Shown here: positions 1-64,000 of the stretch, in pieces
Position numbering within the stretch: position 1 is the first letter of the stretch
How the letters are laid out: every line of letters begins with the position of its first letter
Notes under the pieces: generated by a model
Told to the model about the DNA's origin: nothing
Seen by the model: only the letters and a program-made list of their open reading frames with translations
Databases searched by the model: none
Source: Mucilaginibacter sp. KACC 22773
GTDB lineage: Bacteria > Bacteroidota > Bacteroidia > Sphingobacteriales > Sphingobacteriaceae
Length of the DNA: 64,000 nt
NCBI RefSeq assembly: GCF_028736215.1
Contig: NZ_CP117883.1
Coordinates: forward strand, 7,006,001-7,070,000
Direction of reading: 5' to 3'
Made by a program: the position numbers and the translations under genes

Positions 1-183
1 CACCTGGATTGCAGCGAAAAGCTCTCGCCGACAACCCATACCGTTTATACCGATCTGCGCGCTATATTCCCCAAGTTTATTGAGGATAAGCCAAAGTATA
101 AGGATATGGTGAACGTGAAGCAATACTTTGAAAAAGCCGAGCACGTGCACCTGATTAAAAAGAGAAACTCCCACATTTTATAA
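1..183 (+). CDS. C-terminal end of a probable aromatic amino acid ammonia-lyase (partial)
   Basis: An open frame runs from base 1 to a TAA at 181-183 and gives the last 60 residues of a protein whose start lies outside the window. The tail has the pattern of the C-terminus of the histidine/tyrosine ammonia-lyase family: a short helix with 'VYTDLR', then a proline-containing stretch and a charged helix. Such a lyase makes the cinnamic or coumaric acid starter of aryl polyenes and commonly sits beside FabG in flexirubin clusters. The fragment is short and has no active-site residues, so the family call leans on position. The next gene starts 43 bases later on the same strand. Confidence 0.45.
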   Translation, partial: HLDCSEKLSPTTHTVYTDLRAIFPKFIEDKPKYKDMVNVKQYFEKAEHVHLIKKRNSHIL

Positions 184-226
184 TTGCAGGCATATTCTTT
201 ACGTAACAATTTAACTAACCAGGACG

Positions 227-955
227 ATGAAATGTGCATTAGTAACAGGCGGATCAAGAGGAATAGGCCGTGCCGTTTGCTATAAACTGGCCACTATGGG
301 CTACTACGTGCTTATTAATTACAAAAGTAACCAGGCGGAAGCCGACAATACCTTAGCTGCAATTAAAGAAAACGGCGGTGATGGCGAGGTTATGAAATTT
401 GACGTAGCCAACAAAGAAGATATCCGTGCTGTATTGGGCGGCTGGGTTGAAGCCAATACCGAAAAATATATTGAAGTGCTGGTAAATAATGCCGGCATTA
501 AGGATGATACCCTGATGATGTGGATGAAAGACGAACAGTGGGACAGTGTATTAAATACCAGTTTAGGCGGTTTCTTTTATGTAACCCAGGCCGTTTTAAA
601 CGGTATGCTGGTTAAAAAATATGGCCGCATTATCAACGTGGTATCTTTATCGGGCTTAAAAGGCTTGCCCGGCCAGGTTAATTACTCGGCAGCAAAGGCT
701 GGTGTAATTGGGGCAACCAAGGCCCTTGCGCAGGAAATTGCACGCCGCGGCGTTACTGTTAATGCAGTTGCCCCCGGCTTTATTAAAACCGATATGACCG
801 AAGGCCTGGATGAAAAAGAGCTTAAATCCATGATACCTATTAAACGCTTTGGCTCCCCCGAAGAAGTGGCCAGCGTTGTGGGCTTTTTAGCATCGCCGGA
901 GGCATCATATATTACGGCCGAGGTAATATCTGTTAATGGCGGTTTGTATTCATAA
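227..955 (+). CDS. fabG: 3-oxoacyl-ACP reductase, FabG-like SDR
   Basis: A 242-residue short-chain dehydrogenase of the usual FabG length. It has the N-terminal NAD(P)-binding motif TGGSRGIG (about residues 7-14), NNAG (about 87-90), an active-site Ser (about 143) and a classical Tyr-x3-Lys in 'YSAAKAG' (about 155-161). It should reduce the beta-keto group on ACP-bound intermediates during polyene extension in the cytoplasm. The ATG at 227 is preceded by an AGGA-like sequence. It follows the probable ammonia-lyase closely and precedes a ketosynthase, which ties it to the pigment pathway rather than to primary fatty acid synthesis. Confidence 0.88.
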   Translation: MKCALVTGGSRGIGRAVCYKLATMGYYVLINYKSNQAEADNTLAAIKENGGDGEVMKFDVANKEDIRAVLGGWVEANTEKYIEVLVNNAGIKDDTLMMWMKDEQWDSVLNTSLGGFFYVTQAVLNGMLVKKYGRIINVVSLSGLKGLPGQVNYSAAKAGVIGATKALAQEIARRGVTVNAVAPGFIKTDMTEGLDEKELKSMIPIKRFGSPEEVASVVGFLASPEASYITAEVISVNGGLYS

Positions 956-1058
956 TTAACCATTTGTTCATATAAACAAGCACACTAAATATTTCGGGAT
1001 TAAATAATTTTATTTAGTTTTAAGGGAATTGTTAAATGATTAAGCCGGTATTAGCGTT

Positions 1059-2276
1059 ATGAACAGAGTTGTGATTACAGGGATGGGGATTTACTCGTGC
1101 ATTGGGAAAACCCAGGACGAGGTAAGAGACTCGCTTTTCCACGGCAAATCGGGGATCCTGCTCGATTCTATGCGCAAGGAGTTTGGTTACCGGTCGGGCT
1201 TAACCGGCTTCGTAGAAAGACCCAATTTAAAAGAAAAACTCGACAGGCGTTCGCGCATTATGCTGCCAGAACAGGGTGAGTATGCTTATATGGCCACCAT
1301 TGAGGCACTGGCCCAGGCAGGCATCGATATGGATTACCTTGATCAAAACGAAATAGGCATCCTTTACGGCAACGACAGCTCGGCCAAGCCGGTTATTGAT
1401 TGTACCGATATCATCCGCGTAAAAAAAGACACCATGCTGGTAGGCTCGGGAGCGGTTTTCCAAACCATGAACTCCACCGTCAGCATGAACCTGGCCACTA
1501 TATTCAAATTAAAAGGCATCAACCTTACTGTTAGTGCAGCCTGCGCAAGCGGCTCGCACGCTATTGGCTTAAGCTATCACCTTATCAAAAGTGGTTTACA
1601 GGAAGGCATTATCTGCGGCGGCGCCCAGGAGCTTAACCATTTTTCGATGGGCAGTTTTGATGCGCTTTCGGCATTCTCCACATTAGAAAGTACGCCGACC
1701 AAAGCGTCGCGCCCCTTTGATAAAAGCCGCGATGGCCTGGTGCCAAGCGGAGGGGCGGCTACCGTAATTTTAGAAAGTTTAGAATCGGCACAACGCCGCG
1801 GCGCCACTATTTTAGGCGAGGTTATTGGCTACGGATTTTCGTCAAACGGCGGCCACATATCCAACCCAACCGTTGGAGGTCCGGTACGCTCATTGGCTAT
1901 GGCGTTGAAAGACGCCGGCATGACCGCTGCCGATATTGATTACATAAACGCCCACGCCACATCAACCCCCGCGGGTGATGCCAGCGAGGCTAAAGCCATT
2001 CACGAGGTTTTCGGTTCGAGCAAGCCGCTGGTAAGTTCAACCAAATCCATGACAGGCCATGAATGCTGGATGGCCGGCGCAAGCGAGATTGTATACTCAA
2101 TGCTGATGATGCAAAATTCGTTTATCGCACCAAACATTAACTTCGAAACCCCCGACGAGGATTCGGCCAGGTTAAACATCGCTACTACCACCATTGAACG
2201 GGATTTCGACGTATTTTTGTCGAACTCTTTTGGTTTTGGCGGAACAAATTCGTCGCTGATTATTAAAAAATATTAA
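1059..2276 (+). CDS. Beta-ketoacyl-ACP synthase (FabF/KAS II type) of the pigment cluster
   Basis: A 405-residue condensing enzyme with the complete Cys-His-His triad: Cys162 in 'SAACASGS', His299 in 'NAHATST' and His334 in 'TGHECW'. The C-terminal glycine-rich 'SFGFGGTNSS' loop is present. It should extend ACP-bound acyl chains by decarboxylative condensation. An ACP gene follows 21 bases downstream and a KR precedes it, so it belongs to a type II system. The 103-base gap upstream is AT-rich and contains an imperfect dyad. No CLF partner is adjacent, so it may act as a homodimer, for example in the first condensation on the aryl starter; that role is an inference. Confidence 0.88.
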   Translation: MNRVVITGMGIYSCIGKTQDEVRDSLFHGKSGILLDSMRKEFGYRSGLTGFVERPNLKEKLDRRSRIMLPEQGEYAYMATIEALAQAGIDMDYLDQNEIGILYGNDSSAKPVIDCTDIIRVKKDTMLVGSGAVFQTMNSTVSMNLATIFKLKGINLTVSAACASGSHAIGLSYHLIKSGLQEGIICGGAQELNHFSMGSFDALSAFSTLESTPTKASRPFDKSRDGLVPSGGAATVILESLESAQRRGATILGEVIGYGFSSNGGHISNPTVGGPVRSLAMALKDAGMTAADIDYINAHATSTPAGDASEAKAIHEVFGSSKPLVSSTKSMTGHECWMAGASEIVYSMLMMQNSFIAPNINFETPDEDSARLNIATTTIERDFDVFLSNSFGFGGTNSSLIIKKY

Positions 2277-2297
2277 ACCCTTACCTAACCCCACCTT

Positions 2298-2555
2298 ATG
2301 GATTTTGCCCAAATTATAGAAAAAACAAACGAGTTCCTGGCCGAAGAATTTGAGATTGATGTGGCCAAAATAACCCCCGAAGCTGTTTTAAAAGATACCC
2401 TTGAGCTGGATAGCCTGGATTATATTGACCTGGTTGTTGTAATTGAAAGCAATTTTAACTTCAAGGTGCAGCCCGAAGATTTTGTTGGCATAGTCAGCTT
2501 CCAGGATTTTTATGAGTATGTTAATACCCGGGTGAACGCCGGGGAATTGGTATAA
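2298..2555 (+). CDS. Acyl carrier protein 1
   Basis: An 85-residue acidic protein with the phosphopantetheine attachment Ser in 'ELDSLDYIDL' (about residues 35-44), the typical length for an ACP. It carries the growing acyl chain. It resembles the ACP at 11433-11690 closely: both share 'LDSLDYIDLVVVIE' and 'FKVQPEDF'. The two therefore look like paralogues from a duplication within the cluster. It is 21 bases after the ketosynthase and probably cotranscribed with it. Confidence 0.93.
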   Translation: MDFAQIIEKTNEFLAEEFEIDVAKITPEAVLKDTLELDSLDYIDLVVVIESNFNFKVQPEDFVGIVSFQDFYEYVNTRVNAGELV

Positions 2556-2640
2556 ATAATGGGGCAATACCTGGCCCTATCTACAAAATGTTTTACTGAT
2601 TTTACCTGAACCATTGATAAAACCTATTAAACCTGCTGAT

Positions 2641-3063
2641 ATGTTTACACCACCTGCCAATACCCCCGACCTTATCCCGCAAAAATTCCCTTTTGTGATG
2701 ATAGATCATTTGACCTGGACGGATGAAAAAAGCAGCCGCAGCCAATTTTGTATAAAAGCAGATAATGTATTGGTTGAAGACGGTGAATTTAGTGCAGGCG
2801 GACTGGTAGAAAACATAGCCCAAACAGCTGCCGCCCGTGCCGGGTACTTGGCCCAAAACAGCCAAAAAGCCGATGCCATAGGCTATATTGGCGCTATTAA
2901 AAACCTGGAAGTGTTTTCTTTGCCTAAAATTAATGATATCTTAGAAACGGAAATTATCATTGATAATCAAATATTTGATGTAACGCTGATATCGGGAAAG
3001 GTGAAGTGTGGGGATGAAACGTTGGCGCAGTGCCAGATGAAAGTATTTATAATTCAACAATAA
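2641..3063 (+). CDS. Hotdog-fold dehydratase-like protein lacking the FabZ histidine
   Basis: A protein of about 140 residues related to FabZ-type 3-hydroxyacyl-ACP dehydratases: it has 'FPFVMIDHL' near the N-terminus and 'GGLVENIAQTAA' where FabZ has the catalytic helix. The Glu of the helix is kept, but the FabZ 'HFPG' histidine position reads 'EFSAGG', so the His is missing. It may act with another subunit or have a structural role. I chose the ATG at 2641; a TTG at 2614 in the same frame would add nine residues. It lies between an ACP and a secreted protein, in the same direction. Confidence 0.72.
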   Translation: MFTPPANTPDLIPQKFPFVMIDHLTWTDEKSSRSQFCIKADNVLVEDGEFSAGGLVENIAQTAAARAGYLAQNSQKADAIGYIGAIKNLEVFSLPKINDILETEIIIDNQIFDVTLISGKVKCGDETLAQCQMKVFIIQQ

Positions 3064-3080
3064 ATAAATTAATCTACAAA

Positions 3081-3743
3081 ATGAAACCTACAAAAAACAC
3101 CTGGCTAATAGCCTTTTTACTAACAGTTGTAAGCAGCCTGCCTGCTGTAGCGCAAAGCACAAAAGCCGATATTTTTTCGGGCAGTGCTAAAATTACCTGG
3201 TTAGGACTTGATTTTACACAAACAAAATTTATAGGCACAGCCGAAGCCAAGGTAATGGGCATTGGAAGAAAAGATGATATAACGCCCGAAGAATTCAGAG
3301 ACGACTATACCGTAGGATGGAACCGTCTTTTTGTTACCGAGCAAAAGAAATATGATGTGGCCGAATCAATTCACCACAGTTCTGTTGACTATGCCCTTGA
3401 TGTAGCTAAGTCTTCAAACGCCAAAGCAAAGTTTGATAAACTTTATACCGATAATCCAAGCGATTTTAAATTATTGGATGAAGCAAAAATTACGGCTATT
3501 GTAAAAAATTATGATTTCCAGAGCAAGGAAGGTATTGGCTATATCTTTTTTGTAAGCGGCATGAACAAAGGCCTTGATAAGGCCGGTGTTTGGATAACCT
3601 TTGTTGATATGAAAACCAAAACGGTTTTGCTTACCAAATATTACGAAGGCAAACCAGGGGGTTTTGGCCTTAGAAACTACTGGGCAAAAGCGTTTTTAAA
3701 CGTAATGAAAGATGTAAAATCTGATTATAACAGCTGGAAATAA
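3081..3743 (+). CDS. Secreted/periplasmic protein of unknown function
   Basis: I do not recognise a named domain in this 220-residue protein. The ATG at 3081 gives an N-terminus with a charged start, a hydrophobic core and a signal peptidase I-like 'AVAQS' site at about residue 24, so export is likely. The mature part is mixed alpha/beta with many Lys residues and no cysteine cluster. The in-frame ATG at 3030 would put 17 residues before the signal peptide and overlap the previous gene, so it is unlikely. Being in the middle of the pigment block, it could help handle the product in the periplasm. Confidence 0.7.
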   Translation: MKPTKNTWLIAFLLTVVSSLPAVAQSTKADIFSGSAKITWLGLDFTQTKFIGTAEAKVMGIGRKDDITPEEFRDDYTVGWNRLFVTEQKKYDVAESIHHSSVDYALDVAKSSNAKAKFDKLYTDNPSDFKLLDEAKITAIVKNYDFQSKEGIGYIFFVSGMNKGLDKAGVWITFVDMKTKTVLLTKYYEGKPGGFGLRNYWAKAFLNVMKDVKSDYNSWK

Positions 3744-3844
3744 AAAGTACTAACAAGGATGCATCTGTGCCTTTACCCGCATAGATGCATCCTTTACAAA
3801 AATGACGCCGGCATAAATGTATTGGCGGTAAACAGAACGAAGAA

Positions 3845-4267
3845 TTGCAAAAAACACTGATAAATGCCACCGAGATAAGTGTGAAGTTTAGCGAGGTTGA
3901 TTCGCTGGGCATTGTGTGGCACGGGCACTATGTACGCTATTTTGAAGATGGCAGGGAAGCTTTTGGGAAAGCATACGGTATTGACTACCTTACAGTTTAC
4001 AATAACCAATACGTAACCCCTATTGTAAGCATCGATTGCAAATACAAACAGGTTTTGCGCTACGGCGACAGGGTAATTATTGAAACCGAATATATACCAA
4101 GCGAAGCAGCGCGGTTAAATTTTAACTATAGGCTGTTAAACGCTGCAACCGGCGAGGTTGTGGTTACCGGCTCAACCGTACAGGTGTTTTTACAACGCGA
4201 TAATTTTATGCTTCAGTTAACCAACCCTGTGTTTTTTGAAGAGTGGAAAAAGAAATATGGGTTCTGA
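3845..4267 (+). CDS. Acyl-CoA/acyl-ACP thioesterase, 4HBT (YbgC-like) hotdog family
   Basis: A 140-residue hotdog protein with the 4HBT signature near the N-terminus: 'EVDSLGIVWHGHYVRYFED' with the catalytic Asp and the G-x-V-x-x-x-x-Y arrangement. Such enzymes hydrolyse acyl thioesters and could release or edit chains on the ACPs. There is no ATG in this frame; the reading frame opens after a TGA at 3803-3805, and the TTG at 3845 is the best start (an ATT at 3821 is the only earlier candidate). Its stop codon lies within the left arm of a long inverted repeat. Confidence 0.78.
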   Translation: MQKTLINATEISVKFSEVDSLGIVWHGHYVRYFEDGREAFGKAYGIDYLTVYNNQYVTPIVSIDCKYKQVLRYGDRVIIETEYIPSEAARLNFNYRLLNAATGEVVVTGSTVQVFLQRDNFMLQLTNPVFFEEWKKKYGF

Positions 4268-4349
4268 GGGGTGGGTTCTGTGGCCTGTGGCCCGAGGTCG
4301 AAAACAATAAACAGACCTCCGACCACAGGCCACAGAAACCAGGCCTCAG
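4264..4349. repeat. Long inverted repeat / hairpin between thioesterase and flavoenzyme genes
   Basis: Two arms of about 37 bases (4264-4300 and 4312-4349) are near-perfect reverse complements separated by 11 bases. The best-matching core is TTCTGTGGCCTGTGG. The left arm overlaps the stop codon of the thioesterase gene. There is no T-run after the right arm, so it is not a classical intrinsic terminator. It could be a small mobile palindrome or an RNA-processing/stabilising hairpin within the operon. Confidence 0.75.
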
Positions 4350-4376
4350 AATAATGAACACAAAAGAGATAAATTG

Positions 4377-5627
4377 ATGAATACAGAAAAAGTTGACGTG
4401 TTGGTAATTGGCGCCGGCCCGGCGGGTACGGTGGCTGCTTCTATTGTGAATAAAGCAGGGTTTAAAGTTAAAATTGTTGAAAAGCAAAAATTTCCGCGTT
4501 TTGTAATTGGCGAAAGCCTGTTGCCCCGCTGTATGGAAGCATTAACCGATGCCGGCTTTGTTGAAGCTGTGGAGGCAAAAGGATTTCAGAAAAAATTTGG
4601 CGCCAAGTTTGTAAAAAATGGCGTTATCTGCGATTACTTCTTTTCCGATCAGTTTACTGATGGCTGGAACTGGACATGGCAGGTGCCGCGCGCTGAGTTT
4701 GATAAAACCCTGGCCGATACCTGCGAAACAATGGGTATCCCCGTGCATTATGAAACCACGGTTACCGATATCAAATTTAACGGATCTGATTCGATAACAA
4801 CTGTTGAAGATATTGAAGGCAACCAAACACAAATTGAGGCCCGGTTTATTATTGATGGCAGTGGCTATGGCCGGGTAATCCCCAAATTATTTAACCTCGA
4901 CAAACCATCGGGCCTGCCGCAGCGAAAGGCTTTATTTACACATACAGTAGATGTAAAGCGCAACCTGTTTGAAGAACCCAACCGCATCACCATTGTGGTA
5001 CACAAACCCGGCGTTTGGGTTTGGATCATTCCATTCTCCAGTGGCGTAACCTCATTGGGTTTTGTAGGCGATCCGGATTTTTTTGCAAGTTATGAAGGCG
5101 CTGATGACGAAGGTAAACTGCGCAGCCTGATTGCAGCGGAGCCTTACCTGAGCGAGCGCTTTAAAGATGTTGAATTTGTTTTTGAACCAAGGATATTACA
5201 GGCCTGGAGCAGCACCACCAATACTTTTCACGGCGAAGGCTTTGTGCTTACAGGCAATGTTACCGAGTTTTTAGATCCCATCTTTTCATCGGGTGTTACA
5301 CTGGCAACTGTATCCAGTCAAAATGCAGCAAAATTGGTTATCCGCAAGCTAAACGGCGAAGACATTGACTGGGAAAAGGAATACACCGAAAAGGTAATGC
5401 AGGGCGTAGATGTTTTCCGCTCATATGTAAATGCCTGGTACGAAGGAACGCTTGATACCATCTTTTTTTCGGGTACTTTTGTTCCCCAGATTAAAAACCA
5501 GATCTGCTCTGTTTTGGCAGGATATGTGTGGGACCAGGAGAACCCGTATGTTAAACATCATGATACGGCAATAAAAAAATTAGCACGAATTATTAAGTTA
5601 GGCGACCAAATTAACTCGCCTGTATAG
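4377..5627 (+). CDS. FAD-dependent oxidoreductase of the flavin halogenase family
   Basis: A 416-residue flavoprotein. It begins with the Rossmann motif 'GAGPAGTVAAS' (about residues 13-23), has 'GESLLPR' (about 46-52), and carries a 'WVWIIP' segment that fits the WxWxIP signature of flavin-dependent halogenases. An 'FQKKFGAKF' stretch is a plausible place for the catalytic lysine. Flexirubins are often chlorinated, so halogenation or hydroxylation of the aryl head while on an ACP is a reasonable role. An ACP gene follows at 5635, a typical arrangement for a carrier-bound substrate. The ATG at 4377 is preferred over a TTG one codon earlier. Geranylgeranyl reductase-like reductases are related, so monooxygenase or reductase activity cannot be excluded. 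Confidence 0.8.
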   Translation: MNTEKVDVLVIGAGPAGTVAASIVNKAGFKVKIVEKQKFPRFVIGESLLPRCMEALTDAGFVEAVEAKGFQKKFGAKFVKNGVICDYFFSDQFTDGWNWTWQVPRAEFDKTLADTCETMGIPVHYETTVTDIKFNGSDSITTVEDIEGNQTQIEARFIIDGSGYGRVIPKLFNLDKPSGLPQRKALFTHTVDVKRNLFEEPNRITIVVHKPGVWVWIIPFSSGVTSLGFVGDPDFFASYEGADDEGKLRSLIAAEPYLSERFKDVEFVFEPRILQAWSSTTNTFHGEGFVLTGNVTEFLDPIFSSGVTLATVSSQNAAKLVIRKLNGEDIDWEKEYTEKVMQGVDVFRSYVNAWYEGTLDTIFFSGTFVPQIKNQICSVLAGYVWDQENPYVKHHDTAIKKLARIIKLGDQINSPV

Positions 5628-5634
5628 TTATAAA

Positions 5635-5892
5635 ATGGACAAATTAATGAATGATCTGAAAGAACAGATCATAGATCAATTAAACCTGCAAGATCTTAAG
5701 CCAGGCGATATCGGCGATGATGAATCGTTGTTTGCCGATGGGTTAGGATTGGATTCGATAGATGTTTTGGAGCTGATAGTTTTGATGCAAACCATCTATA
5801 AAATTAAGCTTTCAAAAGCCGAGGATGGCCCCAAAGTATTTCAATCAGTACGTACCATGGCCGAGTACATTACAGCTAACCAGGCAGCGTAA
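5635..5892 (+). CDS. Acyl carrier protein 2
   Basis: An 85-residue ACP with the modification Ser in 'GLGLDSIDVLELIVL' (about residues 37-51). It belongs to a different subgroup from ACP 1 and ACP 3 and is closest to ACP 4 at 21123-21386, which shares 'DGLGLDSID' and 'LELIVL'. It starts 7 bases after the halogenase-like gene, so the two are probably translated together and may work together. Confidence 0.93.
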   Translation: MDKLMNDLKEQIIDQLNLQDLKPGDIGDDESLFADGLGLDSIDVLELIVLMQTIYKIKLSKAEDGPKVFQSVRTMAEYITANQAA

Positions 5893-6026
5893 ATAAACAC
5901 GAATATTTGCAGGGCGGCGACAATTAAAGCGAATTTCACGAATTGGTGCGGTCACTATTCTGCTAAATAATTAAATAATAATGATCCGCGTAAATCCGTT
6001 CCATTCGTGTAATTCGTGTCTATATA
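5893..6026. repeat. Intergenic CACGAATT-rich repeat
   Basis: The 134-base gap contains copies of a CACGAATT-type word in both orientations: AACACGAATA near 5897, TTTCACGAATT near 5935 and, inverted, CCATTCGTGTAATTCGTGTC at 6001-6020. GTAAATCCGTTCC lies just before the last copy. I recall this kind of word as common between genes of Bacteroidota; a genome search is needed to confirm that. No T-run terminator is seen, so the operon may continue through. Confidence 0.5.
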
Positions 6027-6668
6027 ATGAAAACTCATAAACTAATACTTACTGTAGCCATGCTCGCCGCCGCATTTACCGCCAGTGCGCAGCATGCAGG
6101 ATATAGCCAGCTTACCGATCTGTCGGCATTTAAAGCCCAGTTTACGGCTACGGCACAAAAAACAACCAGCATTAAAAGCGATTTTGTGCAGGAGAAAAAT
6201 CTGAGCATGCTGTCAGAAAAGATTACATCCAAAGGGAAATTCTGGTTTAAAAAGGATAACATGGTGCGGATGGAATATATGCAACCATCCAAATACCTGA
6301 TGATCATCAACAAAGACAATATTTTGGTAAAGGATGAGCAAAAGGAAAATAAAATCAATACCAAATCCAACAAACTCTTCCAGCAAATTAATAAGATCAT
6401 TATCGATTGTGTGCAGGGATCAATCCTCAGCAACCCCGATTTTAAAGTAAAGGTGTTTGAAAACAAGGGGAGCTACCTGGTCGAGCTGGCACCGCTATCA
6501 AAAGGGATAAAAGATTTTTTTAAGTCGATCAATATCTCGGTTGATAAAAAAGACAACTCGGTAAGCAATATTGATATGCAGGAGCCATCCGGCGATAATA
6601 CTACCATCCACTTTATAAATAAAGAGATTAATGCAAACCTGCCTGACGCGCTTTTTGCTGCTAAGTAG
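6027..6668 (+). CDS. LolA-like outer-membrane lipoprotein carrier protein
   Basis: A 213-residue periplasmic protein with a clear signal peptide (cleavage after 'FTASA', about residue 21) followed by a LolA-type fold: an early 'FVQEKNLSMLSEKITSKGKF' strand pair and a 'MVRMEYMQPSKYLMI' segment. LolA-like proteins in aryl polyene clusters are thought to carry the lipid product across the periplasm. Its end overlaps the next gene, a lipoprotein, by 38 bases, so the two are translationally coupled and probably form one transport unit. Confidence 0.85.
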   Translation: MKTHKLILTVAMLAAAFTASAQHAGYSQLTDLSAFKAQFTATAQKTTSIKSDFVQEKNLSMLSEKITSKGKFWFKKDNMVRMEYMQPSKYLMIINKDNILVKDEQKENKINTKSNKLFQQINKIIIDCVQGSILSNPDFKVKVFENKGSYLVELAPLSKGIKDFFKSINISVDKKDNSVSNIDMQEPSGDNTTIHFINKEINANLPDALFAAK

Positions 6669-7263
6669 TTGCCTGGTTGCACTTGCCGGCTGCACTTCGG
6701 TTTATAAAAACCTGAAGCCGGCTACAGGTAATTTCGATCATATCTACCGGTTTCGCCCCAAATTTTCGGTTGTGCTGTATAACGCCGAAATCAACGTAAC
6801 AACCCACCATTTAAGCGGCCTGCTGCTGATGAAGGTGATGCCCGATAGCAGTACCCGCATTGTATTCTCGAGCGAGATGGGCGTAAAATTTTTTGATTTC
6901 GCATTTCTTAAAGATGGTAGCTTTAAAGTATATTCCATCATTCCGCAAATGGATAAAGGCCCGGTAATTAAAACATTGCGAAAGGATTTTGATTTGATAC
7001 TGATGCGCCAGGAGGGCAGCCATGAGCGTTATATGCTTAAGGATAACTCGCATTTATATTATGTGCTTCCGCAGGAAAAAGGCGCCAACTATTATATTAC
7101 CAATATGGCCGGCGACGCCCTTTTACGAATGGAAAAATCATCCAAAAGGAAACCAGTTGCGGTTGCTACCATGGCCAATTACAAAAATGGCGTACCCGAT
7201 ACTATAGGTATCGACCATAAAAACTTTAAATTTACCATCGGTTTAAAAAAAATAGAGCGATGA
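6631..7263 (+). CDS. Outer-membrane lipoprotein, DUF3261-like position
   Basis: A 210-residue protein with a lipoprotein signal peptide: hydrophobic stretch and lipobox 'LAGC', lipidated Cys at about residue 21. The mature part is rich in beta-strand-type sequence. In aryl polyene clusters a lipoprotein next to the LolA-like protein is usual and may be the outer-membrane receptor for the product; I base that on position, since I cannot confirm the DUF3261 family from sequence alone. The ATG at 6631 lies inside the upstream gene. Confidence 0.75.
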   Translation: MQTCLTRFLLLSSCLVALAGCTSVYKNLKPATGNFDHIYRFRPKFSVVLYNAEINVTTHHLSGLLLMKVMPDSSTRIVFSSEMGVKFFDFAFLKDGSFKVYSIIPQMDKGPVIKTLRKDFDLILMRQEGSHERYMLKDNSHLYYVLPQEKGANYYITNMAGDALLRMEKSSKRKPVAVATMANYKNGVPDTIGIDHKNFKFTIGLKKIER

Positions 7264-7400
7264 GTGGAAAGCCTAAGGCTGAAGGCTCAAAGCCCAAAGC
7301 TGAAGGCTTTCGAATGAAATTTTAACAATATAAAAAGCACAAAGCCCCTGGCTTAAAGCAAAAAGCTTTGAGCTTTCGGCGTTGAGCTTTAAGCTAAATA
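7264..7400 (+). repeat. Degenerate AAAGCTGAAGGCT heptamer-like repeats
   Basis: The gap contains many imperfect copies of AAAGCT/AAAGCC/AAGGCT words at about 7-base spacing in two clusters (7268-7310 and 7340-7395). The second cluster is partly the reverse complement of the first. The same type of word occurs at 13733-13765, near 18660-18710, and inside gltX at about 49685-49715. Confidence 0.6.
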
Positions 7401-7403
7401 CAT

Positions 7404-7769
7404 ATGCTCCAGGAATCGTTTTTTCAATTTACCGCGCCAAGTACCGATGGTAATACCTCAAAAACTACCATCACCCTGAATGCGGGTCACCAGATTTTTG
7501 AAGGTCATTTTCCCGGCCAGCCGGTTGTGCCGGGGGTTTGTATGATGCAAATGGTGAAAGAAGTGCTGGAAAACATCGTCGGCACCAAAACAAAACTGCT
7601 TAAAGCCGGCGATATGAAGTTTTTAGCCATATTAAACCCGCAGGTAAACAGCACCGCCGATATGCAGGTAACCTATACCACTGCCGATGATGATACATTA
7701 AAGGTAGATGCTACCATTCAGCATGAGGCTTCCACTTTTTTTAAATTTAAAGGGGTATTTAAAAAATGA
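7404..7769 (+). CDS. 3-hydroxyacyl-ACP dehydratase-like hotdog protein (FabZ family)
   Basis: A 121-residue FabZ-family protein with 'GHFPGQPVVPGVCMMQ' (about residues 32-47). The catalytic His is present. The FabZ Glu position, five residues after the 'PG', reads Gln, so the second catalytic residue is replaced. It may still work with changed chemistry or complete its site with another hotdog subunit. Its last four bases overlap the antiporter start (ATGA), which shows translational coupling. Confidence 0.8.
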   Translation: MLQESFFQFTAPSTDGNTSKTTITLNAGHQIFEGHFPGQPVVPGVCMMQMVKEVLENIVGTKTKLLKAGDMKFLAILNPQVNSTADMQVTYTTADDDTLKVDATIQHEASTFFKFKGVFKK

Positions 7770-9226
7770 AGAAATTCAGGAACGTGTTTTTTTACATCCT
7801 CCTTATTGGCGGATTTTCCTTTTTAATATACCTGGCATTAACGGCCGGCAGCGAACTTGAAAAAGGCCGTAACATCGTAAAACTGGCGGCAAGCAGCAAA
7901 AGCTCAGTACACCAGTTTACCGATGGGTTGATAAAAAACATTACCGGGCCCCTGGCTACCCTACTGGCGCAAATAGCCGTGATAATAATAGCGGGTAATA
8001 TGGCAGGATGGGTGTGTAAAAAAATGGGGCAGCCCCGCGTTATCGGCGAAATATTTGCAGGGATAGCTTTAGGCCCATCGCTTGTGGGCCGGTTTTTCCC
8101 GGCGTTTTCGCATGCTATTTTCCCGGCAGCTTCGTTAGGATCGTTGCAGTTTTTGAGCCAGATTGGTTTAATCATATTCATGTTTGTGATAGGCATGGAG
8201 CTTGATTTGCGCGCAATTAAAAGCAAAAGCAAGGATGCCATTGTCATTAGTCATGCCAGTATTATCATTCCGTTTACATTGGGTATAGGGCTGGCTTATT
8301 TTATCTATCAATCATTGGCCCCTGCAGGGGTACCTTTCTTTTCGTTTGGCTTGTTTATGGGTATTTCCATGAGCATTACAGCGTTCCCGGTGTTGGCACG
8401 CATTTGCCAGGAAAGAGGCATTAACAAAACACGCCTTGGTGCTCTGGTAATTACCTGCGCCGCTGCCGATGATATTACTGCCTGGTGCCTGCTTACGGTT
8501 GTAATAGCAGTGGTTAAGGCGGGCTCGGTAATGAGTTTTGTTTATACCGCCCTGATGGCCATTGCCTATGTGTTAATTATGCTTAAAGGCGTAAAACCAC
8601 TTTTAAAACGCATCTACAGCCGCAACATCAGGCCGGGTTATGTGGGTATGCCGGTAGCTATGTTTTTTTTAACGCTCATTATTTCATCATACGCCACCGA
8701 AAGCATCGGCATCCATGCGCTGTTTGGCGCATTTATGGCCGGTATTGTAATGCCCGATAACATTACCTTTCGCGGGGTGTTTGTGGAGCGCATTAAGGAT
8801 GTCGCCCTATTTTTATTGCTGCCTTTGTTTTTTGTTTTTACCGGCTTACGCACGCAAATTGGCCTGCTGAACGATGCATACTTATGGGGAGTTTGCGTCG
8901 TAACCATACTGGTTGCCGTTACCGGCAAATTTGTGGGCAGTGCATCGGCAGCCAAATTTGTGGGGCAAAGCTGGAAGGATAGCCTATCCATAGGTGCGTT
9001 AATGAACACCCGTGGCCTGGTCGAGTTGATTGTACTGAATATTGGTTACGACCTGGGCGTACTAAACAAAGAGGTATTTGCCATATTGGTGATTATGGCA
9101 CTGGTAACCACGTTTATGACCGTACCAATATTAAACCTGCTGGATAAAATCTTCGGCAAATCGCCATCAGAAGATGAATTACCGGCTGAATTGCCCGAGG
9201 ATATTTTTATTTCCGGCGATCGATAA
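7766..9226 (+). CDS. Cation:proton antiporter, CPA2 (KefB-like) family
   Basis: A 486-residue polytopic membrane protein with about 12-13 hydrophobic segments. Family features include 'GEIFAGIALGPSLVG' after the second helices, 'ITAFPVLARI' and the 'AADDITAW' double-Asp motif in the centre of the transport domain. It should exchange Na+ or K+ for H+ across the inner membrane. The ATG overlaps the dehydratase stop by four bases, so it is part of the pigment operon and not an independent gene. Its link to pigment production is unclear; it may energise export or balance pH. It ends convergently with the ligase gene, overlapping it by 20 bases. Confidence 0.88.
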   Translation: MKKFRNVFFYILLIGGFSFLIYLALTAGSELEKGRNIVKLAASSKSSVHQFTDGLIKNITGPLATLLAQIAVIIIAGNMAGWVCKKMGQPRVIGEIFAGIALGPSLVGRFFPAFSHAIFPAASLGSLQFLSQIGLIIFMFVIGMELDLRAIKSKSKDAIVISHASIIIPFTLGIGLAYFIYQSLAPAGVPFFSFGLFMGISMSITAFPVLARICQERGINKTRLGALVITCAAADDITAWCLLTVVIAVVKAGSVMSFVYTALMAIAYVLIMLKGVKPLLKRIYSRNIRPGYVGMPVAMFFLTLIISSYATESIGIHALFGAFMAGIVMPDNITFRGVFVERIKDVALFLLLPLFFVFTGLRTQIGLLNDAYLWGVCVVTILVAVTGKFVGSASAAKFVGQSWKDSLSIGALMNTRGLVELIVLNIGYDLGVLNKEVFAILVIMALVTTFMTVPILNLLDKIFGKSPSEDELPAELPEDIFISGDR

Positions 9227-10496
9227 ATTTAAACGGTTTGCGGCCCGATTCTTTGTACTGCATCTTCTGAATTTCATCGTACTGCACGTAGGTAACATGT
9301 GGGCTTACCCTTAACCTTGCCTGTAAATTGGCCCGGATCTTCCGGTCGCACTCATCGGTATAATTTACCGGCAGGATGTGCAGCAGCACTTCGTCCATAC
9401 CAATCTCGTTGGAGTAAACCTCGGCAACAAAATCCAATATTTCCTCCATCCCATTCAGCAAATCAAAAAGCGATGGTGGGTAAAGCGTGGTGCCTTTAAA
9501 TTTGATCATCTGCTTTTTACGGCCTATAATTGGCGATAAACGTAAGGTAGTTCGCCCGCATTCACACGGCTTATCATCGTACAGGCAAATATCGCCGGTT
9601 TTATAGCGCAACAAAGGCATGCCTTCAACGCCCAGCGTGGTAATGGTTACCTCCCCAGGTTCGCCGGGGGCAACCTGTTGGTTATTTTCATCAAGCAGTT
9701 CTACAATCAATAATTCGGGCTGATGGTGTCCGCCCCTGCCATACCCGCATTCGGTAAATGCTGTTTGCATTTCGGTTGATGCATACGTAGAGTATAGTTT
9801 GATATCCCAGGCATCGGTTATTTTTTTACCGAGGATATTGAGCGAAAAATCGGTGTTGCGGATATTCTCGCCAATACAAACCGCTTTTTTTACCGAACTT
9901 GAATTGATATCGATACCATGCTCCTGGGCGTATTGGATCAGCTTGTAAATAAACGATGGCACCGCAACAATAGCGGTAGGCTTAAGCCTTAAAATGGTTT
10001 CCCATTGTAATGATGGCACCCCGGGACCAAGGCGAATAATGCCTGCCCCTATTTTACGGATGCCAGAGTAATAAGCTAAACCGGCCATAAACTGCCTGTC
10101 GAGCGTGAGCATCAGCTGGTACACATCTTCGGGCTTTCCGTCTGCGCAGGTAAAGGAGCTATATTCATTATAGGTAAGCCGTAAAAGGTCATTCTCGGTA
10201 AGGGCAATAGTAACCGGGCTACCCAATGTGCCCGATGTTGAGCTGTATTCGATGATCTGGTCGCGGCTAACGCACATAAAATCGTCGTTACGCTTTTGCA
10301 GGTCTTCCTTTACGGTTGTGGGGATCAGTTTCAGGTCATCCAGCGTTTTAATATCATCAATATTGATATTATTTGCATCAAACAATTCCCTATAAAAAGG
10401 CGAATGAATGTTAAGATAAGCCAGTAATTCCTGCAGTTTTTGTTCCTGCATGGTCACTATTTGTTCCTGCGATATAAATGTGGTTTGATCTGTCAC
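9207..10496 (-). CDS. Acyl-activating enzyme, phenylacetate-CoA ligase-like (probable aryl acid ligase)
   Basis: A 429-residue adenylate-forming enzyme of the PaaK type: phosphate-binding 'SSTSGTLGSPV' (about residues 85-95), 'YASTEMQ' (about 239-245), and a C-terminal 'GRKKQMIKFKGTTLYP' hinge and lysine region. It should activate a carboxylic acid with ATP. In this cluster the likely substrate is the cinnamic or coumaric acid from the ammonia-lyase, passed to CoA or ACP to start the aryl polyene. Its start overlaps the AcpS stop by four bases. It is cotranscribed with acpS on the minus strand. Confidence 0.85.
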   Translation of the reverse strand: MTDQTTFISQEQIVTMQEQKLQELLAYLNIHSPFYRELFDANNINIDDIKTLDDLKLIPTTVKEDLQKRNDDFMCVSRDQIIEYSSTSGTLGSPVTIALTENDLLRLTYNEYSSFTCADGKPEDVYQLMLTLDRQFMAGLAYYSGIRKIGAGIIRLGPGVPSLQWETILRLKPTAIVAVPSFIYKLIQYAQEHGIDINSSSVKKAVCIGENIRNTDFSLNILGKKITDAWDIKLYSTYASTEMQTAFTECGYGRGGHHQPELLIVELLDENNQQVAPGEPGEVTITTLGVEGMPLLRYKTGDICLYDDKPCECGRTTLRLSPIIGRKKQMIKFKGTTLYPPSLFDLLNGMEEILDFVAEVYSNEIGMDEVLLHILPVNYTDECDRKIRANLQARLRVSPHVTYVQYDEIQKMQYKESGRKPFKFIDRRK

Positions 10497-10867
10497 TTTT
10501 CGATAATTACAACGGCCGATGCGATAGTTTTAAGATGGGTTAATGATACAGAAATTTTCATTGGGCCGTCACCATTTAATAATTCGCCGGTTTGGCCAAT
10601 CAGCGTAAGTTCGGGTTTTCCATCGGCATTGTTGCTAATCTCCACTTCGTTAAAAGCTGTACCGTTTAGCCAGCCTGTGCCCAATGCTTTAAAAAACGCC
10701 TCTTTGGCTGCAAAACGTGCTGCATAGTGCTGGTACTTATCAGCCTTACGTTCGCAATAAGCTATTTCATTTTCCGAAAACACCAGTTCGCGAAAGCCGC
10801 TGCCCTTTTCAATTTTGACAGCCACGCGGTCAATCTCTATCATATCTATCCCAACACCGGCAACCAT
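10493..10867 (-). CDS. acpS: Holo-ACP synthase (AcpS-type 4'-phosphopantetheinyl transferase)
   Basis: A 124-residue protein of AcpS length with the two family motifs: 'GVGIDMIEIDR' at the N-terminus (Mg2+-binding Asp) and 'FAAKEAFFKALG' (about residues 53-64, with the Glu and Lys). It transfers phosphopantetheine from CoA to the Ser of apo-ACP and would activate the cluster's ACPs. I start at the ATG at 10867; a TTG lies just before it. A second, Sfp-like PPTase occurs at 30557. Confidence 0.9.
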   Translation of the reverse strand: MVAGVGIDMIEIDRVAVKIEKGSGFRELVFSENEIAYCERKADKYQHYAARFAAKEAFFKALGTGWLNGTAFNEVEISNNADGKPELTLIGQTGELLNGDGPMKISVSLTHLKTIASAVVIIEK

Positions 10868-11432
10868 CAATCAGTTTTGTTTAAGTTGTTTTTAAACGCC
10901 GTAACCTTTTTGCAGGTTCGCTCGTCATCTACAAAAATAATATTTGGTTTGTGATTTGGGTTATATATTTAAGAAGGCCCGGGCAATCGCTTTAAAATTG
11001 ATGAAATTTATGGATTTACGATATATAGCGTGACTGGTCAACTGTTCGGGCATTTAAAATATTTTATTGTTCCGATACACAAAAGATGGGTAAATGTTTT
11101 TATTATTTTGTATTTTTGTAAAATTGTTTAATTAATTTTATTAATTAAACGTTATTGTTTTTTCCTAAATATAGGGATTGGTGGGGGCGGGTGATGTATA
11201 CAGTGCAGGAATAGGTTTAAAGCCACCGGTTAAGCCAAAGCAACAGCGAATGTAACAACCTAAATCGTTCTTTATAAACACCAACAATTATTTTATTTTT
11301 GAAATGCCCTTTAACAGGTATATCCGTGCACACTAAATAAATAACATATTTAAAAACTTTTACAACCTATTACGTAGCATTTGGGTGTCGCCCTGATTCA
11401 TCCAAAATGTTAGCTAATTAATTTAAACCATT
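10868..11432. promoter_or_regulatory. Divergent promoter region between the acpS and ACP3 operons
   Basis: A gene-free, AT-rich stretch of 565 bases separates two divergent operons. It contains TAnnTTTG-type -7 boxes: on the minus strand TATTTTTG (10939-10932) for acpS, and on the plus strand TATTTTTG (11111-11118). A perfect 25-base palindrome follows the latter at 11126-11150. A further TATTTTTG lies at 11294-11301. None has a clear TTTG -33 partner at standard spacing. The word GCACACTAAATA at 11328-11339 recurs at 980-991, upstream of the first ketosynthase. Confidence 0.5.
11126..11150. promoter_or_regulatory. Perfect 25-bp palindrome, candidate operator
   Basis: The sequence is two 11-base arms, GTTTAATTAAT and ATTAATTAAAC, around TTT. 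It begins 8 bases after a TATTTTTG -7-like box, so a dimeric regulator bound here would sit near the transcription start of the rightward operon. There is no T-run in a G+C-rich setting, so it is not a terminator. Confidence 0.5.
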
Positions 11433-11690
11433 ATGCAAACTGAAGAGATCATTGCAAAAATAAATTCCTTCCTGTCTGAAGAATTTGAGGTAGATATTGA
11501 TACCATTACACCCGATGCCGTTTTAAAAGATACACTTGGTTTGGATAGCCTTGACTATATCGACCTGGTGGTTGTTATTGAAACCAATTTTGCGTTTAAG
11601 GTGCAGCCCGAAGATTTTACCGGCATTGTTACCTTCCAGGATTTTTACGATTACGTAGCAACTAAAGTACAGCCGAAGGAGCTTGTTTAA
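11433..11690 (+). CDS. Acyl carrier protein 3
   Basis: An 85-residue ACP with the modification Ser in 'GLDSLDYIDL' (about residues 36-45). It is very similar to ACP 1 (2298-2555). It heads a plus-strand operon; the acyltransferase ATG starts directly after its stop codon with no gap, so the two are probably translated together. The acyltransferase could use a chain carried on this ACP. Confidence 0.93.
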   Translation: MQTEEIIAKINSFLSEEFEVDIDTITPDAVLKDTLGLDSLDYIDLVVVIETNFAFKVQPEDFTGIVTFQDFYDYVATKVQPKELV

Positions 11691-12569
11691 ATGTCGTCCT
11701 GGAAAGGAAAATCAAAAGGTAAGCCTTGGGGCTATTCGGTATTTCTGGCTATTTTAAAATATGGCGGGGTTAGTCCCGCTTATTTTTTGTTACGGTTTGT
11801 ATCGTTTTACTACGTAGTTTTCTCGTACCAATCGTCAAAAAGCATTTATTACTACTTCCACAAGCGCCTTAGTTATGGGCACGTTAAAGCACTATTTAAG
11901 GTTTACCAAAACTATTTCATTTTTGGCCAAAGCATTATTGATAAGGTAGTGGTCATGTCGGGTATCCGCAACAAATTCACCTTTGAGTTTGATGGCCGTA
12001 GTAACCTGAACCAAATTGCGGCCATGGGCAAAGGCGGCCTGCTTTTAAGCGCACACATTGGCAGCTGGGAAATAGCCGGCGATTTGCTGAAGCATATCAA
12101 CACCCGCATTAACATTGTGATGTTTGATGGCGAAGACCAGCAGATAAAAGCCTTTATGGAAAGGGTTACCGGCAAACTAAGCGTTAATATTATTGTAATT
12201 AAGGATGATATATCGCACATCTTCAAAATCAATGAAGCTTTTCAGAATAACGAACTGGTGTGCATGCATGCCGACAGGTACCTGGAGGGCAATAAAACCA
12301 TTACCAAAAACTTTTTGGGCGAGGATGCCAAATTCCCGTTAGGGCCATTTATCCTGGCTCAAAAATTCAGGGTTCCGGTTGCCTACGTTTTTGCCATGAA
12401 AGAAACTAAGTTTCACTATCATTTTTACGCCAGCACAATTAAGGAATATTTACATTTGGGCAAAGAAGCCGGGATGGAGCAAATGACCAATGATTTTGTT
12501 GGCGAGATGGAAAAATACGTGAAAAAGTATCCCGGGCAATGGTATAATTACTATAATTTTTGGCAATAA
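11691..12569 (+). CDS. LpxL/HtrB-like lipid acyltransferase
   Basis: A 292-residue protein of the lysophospholipid/lipid A late acyltransferase family. An N-terminal hydrophobic segment (about residues 25-50) suggests inner-membrane association, and 'HIGSWE' (about residues 119-124) matches the catalytic HX4(D/E) motif. A downstream 'FPLGPFILAQ' segment resembles the family's substrate-side motif. It would move an acyl group from ACP or CoA to an alcohol or phenol. In this cluster it is one of two candidates for making the ester between polyene acid and dialkylresorcinol; the other is the BtrH-like protein. It follows ACP 3 with no gap. Confidence 0.85.
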   Translation: MSSWKGKSKGKPWGYSVFLAILKYGGVSPAYFLLRFVSFYYVVFSYQSSKSIYYYFHKRLSYGHVKALFKVYQNYFIFGQSIIDKVVVMSGIRNKFTFEFDGRSNLNQIAAMGKGGLLLSAHIGSWEIAGDLLKHINTRINIVMFDGEDQQIKAFMERVTGKLSVNIIVIKDDISHIFKINEAFQNNELVCMHADRYLEGNKTITKNFLGEDAKFPLGPFILAQKFRVPVAYVFAMKETKFHYHFYASTIKEYLHLGKEAGMEQMTNDFVGEMEKYVKKYPGQWYNYYNFWQ

Positions 12570-12601
12570 AAACAAGTGATGAGAGGAGCTGTTTGTAAGT
12601 A

Positions 12602-13732
12602 ATGAAGTCCGTTTTTATTGTTGCCGATAATATCCTGTCGCCCATAGGCAGCACCTCTGCCGAAAATTTTGATAAGCTTACCCAAAATATTTCAGGGATT
12701 AAGGAGCATCCGGCGGGCGATAAATCGGCGGTTCCCTTTTACGCGTCCGTATTTGATGATGGCCAGGAGTTTTTACCTGCACCAGGCAACTACACAAAAT
12801 TTGAGCAGTTATTGATAGCATCCATTACTGATGCCTTAAAAGATAGTGGTATAGATAGCACCGATCCAAAAACAATTCTCATTATCTCCACCACCAAAGG
12901 CAATATCAGCATTCTGGAAACAGATGCCGATAGCCCCGGCTTAAGCCATCGCATTGCGCTGCCAACATCAGCAAATTTAGTTGCCGAAAGGTTTGGGTTC
13001 GTAAATAAGCCGCTGATAGTTTCGCATGCCTGTATCTCGGGCTTAATGGCTATGATTACCGGGATGCGCCTGATCCAGTCGGGGCAGTACGATAATGCCG
13101 TTGTGGTTGGCGGCGATGTGATCACCCGGTTTGTGCTATCGGGCTTCCAGTCATTTCAGGCTATCAGCGCTCAACCTTGCAAACCCTTTGATTTAAACCG
13201 CGATGGCATTAATTTAGGCGAGGGTGCCGCCACGGTTATCCTATCATCAAATCAACAAAAAGCAGAAAACATTCAACTGGCGGGCGGTTCGGTTAGTAAC
13301 GATGCCAACCATATTTCGGGCCCGTCAAAAACCGGTGAAGAACTTTTTGATGCCATTAACTCGGCATTGAAAAGCGCAGGAGTTGAATCGGAAGCCATCG
13401 ATTTTATATCGGCCCATGGTACTGCTACCGTTTATAATGATGAGATGGAGGCCAAAGCCATTAACCTGGCGGGCATGCAGGATATTCCTGTGAACAGCTT
13501 AAAAGGATATTACGGGCACACCCTTGGCGCTTCGGGACTTATCGAGGCGATAATAGCAACTCATTCATTAAAGCACAACATTATTATCCCCACCAGGGGA
13601 TTTCATGAGTTGGGAGTTACCCAACCACTTAACGTGGCAAAAGAGATACAAACTATACCTTTGACCGCTTGCTTAAAAACAGCATCTGGTTTTGGAGGCT
13701 GTAACGCGGCAATTGTACTGCGAAAAAGCTGA
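12602..13732 (+). CDS. Beta-ketoacyl-ACP synthase of the pigment cluster
   Basis: A 376-residue condensing enzyme, slightly shorter than FabF. It keeps the catalytic residues: Cys in 'SHACISGLMA' (about residue 144), His in 'SAHGTAT' and His in 'YYGHTLGASG'. The C-terminal glycine loop is 'SGFGGCNAA'. It is more divergent than the KS at 1059. It directly precedes the half-length KS-like protein, which may be its structural partner. It lies 32 bases after the acyltransferase gene in the same operon. Confidence 0.85.
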   Translation: MKSVFIVADNILSPIGSTSAENFDKLTQNISGIKEHPAGDKSAVPFYASVFDDGQEFLPAPGNYTKFEQLLIASITDALKDSGIDSTDPKTILIISTTKGNISILETDADSPGLSHRIALPTSANLVAERFGFVNKPLIVSHACISGLMAMITGMRLIQSGQYDNAVVVGGDVITRFVLSGFQSFQAISAQPCKPFDLNRDGINLGEGAATVILSSNQQKAENIQLAGGSVSNDANHISGPSKTGEELFDAINSALKSAGVESEAIDFISAHGTATVYNDEMEAKAINLAGMQDIPVNSLKGYYGHTLGASGLIEAIIATHSLKHNIIIPTRGFHELGVTQPLNVAKEIQTIPLTACLKTASGFGGCNAAIVLRKS

Positions 13733-13774
13733 AAGCATAAGGCGGAAAGCTAAAAGCAAATAACAGATATAAGA
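13733..13774. repeat. Short AAAGC-word repeat between two ketosynthase-fold genes
   Basis: This gap holds GAAAGCATAAGG, GGAAAGC and TAAAAGC words at about 7-10 base spacing, similar to the 7264-7400 repeats. Confidence 0.45.
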
Positions 13775-14395
13775 TTGACAGAAGCACTACATATTACATC
13801 GCACTGCATCATCAGCAATAATGTTGTTTACAGCAATGGCAAACCTGTTTTTGAAAATCAGGGGGGTGATGTCGGGGCATTCCTGCTTTCGGCCTACCAA
13901 TTTCTGGAGGTTAAGTACCCCAAGTTTTATAAAATGGATAACCTGTCCAAATTGGGTTTGCTGGCATCGCAAGTATTGCTGAAGGATAACGATATCAGTA
14001 AAAAATATAAAGAGCAGGAAGTTGGTATCGTTTTAGCAAATTCCAACTCCAGCCTGGATGCCGACATTAAATATTACGATCAGGCCAAAACTATTGCCAG
14101 CCCCGCCTTGTTTGTGTATACTTTGCCCAATATTGTTATCGGCGAGATCAGCATTAAAAACAAGTTTAAGGGGGAGAATGCTTTTTTTGTCTTTGAAACT
14201 TTTGATGCCGCATTTATACAGCAGTACGTGGCATATTTATTAAATAATAATATATTGCAAGCCTGCATTTGCGGCTGGGTTGATGTGTTGCAGGAAGATT
14301 ACAAAGCTGTTTTATGCCTGGTAGAAAAGGATGCAGACCTAACATCTGCGCCGTTTAGTGCAGAAAATTTAAATAATATTTACCTGTCGGCTTAA
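13775..14395 (+). CDS. Half-length ketosynthase-like protein (N-terminal thiolase half, no catalytic Cys)
   Basis: A 206-residue protein matching the N-terminal half of the ketosynthase fold: 'VGIVLANSNSSLDAD' (about residues 83-97) and 'SPALFVYTLPNIVIGEIS' (about 108-125) align with the KS/CLF segment preceding the active site. At the position of the nucleophilic Cys the sequence reads 'VFETFDAAF', so it should not condense. The C-terminal half with the two His is absent. The frame has no ATG near the start; it opens after a TAA at 13751-13753, and TTG at 13775 is the best start. It probably pairs with a neighbouring KS, but this is an inference. Confidence 0.7.
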   Translation: MTEALHITSHCIISNNVVYSNGKPVFENQGGDVGAFLLSAYQFLEVKYPKFYKMDNLSKLGLLASQVLLKDNDISKKYKEQEVGIVLANSNSSLDADIKYYDQAKTIASPALFVYTLPNIVIGEISIKNKFKGENAFFVFETFDAAFIQQYVAYLLNNNILQACICGWVDVLQEDYKAVLCLVEKDADLTSAPFSAENLNNIYLSA

Positions 14396-14417
14396 TAACC
14401 GGCAAACAGATATAATA

Positions 14418-15623
14418 ATGAGCAAAACTGTTTTTGTAGCGGGTGTAGGTGTAATTTCGGGTATTGGCAACAATACCGCCGAATGCCTTAACGCGCTCCG
14501 GAACAGCCGCGCGGGCATCGATAAAATTAAATACCTCCAAACCGTACATCAAGATACCTTCCCGGTTGCCGAAGTTAAATTGAGCAATGATGAATTGGCC
14601 CTATTATCAGGCTATGGCCCCGATATAAGTCGCACGGCTATGCTAAGCCTCATCGCGGCAAGGGAAGCAAAAAATGATGCAGGCATCCAAAATTTCGCAT
14701 CGCTACGTACGGGTTTTATATCGGCCAACACCGTGGGCGGCATGGATAAAACCGAAGGTTTTTTTGAACAATTTATGGCCAACCCGGCAAAAGGTAAATT
14801 GCGTAATGTGGTTAACCACGAGTGCGGCAAGGTAACCGAATTGGTAGCCGATGAATTGGGGATAAAAAATTATATAAGTACCATCAGTACAGCCTGCTCA
14901 TCATCAGCCAATGCCATTATGTACGGCGCAAGGCTCATCAAAAACAACATACTTGATGTGGTTATAGCCGGTGGCACCGATGCGCTTACCCGCTTTACGC
15001 TAAACGGCTTTAATACGCTCATGATATTGGATACCCAATATTGCCAGCCTTTTGACGCCAACCGCCGTGGCTTAAACCTTGGCGAGGGTGCCGGGTACAT
15101 TACTTTGGTATCTGAACGGGTTGCGACAGGGCTTCAAAAAGCCCCTTACTGCACGCTGAGCGGCTATTGCAACGCCAACGATGCTTACCATCAAACGGCT
15201 TCATCGCCTGATGGCACAGGCTCTTTTATGGCGATGGACGGTGCTTTAAAAATGAGCGGGTTAAAGCCGGAGGATATCGGCTACATCAACCTGCATGGTA
15301 CAGGTACCCAAAACAACGACAACTCCGAAGGGACGGCGATTAAACGATTGTTCGAACCTCACTTCCCTAAAATGAGTTCGACTAAATCATTCACCGGGCA
15401 TACACTGGGCGCAAGCGCGGGTATCGAGGCTGTGTTTTCGGCGCTCTCGGCGCAACAGGGATTTATTTACCCCAACCTGCGATTTGAGACACAGATTCCT
15501 GATCATCCTTTTGCGCCCGAAACAAGTTTTACACAACACGCAGATTTAAACCACGTGCTTTCCAACTCCTTTGGTTTTGGGGGTAACTGTTCGTCATTAA
15601 TATTTTCAAAACTACCGGCCTGA
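14418..15623 (+). CDS. Beta-ketoacyl-ACP synthase, KS subunit of KS/CLF pair 1
   Basis: A 401-residue FabF-type ketosynthase with Cys160 in 'STACSSSAN', His in 'NLHGTGT' and His in 'FTGHTLGAS', and the 'SFGFGGNCSS' loop at the C-terminus. The gene for a CLF-like partner follows after one base. The protein resembles the KS at 19919-21109 along its length, for example 'GYCNANDAYH' against 'GYGNANDAYH'. By analogy with type II PKS and aryl polyene systems, it should form a heterodimer with the CLF and do the repeated chain extension. Confidence 0.9.
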   Translation: MSKTVFVAGVGVISGIGNNTAECLNALRNSRAGIDKIKYLQTVHQDTFPVAEVKLSNDELALLSGYGPDISRTAMLSLIAAREAKNDAGIQNFASLRTGFISANTVGGMDKTEGFFEQFMANPAKGKLRNVVNHECGKVTELVADELGIKNYISTISTACSSSANAIMYGARLIKNNILDVVIAGGTDALTRFTLNGFNTLMILDTQYCQPFDANRRGLNLGEGAGYITLVSERVATGLQKAPYCTLSGYCNANDAYHQTASSPDGTGSFMAMDGALKMSGLKPEDIGYINLHGTGTQNNDNSEGTAIKRLFEPHFPKMSSTKSFTGHTLGASAGIEAVFSALSAQQGFIYPNLRFETQIPDHPFAPETSFTQHADLNHVLSNSFGFGGNCSSLIFSKLPA

Positions 15624-15624
15624 T

Positions 15625-16668
15625 ATGTATATCCGTTCAACAGCAAACATATCGCCCCAAAAAACATTCGGAAATGTTCCGTTCCTGGATGAAGTAGTTG
15701 CCTATGAAGGCAACCGCCTCAGCTGCCTAACGCCCGATTATAAAGAGCTCATCGATCCAAAGCTTATCCGCCGCATGAGCCGGGTTATTAAAATGGGCGT
15801 GGCATCTGCCATGGCCTGTTTGCAGGATGGAGGCGTAACCAATCCCGATGCCATTATTACAGGTACAGCCTATGGTTGCCTGGAAGATACCGGCGTATTT
15901 TTAAGTAAAATGGTTGAGCGCGGCGAAGAGTTGCTTACCCCAACATCATTTATCCAATCAACCCATAATACCATTGGCGCGCAGGTGGCTTTGCTGCTGC
16001 ATTGCAACAATTACAATAACACGTTTGTAAATGGCGGCTCATCGTTTGAGTGCTCCCTGCTCGACGCGCAGATGCTATTGCAGGAAGGTGAAGCCCAAAA
16101 CGTACTGGTAGGCGGTATTGACGAGATAACCGATATCAGCCACAGCATACTGAGCAGGTTTGGCCTGTATAAACGGAGCGCCATCTCCAATACCGACCTT
16201 TATAATGCCAATTCAAAAGGCACCGTTGCAGGTGAAGGCTCGGCATTTTTCCTGTTAACCAATGAAGCATCGGGAAACGACCTGGCTAAGCTGGATGCAG
16301 TAGCCACGTTTTATAAACCGGGCAGCCACGCAGCGGTTGAACAGCAAATTGAAGCTTTCCTGGCAGTACAGGACCTCAGCATGTATGATATCAGCCTGGT
16401 GGTAGCAGGTAATAACGGCGATGCCCACAATGATGCCGTTTACGATTACCTGGAGGGATCGTTATTTAATTACTGTAATGTTACCAGGTATAAACACCTG
16501 TGTGGCGAGTACCCCACATCATCGGCCTTCGCGTTATGGTATGCGGCGCAAATTGTTAAAACAAATACTATTCCGGGGTCGGAACCCATTACCCCGATTA
16601 AAAAAATATTGGTTTATAACCATTACCAAAACACCTGTCATTCGTTAATGTTGCTATCGGCGTGCTAA
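15625..16668 (+). CDS. Chain length factor-like ketosynthase homologue, CLF of pair 1
   Basis: A 347-residue thiolase-fold protein that starts 'MYIRSTANISPQ'. The region before the active site is recognisable ('TPTSFIQSTHNTIGAQVAL', about residues 109-127), but the nucleophile position reads 'NGGSSFEC' rather than a KS 'ACSS' motif, and the C-terminal His motifs are degenerate. Such proteins pair with an active KS and set chain length. It is immediately downstream of the KS and homologous to the CLF-like protein at 18861-19916. Its last seven bases overlap the next gene. Confidence 0.8.
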   Translation: MYIRSTANISPQKTFGNVPFLDEVVAYEGNRLSCLTPDYKELIDPKLIRRMSRVIKMGVASAMACLQDGGVTNPDAIITGTAYGCLEDTGVFLSKMVERGEELLTPTSFIQSTHNTIGAQVALLLHCNNYNNTFVNGGSSFECSLLDAQMLLQEGEAQNVLVGGIDEITDISHSILSRFGLYKRSAISNTDLYNANSKGTVAGEGSAFFLLTNEASGNDLAKLDAVATFYKPGSHAAVEQQIEAFLAVQDLSMYDISLVVAGNNGDAHNDAVYDYLEGSLFNYCNVTRYKHLCGEYPTSSAFALWYAAQIVKTNTIPGSEPITPIKKILVYNHYQNTCHSLMLLSAC

Positions 16669-17435
16669 CATTCAGAAACACCAATATCGCATTCCTAATC
16701 CTGCTGGGTGTTACCATCTGGGCCGACAAAACATATGGGGTAAGCTGGCTGGCATATGGGGCAATCATATTTATATACTCGCTTATTGTTGCTTATGGTT
16801 GCTATTTTGTAAGCTCCGGTTTTTTTATGCCGATGTACTGCTCGGCTAAAACAACCGATAAAGTAATAGCGATAACTTTTGACGATGGCCCAGTATCAGA
16901 AGGAACTCCGCAGGTTTTACAAATTTTGAAAGATGCCAGCGTCGAAGCCGCTTTTTTTTGCATTGGCGAACGTATTGCGGGCAATGAAGCCATCATAAGG
17001 CAAATGGATGCAAGTGGCCATATCATCGGCAACCATAGCTATACACACGCTGCCTTGTTCGATCTTTTCCCCTCAAAAAAAATGCTTGCCGAGATGCAGC
17101 AGCTGGACAACGAATTAGATAAAGTCATCGGTAAAAAAACAAAACTCTTCCGGCCGCCTTACGGGGTGATGAACCCCAACCTAAAAAACGCGATTATTAA
17201 AGGCGGCTATTTGCCCATAGGCTGGAGTGTTCGGTCGTACGATACTATGTCTACAGATGCTGATGTGCTTTTACAAAAAGTAACCCTCCAAATGAAACCT
17301 GGAGCAATCTTTTTATTTCACGACAGATGCCCGGTTACGGTGGCTATGCTGCCAAACTTTTTGGGGGAGGTAAGGGCGAAGGGATATCGGGTTGTTCGGG
17401 TTGATAAGATGCTTGGGCTCCCGGCCTACCAGTAA
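16662..17435 (+). CDS. Polysaccharide deacetylase (NodB-like, membrane anchored)
   Basis: A 257-residue protein with two N-terminal hydrophobic segments (about residues 5-55), so the catalytic domain probably faces the periplasm. The NodB motifs are complete: 'TFDDGP' (about 70-75), 'HSYTH' (about 124-128), 'RPPYG' (about 163-167) and a late 'LFHD'. It should remove N- or O-acetyl groups. The GTG start at 16662 overlaps the CLF gene by seven bases, so it is coupled to the pigment operon. A deacetylase acting on the pigment or an intermediate is possible but unproven. Confidence 0.85.
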   Translation: MLTFRNTNIAFLILLGVTIWADKTYGVSWLAYGAIIFIYSLIVAYGCYFVSSGFFMPMYCSAKTTDKVIAITFDDGPVSEGTPQVLQILKDASVEAAFFCIGERIAGNEAIIRQMDASGHIIGNHSYTHAALFDLFPSKKMLAEMQQLDNELDKVIGKKTKLFRPPYGVMNPNLKNAIIKGGYLPIGWSVRSYDTMSTDADVLLQKVTLQMKPGAIFLFHDRCPVTVAMLPNFLGEVRAKGYRVVRVDKMLGLPAYQ

Positions 17436-17458
17436 TCTCGAATTTATTAGTTAAAAAC

Positions 17459-18520
17459 TCACTTACACCCCGGAATTATATACTTTACCAACAAATCAAA
17501 AGCCCGTTTGGCCTTCCAGTTATTGTAATTGCCCTGGGTAAATACAACTACCAAATCTAAATCTTTAATAATCATAATGTACTGGCCGCCATTGCCCGAG
17601 GCAAAAACAACGTCTTCCGTATAACCCGGAGTTTTTACCTTTTCGTTGTACCAGTAATAGCCGTAATAAGCATGCTGCGGAGTGGCCATTTTATTCCTGC
17701 TCAATTTAACAAACGAAAAATCGGGAATTGAAATAGTGGCTGTGGTTGATGCCCTGAGCCATTGTGCCGATACTATCCGTTTTCCCCGCCAAACGCCATT
17801 GTTTTTTACCAGCAGCCCAATTTTAATCATATCCTTTGGCAGCAGGAAAAAGGATCCGGCAGTGGCGCCATGTCCGGCGGGATCAACTGTCCAGCGGTAG
17901 CTGGTAATCCCCAACGGATCAAACAAATGTTTTTTAGCAAAGGCCATAGCAGACATATGGGAGGCATTGCTGATAATACCACTAATGATCATTGGGTTAC
18001 ATGACGTATAGTTCCAAACTGTACCGGGATCGTTTTTCATAGGCAAATCCAGCGAAAACTTAACCCAGTCTTTAGTTTTTACCATGTCGGTTTCGCAATC
18101 CTTACCGTCATCATCCCATTCATTACAATCAAAGCCCGACCGCATTTCTAAAAGGTTTTTGATGGTGATAAGCTGTTTCCGTGCATCATTATTGGCAAAT
18201 GATTTATACTCAGGGAAAAACGCATAAACCTTTTGATCTGCATTTTTCACAAAGCCTTTATCAATGGCAATGCCCATCAGCAGGCTGGTTATAGATTTAA
18301 ATGACGACCGGGAATCGTGCAGCGAATCGGCAGTATAACCGTTAAAATAATGCTCGTAAATTAGTTTGCCACCTTTGGATATCAATATGCTGTGGACGCC
18401 GGTGTATTCCTGCTTTTCGATGGCGTGGGTCATCGAATCTAACAAAGCATGCGTTTGCGCATGTGCCCAATTGGATAGAAAGAAGTAAATAAGGGCCAAG
18501 TATTTTATTGGAGACGGCAT
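17459..18520 (-). CDS. Serine hydrolase, class C beta-lactamase / penicillin-binding protein family
   Basis: A 353-residue exported protein with a signal peptide ending at 'WAHAQ' (about residue 22). The serine is in 'SSFKSITS', an SxxK motif, and a Tyr follows in 'NYTSCN', the family's YxN-like position. The C-terminal region has a 'GNGGQYIMI' strand in the place of the KTG box. Family members hydrolyse esters or peptides in the periplasm. It lies between the two KS/CLF pairs on the minus strand, next to an intergenic region dense in palindromic repeats, and may be an insertion into the cluster. An esterase role on the pigment ester is possible. Confidence 0.85.
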   Translation of the reverse strand: MPSPIKYLALIYFFLSNWAHAQTHALLDSMTHAIEKQEYTGVHSILISKGGKLIYEHYFNGYTADSLHDSRSSFKSITSLLMGIAIDKGFVKNADQKVYAFFPEYKSFANNDARKQLITIKNLLEMRSGFDCNEWDDDGKDCETDMVKTKDWVKFSLDLPMKNDPGTVWNYTSCNPMIISGIISNASHMSAMAFAKKHLFDPLGITSYRWTVDPAGHGATAGSFFLLPKDMIKIGLLVKNNGVWRGKRIVSAQWLRASTTATISIPDFSFVKLSRNKMATPQHAYYGYYWYNEKVKTPGYTEDVVFASGNGGQYIMIIKDLDLVVVFTQGNYNNWKAKRAFDLLVKYIIPGCK

Positions 18521-18860
18521 ATTTCTGTTGATAATGGCTGATATAACGTTAAATCATCCAGAAGATAAGACGCATGGGATATTGGCGCGTTGCAAAGTGA
18601 ATCTTTATATTATCTTAAATTGTTTTATCTGTCGCGGGGTTTTTAACTCGCGACTACCGCTGGTTTCAGCTTTCAGCTGAAGCTAAGCCGGAGGCTTAAA
18701 CCAGGTTAACCCACGAGTTACGCTACGCTAACCTCGAGGGAGGTGATAGGGGCGCATAATTGCGCTTCCCGCAGGACATTCAGGATTTTCAGGGCCGATT
18801 TGCATGTGTGATTTGCACGCGGGAGACGCAATTATGCGTCTCCTACAGAAAAACAGAAAT
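18521..18860. repeat. Cluster of palindromic repeats between serine hydrolase and CLF genes
   Basis: This 340-base gene-free stretch is built of short palindromes. One is a CTGGTTT...AAACCAG stem at 18658-18704. Another pair is GGGGCGCATAATTGCGCTTCCCGC at 18747-18771 in inverted relation to CGCGGGAGACGCAATTATGCGTCTCC around 18819-18843. Each member also folds on itself: GCGCA-TAAT-TGCGC and GAGACGCA-ATTA-TGCGTCTC. This is typical of REP-like or MITE-like elements. No promoter is obvious. Confidence 0.65.
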
Positions 18861-19916
18861 TTATGCGGGCACACTCACCAGCATACAACTATGTTGCCCA
18901 ACTTTATGGGTGTTGTATATCAGTATATTTTTAAAACTACTTGCTTCGCCGTTTCTTTTTATCATATGCTGCGGCATGATTAACGCCCCGCTAACAAAAT
19001 TGCAGGCCAGCCAAAGTGCAAATGACGATGCCGTTGGATACTCGCCGCACATATGCTTAAAGCGGGCTATGGTGGTATATTTATCGAACAAGCTATCGCA
19101 GGAAGTATAAAAAGGGAGCGAGCGCTTATCGCCATTTTCGCCGGTTAACAGCAAGTCTGGCTTTTCGCCTTCGGCAAGGTTTTCTTCAACAAACTTTTTA
19201 ATGCGGATTTTAATCACCTCAACATCGGCGCTATGTATGGTAGTTATAGCTTTCAATTGCGCCATGGCGTTTTGTTTATTACCACTAACCATAAACATGG
19301 CCGCTCCTTCGCCAGACAGACTACCATCGGTTGTAGAACTGTACATGTCGCTGTTCAGGCAATCTTCTTTCTTAAACCAGCCCGCAAGGGTATCAAGGGT
19401 ATAGTTGTTAAACGAAATTTCGTCAACGCCACCCAATAAATAGCAACTATCCGGGTTTTCATTCAGCAGCATGACTGCATCGATAACCGCGTTTTCAAAA
19501 GCCAGCCCACGGTGAACATGGGTAAGGTTATAGTTTTTGTTATTGCTGATAAAGGCTATTTGCGATGATATGGTATTGGGGGTACCCTGCACAAAACTAC
19601 CCGGTGTGAGCATATCCTCGTTATACTCAATAATCTGGTTCAGGAACTTGCCGTTCTCCTCCATTCCGCTTACCTGGGTGCCTATGATAATGCCATCGGG
19701 CTGTACGGCATCTGCAAGCAGCGGCAGGGCGGCTCCCGAGCCGATGCGGGTACTTTTACTCATCCGGCGTAAAGCATTGCCTTTAAACTGCGGATAAGCA
19801 GGCTCAATGGCATACAGCTTGTTTTCAACCGAAGGGCGAAGCGTTTCAATGTCGATATTATCCCCAAAGGTTTGCTGGGGCGAAATACAGGTGGTTTTGT
19901 GGATATACAACTTCAT
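18861..19916 (-). CDS. Chain length factor-like ketosynthase homologue, CLF of pair 2
   Basis: A protein of about 351 residues, homologous to the CLF-like protein at 15625: it starts 'MKLYIHKTTCISPQQTFG' and contains 'TPGSFVQGTPNTISSQIAF' (about residues 109-127). The KS nucleophile position reads 'HRGLAFEN', with no Cys, so it should be a non-condensing partner subunit. I start at the ATG at 19916; the preceding ATG at 19919 overlaps the KS stop codon, and a start at 19949 would overlap the KS more. Its termination and the KS gene upstream show tight coupling. Confidence 0.8.
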   Translation of the reverse strand: MKLYIHKTTCISPQQTFGDNIDIETLRPSVENKLYAIEPAYPQFKGNALRRMSKSTRIGSGAALPLLADAVQPDGIIIGTQVSGMEENGKFLNQIIEYNEDMLTPGSFVQGTPNTISSQIAFISNNKNYNLTHVHRGLAFENAVIDAVMLLNENPDSCYLLGGVDEISFNNYTLDTLAGWFKKEDCLNSDMYSSTTDGSLSGEGAAMFMVSGNKQNAMAQLKAITTIHSADVEVIKIRIKKFVEENLAEGEKPDLLLTGENGDKRSLPFYTSCDSLFDKYTTIARFKHMCGEYPTASSFALWLACNFVSGALIMPQHMIKRNGEASSFKNILIYNTHKVGQHSCMLVSVPA

Positions 19917-19918
19917 CA

Positions 19919-21109
19919 TTAAGCTTTTGAAAAAATTAATGATGTACAATTCCCGCCAAAACCAAACGAATTACTCATTACATGTTTTATAGTGCCGGTG
20001 TTGTAAGCCTGCACGGGCTCAAGGCCAATATCAGTTATCGGTTCATTAAAATTCAAATTAGGGTATAGTTCCTGTCTGTCGATATTCAGAATGCTGTACA
20101 CCGCCTCGATAGCGCTGGCTGCACCAAGCGTATGCCCTGTAAAGCCTTTGGTAGATGCAAAACCGGGCAGGGTGTTAAACAGGCGCAGCATAGCGCGGCT
20201 TTCAACCTCGTCGTTATTCTCGGTGCCGGTGCCGTGGGCATTTATAAAGTCGATATCTGCTGGTTTTAACCCGGCATTATCCAATGCATTTTTCATAGCC
20301 AGGTACGGGCCATCGCCCTCCGGGGATAACGAAGATGGATGATAGGCATCATTGGCATTTCCATAACCGCTCACCTTGGCATAAATCTTTTTTCCTGTCG
20401 CATCGGCCTCTTTCTCTAATACTAAAAATGCTGCGCCTTCACCTAAATTAAGGCCTTTACGGTTTTGATCGAAAGGGGCACAAGGTTCATCCGAAAGAAT
20501 CCGCAGGGCGTTAAAACCATTAACCGTGAATTTGGCCAGGCTATCGGCCCCGCCTACAATTACACGATTTGCCAGTCCGTTCTTAATCAGCCTGCAACCG
20601 TACATAATAGCATTTGCTGATGACGAGCATGCCGTATTCAGGGTATTAATTACTCCGGTTATCCCATAACGCGTTTGTATGAATAGGTTTACCGATGCAT
20701 AATCGTATGATTTTACGTATTCAATATGTTCGGCATCGCCATGGGTATTGGCGTATAACTCGTCGGTAAGGCACATGCCACCTACGGTTGTAGCACCCAC
20801 AAGCGCGGTATCGGCGGCCGTTAATTCATTTTGGGTTAACCGGGCATCGGCAATAGCTTCATTAAACGCCTGCAAGGCAAGCAGGGTAGTGCGGGTAACG
20901 CCCGGTTCTGTTACGCCAAGTTTTGTTTTTAATTCCTGAGTGCCGGTCAATACTTCGCCGAAAGGCAGAAGTCCCGAATAGCGCGAAGGGAAATTGCCCC
21001 CTCCCTTAATAATTCCGGTTTTGCCCTGTACCAATGCAGTATGATTTTCAGCTACCGAGTGGCCAATAGCGCTGATCACTCCAATCCCGGTTACTACAAT
21101 CCTGTCCAA
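19919..21109 (-). CDS. Beta-ketoacyl-ACP synthase, KS subunit of KS/CLF pair 2
   Basis: A 396-residue FabF-type ketosynthase with Cys161 in 'NTACSSSAN', His in 'NAHGTGT' and His in 'FTGHTLGAA', plus the C-terminal 'SFGFGGNCTS' loop. It is similar throughout to the KS at 14418. Its CLF-like partner gene begins at its stop codon and ACP 4 lies 13 bases upstream, so ACP-KS-CLF form a minimal PKS set. The two KS/CLF pairs stand in opposite orientation around the deacetylase and serine hydrolase genes. Confidence 0.9.
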   Translation of the reverse strand: MDRIVVTGIGVISAIGHSVAENHTALVQGKTGIIKGGGNFPSRYSGLLPFGEVLTGTQELKTKLGVTEPGVTRTTLLALQAFNEAIADARLTQNELTAADTALVGATTVGGMCLTDELYANTHGDAEHIEYVKSYDYASVNLFIQTRYGITGVINTLNTACSSSANAIMYGCRLIKNGLANRVIVGGADSLAKFTVNGFNALRILSDEPCAPFDQNRKGLNLGEGAAFLVLEKEADATGKKIYAKVSGYGNANDAYHPSSLSPEGDGPYLAMKNALDNAGLKPADIDFINAHGTGTENNDEVESRAMLRLFNTLPGFASTKGFTGHTLGAASAIEAVYSILNIDRQELYPNLNFNEPITDIGLEPVQAYNTGTIKHVMSNSFGFGGNCTSLIFSKA

Positions 21110-21122
21110 TTTTTATCCGTGT

Positions 21123-21386
21123 TTATTTTTGACCGTTTTGCTCAATATACCTTGCCATGGTGTTCACGTCTACAAGTACCTTGCGGCCTTCCTTAGGGTC
21201 TTGAATGTTGATGCCGTACTCGCGTTTTAACAGTACTATAAGTTCCAGTGAATCGATGGAATCAAGCCCCAGGCCATCGCCAAACAATGGCTCATCGTCT
21301 TTAATGTCTGCCGGGGTAAGATCAGTTAAATTCAGGAACTGAATGATCTGAACTTTTAACTTCTCTTTTAGTTCTGTAGTTTCCAT
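21123..21386 (-). CDS. Acyl carrier protein 4
   Basis: An 87-residue ACP with the modification Ser in 'GLGLDSIDSLELIVLL' (about residues 36-51). It is closest to ACP 2 (5635-5892). It lies directly upstream of KS/CLF pair 2 and downstream of the ABC exporter permease, all on the minus strand. Confidence 0.93.
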   Translation of the reverse strand: METTELKEKLKVQIIQFLNLTDLTPADIKDDEPLFGDGLGLDSIDSLELIVLLKREYGINIQDPKEGRKVLVDVNTMARYIEQNGQK

Positions 21387-21393
21387 TTGGTAT

Positions 21394-22677
21394 CTATATT
21401 AAATTCTTTCTTTTTAAACCAATAAATGTTAGCGCCTGGAATACAAATGTAATTCCAACCAACGGAATAATGCTGATAACAACATCCTTTAATCCCGCGC
21501 CCTCTAAAAATAAGCCATAATAGGCTTCAATACACCAATGCAATGGCGATAATGAGCTTATTGTTTTTAATGCCCCCGGCATGGCAAATGAAGGCACCAT
21601 AAGGCCGCCAATAGCCGATAGTATCACTATGGATACCGCTCCAAAGCCGTTTGCCTGCTCCTGCGTATGAGCAAACACGCCCACACAAATGGCGTAACTT
21701 ACCGCGCAATAGCCAACGGCAACTGTTACCAATATCAAACCAAAGATATCTGCCGGTAAGTTTAACGCGGGCAAATTAATATACGGAAAAAACCATAATC
21801 CCAACGAAAAAATTACCATAGCCTGGAACAAGGTGACGCACAGATAGGTGATCTGCTTAGATAACAGGCCTACAGCAAAATTAGTAGGCAATGTTTTTAA
21901 ACGGATAAAGCTGCCGCTAACCTTTTCCCTCACCACACTGCCACTTAACGACATGATGATAAAAAACATGGCGAATATAGTCCAGGCGGGTACATTGTGC
22001 TGGGTGGCGTTTGGTGCGGTTATGCTGCCGCCCTTTGATACCGGCACCTGTTTTATTTCGGCCTTACCGTTCAGCATTTCCTGTTCCAGCTTCTCGGGCA
22101 TCTCCTTTTCGTTTATAGCAAAATAGAGTGTGCGCAGTGTTTCCCGGCTTTCCACAATCTGTAAGGCGCTGGTTAAGGCTCCGTTTACCGAAAAGCGGAT
22201 AGACTCGGGTATGGAAGGATTGTAATGTAAGATCAATGGCGTAGGTGCTGTCAGCGTTTCTTCTTTAGCTGAGTCGGCCTGCAGGCCAAAACTTTTTAAT
22301 GCTTTGTTGGATGATGATTTGGCTTTTGCCTCAATCTTTGCCGAAAAATCGGGCGGAATAGTAATGGCCAGCATGGCGTCGGCGTTATGCATGGCATCGC
22401 CCATTTGCTGCTCGTTTAATTTTGATTCTGCCTGCACCACTTTAAACATGCCAATTTTGCTGATGGTGGTTGTGAGTTGTTTGCTTAGCTTACCGGCATC
22501 ATTATTAGAAACCACTACGGTGAGCTTGTTTTTGTTCATCAGCTGAAAGGTGCTGTTTTGAATAAGCGTAACCACAATAACCAAAATAACGGGCATGATA
22601 AACATTAGCGATATGCCTACTTTGTCGCGCAGCAATATCCTTACATCTTTTACTATGGAGGCCCAAAGCTTAAACAT
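21394..22677 (-). CDS. ABC-2 type transporter permease
   Basis: A 427-residue inner-membrane protein with one hydrophobic segment near the N-terminus (about residues 22-42), a large extracytoplasmic loop (about 45-215) and five or so helices in the C-terminal half, the usual ABC-2 exporter layout. 'SGSVVREKVSGSFIRLKTLP' marks the coupling region at about 240-260. It shares one base with the end of the ATPase gene upstream, so the two form an exporter. In this position it probably moves the pigment or a lipid precursor across the inner membrane. Confidence 0.88.
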   Translation of the reverse strand: MFKLWASIVKDVRILLRDKVGISLMFIMPVILVIVVTLIQNSTFQLMNKNKLTVVVSNNDAGKLSKQLTTTISKIGMFKVVQAESKLNEQQMGDAMHNADAMLAITIPPDFSAKIEAKAKSSSNKALKSFGLQADSAKEETLTAPTPLILHYNPSIPESIRFSVNGALTSALQIVESRETLRTLYFAINEKEMPEKLEQEMLNGKAEIKQVPVSKGGSITAPNATQHNVPAWTIFAMFFIIMSLSGSVVREKVSGSFIRLKTLPTNFAVGLLSKQITYLCVTLFQAMVIFSLGLWFFPYINLPALNLPADIFGLILVTVAVGYCAVSYAICVGVFAHTQEQANGFGAVSIVILSAIGGLMVPSFAMPGALKTISSLSPLHWCIEAYYGLFLEGAGLKDVVISIIPLVGITFVFQALTFIGLKRKNLI

Positions 22678-23432
22678 TAGTTCCGGTAATCCTTTCCTGT
22701 TAAATTTAAAAACAGTTCCTCCAGGTCCTGGTGGCCATACTCTTCCAGCAAGCTATCCAGTTTTCCTTCCCTAACAATCTCGCCCTTATCAACCAGGGCT
22801 ATCTGCTCGCACAGGCCCTCGGCTTCGGCTAACTGGTGCGAGGTGTAGATCAACGTGGTGCCCTGTTTATTCAGCTGTTTTAAATAATCAATGATAGCGT
22901 GGCGAGTTTGTACATCCACACCAACAGTTGGTTCATCCAAAAACAAAATCTTCGGATTATGAATAACCCCTATGGCCAAATTCACCCGGCGTTTCATTCC
23001 TCCCGAAAAATTTTCAACGGCTTTGTGGCTTACATCTGTAAGCCCCAATATCTCCAATAATTCAGCCGAACGATGGGCTATCTGTTTGCGGCTTAAGCCG
23101 TACCAGGCCCCAAAAAAATCCAGGTTTTCTATCGGGCTAAGTTCCTGGTAAAAGGAAAAATCCTGCGGAACAAAACCAAACAGCTTATTTACAGCCTTGC
23201 TTTTGTTGCCTATTTTATGCCCCAGCAATTCAACCGTGCCTTTATCGGCAACCAGCAGGCCGGTCATCAAATTCATGAGCGTGGTTTTACCGGCGCCATT
23301 CGGCCCAAACAAACCAAAGCGCTCGCCTTCAGCAATCCTCAAATTTAGGCCGTCGTAAGTCACCCCCGAGTTGCCCGGATAATGAAAACAGAGGTTTTCG
23401 ATATTTACGGCGAGGGATTTCATGGTTACCAT
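22677..23432 (-). CDS. ABC transporter ATP-binding protein
   Basis: A nucleotide-binding subunit of about 250 residues with Walker A 'GPNGAGKTT' (about residues 39-47), the Q-loop 'FVPQDFSF', signature 'NFSGGMKRR' and Walker B 'ILFLDEPTVGVD' (about 163-174). It drives the adjacent ABC-2 permease. The ATG at 23432 overlaps the end of the BtrH-like gene; an ATG three codons later (23423) would avoid the overlap and is equally plausible. Confidence 0.9.
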   Translation of the reverse strand: MVTMKSLAVNIENLCFHYPGNSGVTYDGLNLRIAEGERFGLFGPNGAGKTTLMNLMTGLLVADKGTVELLGHKIGNKSKAVNKLFGFVPQDFSFYQELSPIENLDFFGAWYGLSRKQIAHRSAELLEILGLTDVSHKAVENFSGGMKRRVNLAIGVIHNPKILFLDEPTVGVDVQTRHAIIDYLKQLNKQGTTLIYTSHQLAEAEGLCEQIALVDKGEIVREGKLDSLLEEYGHQDLEELFLNLTGKDYRN

Positions 23433-24442
23433 TTAATATTTTTCAGCAGCGCAAACGCTTTCTTTTCTATTTCGGCAATTTCTAACAAATAGTTGCCCAT
23501 CACATTAAAATCTTCCTGGCTGCCTATGCGGCCTTTGTAAATACCCGCGGCCTGTACGGCGGCTGTTCGCCACATATCGCCGGCCTGGGTAAACATTTCT
23601 GACGCCTGTAGCAACACCGGGTTTGGCAGGTAATCATTAGCCTGTTGTAAAAACGCGGCATAAATGTACCTGAACCCGCCGCCGCCTGTACCAATCTCTT
23701 CCTGCATACGCACTAATTGCGCCAGGTACAAGCCCGCGGTTTTAAGGCCCAGCTTATCGCGCCAGCGCTTAATTTTGTTGCCGGTATACTTTATCCCGCT
23801 TACCCCGGCAAATGGGCCGGGGATAGAGAGCATGTTGAAAACATTCTTTTTGATGCCACTTTTAATAGCACTCCTGATCTGGTCGTCGGTAATTTCCGTT
23901 TGATTGGCAGGATAGTATAATTGTCCCTTTGGCGCCAAAGCCCCTTTGGCAAAACGCACGCGCTCCAGCTCATAGCTGGTAAGCGTTGTAGCGTGTTCCA
24001 TAATAGGATCGCTAATCAGGTAATTATCCCCCTCCTTGCCAAAAACAATAAGGTTGTGGGCATTAAAATGAAAGCGGTATTCCTTAGGGAAATAAGATAA
24101 ATAATAAACCCCAACCTGTGCGCCAACCGGCTGCCCGGCTTCAAGGCTTTCCATTAAAGCGGCCTCGGCCTTTTCTTTGGAACTGAATTTTTTCTGTATC
24201 ACCGGAATCCCCAGTGATTTACAGGTACGGTTAAATATAAAGCCGGGCATAGAGCGAAAAGCAATTGCCGGCCCATTGTTTATTTTTATTAGCGGTACGT
24301 ATACAAAAAACAGCCCGGCGCCAATACCAAAAGCCAGAGGCTCGGTTATTTTGCCGTTCGAGATCTTTTTTAATAAATTACTGGTAACCCCCGATTCGCA
24401 ATGTGCAGCTTGTCCGTGTTCAAAATCAATCTTCATGCACAT
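23426..24442 (-). CDS. BtrH N-terminal domain protein, candidate ACP-dependent acyltransferase
   Basis: A 338-residue protein with the papain/C39-like BtrH N-terminal domain: Cys15 in 'AHCESGVTSNLL', then 'FNAHNLIVFGKEGDNYLISDP' carrying the probable His and Asp of the triad. In butirosin synthesis BtrH moves an acyl group from an ACP to an amino sugar. Here, beside DarA/DarB and ACPs, the likely role is joining the ACP-bound polyene acid to the resorcinol; this is an inference from family chemistry. The gene overlaps its neighbours at both ends (24426 and 23432). The start may be two codons later, at 24436. Confidence 0.75.
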   Translation of the reverse strand: MCMKIDFEHGQAAHCESGVTSNLLKKISNGKITEPLAFGIGAGLFFVYVPLIKINNGPAIAFRSMPGFIFNRTCKSLGIPVIQKKFSSKEKAEAALMESLEAGQPVGAQVGVYYLSYFPKEYRFHFNAHNLIVFGKEGDNYLISDPIMEHATTLTSYELERVRFAKGALAPKGQLYYPANQTEITDDQIRSAIKSGIKKNVFNMLSIPGPFAGVSGIKYTGNKIKRWRDKLGLKTAGLYLAQLVRMQEEIGTGGGGFRYIYAAFLQQANDYLPNPVLLQASEMFTQAGDMWRTAAVQAAGIYKGRIGSQEDFNVMGNYLLEIAEIEKKAFALLKNIKW

Positions 24443-24833
24443 CCATACTTTTTAGCTCTTCAACCTTTACATTAAAGGCCTCGGCATATTTTTTTAAATC
24501 CTTTTCCGATAGTTTATTAAACACACCGGGTTTCAGGTGGCGTTTTATCTGCCATTTCCAAAAGCCGGTATAATCGGCCAAAATACTCAAATCCATCAAT
24601 CGCAACTCCATAAAAAACAACAGCGGACTGGCCTCTCCATTTAAAACCCTTTGTTTAGCGTTGGCAATGCGGCCATCAATTTCCTGCCAGGCAACATCAA
24701 GCGCAGTTATTTTTACATCCCATCCATCACTAAGCTGGGTTACATACCTCCCGTCGCTATCGGTAGCATAGCAAACCTCTTTGGTAATTTTACCAAGCGA
24801 ACTTAGGTCCTGGGGTACGTTTTCCTTTTTCAT
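24426..24833 (-). CDS. Conserved-context small protein of unknown function
   Basis: A soluble, charged protein of 135 residues that I do not recognise. It has no signal peptide or membrane helix. The N-terminal half carries aromatic, beta-type sequence ('GRYVTQLSDGWDVKI'); the middle has 'LFFMELRLMDLSILADYTGFW', an amphipathic helix; the end, 'LSEKDLKKYAEAFNVKVEEL', looks like the last helices of an XRE-type helix-turn-helix, though no full HTH is seen. It overlaps the BtrH-like gene and lies 18 bases after the DarB gene, so it should work in the same step. Confidence 0.75.
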   Translation of the reverse strand: MKKENVPQDLSSLGKITKEVCYATDSDGRYVTQLSDGWDVKITALDVAWQEIDGRIANAKQRVLNGEASPLLFFMELRLMDLSILADYTGFWKWQIKRHLKPGVFNKLSEKDLKKYAEAFNVKVEELKSMDVHED

Positions 24834-24851
24834 TACAAACAGCTAAAACGA

Positions 24852-26000
24852 TTAAACAACGGTTAGCATAGCGTACATATATGAAAATCTGGAGCTTTCG
24901 GGCACCAACAACAATATTTTTTCGCCAACTTTTAGTTTGCCGCTGTGAAACAGCTCATTAATCATCAGGTAAACAGATGCCGCGCCAACGTTACCTACGG
25001 TATAAAGGTTCATAAACCATTTTTCGTAAGGGATACCGCCGCCGTAAATCTCCACCATATCATAAATTTTCGGCCTAAAAAAGTCGCTGGAGATATGGGG
25101 TAAAAAGTGGTCGATATCCAAGGTGGTTAACCCACGTCGTTCAAAAATCTCTTTAATCTTGGCTCCGCCCAAAGGCACAATATTGTCACTCAGCAAACCA
25201 ATATCCTGCTTTACACTGAAGATGGATTTATTTTTAATCTCTTCGGGCGTAAAGTCCATAAAACCTTTCAGGCTGCCATCCGGCTGTTTTTCGGCCCCCA
25301 TGTACATACAGGCATCCATCTGGTTGGCGTATGATACACCTTCAATCCAGTCAACCCGCAAACTCAGGCCTGTTTCATTTGGCTTATCTGTCATTAAAAA
25401 TGCCGATGCCCCGTCAGAAAGCATCCACCTTAAAAAATCTTTATGAAACGCGATATACGGATTTTCGGTAAGTTCCTTTAGCTTTTGCGCTTCTTCTTCA
25501 AACACATCAGATACCAGCAGGCCCGAAAATCTTTCGGACCCGGCAGCCACTGCCTGCCTGGCTTCGCCAGATTTAATGGCCATATAGGCATATTTAAGGG
25601 CATGCATCCCGGCGCAGCAAACACCCGATGGCGATACCACCTCAATCGGACCTGCCTCGGGAAGCCAGCCATGCGTCATTACCCCGTGGCTTGGCATCAT
25701 TTGATCGGGCGATGACGTACCGCATGATAGGATATCGGTTTCTTCTATTTTAGCATCGGTATTTTTAAACAGTTCCTTAACGGCCAATGCAGTCATCTCG
25801 GCATTGGTATGCGTAGCCTTTTTATTTTTATCTAAAGCATAATACCGGGTGGTTATGGCATTATTGCGCAGTACTATTTTTTTTGATTTAGAGGGTTTAT
25901 TGTCGATATAACCCAGATACTGCTCCATATCATCATTTGCAACGGGTTCGTTGGGCAGAAAAGCAGCTGTGGCGTTTATATAAACCTGATTAAAAGACAT
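24852..26000 (-). CDS. darB: DarB-like ketosynthase III (dialkylresorcinol synthesis)
   Basis: A 382-residue KAS III-type thiolase protein. The Cys is in 'SGVCCAGMHA' (Cys129), a His lies in 'FLPHISSD' and an Asn in 'GNVGAAS', giving the KAS III Cys-His-Asn triad. In dialkylresorcinol pathways DarB condenses two acyl precursors before DarA completes the ring. The gene directly follows the DarA-like gene with 8 bases between them, the usual pairing. The length matches DarB rather than housekeeping FabH (about 320). Confidence 0.87.
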   Translation of the reverse strand: MSFNQVYINATAAFLPNEPVANDDMEQYLGYIDNKPSKSKKIVLRNNAITTRYYALDKNKKATHTNAEMTALAVKELFKNTDAKIEETDILSCGTSSPDQMMPSHGVMTHGWLPEAGPIEVVSPSGVCCAGMHALKYAYMAIKSGEARQAVAAGSERFSGLLVSDVFEEEAQKLKELTENPYIAFHKDFLRWMLSDGASAFLMTDKPNETGLSLRVDWIEGVSYANQMDACMYMGAEKQPDGSLKGFMDFTPEEIKNKSIFSVKQDIGLLSDNIVPLGGAKIKEIFERRGLTTLDIDHFLPHISSDFFRPKIYDMVEIYGGGIPYEKWFMNLYTVGNVGAASVYLMINELFHSGKLKVGEKILLLVPESSRFSYMYAMLTVV

Positions 26001-26008
26001 GTATATTT

Positions 26009-26911
26009 TTAATTTAGTTGTAAGTAAAAGTTCTTTTTCTCCTGTATCCTGTCACCAAAAAACGGACGTATTAAAATCATATCAACCGTTAAGGCTATAG
26101 GGGCAACAATAAACAGGGCAAAAAAAAGATAATATTTAAAAGCTGCAAGCCATGCCCCCTTATTTTTGCGCTTGGAAATAATTTTTGCCCAAACCGAAAA
26201 TATAATCCTGGCCTTCCCTTCTATAAACATCAGGGGGTATTTAATGTTTACGGCGTCGTTGTGCATTAGCTCGTCCTGCAGGCTATCCCAATAGTCAACC
26301 ATATTAAGCCTGGCCGCTATAACCCTGCCAAATTTGCTGGTGTCTTTTATTTCCTGCTCATCAACACCTGGCTTGGGGAATATATTCAGGTAGCTTTCTT
26401 TTTTACCGGTAAGCATCCAGTAAAAAATAGTAACAAAACTTATTGGGTTAAGGTGCCTGTCAACCAGGGCAATGTTACCAACCAGTCTTCCGCCGGCATC
26501 CTGAATAGATTTGCGCACCCGCACAAAGGCGTTTAGCCACATATTACGGGCAGCACTGATGGTTACAACAGGCGTATCTTGTACTACTTTAATAAAGTCG
26601 GGGTGGTTAAGCAGTGAATTTGATGGGATGCTGGGCGATAAAAACCAGGGCTGGTAACCAACAATAATCAAATCGTATTTGGTTTCCTTTAATAAAAATG
26701 GCTCCACTTGAGCGGGTACGCCTAAAACACAGTCGGGCATAACCCCAAAAAAGCTTGAACCTGTCCATGGAAAATTATAGCCGTTTACCATTTTTATCTC
26801 TACCTTTTCAACCGATGCCCCTGCGTCAATAATAGGCTGTGTTAACGAGTCGATGACATCGCGCATTTGACCCGATTGGGTGTAGTAAATAGCTAAGATC
26901 TTCTTACTCAT
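26009..26911 (-). CDS. darA: DarA-like dialkylresorcinol-forming enzyme
   Basis: A 300-residue protein that begins with a flavodoxin-like 'KILAIYYTQSGQ' phosphate-binding loop and has two hydrophobic stretches in the C-terminal third (about residues 250-285), suggesting membrane association. This is the layout I associate with DarA, which with DarB makes the dialkylresorcinol (by cyclisation and aromatisation). Its ATG overlaps the stop of the upstream secreted protein gene (TAATG). With DarB it is the strongest marker that the cluster makes a flexirubin-type or related hybrid and not only aryl polyene. Confidence 0.85.
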   Translation of the reverse strand: MSKKILAIYYTQSGQMRDVIDSLTQPIIDAGASVEKVEIKMVNGYNFPWTGSSFFGVMPDCVLGVPAQVEPFLLKETKYDLIIVGYQPWFLSPSIPSNSLLNHPDFIKVVQDTPVVTISAARNMWLNAFVRVRKSIQDAGGRLVGNIALVDRHLNPISFVTIFYWMLTGKKESYLNIFPKPGVDEQEIKDTSKFGRVIAARLNMVDYWDSLQDELMHNDAVNIKYPLMFIEGKARIIFSVWAKIISKRKNKGAWLAAFKYYLFFALFIVAPIALTVDMILIRPFFGDRIQEKKNFYLQLN

Positions 26912-27423
26912 TATTCAGCAGGTTTAAGGTCTTCAGTGTGCAAAACTTTAGATGTTTTGGTATAATCAACTATTGCACGCTGTACTACAGGCGACAAGGT
27001 TTTAAAGTTTTTTATTACCACAGTTTTATCCTTTTCGATATCTGTACGGTAATGCACAATTTTGGGTGCTTTTTCCTGGATAACCAAACGTAAAAAATGC
27101 AGATCTGTATTGTCGGGCTCGGCCAGCAGGGCTGTTTCCAGCTTAATTCGGCCGGCTTTAAAAAAGCTTAGCTTATCTTTGGGCTTGCCGGCAAGGCTGG
27201 CTTTTTTCATTAATAAAGCGCCCTCATAGCCGCTTTTTGTTTCGGTTCCGGCATCAGCAAATGTGGCCAGTTCCTGGTTAATTTCGTCAATATTATCGCT
27301 TGCCATTGCTTTATAAAAAGCAGCTTTTTCTAATTTCTGCGCATAAAGCGTGGTGTTACTACCCGCCATAATTATCAGCACAAAACAAACAAAAGCAATG
27401 CGCTTTTCAATATAATTCTTCAT
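26911..27423 (-). CDS. Secreted protein of unknown function, first gene of the DarA operon
   Basis: A protein of about 170 residues with a signal peptide (hydrophobic core, cleavage near 'LYAQ', about residue 28). The mature region is helical and charged; 'ETALLAEPDNTDLHFLRL' resembles a TPR-type helix pair, but no repeats follow. I start at the ATG at 27423; an earlier in-frame ATG at 27435 overlaps a -7-like promoter box. It is coupled to darA by a TAATG overlap. Confidence 0.72.
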   Translation of the reverse strand: MKNYIEKRIAFVCFVLIIMAGSNTTLYAQKLEKAAFYKAMASDNIDEINQELATFADAGTETKSGYEGALLMKKASLAGKPKDKLSFFKAGRIKLETALLAEPDNTDLHFLRLVIQEKAPKIVHYRTDIEKDKTVVIKNFKTLSPVVQRAIVDYTKTSKVLHTEDLKPAE

Positions 27424-27432
27424 AAAGCTTAC

Positions 27433-27463
27433 CAAATGTAATAAATATTACGTGCCCTGCAAA
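27433..27463 (-). promoter_or_regulatory. Candidate Bacteroidota-type promoter for the DarA operon
   Basis: On the minus strand TTTG (27463-27460) and TACATTTG (27440-27433) are 19 bases apart and fit the -33 TTTG / -7 TAnnTTTG consensus. The predicted start would fall only a few bases before the ATG at 27423, giving a near-leaderless mRNA, so the call is tentative. Confidence 0.4.
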
Positions 27464-27735
27464 CAGCTTTGCTCTTTACTCATAAAGCATAAGCGCAACC
27501 GTTTTTGCTTCATTTAGTTTTAAATTTTTTTAATAACTTAAACCCATGTGTCACTGTATATGATGCTTTTTGCCTGTAATGGTTTAACCACGCCCAATTA
27601 ATAGCGGTTGCACCATTAAAATCCGGTTTTCTTTCGCTTACTTTGGGGTTTGAATTTTTTTCGGAAATTTAATAGCGAAATAATTTACACTATCTTCCGT
27701 ACCATAAATGACAATATTAACTATCAGCAATTTAC
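27436..27735. other. Divergent intergenic region between the DarA operon and the FabI-like module
   Basis: A gene-free stretch of 300 bases between divergent operons. Apart from the candidate promoter at its left end I see AT-rich sequence and TTTG words at 27642-27652, but no matching -7 box at standard spacing. No palindrome comparable to 11126-11150 is seen. Confidence 0.5.
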
Positions 27736-28551
27736 ATGGATAAAACTAAACAGTTTTCGGGTTCATGGGCTGTAATTTTAGGGGGGTCTGGCGGCTTCGG
27801 GTTTGGGGCTTTGCAAAAGCTTGCCGCACATGGTATGAACGTAGCGGTTTTGTACCGTGAAACCTCCATTACCGAAAAACCACTCAAAATAAAACTTAGG
27901 CAGATTGCTGAAGCAAATGGGGTAACCATACTGCCGTTTAACATAAATGCGCTTGAACAAACCGGGCGCGATTTATTTTTAAAACAATTTACCGAAGTTG
28001 CTGTACATAAACATTGTGTTAAGTTATTACTGCATTCAATAGCCCGGGGCAATTTAAAACCGCTGGCTACCGAATCAGAAAACGCCGACAGCACTGCTGT
28101 TCTTTCAACTGACGATATACAAGCCACAAGCTATGCCATGGCCAATAGTTTACTTGACTGGACGAGACTGTTACTTAACGCCGGGCTTTTTAACGCCGAT
28201 GCCCGTATTATAGGCCTTACCAGCGATGGGGCGCATAAATATTGGGAAAGCTACGCGGCGGTATCTATCGCCAAGGCATCGTTAGAAAGCCTTGCAAAAT
28301 ACATGGCTGTTGAATTCAGCCGTTTTGGTTTAAAAACCAATCTGATACAGGCCGGGGTTACCGAAACGGCATCATTAAAAAGAATACCGGGCAGCGATAA
28401 ATTAATTGAACTGGCCACTGCAAACAACCCGATGGGCCGGTTAACAAAGCCCGCAGATGTTGCAAACGTAATATATATGCTTTGTACCGACGAAGCCTTT
28501 TGGATAAATGGTGCATTGATTCATGTTGACGGTGGCGAACATTGTTTGTAA
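27736..28551 (+). CDS. FabI-like enoyl-ACP reductase (SDR)
   Basis: A 271-residue SDR with a dinucleotide-binding 'GGSGGFGFG' near the N-terminus. The active-site segment reads Y-AAVSIA-K, that is Tyr-x6-Lys, the spacing of FabI rather than the Tyr-x3-Lys of FabG. 'LHSIARGN' and 'TSDGAHKYW' also sit where FabI has its conserved strands. It should reduce an enoyl-ACP double bond. A polyene pathway must avoid this step, so an ER in the cluster suggests a separate saturated chain, such as the alkyl substrates for DarA/DarB. It heads a plus-strand operon. Confidence 0.78.
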   Translation: MDKTKQFSGSWAVILGGSGGFGFGALQKLAAHGMNVAVLYRETSITEKPLKIKLRQIAEANGVTILPFNINALEQTGRDLFLKQFTEVAVHKHCVKLLLHSIARGNLKPLATESENADSTAVLSTDDIQATSYAMANSLLDWTRLLLNAGLFNADARIIGLTSDGAHKYWESYAAVSIAKASLESLAKYMAVEFSRFGLKTNLIQAGVTETASLKRIPGSDKLIELATANNPMGRLTKPADVANVIYMLCTDEAFWINGALIHVDGGEHCL

Positions 28552-28571
28552 CTATATTGATTTTTAGAAAC

Positions 28572-29030
28572 ATGAATAACCATATACTTAATCATTTACC
28601 ATACAAATCTACTTTCCGCTTTATTGATAACATTACATCATTAAATGAAAACGGGGTTACCGGCGATTTTACGCTTAAACAGGATGCCTTTTTTTATGAA
28701 GATCATTTTGAAGGTAATCCTGTAACACCCGGCGTTATCATTACCGAAATTATGGCCCAGATTGGTTTGGTTGTGCTGGGTATATTTTTGATTATGAAAG
28801 AGCCCGGCAATGATTTTACCAGCGATACATCGCTGTACCCGGTGCTTACCTCAACCGATGTTTCTTTTTACAAAATGGTTTTACCTGGCCAAAAGGTGAC
28901 GGTTATTTCTAAAAAACAATATTTTCGTTTTGGTAAGTTAAAATGCATTGTGGAGATGCTGAACTGCGAAAAGGAAATTGTTGCAAGGGGTACATTTGCC
29001 GGCATTATTAAACATCTTGACTTAAAATGA
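28572..29030 (+). CDS. 3-hydroxyacyl-ACP dehydratase, FabZ-like, with complete active site
   Basis: A 152-residue FabZ-family hotdog protein: 'YKSTFRFIDNI' near the N-terminus and 'DHFEGNPVTPGVIITEIMAQ' (about residues 48-67) with both the catalytic His and Glu, unlike the other two hotdog proteins in this cluster. The ATG at 28572 is preferred; the frame extends to 28542 but that would overlap the upstream gene. The stop overlaps the next KS start (ATGA). Confidence 0.88.
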   Translation: MNNHILNHLPYKSTFRFIDNITSLNENGVTGDFTLKQDAFFYEDHFEGNPVTPGVIITEIMAQIGLVVLGIFLIMKEPGNDFTSDTSLYPVLTSTDVSFYKMVLPGQKVTVISKKQYFRFGKLKCIVEMLNCEKEIVARGTFAGIIKHLDLK

Positions 29031-30328
29031 GCAGGCGCGTTGTTGTTACAGGTATGGGGGTGGTATCGCCAAACGGCATCGGGATCAGCACGTTCCTTGA
29101 GGCTATACAAAACGGCGTGTCGGGCATTAAATTTCAGCCCTTGTATGAGGAATTGAAATTTAGCTGTCATGTTGCGGGCAAGCCCGATTTTGTACTGGAA
29201 GATCTTAAAACCAAAAACTACATATCCGAGGTTGTTTTTCACGGCCTTAAGGGCACCAATATTGGTTATGGCCTTATGGCCGCGCTTGATGCCTGGGCTG
29301 ATGCCGGGCTGGAATATGATACCGACGAACCCCGTTGGGAAACCGGCTGCATTTTTGGCAACAGCGTATCTGATACAGAGGCCATGAAAAACGTAATAAC
29401 CCGCGTTGATAACAAAGAAGCCAAAAAATTAGGCTCGCGTGTGGTGGAGCAAGCCATGAACAGCGGGGTTACCTCCTATGTATCGGGCCGTTTAGGATTG
29501 GGTAATAAAGTAATTACTAACTCGGCGGCATGCGCTACCGGCACACAGGCTATTTTAATGGGCTACGAAACCATTAAAGATGGCTACGCCAAACGAATGC
29601 TGGTTGGCAGCAGCGAATATGTTGACACCTATGTATTTGGCTCGTTTGATTCTATGCGTGTGTTATCCCGTAAATATAATGATCAGCCCGAAAAGGCATC
29701 AAGGCCGATGAGTATATCGGCGGGTGGCTTTGTACCGGGCTCCGGTTCGGCCGCCCTTGTTTTGGAAGACCTGGAATTTGCTTTGGCCAGGGGCGCAAAA
29801 ATTTACGCCGAGGTTTTGGGCGGCTCAACCAATAGCGGCGGCCAGCGCATGGGCGGCTCCATGACGGCGGCTAACCCGCAGGGTGTTATCAAATGCATTG
29901 AAGATTCCATAGTCAACTCAAATATCAGCCCTAATGATATCGACCTCATCAGCGGCCACCTGACTGCCACCAATGCCGACATGCAGGAAATTCAAAACTG
30001 GTGCAAAGCGCTTGGCCGGGGCGGTGACGATTTCCCGCTGATGAATTCGCTTAAATCGATGATCGGCCATTGCTTAAGCGCGGCGGGGTCTATCGAAGCT
30101 GTGGCATCAATATTGCAAATGGAACATGGATTTGTTCACCCCAATATAAACCTGGATGATCCGAATCCCGAAATAGGCAACTACATCAATTTAAACCGTT
30201 TGCCTGTTTCGATAGTCAAAAAAGACATCAATATCGTTGCTAAAGCTAATTTTGGTTTCGGCGACGTCAATTCCTGCTTAATATTTTCTAAATTTAACCC
30301 TAATGACACGACAAGAGATTTTAATTGA
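29027..30328 (+). CDS. Beta-ketoacyl-ACP synthase of the FabI-like module
   Basis: A 433-residue FabF-type enzyme, longer than the others in the window. Catalytic residues are present: Cys in 'NSAACATGTQ' (about residue 169), His in 'SGHLTATN' and His in 'MIGHCLSAAG'. The usual 'AHGTGT' is changed to 'GHLTAT'. It has no CLF neighbour and probably acts as a homodimer with ACP 5. It overlaps the dehydratase by four bases at its start and the ACP gene by 26 bases at its end. Confidence 0.88.
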   Translation: MSRRVVVTGMGVVSPNGIGISTFLEAIQNGVSGIKFQPLYEELKFSCHVAGKPDFVLEDLKTKNYISEVVFHGLKGTNIGYGLMAALDAWADAGLEYDTDEPRWETGCIFGNSVSDTEAMKNVITRVDNKEAKKLGSRVVEQAMNSGVTSYVSGRLGLGNKVITNSAACATGTQAILMGYETIKDGYAKRMLVGSSEYVDTYVFGSFDSMRVLSRKYNDQPEKASRPMSISAGGFVPGSGSAALVLEDLEFALARGAKIYAEVLGGSTNSGGQRMGGSMTAANPQGVIKCIEDSIVNSNISPNDIDLISGHLTATNADMQEIQNWCKALGRGGDDFPLMNSLKSMIGHCLSAAGSIEAVASILQMEHGFVHPNINLDDPNPEIGNYINLNRLPVSIVKKDINIVAKANFGFGDVNSCLIFSKFNPNDTTRDFN

Positions 30329-30560
30329 ACTAAAAAAAGTTTTATCGCCATATACCCTTGATAAAGAAGCCCTGGCCGGCATAGACGAAAACACCGATCT
30401 TATTAAGGACCTGAAAATCAATTCGGCCAATCTTGTTGATATCATTATTGATGCGGAAACCAAATACAATATCGAAATAGATTACGATGCTGCTGATAAA
30501 ATGGTGAACGTGGGCGGCTGTATTGATGTGATTGAAGAAAAGACTAACCAGCAAACATGA
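30303..30560 (+). CDS. Acyl carrier protein 5 (atypical modification motif)
   Basis: An 85-residue ACP-like protein. The usual 'DSL' is replaced: the Ser is in 'LKINSANLVDIIID' (about residues 37-50). The Ser is kept so it can be modified, but the preceding Asp, normally part of the PPTase contact, is Asn. It begins inside the KS gene and its end overlaps the PPTase start by four bases, so it may be served by that dedicated PPTase. Confidence 0.85.
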   Translation: MTRQEILIELKKVLSPYTLDKEALAGIDENTDLIKDLKINSANLVDIIIDAETKYNIEIDYDAADKMVNVGGCIDVIEEKTNQQT

Positions 30561-31258
30561 CAATAAGCGCCGGTAATGATATTGTAGACCTCCAGGCCAT
30601 CGACACCGCGCGGACAAGCGACCCCAGGTTTTACAGCAAATTCATTACCGGCCCCGAAATTGAATTACGCAGCCTGCCCGAACTGGCTGGAATGCCAACT
30701 GAGCATTTTGTGTGGCTTTTATGGTCGGTTAAAGAGTCGGTTTACAAATTTGAACAAAGGCATAACCCTGATCTTGTTTTTTCTCCCTCAAAAATTATTG
30801 TCGGGCATATTAATCCCCCTTTGAGTACGGCGTGTGCTGATGTTGCCTGCGAGGCAATTGAAGGCGAAGGCTTTGATATGCAGCTTTGTTATAACAGCAC
30901 CATCGCTTTTAACGGGCATACATTTTATTCCCGGTCGATAATTACCAACTGTTATATCGTAACTGTGGTTAACAACAGCGATAATTTCGGGAATATGTAT
31001 TGGGGTGTTAAGCCTATTGACAATAGCAGCCCCGCATATCAATCAATACAAGTACGCGGGTTTATACTAAAAAAACTCGGGCCTATTTTTGAAACAGGCC
31101 ATCTGAATATCATTAAAACACCATTAGGCTGCCCAATTTTATATAATGGATTGACCGAAACAACTATACCTGTTTCACTGGCGCACCATGGGCGTTACGT
31201 AGCCTATGCATTCCATTTAGCCAATGCACCGGATGCTGTCGGGCACTCAATTAGCTAA
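30557..31258 (+). CDS. 4'-phosphopantetheinyl transferase, Sfp-like
   Basis: A 233-residue protein with 'AGNDIVDL' (Mg2+-binding Asp, about residues 5-12) and 'WSVKESVYKF' (about residues 56-65), the W/FxxKEaxxK signature of PPTases. The double-length layout with a C-terminal 'LAHHGRYVAYAF' fits the Sfp-like group. It activates apo-ACPs and overlaps the ACP 5 gene by four bases. It ends the pigment cluster; the next gene is convergent and overlaps it by 12 bases. Confidence 0.87.
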   Translation: MTISAGNDIVDLQAIDTARTSDPRFYSKFITGPEIELRSLPELAGMPTEHFVWLLWSVKESVYKFEQRHNPDLVFSPSKIIVGHINPPLSTACADVACEAIEGEGFDMQLCYNSTIAFNGHTFYSRSIITNCYIVTVVNNSDNFGNMYWGVKPIDNSSPAYQSIQVRGFILKKLGPIFETGHLNIIKTPLGCPILYNGLTETTIPVSLAHHGRYVAYAFHLANAPDAVGHSIS

Positions 31259-31726
31259 GGCCTCTATCTTTTTGATATCGCGGTAACAGATGTATAGCGG
31301 TATAAACCCAAAAATTCCAAAACAACAATCAATACAGCGCCAATAAATGGGGATACCACGTATGGGGCCGGCAATAAATGCCAGCGGAAAAACCATAACG
31401 CAGGCTATCATTCCAAACTGTATTATCCAGATGTTTTTTACAGGGTTGCGCAGCGCGCCAATAAAAGCAGTGGCTATAACCAGGTGCCCAAATGCCAGCC
31501 AATCGGTTCCGTAGCTTAAGTAAGGGTAGTTTTGATTGGTTGTTTTTACGGCCAGGTAAACCTGTGCAATCCAATTGTGGATAAAAACCGGGAATATATT
31601 TACGCTGGCCAGGAATGCCAGCTCGGTTTCTATCGGGAAGGCGGTTATCCCGCTTAATACCAGCCCTATAATAAATACAATGATCCAGGTTTTTACTTTT
31701 TTGCGTAGTTGAGGTTCGGTTTGCAT
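31247..31726 (-). CDS. Small integral membrane protein of unknown function
   Basis: A 159-residue protein with four predicted hydrophobic segments (about residues 12-32, 66-86, 97-120 and 128-148), a polar loop and a positively charged C-terminus. I recognise no domain. It is convergent with the PPTase gene and does not appear to be part of the pigment pathway. Confidence 0.75.
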   Translation of the reverse strand: MQTEPQLRKKVKTWIIVFIIGLVLSGITAFPIETELAFLASVNIFPVFIHNWIAQVYLAVKTTNQNYPYLSYGTDWLAFGHLVIATAFIGALRNPVKNIWIIQFGMIACVMVFPLAFIAGPIRGIPIYWRCIDCCFGIFGFIPLYICYRDIKKIEALAN

Positions 31727-32139
31727 GATGGGTGTTCAATTTATTTTTAAATGAAATGAAAATCGCCAAGCGATTAATCTATAAATAAAAGCACTTTGAC
31801 ATACAAAGTTGGTTAAATTATTCTAAAAGCTACATCCTTTTTAAATGCTTTGTGATTATATTTGTTGCAAAGGAAATGGTGTCTTCCTACTCAACCGCCC
31901 TAAAAAGCTGATGGCGCCTGCGTTAATTACCCGTGGAACGATATTCCGCGCTAATTTTTTGCAGGTGAAAATTTTTCAGATCAAATCCCATTCAAAAACA
32001 GGCCGCTGCTCACGGCCCGTATTCCCTTTGTATAATATATCTGCGCATCAACCGGTAAGCATCAATGCTATTATGGTGTTGTTTTGCTTCATCGTTTACA
32101 ATCCATCAATTTTAAAAACTAAATTAGCATCGCTATAAA
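31727..32139. other. Intergenic region without recognised genes
   Basis: This 413-base stretch separates divergently transcribed genes and should hold their promoters. I see no clear hairpin or coding sequence; the short open frame across 31845-32138 has cysteine-rich, unstructured content and no signs of a gene. Confidence 0.5.
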
Positions 32140-33519
32140 ATGAACGATAACCTTTTTACGTCCGAACATTTTTCGATAGTGAAAAACCTGCTGAGGTGGA
32201 CACTTATCATCATCCCCATTGCCATAGTTATCGGCAGTATGGTGGCTTTATTTTTATGGCTGCTGAGCTGGGCAACGCACTTCCGGTTTGCCCATACTTA
32301 CCTTTTATATTTATTGCCTGTTGCCGGCGTTGTTATCCATTTCATATATAAACTGGCCGGAAAATCGGCCGAAAAGGGAAACAACCTCATTATTGACGAA
32401 ATCCACCAGCCCGATTGCGGTGTGCCCAAACGGATGGCACCGGTAGTTTTGCTTACCACGGTTATCACCCATTTATTTGGCGGATCGGCCGGGCGCGAGG
32501 GTACGGCGGTACAAATTGGGGGCAGCATTGCGCAGGCCTTTGCTAAATGGTTTAAACTAAACCCGGCCGATACCCGCACCATACTTATTGCCGGCATAGC
32601 CGCGGGCTTTGGCGCTGTATTTGGCACACCTGTTACCGGGGCCATATTTGCTATGGAAGTTTTAACCATCGGCCGCATACAATACAATGCCTTGCTGCCC
32701 TGCTTAATGGCCAGTATTATTGGCGATGTTACTGTTGCCGCCTGGGGCATTCACCATACCGCTTACCATATTGATGTTTTTGCAAACGTGCCGCGCTGGT
32801 ACGCTACTTATACGGCCTTTGATTTTTTATTGCTGGGTAAAATCGTTTTAGCTTCGGTAGCCTTTGGCCTGGCCAGTTACCTGTTTGCATACCTGGTGCA
32901 TGGCTTAAAATCTTTTTTTGCAGCTATTGTTCCAAAACCCTGGCTTACCCCCGTCCTTGGCGGATTGATCATTATTGGCCTTACCATCCTGGTGGGCAAA
33001 CCAGATTACCTGGGCCTCGGGGTCGACCCTGAACATACTGGCGCAATCACCATACCATCGGCATTTAACGCTGGTGGGGCCGATACCTGGAGCTGGCTTT
33101 GGAAAACCATTTATACAACCGTTACCCTTGCAAGCGGCTTTAAAGGCGGCGAGGTAACGCCATTGTTCTACATCGGGGCAACCCTGGGCAATACCTTATC
33201 GGTTTTAATGGATGCCCCGGCCGGCCTATTTGCTGCCCTGGGTTTTATAGCAGTATTTGCCGGCGCAACCAATACCCCCCTGGCCTGTACTTTTATGGGG
33301 ATTGAGCTTTTTGGCAGCCAGTATGCGTTGTTTTTCGCGGTAGCTTGTTTTACGGCCTATTTTTTTAGCGGGCATACGGGCATTTATGGTTCGCAACGCA
33401 TAGGCATTGCTAAAACACCGGGCCGCTACGCCGATGCTGCAACGCTGGCCGAGGCAGATAAACGCAGGCGAGGATATATGCGGCAGAAATTGGCAAAGTA
33501 TAGGCTAAGGGGAAAATAG
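32140..33519 (+). CDS. Voltage-gated chloride channel family protein (ClC)
   Basis: A 459-residue polytopic membrane protein of the ClC family. 'GGSAGREGTAVQIGGSIAQ' (about residues 110-128) matches the GKEGP-type filter region, 'FGTPVTGAIFAMEV' (about 161-174) and 'GGEVTPLFYIGATLG' (about 336-350) match the later filter segments. It should carry Cl- or fluoride-type anions, as channel or exchanger. It stands alone on the plus strand. Confidence 0.88.
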   Translation: MNDNLFTSEHFSIVKNLLRWTLIIIPIAIVIGSMVALFLWLLSWATHFRFAHTYLLYLLPVAGVVIHFIYKLAGKSAEKGNNLIIDEIHQPDCGVPKRMAPVVLLTTVITHLFGGSAGREGTAVQIGGSIAQAFAKWFKLNPADTRTILIAGIAAGFGAVFGTPVTGAIFAMEVLTIGRIQYNALLPCLMASIIGDVTVAAWGIHHTAYHIDVFANVPRWYATYTAFDFLLLGKIVLASVAFGLASYLFAYLVHGLKSFFAAIVPKPWLTPVLGGLIIIGLTILVGKPDYLGLGVDPEHTGAITIPSAFNAGGADTWSWLWKTIYTTVTLASGFKGGEVTPLFYIGATLGNTLSVLMDAPAGLFAALGFIAVFAGATNTPLACTFMGIELFGSQYALFFAVACFTAYFFSGHTGIYGSQRIGIAKTPGRYADAATLAEADKRRRGYMRQKLAKYRLRGK

Positions 33520-33593
33520 CGTTGGCGGGTTGTTAGGGGTTTTGTACTGTAGCGTCGGTTTTTATAACCGTGTTTGGGAAACACAAGGGAGCA

Positions 33594-33646
33594 ACAAACA
33601 AAAAAGAGCACATCATATAAGGCCAAAACCACCTATGATATGCTCT
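33594..33646 (-). terminator. Intrinsic terminator downstream of tRNA-Pro
   Basis: Arms at 33605-33622 and 33630-33646 pair (AGAGCA...ATCATA...GG with CC...TATGAT...TGCTCT), and on the minus strand the stem is followed by TTTTTTGTTTG. It lies 20 bases downstream of the tRNA. Confidence 0.75.
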
Positions 33647-33665
33647 CTATTGCTTCTTCTTCAAG

Positions 33666-33739
33666 TCGGGATGAGAAGATTCGAACTTCCGACCTCCAGC
33701 ACCCCATGCTGGCGCGATACCGGGCTACGCTACATCCCG
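33666..33739 (-). tRNA. tRNA-Pro (anticodon GGG)
   Basis: The reverse strand folds as a full cloverleaf of 74 nt: acceptor CGGGATG/CATCCCG with discriminator A, D-stem GCG/CGC, anticodon stem CCAGC/GCTGG with loop ATGGGGT (anticodon GGG at 33705-33703), and T-loop TTCGAAT in a GGAAG/CTTCT stem. No CCA is encoded. It reads CCC and CCU proline codons. It is followed by its own terminator. Confidence 0.93.
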
Positions 33740-33995
33740 AAATAATGTAGGGAGTGCAAATATATAATTTGCAGATTTAATTCAAAACTGTAAATTAAAT
33801 ACAATCCTTTTTCCGTCAAAAGAAAAGCTGTCAGCCGTTATGCAACCCAGATAAAGGGGTTTCGGCCATTATATTGTTAAATATTATAACGTTGCTTTTT
33901 ATTCGGTTTTGATTTTTTATCTTAACACCCTCGATAAATATAATATCGCCAATATTTTCCGTTTAATTATGTATTTGATACTTTAGCGCCGAACT

Positions 33996-36900
33996 ATGTC
34001 AGCTGCCGGGAATTATGAATTACTCATTGAAAAGATAAATATCTTTATAAGGAAGTATTATTTTAATAATTTTTTGCGTGGGTTGATATTTTTGGGCGCC
34101 GGCCTGTTTAGCGCTTATGTAATAATTACGCTGAGCGAATATTTTGGAAATTTTAATATTCTTTTCCGCACTATCCTTTTTTATTTTTTTATCCTGCTCA
34201 ACGCGGGCCTGGTATGTTGGCTTATATTGCCGCCGCTGCTATCATGGCTTAAATTGGGCAAGTCGTTAAGCCACGACGAGGCCGCCGAAATTATAGGCAA
34301 ACATTTTCAGGGTGTAAATGATAAACTGCTGAACACCCTGCAGCTAAAAAAACTGGCCGCGGCCGATGAAAGCCACCGTGCACTTATCGAAGCCAGCATC
34401 AATCAAAAAATCGAATCATTAAAACCGGTGAGCTTTCCATCGGCTATTAACATTCGCGAGAATGCGAAATACCTCAGGTATATCCTGGTGCCGGTTGCCG
34501 TTATTGTGGTTATCGCCTTGGCCGCACCATCCGTATTAACCGAAAGTACCAAAAGGCTCATCAGGCATAATGAGTATTTTATACCTGCGGCGCCCTTCAA
34601 ATTTAATGTGCTCAATAAAACCCTTTCGGCAGTTCAGGGCGATGACCTGAAATTGGAGTTGAAGCTGGATGGGGATAAATTGCCTGCTGATGTATATGTA
34701 GAAACCGCCAACAACACGTTTAAGCTTGATAAAGAGAATATCAGCCGTTTTCATTATCAATTTACAAATTTGCAGCAAAACACCAAATTCAGGCTCATTG
34801 GCAATGGTTTTACATCGGCACCGTACGAGATTAAGGTAAGCCAGAAACCGGCTTTACTTCACTTTGATGTGGAATTAAATTATCCCGCCTACCTGCATAA
34901 AAAAAACGAAACACTTTTAAATGCCGGCGATTTGGTAATACCCGCAGGAACGGCCGTCAGGTGGCTGTTGCATACCCAATATGCAACCGGGCTGCGGTTT
35001 TTTATGGACAATGAACCTCGCCTGGCCATAGCCGGCGGTGCCGGATTATTTGAGCATAGCGAAAAAGTTTACAAAAATGCGGCTTACAGCCTTACCCCAA
35101 TAAACACCCAGGTAAGCCACACCGACCCGGCCACTTATCATATTAACGTAATTTTGGATGAGCCACCGGTAATAAGTGTTGAAGAGAAGCCTGACTCGGT
35201 AAGTATGAAATCGTTATATTTTAATGGCAAAATTCAGGATGATCATGGTTTTTCTGCTTTGAGCTTCCATTACAATGTACAATCACCCGGCAATAGCGGC
35301 AACCCAAAAACATTTGTAAAACATGTGGCGGCTGATATGGGACAAGCGCAGGCCGATTTCTTTTATTTTTGGAATTTAAAAGATATGGGCATTAAACCGG
35401 GCGACCAGGTTACCTATTTTTTTGAAGTGGCAGATAATGATGGCATAAACGGGCCCAAAAAAGCCCGCACTCCCGAACGCAGCCTTCATGTGCCGGATGC
35501 CAACGAAGTAACGGAGCAATTGAATGCAGGCACGCAGGCCATCAAACAAAAAATGCAATCGGCCATTAAATTGGCGGGGCAGGTTGAAAAAGAGTCGCAG
35601 AAGCTGAACCAGATGCTGCTGAACAAAAACACCCTTTCGTTTGACGAAAAGAAACAGGTAGAAGATTTGCTGCAAAAACGAAAAGACCTGGAAGACCTTG
35701 TGAAGGAAATAAAGGACGATAACAAAAAAAATCTGTACAACCGCCAGGAAAGTCAGCAGCAAAATGAAGAGATACTGGCCAAACAAAAACAAATTGAAGA
35801 TTTATTTAACAACGTACTTGATAAAAAAACAAAGGAGCTTTTGCAAAACCTGCAACAGCTTCTAAACGAACAACAAAAAGATGCCACCCGTGATGAATTG
35901 TCTAAAATGCAGATGGACAATAAATCGCTAAAAAAGGAACTTGACCGGATGCTGGAGCTGTATAAAAAGCTGGAGTTTGATCAGAAACTAAACCAGCAGA
36001 TTGATCAGTTGAATAAACTTGCTGATAAGGAACAAAAACTGTCTGAACAAACACAACAACAGGGTGCCGATAAAAAACAATTGCAGCAGGAGCAGGATAA
36101 CCTGAAAAAGGAATTTGACGATGTAAAAAAAGGATTTGACGATCTGCAAAAAACAAATGAACAAACCGAGCACAAAAGCGATTTTCAGAATCCCGAAAAG
36201 GAAACACAAAGCATAACGCAAAAAATGGAACAAAGCGCCGGCGATTTACAAAAAAACGACAAAAACAAAGCCAGTAAATCGCAAAAGCAGGCTGCTGATG
36301 AAATGAAGGATTTGGCAAGCAAGTTACAGCAACAAGACCAGGAGGGCGAAAGCAAAGAAAACACGGTTGATGCCCAGCAGCTACGCGAGTTGTTGAAAAA
36401 CCTGGTGAACAGTTCATTTAGCCAGGAAAAGCTGATGCAAACACTAAAGACTACCAGCCCCACAGATCCGGCTTACGTTACCCTCTCGCAAAGCCAAAAG
36501 GACATTAAAGATAACCTTAAAACGGCCGAAGATAGCTTGTACGCACTTAGCAGGCGCATCCCGCAAATTCAATCAACCGTTAATACCGAGATAAGCAGCA
36601 TAAACACCCATATAGACCAGGCCCTGGATAACCTGGGCGATAGGCGCACGGCCGAAGCCAACCGCAACCAACAATATGCTATGACATCCATGAACAACCT
36701 TGCCCTGATGTTGAGCGAAGCGTTGGACCAACTGCAAAAAATGATGAATAAAAGCAAAAGCGGCAAAGGCAAGCCGCAGTCAATATCACAACTAAACAAA
36801 ATGCAACAGCAGTTAAACAAAAACATGCAAAAAGCACGGGAGCAAATGCAGCAACAGGGCAATAAACCAGGACAGAGCCAACCCGGGCAAGGCAACATGA

Positions 36901-37325
36901 GCGAAAAATTGGCCCGTATGGCGCGCCAGCAACAACAGATAAGACAACAGCTGGAGCAGATAAATCGTGAAGAAAATAACAATGGTACAGGTAAATTAGG
37001 TAATTTAGATAAAATTTCGCAAGAAATGGAACAAACTGAGCGTGATCTCGTAAACAAGAAGATTACAGACGAGGCGTTAAAGAGGCAACAACAAATACAA
37101 AGCCGGTTATTGGAAGCTGAAAAAGCGCAACAGGAGCGTGAGCAGGATCAGCAGCGAGAAAGCCAGGCCGGCAAAAATATACCTCCGGGATACATAAAAG
37201 CGTTGCAGGGTTACCAGCAACAACGGGCAAAACAGACAGAACAGGTAAAAACAGTATCTCCGGCACTTAATTTGTATTACAAGCAAAAAATTAAATCTTA
37301 CTTTGATCAACTTAATGCCAAATAA
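33996..37325 (+). CDS. DUF4175 family membrane-anchored coiled-coil protein
   Basis: A 1109-residue protein. The N-terminus has two transmembrane helices (about residues 25-45 and 58-82) and a third at about 158-176, then a predicted Ig-like/beta region (about 190-500), then a long, Gln/Lys/Glu-rich coiled-coil region (about 505-1095). This layout matches DUF4175 proteins of Bacteroidota, whose function is unknown. An RsbW-like ATPase and ybeY follow directly (within 2 and 422 bases), suggesting an operon; a structural or envelope role is possible. Confidence 0.85.
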   Translation: MSAAGNYELLIEKINIFIRKYYFNNFLRGLIFLGAGLFSAYVIITLSEYFGNFNILFRTILFYFFILLNAGLVCWLILPPLLSWLKLGKSLSHDEAAEIIGKHFQGVNDKLLNTLQLKKLAAADESHRALIEASINQKIESLKPVSFPSAINIRENAKYLRYILVPVAVIVVIALAAPSVLTESTKRLIRHNEYFIPAAPFKFNVLNKTLSAVQGDDLKLELKLDGDKLPADVYVETANNTFKLDKENISRFHYQFTNLQQNTKFRLIGNGFTSAPYEIKVSQKPALLHFDVELNYPAYLHKKNETLLNAGDLVIPAGTAVRWLLHTQYATGLRFFMDNEPRLAIAGGAGLFEHSEKVYKNAAYSLTPINTQVSHTDPATYHINVILDEPPVISVEEKPDSVSMKSLYFNGKIQDDHGFSALSFHYNVQSPGNSGNPKTFVKHVAADMGQAQADFFYFWNLKDMGIKPGDQVTYFFEVADNDGINGPKKARTPERSLHVPDANEVTEQLNAGTQAIKQKMQSAIKLAGQVEKESQKLNQMLLNKNTLSFDEKKQVEDLLQKRKDLEDLVKEIKDDNKKNLYNRQESQQQNEEILAKQKQIEDLFNNVLDKKTKELLQNLQQLLNEQQKDATRDELSKMQMDNKSLKKELDRMLELYKKLEFDQKLNQQIDQLNKLADKEQKLSEQTQQQGADKKQLQQEQDNLKKEFDDVKKGFDDLQKTNEQTEHKSDFQNPEKETQSITQKMEQSAGDLQKNDKNKASKSQKQAADEMKDLASKLQQQDQEGESKENTVDAQQLRELLKNLVNSSFSQEKLMQTLKTTSPTDPAYVTLSQSQKDIKDNLKTAEDSLYALSRRIPQIQSTVNTEISSINTHIDQALDNLGDRRTAEANRNQQYAMTSMNNLALMLSEALDQLQKMMNKSKSGKGKPQSISQLNKMQQQLNKNMQKAREQMQQQGNKPGQSQPGQGNMSEKLARMARQQQQIRQQLEQINREENNNGTGKLGNLDKISQEMEQTERDLVNKKITDEALKRQQQIQSRLLEAEKAQQEREQDQQRESQAGKNIPPGYIKALQGYQQQRAKQTEQVKTVSPALNLYYKQKIKSYFDQLNAK

Positions 37326-37326
37326 T

Positions 37327-37749
37327 ATGGAACAGGCAAATGTTCAAACCGGCGAATTATTCACGTTACAGCTACCGTCGAACCCGGAGAGCATAACGCA
37401 GCTTGAAGCGCTGATAGAAGAGATTGCTGATAAATACCATGTTGCAGATGATACTTTTGCCAACATGATGACTTGCTTAAACGAAGCCGCTATAAATGCT
37501 ATTATACATGGCAACAAACTTGATGCAACCAAAAAGGTAATTATTAATGCCGATGTTGCCCCAAAGCGCGTTATATGGACGGTTACCGACGAAGGTGAAG
37601 GCTTTGATTATAATCACCTGGCCGACCCAACAGCGCCGGAAAACCTGGAGAGCCTTACCGGCCGTGGCGTTTTTATTATTAAACACCTGGCCGACCAATG
37701 CATTTTTAACGCAGCGGGTAACGAAATTGAACTACATTTTAAAATATAA
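37327..37749 (+). CDS. RsbW-like ATP-binding protein (anti-sigma factor type HATPase)
   Basis: A 140-residue single-domain GHKL ATPase: 'CLNEAAINAIIHGN' is the N-box, 'TDEGEGFD' the G1 box and 'GRGVFIIKHLAD' the G2 region. Such proteins are serine kinases that control anti-anti-sigma factors, but no RsbV or sigma factor is nearby. The ATG at 37327 follows the DUF4175 stop by one base; earlier in-frame starts overlap that gene. Its stop overlaps the ybeY start (TAATG). Confidence 0.85.
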   Translation: MEQANVQTGELFTLQLPSNPESITQLEALIEEIADKYHVADDTFANMMTCLNEAAINAIIHGNKLDATKKVIINADVAPKRVIWTVTDEGEGFDYNHLADPTAPENLESLTGRGVFIIKHLADQCIFNAAGNEIELHFKI

Positions 37750-38180
37750 TGCCCGCCATCAGTTTTTTTGAAGAAGACATTAACTATAAGCTAAAAAATA
37801 AAGCCCTTGTGCGCCAGTGGATTAAAGAAACCATTGTTGCCGAGGGTTTTAAATTGAAAGAGCTAAACTACATTTTTTGCTCTGATGCTTACCTGCTTAC
37901 GCTTAACCAGCAATATCTTGATCATGATACCTACACCGATATCATCACTTTTGATAACAGCGAGGTTAAAGGCGATATTGTGGGGGATATTTTTATATCG
38001 ATAGAGCGGATCCGTGAAAACGCCGTTAAGTTTGGCCATTCAGAAACAGAAGAACTTCATCGCGTAATTATTCATGGCGCATTGCACCTGTTGGGCTATA
38101 CAGATAAAAGTGTTGTTACAAAGAAAAAAATGACACAAAAAGAGGATGAGTATTTAGCTAAGCGTAGTTTTATTGGCTAA
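37749..38180 (+). CDS. ybeY: Endoribonuclease YbeY (16S rRNA 3' end maturation)
   Basis: A 143-residue protein with the zinc-binding motif 'HGALHLLGYTD' (about residues 107-117), the H3xH5xH-like YbeY signature. It acts in rRNA maturation and ribosome quality control. It is coupled to the RsbW-like gene by a TAATG overlap. Confidence 0.93.
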   Translation: MPAISFFEEDINYKLKNKALVRQWIKETIVAEGFKLKELNYIFCSDAYLLTLNQQYLDHDTYTDIITFDNSEVKGDIVGDIFISIERIRENAVKFGHSETEELHRVIIHGALHLLGYTDKSVVTKKKMTQKEDEYLAKRSFIG

Positions 38181-38221
38181 TTTTACCTGCATATTTGTTT
38201 AACCATCAATTATTCAAAACC

Positions 38222-38737
38222 ATGAAATTACTTTCTTTAATATTGGGCTTCGTTTTAATGACGGCCGCTCCATCGTCGGTTTACGATTTTAAACTGAAAA
38301 CTATCGACGGGGATAACTTTTCGCTTGCCAAATACAAAGGCAAAAAGGTATTAATTGTAAACACAGCCTCAAAATGCGGCTTTACCAAACAATACAAAGA
38401 TTTAGAAGCGTTGGCCGAAAAATACAAAGGCAAACTGGTTGTAGTTGGCTTTCCTGCCAACAACTTTGGCGGCCAGGAACCGGGCACTAATCAGGACATT
38501 AAGACCTTTTGTCATGACAATTTTAACGTAACGTTCCCGATGAGCGGAAAAGTTAGCGTTTTAGGTTTAGATATCGACCCATTGTTCCAATATCTTACAA
38601 CAGCGCCAAATCCTGATTTTACAGGCGACATTAAATGGAACTTCGAAAAGTTTTTGATCGACGAAAATGGCAAACTCATCCACCGTTTCAGGTCGGCAAC
38701 TACACCAATGTCTGAAGATATTACTAAATATCTTTAA
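38222..38737 (+). CDS. Glutathione peroxidase family protein (exported)
   Basis: A protein of about 171 residues with a signal peptide-like N-terminus (hydrophobic residues 2-20) and the peroxidase motifs: 'NTASKCGFTKQY' (peroxidatic Cys, about residues 46-57), 'FPANNFGGQEPG' (Gln of the triad) and 'KWNFEKFLID' (Trp/Asn). It should reduce hydroperoxides, probably with thioredoxin, in the periplasm. The ATG at 38222 is preferred; the TTG at 38195 would precede the signal peptide. A terminator follows. Confidence 0.9.
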   Translation: MKLLSLILGFVLMTAAPSSVYDFKLKTIDGDNFSLAKYKGKKVLIVNTASKCGFTKQYKDLEALAEKYKGKLVVVGFPANNFGGQEPGTNQDIKTFCHDNFNVTFPMSGKVSVLGLDIDPLFQYLTTAPNPDFTGDIKWNFEKFLIDENGKLIHRFRSATTPMSEDITKYL

Positions 38738-38768
38738 TTAGATTTTAGATAATACAGATACTCCAGGG

Positions 38769-38800
38769 GCTCCGGTTTTTACCGGGGCTTTTTTGTTTTT
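38769..38800 (+). terminator. Intrinsic terminator after the glutathione peroxidase gene
   Basis: GCTCCGGT and ACCGGGGC (38769-38788) form an 8-bp stem with a TTTT loop and one G-T pair, followed by TTTTTTGTTTTT. Confidence 0.8.
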
Positions 38801-39068
38801 ATCCGCTGCCGGGGCCCGCGTTAAATTTTTTGCGAAATTAAAGGGCTTCTGCCTCTAACATATTTTCGCCCTGTTTATTACTTGTTATAGCTAATGTTGC
38901 TTATCGGCGCTATCGGCTACCTGGGGAACGCTATTCATCGATATAAAAAGGCCGTCTACCGATATTTATATGCTGACGGAGATGTTTTAGCCTATTTTCA
39001 TCCATGAAATTAAAACGGTTATTTTAATAATGCATGAATAAACTACTACTATAATCCCAAAGGGAGGT

Positions 39069-39152
39069 TTGCTTTGGCAAATCATCGTACTCTTGTCGTT
39101 CTTTACTTGTTTCTTCATACTTGTTAAGAAGATACTTTCAGTTAATAGTTAA
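39069..39152 (+). CDS. Candidate tiny membrane peptide, 27 aa
   Basis: A TTG at 39069 opens a frame for a 27-residue peptide with one hydrophobic segment ('IIVLLSFFTCFFILV') and two Lys then a polar end, ending at TAA 39150-39152. A strong GGGAGG lies right before the TTG, closer than usual; another frame has TTG six bases after it. The stop is followed by an intrinsic terminator after six bases, which suggests a short transcript ends here. The start codon and its reality are uncertain. Confidence 0.4.
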   Translation: MLWQIIVLLSFFTCFFILVKKILSVNS

Positions 39153-39158
39153 TTAATC

Positions 39159-39195
39159 AGCGCCTGCTCGGAGTGCGGCGCTTTTTATTTTTCCC
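39159..39195 (+). terminator. Intrinsic terminator of a short transcript
   Basis: AGCGCC (39159-39164) pairs with GGCGCT (39177-39182), followed by TTTTATTTTT. No annotated gene precedes it on this strand other than the tiny ORF; the previous gene already has its own terminator 370 bases upstream. Confidence 0.65.
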
Positions 39196-39382
39196 GGCCT
39201 GGTTAATTTACTATAAAACCGGGTTCGGGCTATCGCATGTTGGCAACCCATAGTATCCGGCACCTTTTAACCGCAATAAAATAACCCCTTTCGATTTACC
39301 TCCTGGTTTGAAAATATCATTACCTCTTTGCGTCCTATCCCGGAAGCATATCGGGATTGCATTGGAAAAAATAAAAATCCGT

Positions 39383-39427
39383 GGTGACATAAGTCACCGC
39401 AGCAGGTGGGCAAATCATTTACTTTTG
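39383..39427 (+). promoter_or_regulatory. Operator and promoter upstream of tauE-like gene (dyad 1)
   Basis: The perfect dyad GGTGAC-ATAA-GTCACC (39383-39398) is followed 21 bases later by TACTTTTG (39420-39427), a TAnnTTTG -7 box. A Crp/Fnr-type dimer bound at the dyad would lie over the -33 region, as for class II activation. The same layout recurs at 40262-40306. Confidence 0.7.
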
Positions 39428-39448
39428 TGTTAATAATTAGTTTTAAAC

Positions 39449-40249
39449 ATGCACGTTTTCGCTTACCTCGCATCTGCTTTAATCGGAATTTCGCTTGGCC
39501 TGATTGGTGGGGGCGGCTCAATCATGACGGTTCCGGTGCTGGTTTACCTTTTTGGCGCCAGCCCGCTTTTAGCCACCTCTTACTCCCTGTTTATTGTTGG
39601 CTCAACCAGTTTGGTTGGCGCTTTTACCAACTACCGCAAGGGACTGGTGAATGTGAAAACAGCGTTGCTTTTTGGTTTAACATCTATCAGCACGGTTTTT
39701 ATCGCCCGTAAGTTCCTGTTGCCCTTAATACCCCATAACATTTTACAGATAGGTTCATTTCAACTCACCGAAAATATCCTTACCATGGTGCTTTTCGCGC
39801 TGTTGATGGTGGCCGCGGCAACAGCAATGATTAAAAGCGGCAGTAAGACGGAAGTGCCACAAAACACGGGCGAAAAAAAAAGCAACATTACCAAACTTTT
39901 ACTTTATGGTATAGCCATAGGGTTGGCCACCGGCTTCTTAGGGGCAGGCGGCGGCTTTTTGCTTATCCCAACCCTTGTTTTACTGGTTGGCTTGCCCATG
40001 AAAGAGGCTGTTGGTACCTCGCTGCTCGTTATCGCCATGAATTCGCTGATTGGCTTTACCGGCGACCTGGGTCATTTTACTATAGATTGGGCATTTCTGA
40101 TAAAAATAACCGCGATAGCCATCGCCGGTATATTTGCAGGGGGCTTAATTAGCCGCCGGGTTGATGCCAACAAATTAAAAAAAGCCTTTGGCTGGTTTGT
40201 ATTGGTAATGGGTATTTATATACTGGCCAAAGAACTGTTTTTTAAGTAA
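39449..40249 (+). CDS. Sulfite exporter TauE/SafE family permease
   Basis: A 266-residue polytopic membrane protein (8 or so hydrophobic segments) with the repeat family motifs 'GLIGGGGSIMTVPVLVYL' near the N-terminus and 'GFLGAGGGFLLIPTLVLL' in the second half. TauE/SafE proteins move sulfite or organosulfur anions out of the cell. It precedes a persulfide dioxygenase/rhodanese gene with a matching operator, so it is likely the sulfite exporter of a sulfide-oxidation pathway. Confidence 0.88.
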   Translation: MHVFAYLASALIGISLGLIGGGGSIMTVPVLVYLFGASPLLATSYSLFIVGSTSLVGAFTNYRKGLVNVKTALLFGLTSISTVFIARKFLLPLIPHNILQIGSFQLTENILTMVLFALLMVAAATAMIKSGSKTEVPQNTGEKKSNITKLLLYGIAIGLATGFLGAGGGFLLIPTLVLLVGLPMKEAVGTSLLVIAMNSLIGFTGDLGHFTIDWAFLIKITAIAIAGIFAGGLISRRVDANKLKKAFGWFVLVMGIYILAKELFFK

Positions 40250-40261
40250 ATTTAATGCGGC

Positions 40262-40306
40262 GGTGACTTTGGTTACCATCTGTTTGCGTACGAAACCGCA
40301 ACTTTG
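40262..40306 (+). promoter_or_regulatory. Operator and promoter upstream of MBL-rhodanese gene (dyad 2)
   Basis: The dyad GGTGAC-TTTG-GTTACC (40262-40277; one mismatch between arms) is followed 21 bases later by CAACTTTG (40299-40306), a -7-like box with one change from TAnnTTTG. Spacing is the same as at the tauE site. Confidence 0.68.
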
Positions 40307-40327
40307 TTAAAGTATAAAGAATATATC

Positions 40328-41746
40328 ATGCATATAGAACAAATATATACCGGATGCCTGGCCCAGGGTGCATATTACATCCAATCAGAAAATGAGGTTG
40401 CCATTGTTGATCCCTTAAGGGAGGTGGAGCCATACATAGCTAAAGCCAAAGCGGCCGGCGCCACCATCAAGTATGTTTTTGAAACTCATTTCCATGCCGA
40501 TTTCGTATCGGGCCACATCGACCTGGCGCGGGAAACCGGTGCGCAGATTGTTTATGGGCCAAATGCAGTAACCGGCTTTGAAGCGCATATAGCTAAAGAT
40601 AACGAAACCTTTAAAGTTGGCAAACTCACCATAAAAGTGCTGCACACACCCGGCCATACCATGGAATCCGCCTGTTACCTTTTAATCGATGAATTTGGCA
40701 AAGAAACCGCGTTGTTCTCTGGCGATACTTTATTCATCGGCGATGTTGGCCGTCCCGACCTGGCACAAAAAGCATCGGGGCTGACACAGGAAGGCCTGGC
40801 AGGTATTTTGTTCGATTCGTTGCGCACCCGCATCCTGACATTGCCCGATGATGTTATCGTTTACCCCGCCCACGGTGCCGGATCTGCCTGCGGCAAAAAC
40901 ATGAGCAAGGAAACCACCGACACCTTAGGCAATCAAAAAAAATACAACTACGCCTTGCGCCCCAACATGACGCGTGAAGAATTTATAACTGAGGTTACCC
41001 GTGGATTAACCGCCCCGCCGGTATATTTTCCATTAAATGTTAAAATGAACAGGGAGGGTTACGAAAGCTTTGAAAAAGTACTGAGCCAGGGAACCCAGCC
41101 ATTAACCCCCGACGCGTTTGAAGCCGCGGCCAACAGCACCGGCGCCATTTTGCTTGACACGCGCGATCCCCAGGTTTTTGCAAAGGCCTTTGTGCCTAAC
41201 TCCATCAATATTGGCATAGACGGGAGCTTTGCCCCATGGGTTGGCGCGTTGGTGCCGGATATTAACCAGCAAATTTTGTTGATTACCGAAGACGGGCGCG
41301 AAGAAGAGGTAGTTACCCGCCTGGCCCGTGTAGGTTATGACCATGCCATTGGTTACTTAAAGGGCGGCATTGCGGCGTGGCAGGCTGCCGGTAACGAAAC
41401 AGACAGCATTGTATCTTTAACTGCTGATGAACTTGCAGATAAAGTAAGCAACCATAGCCTGGTAAAAATTCTTGATGTGCGTAAAGCACCAGAGTACTAT
41501 GCCGAACATATATTAGACGCCGAAAACCTGCCGCTGGATGACATCAACAGCAATATGGCCCGGTTGGATAAAAATGAGACTTACTATGTGCATTGCGCCG
41601 GAGGATATCGTTCAATGATATTTAATTCGATGCTGAGGGCGCGGGGCTTTGCTAACCTTGTTGATGTTCAGGGCGGCTTTAAAGCCATAAAAGATTCAGG
41701 CAGGTTTAATATAAGCGCGTATGTGTGTCCAAGCACAATGCCCTGA
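40328..41746 (+). CDS. MBL-fold persulfide dioxygenase fused to pseudorhodanese and rhodanese domains (CstB-like)
   Basis: A 472-residue protein. The N-terminal MBL domain (about residues 1-240) has 'THFHADFVSGH' (the metal-binding motif, in the form seen in CstB-type enzymes) and 'LHTPGHTMES'. A first rhodanese domain (about 255-360) has no catalytic Cys at the loop ('LITEDGREEE'), so it is a pseudorhodanese. A second rhodanese domain (about 370-465) has 'HCAGGYRSM' with the active Cys. Such proteins oxidise low-molecular-weight persulfides to sulfite or thiosulfate. The ATG at 40328 is used; TTG at 40304 overlaps the -7 box. Confidence 0.9.
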   Translation: MHIEQIYTGCLAQGAYYIQSENEVAIVDPLREVEPYIAKAKAAGATIKYVFETHFHADFVSGHIDLARETGAQIVYGPNAVTGFEAHIAKDNETFKVGKLTIKVLHTPGHTMESACYLLIDEFGKETALFSGDTLFIGDVGRPDLAQKASGLTQEGLAGILFDSLRTRILTLPDDVIVYPAHGAGSACGKNMSKETTDTLGNQKKYNYALRPNMTREEFITEVTRGLTAPPVYFPLNVKMNREGYESFEKVLSQGTQPLTPDAFEAAANSTGAILLDTRDPQVFAKAFVPNSINIGIDGSFAPWVGALVPDINQQILLITEDGREEEVVTRLARVGYDHAIGYLKGGIAAWQAAGNETDSIVSLTADELADKVSNHSLVKILDVRKAPEYYAEHILDAENLPLDDINSNMARLDKNETYYVHCAGGYRSMIFNSMLRARGFANLVDVQGGFKAIKDSGRFNISAYVCPSTMP

Positions 41747-41784
41747 TTAATTTGTAAATTAATAATAAGGACTAATATATAACG

Positions 41785-42345
41785 ATGCTTAATTTGCTCA
41801 AACAACCCTGGCCCTGGTATACTTCTGGGGCTGCAATTGCAGCTATCATGGTTCTATTGCTTTATTTCGGAAAATCATTTGGTTTTTCATCCAACCTGCG
41901 TACCATCTGCTCCATGGCCGGCGCGGGTAAAAAAGTATCGCTTTTTGATTTCGACTGGCGGGCACAAAAATGGAACCTGCTGTTTTTGCTGGGCTCGGTT
42001 TTAGGCGGATTGATATCCGCGACCCTGTTAAAAAACGACGCGCCATTAAAACTGGCCGCCTCTACCGTTACCGATCTTAAAACTATCGGTATAAATTTTG
42101 ACGGTCAGCTAAATCCCACACAGCTTTTTGGGGTTCATAGCTTGTCTTTCAAAAACATTGTCATCCTGTTATCCGGTGGGTTACTGGTGGGCTTTGGTTC
42201 CAGGTATGCGGGCGGATGTACATCGGGGCATGCCATTAGTGGCCTGTCGAACCTGCAATGGCCTTCATTAATAGCGGTCATTGGCTTTTTTGCCGGCGGA
42301 CTTATCATGACACACTTTTTATTACCGCTGATATTATCGATATGA
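41785..42345 (+). CDS. YeeE/YedE family sulfur transporter, first half (PmpA-like)
   Basis: A 186-residue membrane protein with about four hydrophobic segments and the YeeE/YedE signature 'GFGSRYAGGCTSGHAISGLS', including a conserved Cys, near residues 133-152. The family imports thiosulfate or polysulfide-type sulfur. It follows the persulfide enzyme by 38 bases and overlaps the second half by four bases, so the two halves form one transporter. Confidence 0.88.
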   Translation: MLNLLKQPWPWYTSGAAIAAIMVLLLYFGKSFGFSSNLRTICSMAGAGKKVSLFDFDWRAQKWNLLFLLGSVLGGLISATLLKNDAPLKLAASTVTDLKTIGINFDGQLNPTQLFGVHSLSFKNIVILLSGGLLVGFGSRYAGGCTSGHAISGLSNLQWPSLIAVIGFFAGGLIMTHFLLPLILSI

Positions 42346-42755
42346 AAGGATTAAGATTTATTATCGCCGGTGTCATTTTCGGCATCATCATGACCAAGTC
42401 TGAGGCTGTTTCCTGGTACCGCATCCAGGAGATGTTCCGCTTCCAGTCGTTTCATATGTATGGCATTATTGGCACCGCTGTAGTTTTAGGCGCATTGTCT
42501 GTTTACCTCATTAAAAAGTTCCACATCAAAGATTCGCAGGGCAACCCTATCATATTTGCCGATAAAGAAAAAAGCCGGGCAAAGTATATCATCGGCGGCC
42601 TGGTATTCGGCCTTGGCTGGGCGCTTACCGGCGCATGCCCCGGCCCTATGTTTGTAAATATCGGCTACGGGTATGTATCCTTTATCATCGTGGTTATCGC
42701 GGCGCTGGGCGGCACTTACCTTTATGGTTTGGTAAGGGATAGGTTGCCGCACTAA
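42342..42755 (+). CDS. YeeE/YedE family sulfur transporter, second half (PmpB-like)
   Basis: A 137-residue membrane protein with about four hydrophobic segments and 'GWALTGACPGPMFVNIG' (about residues 89-105), the conserved Cys-containing signature of the second YeeE/YedE half. ATG at 42342 overlaps the previous stop by four bases; the frame opens earlier but would overlap the first half more. A terminator follows. Confidence 0.87.
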   Translation: MKGLRFIIAGVIFGIIMTKSEAVSWYRIQEMFRFQSFHMYGIIGTAVVLGALSVYLIKKFHIKDSQGNPIIFADKEKSRAKYIIGGLVFGLGWALTGACPGPMFVNIGYGYVSFIIVVIAALGGTYLYGLVRDRLPH

Positions 42756-42780
42756 ACCTCGTTTATAAGGGCACTGCCGC

Positions 42781-42834
42781 AAAAAAGCCTTCGCTTATTG
42801 GCTTTTAATGCCATTAATAAACGAAGGCTTTTTT
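42781..42834. terminator. Bidirectional intrinsic terminator
   Basis: AAAAAAGCCTTCG...TTATTGGC and GCCATTAATAA...CGAAGGCTTTTTT form a long stem, with A-run on the left and T-run on the right. It can end transcription of the sulfur operon (+) and of the tricorn-like gene (-). Confidence 0.85.
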
Positions 42835-42865
42835 AACGGTTAAGTTAAACCCTAAAACTAACCCG

Positions 42866-45800
42866 TTATTGTTTATATATAAATGATTTATCCGGGTGTT
42901 GTGGTACCTTTGGCGCTTCTACAGGCTTATCGGCTATTTGTTTTTTCAGGTAAGCCAGCGCGGCCTCTAACTGCGCATCTTTTCCTTTGAATGATTCATT
43001 AGGCAGGTTATCCACAACTATATCCGGATCAACGCCGTGCCCTTCTATCAGCCATTTACCTTCGGGACCAAACACGCCCATCTCGGCAGCAGATGCTATA
43101 CCGCCATCAACCATCCTGTTATCGCTTGATAACCAAATCTCGCCGCCCCAGGTGCGCATCCCTATTACTTTGCCCAGGCCCAACCTGCGGAAACCTTCGC
43201 TGATAGCCTCGCCGTCTGATGCGGTTTGCTGATCGCAAAGCAATACCATATGGCCCCTGAACGCATACTGCATGTTCCAGGTTGGCCCGCCCGCGCGGCC
43301 CTGCCAGTACATCCACGCTTTACGTAACAGTTTTTCAAGTAGCCAACTATCTATATTACCGCCAAAATTTTGGCGCACATCCAGTATCAGTCCCTTGCGG
43401 TTAAAAATCGGATAAAATTGTTTTACAAAGGCGTCCATGTCATCACCCCCCATGGCTTTTAGGTGGATATAGCCAATATCATTATTGCTTGCACTATCTA
43501 CCTTTTGGCGGGTATTATACTCCCACTCGTCATAACGCAATTTGTAGGCATCGTTTGCAGAAAATGGCTTCACTACCTGCTCGTACGGCTTTTTGCTCCT
43601 GCTTAAAAGGTTTAGTTTAACAGGGATGCCCACCTTATCGGCCAGAACCTCGCCAATATCATTTACACCGGTAAGCGGTATGTTATTAACCGCGGTAATG
43701 ATGTCGCCCTCTTTAATTTTCAATTCAGGCTTATCCAGCGGCGAAGAAAAAGCATAGTCAGGGTCGGCTTTATAAATATGTTCTATTTTAACACCCGCTG
43801 CAACTTTGCTAAATGTAGCACCCAAAAAGCCCGTGGGTATCTTATCTACGGCTGTACGTTTATCGCCGCCATACACGAAAGTGTGCAAGGCCGATAGCTC
43901 GCCCACCATTTGGCCAAGCAGGTCGTCAAGCTCATAACGGTCGGTTACGCGCGCCAGCAAGGGCTCGTACTGCTTTTTCACGTCGGCCCATTTTACTTTG
44001 TGCATATCACGGTCGTAAAAGTAATCGCGCATCATGCGCCACGCATCGTCAAACATCTCTTTCCAATCCTCCTGCGGATTGATGGAAAAACTCCAGTTAG
44101 CCAAATCAACTTTGGTTTTTTCCAGTTCCATTTTCTGGCCGTTGGCGTCGCCTACAGCCAACGATTTATTGGTAAACTGGATCAGTATTTTTTTGCCATT
44201 GGCCGATACGCTGAAATCCCGTACAAACGATGCCACCTCGGTAGGCTCGTACTTTTTACTTTCTTCAATTTTCAGCGCGAATATTTTGCCGCCATCGTTC
44301 TCACCGTCGGGGCCGCTATCCAGCCAGTACAAAAATCCGTTGGCAATAGCTACCGATGCTATATTGCCGCTTTTTACCGGCACCTGGTAAACGCTTTGCA
44401 TGGCCGTGGCCCAGTCATAAACCTTAGATGGCGCTACCACACCTTTGCTTTTTTTATCGGCTTTTTTCTCCATCTTCCTTTTGTCCATCGCCGTAAAAAC
44501 CGAATCGGTAAGCCATGAATCTGTTTGCAGGAAGGGAAATTTGGCGCCGGTATCTAACGGCATTGCGTAAATGCCGGCGGTTTGTGTGTAATACGGCTCA
44601 GGTTGGCGCGGTCCCCAGGGACTGCGGGTTTTTGAATATAAATTGCGCTCGCTCACAAAATACAACCAGTTATTATCTGCCGACCAGGCCGGGCTATAAT
44701 TGTTAAGCCGGGTTGTGGTAACCGCTTTCATCTTCATGGTGCGCGTATCAACCATGCTTATCTGCATGTTGGTATTCTCAATGCTTTCAGTAACGTTCAG
44801 CAACAAGCTATTCGGCGACCATGAAAGCTCAGCTATGCCTCCGTAAGTCTTATCGTAAGTAAACTTTATTTCGCCTGTTGTAGCATCGGCTATCCGCAGC
44901 ACTTCGTTTTTATCGCTGTAGGCCACAAACTTACCATTAGGCGATACCCTGAAAACAGAGATGGTGGTGGTGCTTTTCTGGGTCATCTGCACCGGCTTGT
45001 CAATGCCGTCGGCGCTCATCTTCCACACTTCAAATTCGCCGTTCTGGTCGGATAGTACAGCGATGCTTTTGTCATTTATAAAATGGACATCCTTTGCCCG
45101 GATGCCGCTTTTGGGGTTGATCTCCACCCAGCGATCGCTTTTAGCCGGCGATACAAACACACGGCCACGACTTACGATAGCCACATAGTTACCATTTGGC
45201 GAGATATCTGAAAAGCTGATACTGTTTACCGGTCCTTTTATCCAGCGGGGTTTGCGCTGATCAAAATCGGAGGTGAGGTTAATGTCCAGTAGCTTTTCCT
45301 GGTTGGTATTAATATCGTACAGCCAAATATCGGCCCCCTTCTGGTAAACCACTTTCGATTCGTAAATACCCGGCGTTTGCAAATCCCAGCCCTTTGAAAA
45401 AGTTTGCTGTTTTAAATTTTTGCCGCCGGTATCCATCGACCATAAGTTCATGGTGCCGTCTCTATCTGATAAAAAGTAGATGCGGCCATTGTAGTACATG
45501 GGGCTGGTACTGGTTCCGTCAAAATCGCCTGTGAGGTTTGTGGCCTCCTGCCTGCCATCAAACTTCCACACCTGCTCTATCAGGCCGCCCTTATATCGTT
45601 TTGTTTTACTGCCCTGGTTAGGGAAACGGGTAAAATAAAGCACGCCATTGTCGTCATAGCACCCCAACGAGGCCTGCCATAGCGGTATAATCTGTTTCTT
45701 GCCTGTAGCCGGGTTCAGCTTTACCATCTGCGGATTGGGCAGCGCGCTTATAGCTGTGGTTCGGTATAAAATATCGCCCTCTTTTGTCCAGCCAGAAATA

Positions 45801-46132
45801 AATTCATTGCGGCCGTCATAGTCGTAAGTGAGTCGTTTAGGCACGCCGCCATTAATATCCATCAGGTAAATTTCGGCAACACCTTCATACTGCCCTGTAA
45901 ATGCCAGCTGCTTTCCATCCGGCGATATAGCCGGGTTTTGTTCAACCCCGGCATTGGTGGTTAACCGGGTTGATTCATTACTGGTAAGGTCGTACTTCCA
46001 AAGGTCTCCTTCGGCAGTAAATACTACGGTGTTTTTGCTGATGCAGGGCGTTCTGTAATATCCTTTTTGCTGGCTGTAAGCAAATGAAAAACTGAGTGTT
46101 AACACAGTTAGAGCGATAAGTTTGGTACGCAT
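42866..46132 (-). CDS. Tricorn protease-type S41 peptidase with beta-propeller and PDZ domains
   Basis: A protein of about 1088 residues with a signal peptide (cleavage near 'FAYSQQ', about residue 21). WD40/TolB-like propeller repeats ('SPDGKQLAF', 'SPNGKFVAY' and similar) fill about residues 25-650, a core helical and PDZ region about 690-850 ('IKEGDIITAVNNIPL'), and a TSPc domain with the serine in 'TASDGEAISEG' (about 980). It should degrade peptides outside the cytoplasm. The ATG at 46132 is preferred over the frame start at 46150. Confidence 0.88.
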   Translation of the reverse strand: MRTKLIALTVLTLSFSFAYSQQKGYYRTPCISKNTVVFTAEGDLWKYDLTSNESTRLTTNAGVEQNPAISPDGKQLAFTGQYEGVAEIYLMDINGGVPKRLTYDYDGRNEFISGWTKEGDILYRTTAISALPNPQMVKLNPATGKKQIIPLWQASLGCYDDNGVLYFTRFPNQGSKTKRYKGGLIEQVWKFDGRQEATNLTGDFDGTSTSPMYYNGRIYFLSDRDGTMNLWSMDTGGKNLKQQTFSKGWDLQTPGIYESKVVYQKGADIWLYDINTNQEKLLDINLTSDFDQRKPRWIKGPVNSISFSDISPNGNYVAIVSRGRVFVSPAKSDRWVEINPKSGIRAKDVHFINDKSIAVLSDQNGEFEVWKMSADGIDKPVQMTQKSTTTISVFRVSPNGKFVAYSDKNEVLRIADATTGEIKFTYDKTYGGIAELSWSPNSLLLNVTESIENTNMQISMVDTRTMKMKAVTTTRLNNYSPAWSADNNWLYFVSERNLYSKTRSPWGPRQPEPYYTQTAGIYAMPLDTGAKFPFLQTDSWLTDSVFTAMDKRKMEKKADKKSKGVVAPSKVYDWATAMQSVYQVPVKSGNIASVAIANGFLYWLDSGPDGENDGGKIFALKIEESKKYEPTEVASFVRDFSVSANGKKILIQFTNKSLAVGDANGQKMELEKTKVDLANWSFSINPQEDWKEMFDDAWRMMRDYFYDRDMHKVKWADVKKQYEPLLARVTDRYELDDLLGQMVGELSALHTFVYGGDKRTAVDKIPTGFLGATFSKVAAGVKIEHIYKADPDYAFSSPLDKPELKIKEGDIITAVNNIPLTGVNDIGEVLADKVGIPVKLNLLSRSKKPYEQVVKPFSANDAYKLRYDEWEYNTRQKVDSASNNDIGYIHLKAMGGDDMDAFVKQFYPIFNRKGLILDVRQNFGGNIDSWLLEKLLRKAWMYWQGRAGGPTWNMQYAFRGHMVLLCDQQTASDGEAISEGFRRLGLGKVIGMRTWGGEIWLSSDNRMVDGGIASAAEMGVFGPEGKWLIEGHGVDPDIVVDNLPNESFKGKDAQLEAALAYLKKQIADKPVEAPKVPQHPDKSFIYKQ

Positions 46133-46281
46133 AAGTAGCTTTTTTACCAAATATAAATAATGGACACCTCAAAAGCAATTTGATTGATTTTACGCGTAAA
46201 AGTACCCGGCCTGTTTAATGCCAGTTGCGGAAAATACGCCGGCAATTGCACTTTTAACACAACAATTCGCTAATTTTCGGC

Positions 46282-46842
46282 ATGGATGAACGCAAGGATA
46301 TACAAAACCTGAATGCCCGCAAGTTTATGGTTTGGCTAGCCATAGCATCTTCGTTTATGTTGGTTGCCGGACTAACCAGCGTGTTCCTGATATCAACCTC
46401 GGCAGGCGATGTCATACATACTCAATTGCCGTTTGTTTTTATCATTAGTAGCGTTGTTATACTTGGTAGCAGTGGCACTTTACATGTAGCCGGCAAAAGT
46501 TTAAAGCAATTGCAAAATGCAAAATTCCACCTGTACCTAAAAATTACGATGGTGTTGGGGCTACTGTTTATGTTACTGCAGGCTGTTGCCTGGGGTATTT
46601 TGCTTCATCAAAAAGTTTATTTTGATATGCATAAAAGCTATCAATCGTTTATTTATGTTTTTGTGGCCGTTCATCTTTTACACATCATAACCGGCATTGC
46701 GCTGCTGGGCTACACCCTATCCGGCTCGTTAAAAAACAAACCCCGTTACAGGATTTTGTACCGCATGGAAATGAGCACCACCTTTTGGCATTTTATAGAT
46801 ATTTTGTGGGTGTATCTTTATTTGTTTTTGGTGTTGAAATGA
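46282..46842 (+). CDS. Cytochrome c oxidase subunit III-like protein
   Basis: A 186-residue membrane protein of the heme-copper oxidase subunit III family (short bacterial form), with five hydrophobic segments and the C-terminal 'STTFWHFIDILWVYLYLFL' signature (about residues 164-182) and 'HLLHIITGIALL'. It would support a quinol or cytochrome oxidase; the catalytic subunit is not in this window. Standing alone here, it may be a stray copy. Confidence 0.85.
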   Translation: MDERKDIQNLNARKFMVWLAIASSFMLVAGLTSVFLISTSAGDVIHTQLPFVFIISSVVILGSSGTLHVAGKSLKQLQNAKFHLYLKITMVLGLLFMLLQAVAWGILLHQKVYFDMHKSYQSFIYVFVAVHLLHIITGIALLGYTLSGSLKNKPRYRILYRMEMSTTFWHFIDILWVYLYLFLVLK

Positions 46843-46872
46843 TAAACTCGATTGCAAATAATTCGCTGAGTT

Positions 46873-47295
46873 ATGATAATTATTCCTTTTAAATCGGTTG
46901 GCAGCTTGCATTTTTCTGATACCAGAGAAGATGTAAGGAAAAAACTAAATGAAAAATTCACGTCGGGCGTTAAGGGGAAAGATAACTACAAGGATTATTA
47001 CGATTACTTTAAGCAAAGCGAATTATTTGTTTACTATGATGAAAAAGGAAATATAAACGCATTTGAGTATTTCAAGCCCAATCCCATTTTTAATAATGTT
47101 AATCTTTTAGAAACGCACTACCGTGATCTGGTCTCCCTCTTTCAACGTTTCGATCCTGAGTTAACAATTAACTACGATGAATTTACTTCTCTTAAATATG
47201 GTATCGGTGTTAATACAATTGACGATCCTGACGAAGAAAATGCTATTCCTCAATCAGTAGTTATATTCAAAAGGGGCTATTTTGATTTTATATAA
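46873..47295 (+). CDS. Hypothetical protein, unrecognised
   Basis: A 140-residue soluble protein, with many Tyr, Asp and Lys ('DNYKDYYDYF'), no signal peptide and no recognised domain. The codon usage looks more A+T-rich than neighbouring genes. Acidic, small and isolated genes of this kind may be immunity-type proteins, but there is no toxin neighbour. It has its own ATG and a normal stop. Confidence 0.6.
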   Translation: MIIIPFKSVGSLHFSDTREDVRKKLNEKFTSGVKGKDNYKDYYDYFKQSELFVYYDEKGNINAFEYFKPNPIFNNVNLLETHYRDLVSLFQRFDPELTINYDEFTSLKYGIGVNTIDDPDEENAIPQSVVIFKRGYFDFI

Positions 47296-47444
47296 ACCGG
47301 TTACATATTTCCTTAGCCGGCAGCTGAACGTTACTCTCTCATATATAACTGTTTTCCACCATCAGACAGATAAGGATGCCAAACGCCAATCAATTTACTA
47401 CGTTAGTGAGTTGATTTCCAATTTGACCATACATTACCTACCCT

Positions 47445-49136
47445 ATGATTTTTACAAAAGCTAATGCTGCCTGCAAATTCATTTTTTGCGCTTTATTTAT
47501 TTCAATGGCGATAACCGCAATCGCCCAAAATAAAAAACCAATACCCACCGATAGTACGCCTAAGATTGTTAACATCGTTAACTTCATTCGCCTGCTGGAG
47601 CCACGGGATCCGGCAATTACCGAAGACGTATTGTACCAAACAGTGGTAAAACAGATAGAGATCATGAAAAAATATCACCTGGGTGGCACATTCCTTTTAC
47701 AATATGATGCGCTAATGGATAAGCGATATCAAAAACTGTTGGCAACCCTGCCAAAAGGAGCTTTTGAGATTGGCGCCTGGTGGGAGATACCGCAGCCTAT
47801 GGTGGAAAACGCAGGCCTTAAATGGCGCGGCCGTTATCCCTGGGATTGGCGGGCCAACATTGGCTTTTCTACCGGGTATACACCTAAGGAGCGTGAAAAA
47901 CTGATAGATGTATACTTCCACGATTTTAAAAAGATTTTTGGCTATTACCCCCAATCGGTGGCTTCGTGGTTTATTGATGCCTACAGCATTAACTATATGT
48001 ATCAAAAATACCATATCGTGGCTTCGGCAAACTGTAAAGATCAGTATGGCACCGACGGGTATACCTTGTGGGGCGGCTACTGGAACCAGGCCTATTATCC
48101 AAGCAAAATAAACTCTTATATGCCCGCCCAGCACGCGCAGAACCAGATCCCTGTTCCCATCTTCCGGATGCTGGGCAGCGATCCGGTACGGCAGTACGAT
48201 AACGGCCTTGGTACAACCCGGCAAGGCGTTGTTACATTGGAGCCCGTTTACAAATTTGGCGGCGGCGATTCAACCTGGGTAAACTGGTTTTTCAAATCAT
48301 TTACCGATGATCCTTCGCTCGGCTTTAATTATACCCAGGCCGGACAGGAAAACTCTTTTACCTGGGATGCCATGGCCAAAGGCTTAGAAATACAGATGCC
48401 ACTGATTGCCAAACTACGCGATGAGCATAAAGTGAGGGTTGAAACCCTGGAGCAATCGGGCCGCTGGTTTAAAAAGAAATACCCGGTTACCCCGGCAACC
48501 TCATTTACAGTAAGCAACGACATCCCGGGCAGCGATTTGAAAACCGTTTGGTACAACAGCCGCTTTTATCGTATCAATATGCTGTGGGAAGATGGCAGTC
48601 TGCGCATTCGCGACATTCATCTGTTTGACGAAAAATTTCCATCGGTATACGAAACCAAAGCTGCGACATCAAACGAATGCACCTTTTTTACCCTGCCTGT
48701 TGTGGATGGCTACATTTGGAGCAAGCCCGATCATATTGCCGGCTTAAGGCTGAAAAAAATGGTGGATGGAAAGGAAGTCCTGGTAAAAGGATATTCGCCG
48801 GTGTTTACAAATACCGGAAAAAGCGGCATGCACATATCATGGCGGCTGAATGAAGGCGGCATGCTGGAAATTGATTTGACCGAGAAGCAAATTAAAATAT
48901 ACATGGATAACAAGGCCAGCTATAATTGGTGTTTGGATATGGATGTAGCTCCCGGTGCTGCAACACCCTATATTAACATCAACCCGAAACAACTGAACTG
49001 CAGGTTTGAAAAAACAAATTATAAATTAAAGGCTTTGCAAGGAAAGCTTTCGAAACCGGCCAACGGTTCTGCCTGGCGCTTAACACCAGAAGGGGATGCA
49101 ATTGTGCTGGATTTGGGGAATCTTACACGGCCATAG
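47445..49136 (+). CDS. Exported DUF3863-type protein, polysaccharide deacetylase/glycosidase-like
   Basis: A 563-residue protein with a signal peptide (cleavage near 'AIAQN', about residue 28). The N-terminal half resembles the DUF3863 family ('VNIVNFIRLLEPRDP', 'PWDWRANIGFSTGYT'), with many aromatic residues and Asp/His pairs that suggest a barrel acting on carbohydrate; the C-terminal half is beta-rich. It is not a known enzyme. A 32-base palindrome lies 24 bases downstream. Confidence 0.68.
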   Translation: MIFTKANAACKFIFCALFISMAITAIAQNKKPIPTDSTPKIVNIVNFIRLLEPRDPAITEDVLYQTVVKQIEIMKKYHLGGTFLLQYDALMDKRYQKLLATLPKGAFEIGAWWEIPQPMVENAGLKWRGRYPWDWRANIGFSTGYTPKEREKLIDVYFHDFKKIFGYYPQSVASWFIDAYSINYMYQKYHIVASANCKDQYGTDGYTLWGGYWNQAYYPSKINSYMPAQHAQNQIPVPIFRMLGSDPVRQYDNGLGTTRQGVVTLEPVYKFGGGDSTWVNWFFKSFTDDPSLGFNYTQAGQENSFTWDAMAKGLEIQMPLIAKLRDEHKVRVETLEQSGRWFKKKYPVTPATSFTVSNDIPGSDLKTVWYNSRFYRINMLWEDGSLRIRDIHLFDEKFPSVYETKAATSNECTFFTLPVVDGYIWSKPDHIAGLRLKKMVDGKEVLVKGYSPVFTNTGKSGMHISWRLNEGGMLEIDLTEKQIKIYMDNKASYNWCLDMDVAPGAATPYININPKQLNCRFEKTNYKLKALQGKLSKPANGSAWRLTPEGDAIVLDLGNLTRP

Positions 49137-49160
49137 AGATGAAGCTTAATGGCCCGGAAA

Positions 49161-49192
49161 AGACTTACGAAGTTTTAAAAACTTCGTAAGTC
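49161..49192. repeat. Perfect 32-bp palindrome
   Basis: AGACTTACGAAGTTTT and its exact reverse complement abut with no loop. There is no T-run beyond its own arm ends. As an RNA it folds into a 14-bp or longer stem and could end transcription on either strand between the convergent genes, or be a repetitive palindromic element. Confidence 0.8.
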
Positions 49193-49248
49193 TGGATCTC
49201 GACAACTAATTTCGGTTAGTAACCTGCGTTTATTGGTGACGATGGCAC

Positions 49249-50769
49249 TTACAGGGTAAACGCCGCCAACGCTTTCTCAATCCTGCCAATCGTTTCTTCC
49301 TTTCCCAACAAGGCCGCGATATCAAATACATGCGGACCAAATTTACCGCCTACCAGCATAATGCGAAATGGCAACATTACATCCCCAACCTTCAGCGCCT
49401 TTTCTTCAGCAAGGGCTTTAAATTTGGTTTCAAAATCATGGGCTTCAATACCGGCTTCGGCTGTCAATAAAGTAATCAGCGCGTTAAAAAATTCCGTTTT
49501 AGCATCTGTCCATTTAGGCTTTACAGCGTTAAGGTCATATTCTTTCGGCTGCTCAAAAAAGTAACCCGCCTGCTGGTAAAAATCAGGCAATACCACACAA
49601 CGGTCTTTTATTAAATTTATAACCGTTTCCAGCTTAGCATCATCTGTAACAACAATGCCTTTATCGGCCAGCACTGCTTTGACTTTCGGCTTTAAGCTTT
49701 CAGCTTTCAGCCTTTTTATCCACTCGGCATTGAACCATTTGGCCTTTTCAAAATCAAACTTAGCGCCGGCTTTGCTCACACGTTCTATAGAAAACTTTTC
49801 TACCAGTTCATCCAGGGTAAATAACTCCTGCCCGGTACCATCGTTCCAGCCAAGGGTAGCCAGCAGGTTTAAAAACGCTTCGGGCAAAAAACCAAGTTCC
49901 CTAAAGCCCGGTGTTAATTCGCCCGTTTTGGCATCAAACCAACTCATAGCGTAAACCGGGAAACCAAGGCGGGCACCATCGCGCTTACTTAACTTGCCGT
50001 GGCCATCCGGTTTTAATATCAGCGGTAAATGCGCCCATTGCGGCATGTCGGCTTTCCAGCCTAAATACTCCCAAAGCAGCAAATGCACCGGTGCAGATGG
50101 CAGCCACTCTTCGCCGCGGAAAGCGTGCGAAATTTTCATCAGGTAATCATCAACCACCACCGCAAGGTGGTAGGTTGGCATGCCATCGGCTTTTAGTAAT
50201 ACTTTATCATCAACCAGGTTGGTTTCGAAGCTTACATGTCCGCGAATCATATCGGTAAAGCTTACCGTTTCATCGGCCGGCATTTTTATGCGGATCACGT
50301 GCGGGGTATGCGCATCTAACAGTGCATCTACCTCATGCTGGGGCAACGATACCGAGTTTCGTAATGTATCCCGGTACGCCTGCCCGTATTGAAAGTTGGG
50401 GATTTCCTTACGGTTTTTGTCCAGCTCTTCTGCGGTATCAAATGCATAGTATGCGTGGCCCTGCATTACAAGGCGTTCGGCATATTCGCGGTAAATGGCT
50501 TTGCGCTCGCTTTGGCGGTAAGGGGCATATTGGCCGCCAACAACGGGGCTCTCGTCGGGCTGCAGGCCACACCATTTAAGGCAATCTAAAATATATTCTT
50601 CGGCACCTTCCACATAACGCGTTTGGTCTGTATCTTCAATTCTCAAAACAAAATCGCCGCGGTGTTTTTTGGCAAACAAATAATTAAACAACACGGTGCG
50701 TACGCCACCCAGGTGCAAACCACCTGTAGGGCTCGGCGCAAAACGTACTCTTACTTTTTTATCGGTCAT
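49249..50769 (-). CDS. gltX: Glutamyl-tRNA synthetase
   Basis: A 506-residue class I synthetase with the HIGH region 'PSPTGGLHLGG' (about residues 12-22) and the KMSKS region 'KLSKRDGA' (about residues 253-260). The length is normal. It charges tRNA-Glu. Within its C-terminal half, at about residues 352-363, a Lys/Ala/Glu-rich linker is encoded by a copy of the AAAGCTGAAAGCTT-like intergenic repeat. Confidence 0.95.
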   Translation of the reverse strand: MTDKKVRVRFAPSPTGGLHLGGVRTVLFNYLFAKKHRGDFVLRIEDTDQTRYVEGAEEYILDCLKWCGLQPDESPVVGGQYAPYRQSERKAIYREYAERLVMQGHAYYAFDTAEELDKNRKEIPNFQYGQAYRDTLRNSVSLPQHEVDALLDAHTPHVIRIKMPADETVSFTDMIRGHVSFETNLVDDKVLLKADGMPTYHLAVVVDDYLMKISHAFRGEEWLPSAPVHLLLWEYLGWKADMPQWAHLPLILKPDGHGKLSKRDGARLGFPVYAMSWFDAKTGELTPGFRELGFLPEAFLNLLATLGWNDGTGQELFTLDELVEKFSIERVSKAGAKFDFEKAKWFNAEWIKRLKAESLKPKVKAVLADKGIVVTDDAKLETVINLIKDRCVVLPDFYQQAGYFFEQPKEYDLNAVKPKWTDAKTEFFNALITLLTAEAGIEAHDFETKFKALAEEKALKVGDVMLPFRIMLVGGKFGPHVFDIAALLGKEETIGRIEKALAAFTL

Positions 50770-50790
50770 AGTTGGGCAAAGATAAGGTTA

Positions 50791-50926
50791 TTTTAGATGT
50801 GCAAATTCCAGATTTCAGATGTGCAGATTTTTTTGATACTGCCTGGTATATAGTAATATGAAAAATGCCTAAAAACCGTTCTTTCATCTGCATATCTGAA
50901 ATTTGCACATCTGAAATCTAAAAAAA
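50791..50926. repeat. Inverted GATGTGCAGATTT repeats upstream of gltX
   Basis: An arm of about 38 bases at 50791-50828 and another at 50886-50926 are imperfect reverse complements, built of TTTCAGATGTGCAGAT-like words. A further copy of the words lies at 53279-53326. Confidence 0.65.
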
Positions 50927-50942
50927 TCCCGTTATTTGAACC

Positions 50943-52160
50943 GTGGCCAGTATAAACCCGTATCAGCAAAAAAAAAGGTGGAAGTATTTACTGCTCGCGT
51001 TCGCGACTGTTATTGCCAGTGGTTCGTTATTTTACACCAGTTACCTGGTTAAAAACATAGCAAAATCTGAGCGCACCCGTGCGGAGGTTTGGGCCATGAG
51101 CATGCGGCAATTACTTAATTCAGACGATAACGACTTTTTAAAATATACCATTGCCGTTCGCGACAGCCTGAATGTACCGGCTATTATAACCGATGCCAAA
51201 GGAGACATCGTGCAGTCCCGGGGATTGGATACCACCAAAGCCTACATCGATCTACCTTCGCCCGGTAAAAAATACGACCTGCAATATTTTAAGGATGAGC
51301 TGGAATATATGAAAAAGCAGCACGAGCCTATCAGGCTGCAAATATTGGGCGAAGAAAACTTTGTTTATTATAAAGATTCGGCACTCTTAACGCAGCTCAA
51401 GATTTTTCCATATGTACAGCTATCTGTTATTGCCGTGTTTTTGCTGATGGCTTATACCGCGTTCAGCTCGTCGCGTAAATCGGAACAGGACCAGGTTTGG
51501 GTGGGGTTGGCCAAAGAGACAGCTCATCAATTAGGTACCCCGATATCCTCACTAATGGCCTGGATTGAGTTGATGAAAGAGAAGTTTAACGCCGAGGATG
51601 ACGTGCTGGTTGCCGAAATGGAAAACGATGTGAAGCGACTGGAAATTGTTGCCGACCGTTTTTCAAAAATCGGCTCGAAGCCTGTACTTGAAGAGCATGG
51701 CGTTTACGCCGTGGTTAAAGATTTTGTTGATTATTTTAGGGTACGTGTAAGTAAAAATATCACTTTTGAAATGAGCGGAAATCCGCATTTGAAGGCCGGC
51801 ATTAATATCCCGTTGTTTGACTGGGTTATTGAAAACCTGCTAAAAAATGCCGTTAACGCTATTGATGGCAAAGGCACCATTAAAGTGGAAATAAGCGGTA
51901 ATAAAGTAAAAAACCAGGTGTTTATTGATGTAACAGATACAGGCAAAGGTATTCCCCGTTCCAAGTTCGACACCGTATTTCAACCGGGTTACACCACCCG
52001 AAAACGGGGCTGGGGCCTGGGCCTTTCGCTCACCAAAAGGATGATAGATAACTACCATAACGGGCAGATATTTGTAAAAGACTCGGAACTGGGCAAAGGC
52101 ACAACTTTTAGGATTGTATTAAAAAACACACGCAATGATAAGCAGACCAAAGAGCGATGA
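50943..52160 (+). CDS. Sensor histidine kinase
   Basis: A 405-residue protein with two transmembrane helices (about residues 15-35 and 150-170), a periplasmic region between them, a phosphoacceptor motif 'KETAHQLGTPISSL' with the His, and a HATPase domain with N-box 'NLLKNAVNAID', G1 'DTGKGIP' and G2 'GWGLGLSL'. Start is GTG at 50943. No response regulator is adjacent; the nearest is at 54181. It overlaps the dinB-like gene by 26 bases. Confidence 0.9.
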   Translation: MASINPYQQKKRWKYLLLAFATVIASGSLFYTSYLVKNIAKSERTRAEVWAMSMRQLLNSDDNDFLKYTIAVRDSLNVPAIITDAKGDIVQSRGLDTTKAYIDLPSPGKKYDLQYFKDELEYMKKQHEPIRLQILGEENFVYYKDSALLTQLKIFPYVQLSVIAVFLLMAYTAFSSSRKSEQDQVWVGLAKETAHQLGTPISSLMAWIELMKEKFNAEDDVLVAEMENDVKRLEIVADRFSKIGSKPVLEEHGVYAVVKDFVDYFRVRVSKNITFEMSGNPHLKAGINIPLFDWVIENLLKNAVNAIDGKGTIKVEISGNKVKNQVFIDVTDTGKGIPRSKFDTVFQPGYTTRKRGWGLGLSLTKRMIDNYHNGQIFVKDSELGKGTTFRIVLKNTRNDKQTKER

Positions 52161-52650
52161 ATATTCGCCATTCGCGGCCGGTTATATAGGGCTGGTACCC
52201 GATGAAAATGTAATTGAAAAGCTTGAACAGCTAATGGTGTCAAGCTATCAGTTATTTAGCGGCCTCACCGAAGAACAGGGCGCGTACACCTATGCTCCCG
52301 GCAAATGGACAGTTAAACAAGCGCTTGGCCACATGATTGATACCGAGCGCACTTTTGCATACCGCGCCCTGGTTTTTTCGCGCAACCATATTGAGTTGCC
52401 TGGTTTTGACCAGGATATTTACGTTGCAAATCACGATGTAAACAACATTAGCGTTAAAAACCTGGCCGAAGAGTTTAGGGCTACCCGCCTGTCAAACCTT
52501 TACATGATTAAGGGTTTTAGTGATGAGCAGCTATTGCGCGATGGCATTGCCAGCAGCAGCCGATTTACCGTACGGGCTTTTGTATATATGCTGGCCGGGC
52601 ACGAGTTGCATCACCTGAATATTTTTAGGGATAGGTACGGCATTGCGTAA
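52135..52650 (+). CDS. DinB family protein
   Basis: A 171-residue four-helix protein with three metal-binding histidines in 'HMIDTER' (about residues 63-69) and 'HELHH' (about 145-149). DinB-like proteins include thiol transferases (bacillithiol S-transferase type). It starts inside the kinase gene and probably shares its transcript. Confidence 0.85.
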   Translation: MISRPKSDEYSPFAAGYIGLVPDENVIEKLEQLMVSSYQLFSGLTEEQGAYTYAPGKWTVKQALGHMIDTERTFAYRALVFSRNHIELPGFDQDIYVANHDVNNISVKNLAEEFRATRLSNLYMIKGFSDEQLLRDGIASSSRFTVRAFVYMLAGHELHHLNIFRDRYGIA

Positions 52651-52704
52651 CCTTGCCAAGAGTGGTAAAACCGGCGAAATGCTGAAGGGGGTATATCGCA
52701 TGGC

Positions 52705-52862
52705 GGCTACAACTCACCCCGGCTACGCTGCGCCCGTCTGCCCCTCCTATCCGACTGCGCCGCATAGAGAGGCGAAAAAATAAAAGATGAAGTTTACCCT
52801 CTTTGCGGCGTAAGCCGAAGAGCGGGTCGGCCAGCGCAGCGTAGCCGGGGTGAGTTGTAGCC
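52705..52862. mobile_element. MITE-like element, 158 bp, with 29-bp perfect inverted ends
   Basis: The left end GGCTACAACTCACCCCGG... (52705-52733) is the exact reverse complement of 52834-52862. The interior (about 100 bases) has no open frame and is partly palindromic. No target-site duplication is obvious. The structure fits a non-autonomous repeat. Confidence 0.65.
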
Positions 52863-53018
52863 GACATGCGAGTTACGCCGTTGTCCCTTCATTAGAAGTA
52901 TAAAACATTAGTAAACCAAATTTATACGGAGGCTAAGAAGCAAAAAAAGAAGCTGCTTTGCCTTTCACCTTCTTTGTGCGAAATGGATTTTTTAATTTGA
53001 ATTACAAAAATTAACTAT

Positions 53019-53100
53019 CGGTGGTGTACCACCCCGTACCAGGGTGTTTCAGGCCGTACCAGGGTGTGTCAGGGCGTACCACCCCGTACCGGTACACACA
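53019..53100. repeat. Tandem 20-bp repeat with flanking ACCCCGTACC
   Basis: The unit AGGGTGTKTCAGGSCGTACC occurs twice in a row (53041-53060 and 53061-53080) with ACCCCGTACC on each side (53031-53040 and 53081-53090) and a GTACCGGTAC palindrome at the right. It has no coding frame. Confidence 0.75.
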
Positions 53101-53329
53101 CTTTGTTGATTATTCAAAATATAAAGCGCGGTTTTATTGTGCAGTCTTCTTTACCAAAAAACGCGATTTTTATTCAACTGTGAAAAAGTATTAATGGTAA
53201 CTAACCTTAAGCGTAAATTATTTGATTGTCATTTAAAGACCGATAAATAAAGATAATTCAATCTTTCACGGCCCGGCCATCTGCACATCTGTAATCTTAA
53301 ATCTGCACATTTGCCTCATATTTGCACTT

Positions 53330-54184
53330 CTACCCTTCGTTCCTTTTTAAAATAAAGGCCATCAAGTCGGTAATAGGCTGTTTAATGATTTTGCCTGTTT
53401 TTACGCCATGCGAATGGCAGAGCGCGGCAAGCTCGTCTTTAAAAAAGTACGCTATTGATCCCACAAAATGGCATTTATATTTGTGGTATTCGGGGTACGA
53501 TTTGATATTAGTTTCGATAAACTCCAACAGGCCGCGCTCCAATATCTCCTGCCCGTAAGGTGTTGCTTTTATCTCGCTTACAAATTTTGAAAACGACGCC
53601 AGATAAGTATTGCCGTTGGGCTTTTGATATACATTTTTTATAACGATATCTTTATTAAGGTGGTAGGCGTTTTCAAACTTCCCGTTGATTTCGGCAGGCA
53701 TACGGCCATATAAAAAATCAGTAATCAGGGTTTTACCAAACCAGGTGCCCGACCCTTCGTCGCCCAAAACGTAGCCTAAGCCATGCTGGCCCTCAAAAAT
53801 CTCTTCCCCGTCAAAAAACGAGATGTTTGATCCGGTACCCATTACGCAACAAATTCCCTTCTCGTGGCCGCAGGTTGCATAAGCACAGCCCAATAGATCG
53901 CTATCAACGGATACATAAGCTTTGGGAAAATACTGACTGATAGCATTTGAAACAATCTCATGCCTGTCTGGGCTGGAACAGCCGGCACCAAAAAAATAAA
54001 TCTCTTCAATTGCATCCTCATAAGCCAGCATTGCAGGCGCCTGGTCGGCAATTATTTTGGCTATCTCTTTTTCGCCCAAAAAGTACGGGTTTAGCCCCGC
54101 TGTTTTAAATGATACCGGTTGCTGTTGAGGAATGTGTAGTAACCAGTCTGTTTTTGACGATCCGCTATCGGCTACTAAAATCAT
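53330..54184 (-). CDS. BadF/BadG-type N-acetylglucosamine kinase-like ATPase
   Basis: A 284-residue ASKHA-fold protein: 'MILVADSGSSKTDWLL' (phosphate-1), 'GICCVMGTGSNISFF' (phosphate-2) and 'GYVLGDEGSGTWFGK' (about residues 132-146). It phosphorylates GlcNAc or a related sugar in the cytoplasm. The start overlaps the end of the response regulator gene by four bases. Confidence 0.85.
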   Translation of the reverse strand: MILVADSGSSKTDWLLHIPQQQPVSFKTAGLNPYFLGEKEIAKIIADQAPAMLAYEDAIEEIYFFGAGCSSPDRHEIVSNAISQYFPKAYVSVDSDLLGCAYATCGHEKGICCVMGTGSNISFFDGEEIFEGQHGLGYVLGDEGSGTWFGKTLITDFLYGRMPAEINGKFENAYHLNKDIVIKNVYQKPNGNTYLASFSKFVSEIKATPYGQEILERGLLEFIETNIKSYPEYHKYKCHFVGSIAYFFKDELAALCHSHGVKTGKIIKQPITDLMAFILKRNEG

Positions 54185-54561
54185 GCACTAAGTTCTTCAA
54201 GGGCCTTTAAAGTTAATGGCTTATGGATAAACTGGGTAATATATTTGTTATTGGCTGATTGTTTCATGTCAACAGGGTCAAGTGACGATGAAAGCATAAA
54301 TATTTTAATGCCCTTTTTATCAATATCCAACAAATCAAACTCCTTTAAAAATTCAAACCCGCTCATTGTGGGCATCCGGATATCAAGAAAAATCACATCG
54401 GGCTTAACAATACCAAATCTCAGGGAATCAATCGCTTCTGTTGGCGATTGGCGCACAACTATCGTTTCGGCAAAGTTACTTGCCTCCAAAACCTTGCGCG
54501 TAACAAAGTTGTCGATGTAGTTATCGTCAATCAACAGACAGGTTTTGTAGGGATTTGACAT
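54181..54561 (-). CDS. Response regulator receiver-only protein
   Basis: A 126-residue single-domain receiver: 'LLIDDN' (acidic pair), 'FLDIRMP' (phosphoacceptor Asp, about residue 60), 'MLSSS' and 'HKP' (conserved Lys). No output domain is present, so it would act through another protein. It is coupled to the sugar kinase gene, which is unusual. Confidence 0.9.
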   Translation of the reverse strand: MSNPYKTCLLIDDNYIDNFVTRKVLEASNFAETIVVRQSPTEAIDSLRFGIVKPDVIFLDIRMPTMSGFEFLKEFDLLDIDKKGIKIFMLSSSLDPVDMKQSANNKYITQFIHKPLTLKALEELSA

Positions 54562-54605
54562 GTTTTCAAATATATGTGTTTTTATATTTAAAATAAAATA
54601 ATCCG

Positions 54606-55925
54606 CTACTGAATATTTATACTGCTGGTTATCTGTTTTAGCGTGATTTCTGCTTGTTTTGATTGATACTGGGCGGCAAAAAAAGTTGATTGGGCGGCAA
54701 GATAGTTGCGCTGTGCCTCGCGGATTTCGAGCGGAGTGATATTTCCCAGCTTATATTTTTCTAAGGATATGTCGAGATTCTTCTTCGCGATAACCACGTT
54801 TGCCTGGCCTAAAGCCATCAGATCAAGGCCCGATAAGTATGAAGCATATAAACTATTTACCTGGGCTTCGATATTAAGCTGCACCTGTTTAGCGTTAATG
54901 TTGGCATTATCTATCTGGATTTTGGCGTTCCGCTCCCTGCGGGTTTGATTAAAGCCATCAAAAATATTAATGGTTGCGGTAAGGCCATAATTTAACCCAT
55001 GCTGGTTTTGCTGTAAAGTAAAACCAGCCGGCGTTTTATTATCACTAAAAGTATATCCTGTTGTTACGGCCATCTGCGGATAGCGGGTTGATTTTACCTG
55101 CTTAAGATTAATTTCGGCAAGGCGGCGGTTTAACTGGGCGGATAATATGGTTGGATTTTGCGATTGCGCGCTGCTTAAAATATTACCCAGCAACAATTTG
55201 TCATCAACCACAATGGTATCGGCAACAGAAAAATCAGTTTGCAAATCGCGAATGAGGATTTGGTTAAGCTGGATTTTGGTTGTTTTAAAAACCTGGTATT
55301 GGTTAACCAGGTTGGCTGTATCTGTATTTAAGTTTACCTGGGCGTTTAAAACATCAAGCCGTGAGGCCCGCCCTACATGAAATTTATCGTTGGCATAACG
55401 CAGCTGGGTGCGCGAAATATCTATCGCGCCCTTCAAAGCCTTAATCTGCTCGTTTTGGCTGATGAGATCATAATAAATGGTAATCACGCTGGCCACGGTG
55501 CGCTGAATGGTATCCTGCAAGCGTAGTGCACCCAGCTGATCAAGTTGCTTCAACTGGTCGTACGTGGCAAACATGTTAAAACCATCAAAAATTGTCCAGT
55601 TAAGGGCAACACCGTAGTTGATACCTGTGTTGGGGGCATTGTGAATATTATTAACCGTACCATCTGTACGGGTTTGTTTGGTAGTTAACCGGCTGTTGGT
55701 TGATGCAAAATTACCGTTAACCTTTGGCAAAACTCCTGCGTTGCCCAATGTGACGTTATTGGCCGCGATGGTTTTGTTATTTTGTGAAAGCTTTATATTA
55801 TAATTGTTTTTTAACGCTATTTCCACCGCTTCTTTTAACGTAAGCATCGGGGCTTCCTGCGCGCTGGTGTACATCCGCAGCAGGATGCAGCAAAAAAGCA
55901 GGAAAGCTGTTTTTTTAATGATCAT
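54606..55925 (-). CDS. TolC family outer-membrane efflux protein
   Basis: A 439-residue protein with a signal peptide (to about residue 22) and the two TolC halves with long amphipathic helices ('LTLKEAVEIALKNNYNIKLSQ' near the start). It forms the outer-membrane duct of an efflux system. It is the last gene of the marR-adaptor-RND-TolC operon. Confidence 0.92.
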   Translation of the reverse strand: MIIKKTAFLLFCCILLRMYTSAQEAPMLTLKEAVEIALKNNYNIKLSQNNKTIAANNVTLGNAGVLPKVNGNFASTNSRLTTKQTRTDGTVNNIHNAPNTGINYGVALNWTIFDGFNMFATYDQLKQLDQLGALRLQDTIQRTVASVITIYYDLISQNEQIKALKGAIDISRTQLRYANDKFHVGRASRLDVLNAQVNLNTDTANLVNQYQVFKTTKIQLNQILIRDLQTDFSVADTIVVDDKLLLGNILSSAQSQNPTILSAQLNRRLAEINLKQVKSTRYPQMAVTTGYTFSDNKTPAGFTLQQNQHGLNYGLTATINIFDGFNQTRRERNAKIQIDNANINAKQVQLNIEAQVNSLYASYLSGLDLMALGQANVVIAKKNLDISLEKYKLGNITPLEIREAQRNYLAAQSTFFAAQYQSKQAEITLKQITSSINIQ

Positions 55926-55930
55926 ATCGC

Positions 55931-58900
55931 TTAAAGGTTTTCAATCAATTTTATTTCTTTTTTTTCTGGCGCTGTTTCTTCCTCCGGCTCTTCTTCAGGG
56001 TCGCGGCGGGTTTTTGATGCGAAGATCACGTACATTAATGGGATAATATAAAGTGTTAATACCAGCGAGAACAACATCCCCCCCATAATAACAATCCCTA
56101 ATGACACCCTGCTTTTTGCACCGGCGCCCAACGCGAAAGCAATTGGCACCGAGCCTAATACTACGGCCAGGCTGGTCATCAATATCGGGCGCAGGCGGGC
56201 TGTGGCGGCTTCAACAGCGGCTTCATATTTAGCGATGCCATGTTCCATACGCTGGTTGGCAAACTCTACTATCAGGATCCCGTTTTTGGTTACCAGTCCA
56301 ACCAGGGTAATGATCCCTATCTCGCTAAAAATGTTCAGCGTTTGATTGAACAACCATAATGATAAAAACGCCCCGGAGATTGCCAGCGGCACGGTAAGCA
56401 TCACGATGAATGGATCCATAAAGCTTTCAAACTGGGCCGCCAAAACCAGGTATATCAGCAAAAGGGCAAAGCCAAAAGCAAATAAGATATTTGATGATCC
56501 TTCGGCATAATCCCGCGATGGACCGCTAAGGGCGGTACTGAATGTCTCGTCGAGCAGGCTTTTGGAAATCCGGTCCATCTCGGCAATACCATCGCCAACC
56601 GTTTTGCCCGGCGCCAGGCCTGCCTGTATGGTGGCCGATTTATAGCGGTTAAAGTGGTAAATGGCCGGCGGCGTAGCGCCCTCCGTTATTTTCACCACAT
56701 TATCTAATTGTACCAGGTTGCCTTTGGTGCTGCGCACATATACCGATTTCAGGTCGAGCGGTTGATCGCGGTTGGCCCTGTCAACCTGGGCTATTACCTG
56801 GTATTGCTTGCCGTTAATGAGGAAGTAATCTAAACGGCCGGCACTATAATACAACTGCAGGGTTTGCGCTATATCATCCACAGAAACCCCTAAATCGCGC
56901 GCCCTGTCACGATCTGTAACCACCCTTAATTCGGGCTTGGTAAATTTAAGGTTCACATCCGTTCCCTGAAAAACAGGGCTACGGGATACCTCGGCAAAAA
57001 ACTTGGGCAGTACTTTTCTTATCTTTTCAAAATCCTGGTTTTGTATAACATACTGCACCGGTAACGATGTACGTGCGCCGCTGCCACCGCCGCTTATAGT
57101 TTGCTCCTGCACTACAATGGCCCGGGCATCGGGCATTTTGCTTAATTTTTTGTTCATCCAGTCGGCCAGTTGCTGCTGAGTTCGGGTACGCTGATCTGGC
57201 GGCACCAAACCAACACGCCCGAAACCGGTGTTTGACGCGCCGCCGCCACCGAACGAAGGCGAAACGATCTCGAGGTTAATATTGGCTTCCGGGATAGAAT
57301 CGGCTACCATGTTAGATACCTTGTCCATATACCGGGTCATGTACTCATATGTCGCGCCTTCAGATCCGGTTACGCTGTAACGCAATAAGCTTCTGTCGTC
57401 AAGCGGGGCCAGTTCTGATGGGATAACTTTCACCAATACCCCAATTATAAGCAGCGATACCGCCAGTATAACAAATGAAACCCAACGCACTTTCATAAAT
57501 TTAACCAGCGTTTCGGTATAGGAAGTGGTCATGTTAACAAAAAACGGTTCGGTTTTTTCATAAAACCTCGATTTTTTATTGTTTTTACGAATCAGCTTTA
57601 CATTCAGCATGGGTGTTAACGATAACGACACAAAGGCCGATATTAAAACCGCCCCGGCCACTACTACCGCAAACTCGCGGAACAGCCTGCCTGTAAAGCC
57701 TTGCAAAAACACAATGGGTAAAAACACAGCCGCCAAAGTAACCGAAGTTGATACTACCGCGAAGAAGATCTCGGCCGAACCCTCAAAGGCGGCTTTGCGG
57801 ATAGCCATGCCCGCCTCTACTTTTTTGTAGATGTTTTCTGTCACCACAATACCATCATCAACCACCAGCCCCGTGGCCAGTACAATACCCAGCAGGGTTA
57901 AAATATTGATTGAAAAGCCAAACACGTACATGATAAAAAAGGCACCGATCAATGATACCGGGATATCTATCAGCGGGCGGAAGGCAATAAGCCAATCGCG
58001 GAAGAACAGGTAAATAATAATAACCACTAACACAAAGGAAATAATTAAGGTTTCCTGCACCTCGGTGATTGACTGGTTAATAAACCGGGTATTATCCAGG
58101 GCCACTTTTACCTTAATATCGGGCGGCAAATCTTTCTGGATCTGTTTTAACCGGGCATAAAAATCTTTGGCTATTTGCACGTAGTTAGCTCCGGGCTGCG
58201 GTACTATAGCCAGGCCCACCATAGGCACCCCAGATTCCTTGAATATCGTTTCTTCATTTGCCGAGCCTAAAACAGCGTAACCGATATCACTCAGGTGGAT
58301 AACCCGGCTGCTATCGGCACGAATGATCAGGTTGTTAAAATCTTTTTCGGTTGATAGCTTGCCAAGCGCCCTGATAGTCACCTCGGTATTATTGCCCTCA
58401 ATTTTACCGGCTGGTAATTCAACATTTTCCTTGGCTAATGCGGCTCCAATATCTGTAGCAGTTAAACCGAGCGCTGATAATTTATTTGGATCTATCCATA
58501 AGCGCATGGCGTACTGGCGCTGGCCCTGGATATTGATGGTACTTACGCCGGGGATGGTTTGCAAGCCTTCCTGTAATACGTTTTCGGCATAATCATCCAG
58601 CTGGTTAATATTACGTTTGTCGCTGCTTACCGTGAGGGTGATGATCTGGTCGGCGCTGGCATCAGCTTTGGTAACCACCGGCGGGGCGTTAATATCCTGC
58701 GGAAGCTGGCGCTGCGCCTGCGATACTTTATCACGTACATCGTTAGCGGCAGTTTCCAGATCGGCATCCAGGTCAAACTCCACCGTAATATTACTTGATC
58801 CAACCGAACTGGTTGATGAAATATTACGGATACCCGGTACCCCGTTGATTGATTTTTCCAGCGGTTCGGTTATCTGCGATTCAATTACATCGGCATTGGC

Positions 58901-59059
58901 GCCCGAGTAACTGGTAGATACCGAAATAATTGGCGGATCGACCGAGGGAAAATCCCTCACTCCTAAAAATTTATAGCCGATAATACCAAACACAACAATA
59001 ACTACCGACATTACTGTTGCCAATACCGGCCGTTTTATACTAACTGAGGATAAACTCAT
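55931..59059 (-). CDS. Efflux RND transporter permease (HAE1 type)
   Basis: A 1042-residue inner-membrane protein with 12 hydrophobic segments and two large periplasmic loops. TM4 has 'GLVVDDGIVVTENIYKK', with the two Asp used in proton relay. It exports drugs or lipophilic compounds in exchange for protons, together with the adaptor and TolC. Confidence 0.95.
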   Translation of the reverse strand: MSLSSVSIKRPVLATVMSVVIVVFGIIGYKFLGVRDFPSVDPPIISVSTSYSGANADVIESQITEPLEKSINGVPGIRNISSTSSVGSSNITVEFDLDADLETAANDVRDKVSQAQRQLPQDINAPPVVTKADASADQIITLTVSSDKRNINQLDDYAENVLQEGLQTIPGVSTINIQGQRQYAMRLWIDPNKLSALGLTATDIGAALAKENVELPAGKIEGNNTEVTIRALGKLSTEKDFNNLIIRADSSRVIHLSDIGYAVLGSANEETIFKESGVPMVGLAIVPQPGANYVQIAKDFYARLKQIQKDLPPDIKVKVALDNTRFINQSITEVQETLIISFVLVVIIIYLFFRDWLIAFRPLIDIPVSLIGAFFIMYVFGFSINILTLLGIVLATGLVVDDGIVVTENIYKKVEAGMAIRKAAFEGSAEIFFAVVSTSVTLAAVFLPIVFLQGFTGRLFREFAVVVAGAVLISAFVSLSLTPMLNVKLIRKNNKKSRFYEKTEPFFVNMTTSYTETLVKFMKVRWVSFVILAVSLLIIGVLVKVIPSELAPLDDRSLLRYSVTGSEGATYEYMTRYMDKVSNMVADSIPEANINLEIVSPSFGGGGASNTGFGRVGLVPPDQRTRTQQQLADWMNKKLSKMPDARAIVVQEQTISGGGSGARTSLPVQYVIQNQDFEKIRKVLPKFFAEVSRSPVFQGTDVNLKFTKPELRVVTDRDRARDLGVSVDDIAQTLQLYYSAGRLDYFLINGKQYQVIAQVDRANRDQPLDLKSVYVRSTKGNLVQLDNVVKITEGATPPAIYHFNRYKSATIQAGLAPGKTVGDGIAEMDRISKSLLDETFSTALSGPSRDYAEGSSNILFAFGFALLLIYLVLAAQFESFMDPFIVMLTVPLAISGAFLSLWLFNQTLNIFSEIGIITLVGLVTKNGILIVEFANQRMEHGIAKYEAAVEAATARLRPILMTSLAVVLGSVPIAFALGAGAKSRVSLGIVIMGGMLFSLVLTLYIIPLMYVIFASKTRRDPEEEPEEETAPEKKEIKLIENL

Positions 59060-59063
59060 GGCG

Positions 59064-60143
59064 TTACTTTATTACTTTAATAATTTTTAAAGGAACTTTA
59101 GCCCTCATCTGTATCAAGCCCGAAACCACTACGCTATCGCCAGGCTTTAAACCATCAATAACCTGTATTTTAGTGTCTGTCCGCATGTCGGTTTTTACCG
59201 GTCTTGCTACAGCAATGCCGTTATGGGCAACATATACAATACTGCTTTTCAGATCAGGAATAACGGCTTCCGTTGGTAACAGGATGGTTTTGGGAATCTG
59301 GTCGAGTGTTAAATTAATTTTAGCAAAACCGCCCGCGGTTAATAAGCCTTTGGGGTTTGGCGCTTTCGCCCGTACGGTAATGGTGCGCGAGTTTACATCA
59401 ATAGATGGCTCGATGGCGTACACTGTTCCGGTAAAGTTTTCCCTCGAACTTTCGGTATTAAACCTTATTTTGCTGCCTACACCGAGTATGGTTAGGTATC
59501 GCTCAGGAACTGAGAATGTGATTTTTGCCGGATCGATATTTACCAGCTGCGCAATAGGCGATGCCGGCGACAAATAGCTGCCAGGGCTCACATTCCTTAA
59601 ACCAATGGTGCCCGAAAACGGCGCCCTGATTTCGGTACGGGATATTTGTGCTTTAATTACGTCGGCCGCCGCTTTTAATGAGTTCAGTGAAGTTAACGAA
59701 GTATCGTATTCTTCCTGGCTTATAGCTTCCTTTTGCAGCAATACCTTATTACGGTATTCCACCTGTTTGGCCAGTGTTACCTGGTATTGGTTTTGGGCCA
59801 ATGATGCTTCTAAATCCTGGTTGTATACTTTAACAAGTAGCTGTCCTTTTTGCACCTTGCTGCCTTCATTAAAATAAATGCTGGTGATATTGCCTGCAGT
59901 CTGGCTTACCAAACTCACTTTTTCGTTGGCATCAATGCTGCCGGTTACATCAATAATATTGTTTACGGTGGTATCCTTCACAATCATGATGTTAACGTTT
60001 ACCGGGCCGTTCTTTTTTTTGCCGCTTTTGCCCCCAGCCTGGGCAGCCGCGCTTTCTTTAGCGCTTTTGCTAAAGAATTTGTTGTAAACCAAGTAAGCAA
60101 CCAGCAAGGCCAGCGCCGTGTAAATGATATATTTTGCTTTCAT
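59064..60143 (-). CDS. Efflux RND transporter periplasmic adaptor
   Basis: A 359-residue membrane fusion protein with an N-terminal signal/anchor (about residues 5-25), a lipoyl-like half ('GNITSIYFNEGSKVQKGQLLVKV'), a coiled hairpin and beta-barrel ('TEIRAPFSGTIGLRNVSPG'). It links the RND pump to TolC. Confidence 0.92.
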   Translation of the reverse strand: MKAKYIIYTALALLVAYLVYNKFFSKSAKESAAAQAGGKSGKKKNGPVNVNIMIVKDTTVNNIIDVTGSIDANEKVSLVSQTAGNITSIYFNEGSKVQKGQLLVKVYNQDLEASLAQNQYQVTLAKQVEYRNKVLLQKEAISQEEYDTSLTSLNSLKAAADVIKAQISRTEIRAPFSGTIGLRNVSPGSYLSPASPIAQLVNIDPAKITFSVPERYLTILGVGSKIRFNTESSRENFTGTVYAIEPSIDVNSRTITVRAKAPNPKGLLTAGGFAKINLTLDQIPKTILLPTEAVIPDLKSSIVYVAHNGIAVARPVKTDMRTDTKIQVIDGLKPGDSVVVSGLIQMRAKVPLKIIKVIK

Positions 60144-60156
60144 ATTTAATCAACAA

Positions 60157-60663
60157 TCATTTTGTGATTTTTAAATTGGGTTCGGTTGTACTTGGCTTTA
60201 TGTTCGCCTGCATTTTTTGCAATACGCTTTCAAATATTTTCATTTCATGGGCCGATATACCCCTGGTAATATCCGCGTTGATCTGCTCAAAAGTTTCCAC
60301 AATCTGCGGCACTGCCAGCTTTGCCTTTTCGGTAACCCGCAGCAAATGCTCGCGGCGGTCATTCGGGTTGCTTTCGCGGTACACAAAGCCTTTCGCGGTA
60401 AGCATATTAATAATGCTTACCATCGCCGATTTGTCCTTATCCAGTATTTGCGCCAGTGCGTTCTGGGTAAGCTGCCCGTCATGGTAATATATAAGCGATA
60501 GAATGAAATGATACCGGGTAACATCCAGGTGTGCGGTATGCTTTGCCAGCACGTTAAGATATAACTTACCTAAACGTATCAGTTTTCGGGATATGGGTTC
60601 TATCAGCTGCATTTTAAATAAGCGGCAGCAAACATACTGAGCCACCGCGTTAATTAGTTGCAT
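60157..60663 (-). CDS. MarR family transcriptional regulator
   Basis: A 168-residue winged-helix protein with 'LTQNALAQILDKDKSAMVSIINMLTAKGFVYRE', the helix-turn-helix, and 'DRREHLLRVTEKAK', the wing. It probably represses the efflux operon it heads. ATG at 60663 is used; an ATG 17 codons later (60612) is a possible start. Confidence 0.9.
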   Translation of the reverse strand: MQLINAVAQYVCCRLFKMQLIEPISRKLIRLGKLYLNVLAKHTAHLDVTRYHFILSLIYYHDGQLTQNALAQILDKDKSAMVSIINMLTAKGFVYRESNPNDRREHLLRVTEKAKLAVPQIVETFEQINADITRGISAHEMKIFESVLQKMQANIKPSTTEPNLKITK

Positions 60664-60733
60664 GTATCAACCATTTTACAAGTGTAAAACAGCCCGATAT
60701 TTTAAAAAACTATAATTTTTATAACTTGCACGC

Positions 60734-62536
60734 ATGAAACCAATTAAGCTGACCGCGACTGTATCATTAATTTTACTTTTTATGAATGTAAACGCCAGTA
60801 AGGCGCAACCCCAAACAAATATATCGTACACCGTTTCGTTCCCCGAAGCCCAGGCCCATTATGCCGAAATAGAGATGAATATCACCGGGCTTAAGCAAAC
60901 CACCCTTGACCTGAAAATGCCCGTTTGGACACCCGGCTCATACCTGGTGAGGGAGTTTGCCAAAAACATCGAGGCCTTTAGCGCCAGCATCAACGGCAAA
61001 ATAGTAGCCTCGCCCAAAATCAATAAAAACACCTGGCGCATTACTACCAAAGGTGTAGCCGCCGTTACCATCAGGTACCGCGTTTACGCCAACGAGGTGT
61101 CGGTTCGCACCAGTTATATTGATGTAACACACGCTTTTTTATCAACATCCGGGATATTTATTTATCCTGCCAATATGTTGCACTCGCCGGCAAGCATCAC
61201 CATAACACCCTATAGTGACTGGGCAAAAGTTTCATCCAGTTTGGAGATGGTTAACGGCAACCCTTTTGTACGCCACTCGCCAAATTTTGATATTTTGTTC
61301 GATTCGCCTATTGAAGTGGGCAACCAGGACATTTTTGGGTTTGACGTTGACGGCGTTAAATATGAAGTATGTATGTACGGCGGCGGCAACTATGATAAAG
61401 AGCGCATTAAAAAAGACATGCATGCAATTATTCAGCAGGAAGCGGCCATATTTGGCGAAAACCCTAATAAGCATTACACTTTTATTATACACAATCATTT
61501 GCGTGGCGGAGGCGGCATAGAGCATCTTGCGTCGACTGTTTTGGGTATTGGCCGCGATAATTACGGTAACGAAAAAGGATACCAGGGTTTTTTGGGGCTG
61601 GTAGCGCATGAGCACTTTCACCTTTGGAATGTGAAACGTTTGCGCCCGATAGTATTAGGCCCATTTGATTACGACAATGAAAATTATACCACAAACCTAT
61701 GGATTGCCGAGGGCTTTACCGAATATTACCAGGAGGTAGCCGTTCGTCGCACCAATCTTTATCCCCCCGAAAACTACCTGGAACAAATTGCCAACGAGTT
61801 TAACGTATTAGAAAACCTGCCCGGCAAAAACGTGCAAACCGTAGCCGAATCGAGTTTTGATGCCTGGATAAAAGCATACCGCCCCAACGAAAACTCAAAC
61901 AATACCACCATTTCTTATTACACCAAGGGCGCAATAATTGGCATGATGCTGGATTTGGAGATCATTAACAACTCGGCCCAAAAACACAATCTTGACGATG
62001 TAATGAAGTACATGTATGTAACCTATTACAAAACCAAAAAACGTGGCTATACCGATGCTGAGTTTAAAAAAGGATTTGAAATGTTTGCAGGTAAAAAATT
62101 GGATGATTTTTATAAAAAATACATAAACGGCCTTGACCCTGTTGACTACAACAAATACCTGGGTTACGCCGGATACAAAATAGTTGATGAACTGGCCGAT
62201 AACAATGATGCAGCCCTGGGTATTACCACCGGCACCACCGCAGCCAAAAAAGTAATGGTCACCAGCGTAACCCGTGGCACTGCAGCATATATAGATGGGG
62301 TTAACGTTGGCGACGAAATAACCGCAATTGACGACAACCCGATATCCGATGGCTCAAACCTGATAACCGGCAAAAAACCAGGCGACAAAATACAGGTAAC
62401 CGTTAACCGCGACGGGCAATCTGTTACCTTGCCGGTAACGCTGTTGAAAAGCAACAGGGTAAAATATAAAATAGTACCTGTTGACAGCCCATCGGCACAG
62501 CAGCTGGCCGTGCGCAAGAAGTGGCTGAGTTTGTAA
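60734..62536 (+). CDS. M61 family metallopeptidase (glycyl aminopeptidase type) with PDZ domain
   Basis: A 600-residue exported protein with a signal peptide (about residues 1-24), an N-terminal beta domain, a catalytic region with 'HEHFH' zinc motif (about residues 294-298) and a downstream Glu in 'AEGFTEYYQE', and a C-terminal PDZ (about 505-585, 'NVGDEITAIDDNPI'). It is divergent from the marR gene. Confidence 0.92.
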   Translation: MKPIKLTATVSLILLFMNVNASKAQPQTNISYTVSFPEAQAHYAEIEMNITGLKQTTLDLKMPVWTPGSYLVREFAKNIEAFSASINGKIVASPKINKNTWRITTKGVAAVTIRYRVYANEVSVRTSYIDVTHAFLSTSGIFIYPANMLHSPASITITPYSDWAKVSSSLEMVNGNPFVRHSPNFDILFDSPIEVGNQDIFGFDVDGVKYEVCMYGGGNYDKERIKKDMHAIIQQEAAIFGENPNKHYTFIIHNHLRGGGGIEHLASTVLGIGRDNYGNEKGYQGFLGLVAHEHFHLWNVKRLRPIVLGPFDYDNENYTTNLWIAEGFTEYYQEVAVRRTNLYPPENYLEQIANEFNVLENLPGKNVQTVAESSFDAWIKAYRPNENSNNTTISYYTKGAIIGMMLDLEIINNSAQKHNLDDVMKYMYVTYYKTKKRGYTDAEFKKGFEMFAGKKLDDFYKKYINGLDPVDYNKYLGYAGYKIVDELADNNDAALGITTGTTAAKKVMVTSVTRGTAAYIDGVNVGDEITAIDDNPISDGSNLITGKKPGDKIQVTVNRDGQSVTLPVTLLKSNRVKYKIVPVDSPSAQQLAVRKKWLSL

Positions 62537-62556
62537 TTACGCAATTTAGATTGTTG

Positions 62557-62584
62557 AAAGCCCCGGGATATCGGGGCTTTTTTT
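62557..62584 (+). terminator. Intrinsic terminator after the M61 peptidase gene
   Basis: AAAGCCCCG and CGGGGCTTT pair with a GGATAT loop, followed by TTTT. Confidence 0.88.
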
Positions 62585-62632
62585 GTGTTATACCTGACTG
62601 GTATTTACATATTAATTTAGCTAAATTTGTTT

Positions 62633-62836
62633 ATGGAAACAATTGTTGTGCATCCCGAAAACAAAGAGCAATCTGCAGCAATCAAGGCGTTTTTAAAGGC
62701 CCTCAAAATTAATTTTGAGAAACATGATAAAGACACTTACAATCCAGTTTTTGTAGAACAAGTACTGGAAGGTGTAGCTGCGAGGAAAGCCGGAAAAAAG
62801 GGCGTTAGGATCGACACCGATAATCTATGGAAATAG
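62633..62836 (+). CDS. Antitoxin of a YoeB-type toxin-antitoxin pair
   Basis: A 67-residue protein with a likely DNA-binding/β-strand N-terminus ('METIVVHPENKEQSAAIKAFLKAL') and a charged tail that would bind the toxin. Its end overlaps the toxin gene by ten bases. ATG at 62633 is used rather than a TTG at 62627. Confidence 0.8.
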   Translation: METIVVHPENKEQSAAIKAFLKALKINFEKHDKDTYNPVFVEQVLEGVAARKAGKKGVRIDTDNLWK

Positions 62837-63087
62837 ATTTATATGAAAAAGCCATAAAGGACTTTGAATATTGGAAAAAGTCTGGCAACAAAGCTGTTCA
62901 GAAAAAGATTCAACAGATATTGGCCGACATGAAAGTTCATCCTTTTGAGGGCATCGGAAAACCAGAGCCCCTTAAATATAAACTATCCGGCAGGTGGTCA
63001 AGACGCATCAACTCCGAACATCGAATAATATACGATGTGGTGGATGAAATTATAAATATATATTCTCTTCGTGGCCATTATGAATAA
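62827..63087 (+). CDS. Txe/YoeB family toxin (ribosome-dependent mRNA endonuclease)
   Basis: An 86-residue protein with 'FEYWKKSGNKAVQKKI', 'PFEGIGKPEPLKYKLSGRWSRRINSEHRIIYDV' and 'IYSLRGHYE' motifs of YoeB toxins, including the catalytic Glu, Arg and His. It would cleave mRNA on the ribosome when freed from the antitoxin. Confidence 0.9.
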   Translation: MEIDLYEKAIKDFEYWKKSGNKAVQKKIQQILADMKVHPFEGIGKPEPLKYKLSGRWSRRINSEHRIIYDVVDEIINIYSLRGHYE

Positions 63088-63196
63088 CCGGGCTCTTTTC
63101 TTACCAGAGGATTAAAACTCGTTCATTTTTATTTTTTAGATAGAAGTTGTAGTTAAAAATATGCTTATTACCGCTTAAGTTATATTTTTATACCCT

Positions 63197-64000
63197 ATGC
63201 CATCACCCGCCGCATTAAAAAAGATAAGGCCCATACAGCTTATTGCTGTTATCTTCTTTACCGTATCCGGTGGGCCTTATGGCCTGGAACCTTTGTTAAG
63301 CTATGCCGGCGATCATGCCGCATTGATTATCCTGTTAATTACGCCGCTTTTATGGGATGTGCCTGCCATATTAACCGTATTGGAATTAAACAGTATGATG
63401 CCCGTTAATGGCGGTTATTATAAATGGGTAAAACACGCACTTGGCATCCGCTGGGGTTTTTATGAAGGCTGGTGGACCTGGCTTTATACATTTGTAGACC
63501 TGGCCATTTACCCCGTGTTGTTTGTAATGTATGCTTCCTTTTTTTACCCCGAACTGGCCCAATATAAAATACAGGTTTGTTTAATTGTCATTTGGGCATC
63601 AGCGGGCTTAAATATATTGGGTATTGTACCTGTGGGCAAAGCAAGCTTATTTTTAAGCGCCATTGTACTGGCTCCCGTGGTTATAGTAATTGTGCTGGCC
63701 CTTCATCACTATAGCGGGCCATTAACGCTGCATGCACCATCTTTTAAGGCCCTTACTTTTCCATCATTCGGGATGGCATTGTATACCGTGATGTGGAATT
63801 GCCTGGGCTGGGACAACGTGACAACCTATGCCGAAGAGGTAGAGCGGCCGGTACGCTCCTATATTCTATCCATAATCATCGCGTTTACGCTGGTTATAGT
63901 GGTTTACTTTTTTATAACCTGGGTAGCCCAGCAATCGGGCATCAATCATACCAAATTTACCGATGAAGGAATGCCGGCCCTGGGCGTGTTAATAGCCGGA
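63197..64000 (+). CDS. APC family amino acid permease (partial, 3' end outside window)
   Basis: An open frame from ATG at 63197 to the window's end (268 residues so far) with about seven hydrophobic segments. 'FTVSGGPYGLEPLLSY' at the N-terminus and 'NCLGWDNVTTYAEEVERPVRSY' match the APC superfamily (amino acid/polyamine transporters). It continues beyond the window. Confidence 0.85.
   Translation, partial: MPSPAALKKIRPIQLIAVIFFTVSGGPYGLEPLLSYAGDHAALIILLITPLLWDVPAILTVLELNSMMPVNGGYYKWVKHALGIRWGFYEGWWTWLYTFVDLAIYPVLFVMYASFFYPELAQYKIQVCLIVIWASAGLNILGIVPVGKASLFLSAIVLAPVVIVIVLALHHYSGPLTLHAPSFKALTFPSFGMALYTVMWNCLGWDNVTTYAEEVERPVRSYILSIIIAFTLVIVVYFFITWVAQQSGINHTKFTDEGMPALGVLIAG

Follow-up and report, generated by a model that had tools for sequence, protein, structure and literature searches.

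Two palindromic operators in a sulfur-handling operon of Mucilaginibacter sp. KACC 22773 – each standing at the same distance ahead of a promoter – probably serve an autoregulated Crp/Fnr activator which, working in the class II manner, turns on tauE and an MBL-rhodanese gene in response to a reactive-sulfur signal, received most likely through residue Cys82. The window in which they lie, meaning the whole stretch of DNA analysed, is 64,000 nucleotides long; unprefixed positions are those of the window, and positions beginning with C1 are genomic. As we picture the mechanism, a dimer of the product of the gene at C1:54287-54931 would bind NGTGAC-N4-GTCACN centred at −41.5, overlap and stand in for a missing −33 element, recruit RNA polymerase in the manner of class II Crp activators and switch on tauE, the MBL-rhodanese gene and the regulator’s own cytochrome c–DsrE–crp operon; the signal would be persulfide or polysulfide on the invariant Cys82, joined by Cys88 in the branch of the family with a CX5C motif. 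This proposal builds on what can be read from the sequences themselves: the operators with their fixed gap, rarity and gene linkage, the autoregulatory site and the conservation of the cysteines.

The window operon, encoded on the forward strand, begins with a tauE/safE-type sulfite exporter of 266 amino acids (39449-40249; PF01925), followed by a CstB-like protein of 472 amino acids counted from its ATG (40328-41746), in which an MBL-fold domain (PF00753) precedes rhodanese domains (PF00581, two stretches) – the order of a CstB-type persulfide dioxygenase-rhodanese. Its best solved relatives, matching over nearly the whole length, are 3tp9 (E 4.9e-71) and 3r2u (E 2.3e-59). Two transporter halves come next, one YeeE-type (Sulf_transp; 41785-42345; PF04143) and one YedE-type (Sulf_transp/DUF6691; 42342-42755; PF04143 and PF20398). 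A CstB-like MBL-rhodanese and TauE are also part of the cst operon of Staphylococcus aureus. Upstream, a protein named glutathione-peroxidase-like from its sequence (38195-38737) ends about 650 nucleotides ahead of the first operator, and the intergenic stretch between the two holds no obvious gene.

Operator 1, GGTGACATAAGTCACC (39383-39398, forward strand), precedes tauE, and operator 2, GGTGACTTTGGTTACC (40262-40277, forward strand), precedes the CstB-like gene. A first-pass annotation of this DNA had placed both palindromes correctly, each before the gene it named, and had called them identical; as four of their 16 positions differ – three in the spacer and one, C or T, in an arm – they are better described as similar. 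Exactly 21 nucleotides separate each from a −7 box of the TAnnTTTG kind, as that annotation also had it: TACTTTTG (39420-39427, forward strand) in the tauE promoter, with six of six matches, and CAACTTTG (40299-40306, forward strand) behind operator 2, with five of six. In Flavobacterium psychrophilum the sigma-A −7 box is given as TAnnTTTG, from −12 to −5 (PMC9723704). If the same numbering is applied to this genome, transcription is predicted to start at 39432 (tauE) and 40311 (MBL gene), and both operators are centred at −41.5; an alternative upstream TTG of the MBL-rhodanese gene, at 40304, would precede the predicted start. The position −41.5 is that of class II Crp activators. Action ‘from the −33 region’, as first proposed, thus needs correcting: with the right half-site ending at −34, the activator would overlap and stand in for the −33 element instead of sitting at it. 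Sigma-70-type promoters are uninformative between 39100 and 42900, where seven were found against 6.5 expected.

Reading the bases of both window promoters, we found no TTG at −33. From this and the fixed −41.5 site we infer class II activation. Could the same protein instead be a repressor that covers the promoter until the signal frees it, as CstR and SqrR do? The overlap with −33 would suit such a role, and the persulfide sensors CstR, SqrR and BigR are described as repressors (PMC9774590); however, neither promoter offers the TTG, and a rigid 21-nucleotide gap at −41.5 suits contact with polymerase and is unneeded for blocking. We consider repression very improbable.

How far could such palindromes arise by chance? 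In the genome scan that the first-pass annotation had suggested, exact GGTGACN4GTYACC was found just twice in 7,541,737 bases, both times in this operon; the reversed-pattern control gave one forward and one reverse match across the whole genome. Allowing up to one mismatch to GGTGACN4GTCACC yields five places (control, nine), three of which – the two window sites and C1:52664-52679 – share the 21-nucleotide gap to a −7 box, and the other two fall within long open frames, of 719 and 241 codons, with no box at gap 21. The third operator, GGTGACTTAAATCACC, is followed after 21 nucleotides by the −7 box CAGTTTTG. Within the window alone, eight matches with up to two mismatches were equalled by six of 100 shuffles, which is not significant, so the case for real operators is made by the exact matches, the common gap, the third site and the relatives, and not by that scan.

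The possibility that the palindromes are accidental, or that they fold as hairpins in the RNA, for example as a terminator behind tauE, might draw on that null result and on a scan that listed both as terminator-like; set against it are the genome-wide rarity, the third site and a 21-nucleotide gap kept across genera, and we give it almost no credence. A hairpin or terminator was rejected on account of the poor T runs after the stems, the location of operator 1 upstream of the predicted start and the fixed gap.

Broader patterns behave differently from one another: GTRACN4GTYAC occurs at 21 places in the genome against 31 in its reversed control, and GTGAYN4RTCAC at 17 against five, an excess which suggests that a different Crp paralogue may own the latter sites. 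Among 68 oriented sites examined in this genome (covering all but one of the 17 GTGAYN4RTCAC places), five have a box of at least five of six matches at gap 21, namely the three operators and two sites with three and four mismatches, and no further clear member of the regulon was found. Two side observations belong here: GTGATACTTATCAC lies at C1:213797-213810, some 57 nucleotides ahead of another Crp/Fnr gene (start near C1:213867), and two GTGAT-type palindromes stand 37 nucleotides apart at C1:353621-353671, the first of which is found again, reverse-complemented, at a distance of 2.9 Mb (C1:3286526-3286539).

The third operator heads an operon for a SoxA/TsdA-type cytochrome c, a DsrE-like protein and a Crp/Fnr protein of 214 amino acids (C1:54287-54931, outside the window). 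The last is 78% identical to the Crp protein of a Mucilaginibacter metagenome genome (L017), in which crp lies directly before tauE and perfect operators occupy the corresponding places (positions 2088-2103 and 3200-3215 of the L017 locus) – with the exception, for so near a relative, that both gaps to the box are 22 rather than 21. It is this gene order, together with the operator before its own operon, that ties a regulator unlinked in the present genome to the window operon. The common activator of Crp/Fnr type postulated earlier is thus supported, with C1:54287-54931 as the candidate: its operon has a like operator at an equal gap, and its relatives adjoin tauE and MBL-rhodanese genes in Bacteroidota. 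That the family of this protein binds these operators is strongly implied.

As the genome contains seven Crp-type helix–turn–helix matches above the Pfam cut-off, another paralogue might bind in its place, for instance the single-Cys protein at C1:7366959-7367567, which belongs to the same overall family. The latter, however, has Val where other rows read the operator G by Glu, its neighbours are unrelated genes, and it is the CX5C gene alone whose own operon is headed by the operator; binding by a paralogue strikes us as very improbable.

The link between the candidate family and the operators was examined in relatives of the MBL gene, the best 80 of 117 being kept as loci. The retrieved locus itself contains a family Crp gene in 35/80 cases, 24 of which have it within 400 nucleotides of tauE, mbl or yeeE; for 34 of the remaining 45, such a gene lies at another place in the genome (E 1e-20 or better), so that the family is present in 69 of these best 80 genomes with an MBL-rhodanese gene. 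Upstream of operon genes we counted 76 operators (at least 9/10 to NGTRACN4GTYACN), spread over 46/80 loci; a box of at least five of six matches follows at gap 21 in 64 of them, at 20 in four and at 22 in three, and at none of these in five. The reversed-pattern control gave ten sites in the 80 loci, with zero at gap 21. Operators are present in 45 of the 69 loci with a family Crp versus one of the 11 without (Fisher p 0.0006), the one being L059; the 24 Crp-bearing loci lacking an operator at this threshold represent a soft absence, as the genomes are drafts, and the same applies to the missing Crp of L059.

Since the R/Y form of the operator had been settled on with these first loci in view, a second set was taken: 80 Crp-centred regions of about 15.6 kb (a few clipped) from 77 genomes, picked from the family matches found at E 1e-45 in 132 of the 395 genomes of the phylum, and possibly overlapping the first set in some species. 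Among its 286 oriented sites, the box lies at gap 21 in 73 and at gap 22 in 18, as against at most seven at every other gap from 5 to 36, and 52 of the 80 regions have at least one gap-21 site. Taken together, the two sets argue strongly for a regulator–operator link.

The reading of the operator by the recognition helix may have diverged within the family. Where G and A half-sites are unequal in number, Glu goes with GTGAC in 28 rows and Val with GTAAC in 51, the exceptions being two rows with Val and GTGAC (L224, L231) and one with Glu and GTAAC (L080), so that 79/82 follow the pairing. Left out of this count were 14 genomes in which G and A half-sites tie (three with Val and the others with Glu), the first set's single-Cys Crp rows and, for two regions, the second Crp gene; the present genome was assigned the operator state G manually, on the strength of its three sites, and L093 (Val, CX5C not found, GTGAC operator), which falls outside the count, contradicts the rule. 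In the first set, half-sites divide into 49 G and seven A for Glu, and six G and 78 A for Val. Once descent is allowed for, the rule is not significant, despite these overwhelming raw counts: the Crp tree shows four changes of the residue among the counted rows, and all four independent pairs agree (p 0.125); in the MBL tree, agreement is seen for three of four pairs, the other showing no difference (p 0.25); and the first Crp tree has a single change of the helix residue. In CRP itself, mutants at E181 favour A:T at the position in question. CRP contacts its bases through Arg180, Glu181 and Arg185 (PMC12531629), and the pairing of Glu or Val with GTGAC or GTAAC fits these contacts.

The candidate belongs to the Crp/Fnr superfamily in that PF00027 and PF13545 both score over their cut-offs, as they do in the L017 and L071 proteins. 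A model of the L017 protein (pLDDT 89.3, pTM 0.67) has a CRP-like fold according to Foldseek and VIA-align, with an unsure inter-domain angle (rmsd near 14 for many whole-chain matches), and the structural-library rows shown contain no fold besides Crp/Fnr or cyclic-nucleotide-binding domains. It is not CRP proper: the position of the arginine that holds the cAMP phosphate is Arg in only 7/156 rows, Lys or Thr being commonest, and the NCBIfam CRP model scores 34.5 against a cut-off of 266 bits. FNR proper was likewise rejected, the NCBIfam Fnr model scoring 23.7 against 228 bits and 17 of 70 CX5C proteins having two cysteines in all, versus the four of a 4Fe-4S cluster. Being Crp/Fnr by Pfam, the protein belongs neither to the CstR (CsoR) nor to the SqrR/BigR (ArsR) family.

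Only three columns of the alignment, which joins both sets, have cysteine in more than 15% of its 156 rows. Cys82 is found in 155/156, the remaining row lacking that stretch; Cys88, which completes CX5C, is found in 118/156 and is absent from 37 of the 155 Cys82 rows; and the position after Cys88 is Cys in 89/156. In alignment with CRP, the Cys82/Cys88 segment falls at the beginning of the phosphate-binding cassette, where CRP takes up cAMP. Regulators of the single-Cys branch lie near MBL genes in eight of the 80 second-set regions, from which it follows that a dithiol is not essential to the linkage and that Cys82 is the better candidate for an essential thiol.

What else might these operators control? 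Besides tauE, mbl, yeeE and crp, a target scan covered 20 proteins encoded behind gap-21 sites, which include three Pyr_redox_2 flavoproteins of sulfide:quinone oxidoreductase length, three SulP permeases, two rhodaneses, one molybdopterin oxidoreductase like sulfite oxidases, one 1-Cys-type peroxiredoxin and two OsmC proteins; not obviously related to sulfur are three outer-membrane efflux proteins, two DUF983 proteins and a short-chain dehydrogenase, the remainder being a DinB-family protein and one protein with no match. Some may be chance hits or wrong downstream calls. Interpreted by their family names, the targets would form a route from sulfide through persulfide and sulfite to sulfate, with export.

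A conserved-cysteine activator beside sulfur-detoxification genes in many relatives probably induces them as reactive sulfur builds up. The target genes and the conserved cysteine point to persulfide or redox sensing, and the more specific identification of the signal as persulfide or polysulfide on Cys82 and Cys88 is a more tentative suggestion. For inclusion among the persulfide sensors, control of sulfide or persulfide oxidation genes is indicated by operator position and linkage only, and a conserved reactive cysteine is suggested by the conservation of Cys82 and Cys88; conservation by itself does not prove sulfur sensing. With operators and activator unchanged, the signal could also be the disulfide or peroxide redox state, nitric oxide, a metal or some other ligand of the cAMP-type pocket. 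Such a signal would agree with the genes for peroxiredoxin, OsmC and thioredoxin reductase that lie behind some gap-21 operators, and with the single-Cys branch, which stays beside MBL genes without Cys88. Yet genes concerned with sulfide, persulfide, thiosulfate or sulfite make up most of the named targets and neighbours, and proteins with two cysteines only, as in the 17 of 70 mentioned above, have too few for an FNR-type four-Cys cluster; we rate a non-sulfur signal as rather unlikely and prefer reactive sulfur.

Plasmids carry similar arrangements. Paks1 of Pontibacter akesuensis (L238) encodes rhodaneses, trxB, crp, tauE, MBL, rhodanese, YeeE and DUF6691, with five operators, each standing 21 nucleotides from its box; they precede a rhodanese gene, trxB, tauE, MBL and a further rhodanese gene; pSLIN02 of Spirosoma linguale (L242) encodes crp, tauE, MBL and YeeE/YedE, with two gap-21 operators, before tauE and MBL, and its Crp has Cys82 and a cysteine one place past position 88. 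Both plasmids, which bear the whole crp–tauE–MBL–transporter cassette with its operators, are typed mobilizable. Cysteines are present at both positions in all three of the CX5C relatives from proteobacterial plasmids that were examined (Paracoccus, L240; Azospirillum, L241; Thiothrix, L239), and the Paracoccus protein adjoins genes for an MBL protein, an FAD oxidoreductase and SulP, which are absent from the 5 kb shown for Thiothrix and Azospirillum. The 21-nucleotide rule was not seen in these three relatives. A DUF2892 gene lies near the Crp relative in Paracoccus, Azospirillum and Thiothrix alike. The best PDB relative by sequence, the solved Crp/Fnr protein 3dv8 of Eubacterium rectale (E 1.6e-35), also has Cys at both positions (CLLSASC), although it comes from a different phylum. 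Given the CX5C relatives from Paracoccus, Azospirillum, Thiothrix and Eubacterium, the branch may extend past the phylum.

Compared with E. coli CRP, the candidate shares the fold and domains, the GTGA...TCAC core, the R-E-x-x-x-R reading residues and an operator at (predicted) −41.5, but its cassette holds Cys82 and Cys88 in a family that rarely retains the cAMP-phosphate arginine, its operator has an extra symmetric C/G (GTGAC-N4-GTCAC) and its promoter is of the sigma-A, Bacteroidota type. With FNR and other Fe-S Crp/Fnr proteins it has in common the activator type and cysteines near the sensor domain, but not a four-Cys set. The persulfide sensors described in PMC9774590 – CstR (CsoR-type), SqrR, BigR and PigS (ArsR-type) and FisR – govern sulfide and persulfide oxidation genes, and their conserved cysteines form di- to tetrasulfide links. 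The candidate resembles CstR, SqrR/BigR and FisR in its apparent control of such genes through conserved cysteines; however, their protein families are unrelated to Crp/Fnr, and whereas CstR and SqrR repress their targets and FisR acts together with sigma-54, the Crp/Fnr protein here is a predicted sigma-A activator. The Crp of Acinetobacter baumannii has been found persulfidated, with no known effect given (PMC7315123). In the open-access literature we found neither a report of a Crp/Fnr sensor for this operon nor a description of sulfide or persulfide sensing by Bacteroidota. The first-pass reading was largely right; the regulator now has a candidate, and the site a predicted position of −41.5.

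Read jointly, these results would describe a phylum-wide, persulfide-responsive Crp/Fnr branch that runs sulfide oxidation in Bacteroidota from −41.5 sites, a picture on which we are evenly divided between belief and doubt. According to it, a cysteine in the old cAMP cassette would have replaced the nucleotide as ligand, the regulator would travel on plasmids together with its target genes, and a change from Glu to Val at the equivalent of CRP Glu181 would have shifted the operator from GTGAC to GTAAC – a pairing that would be a natural case of the change known from CRP genetics in E181 mutants. For the Bacteroidota, which are major heterotrophs of soil, sea and gut, the analysis offers a named candidate regulator, an operator, a promoter geometry and a list of targets. 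If the cysteine does sense persulfide, Crp/Fnr would join the CsoR, ArsR and FisR types of sensor, and a nucleotide pocket would have been turned into a thiol sensor.
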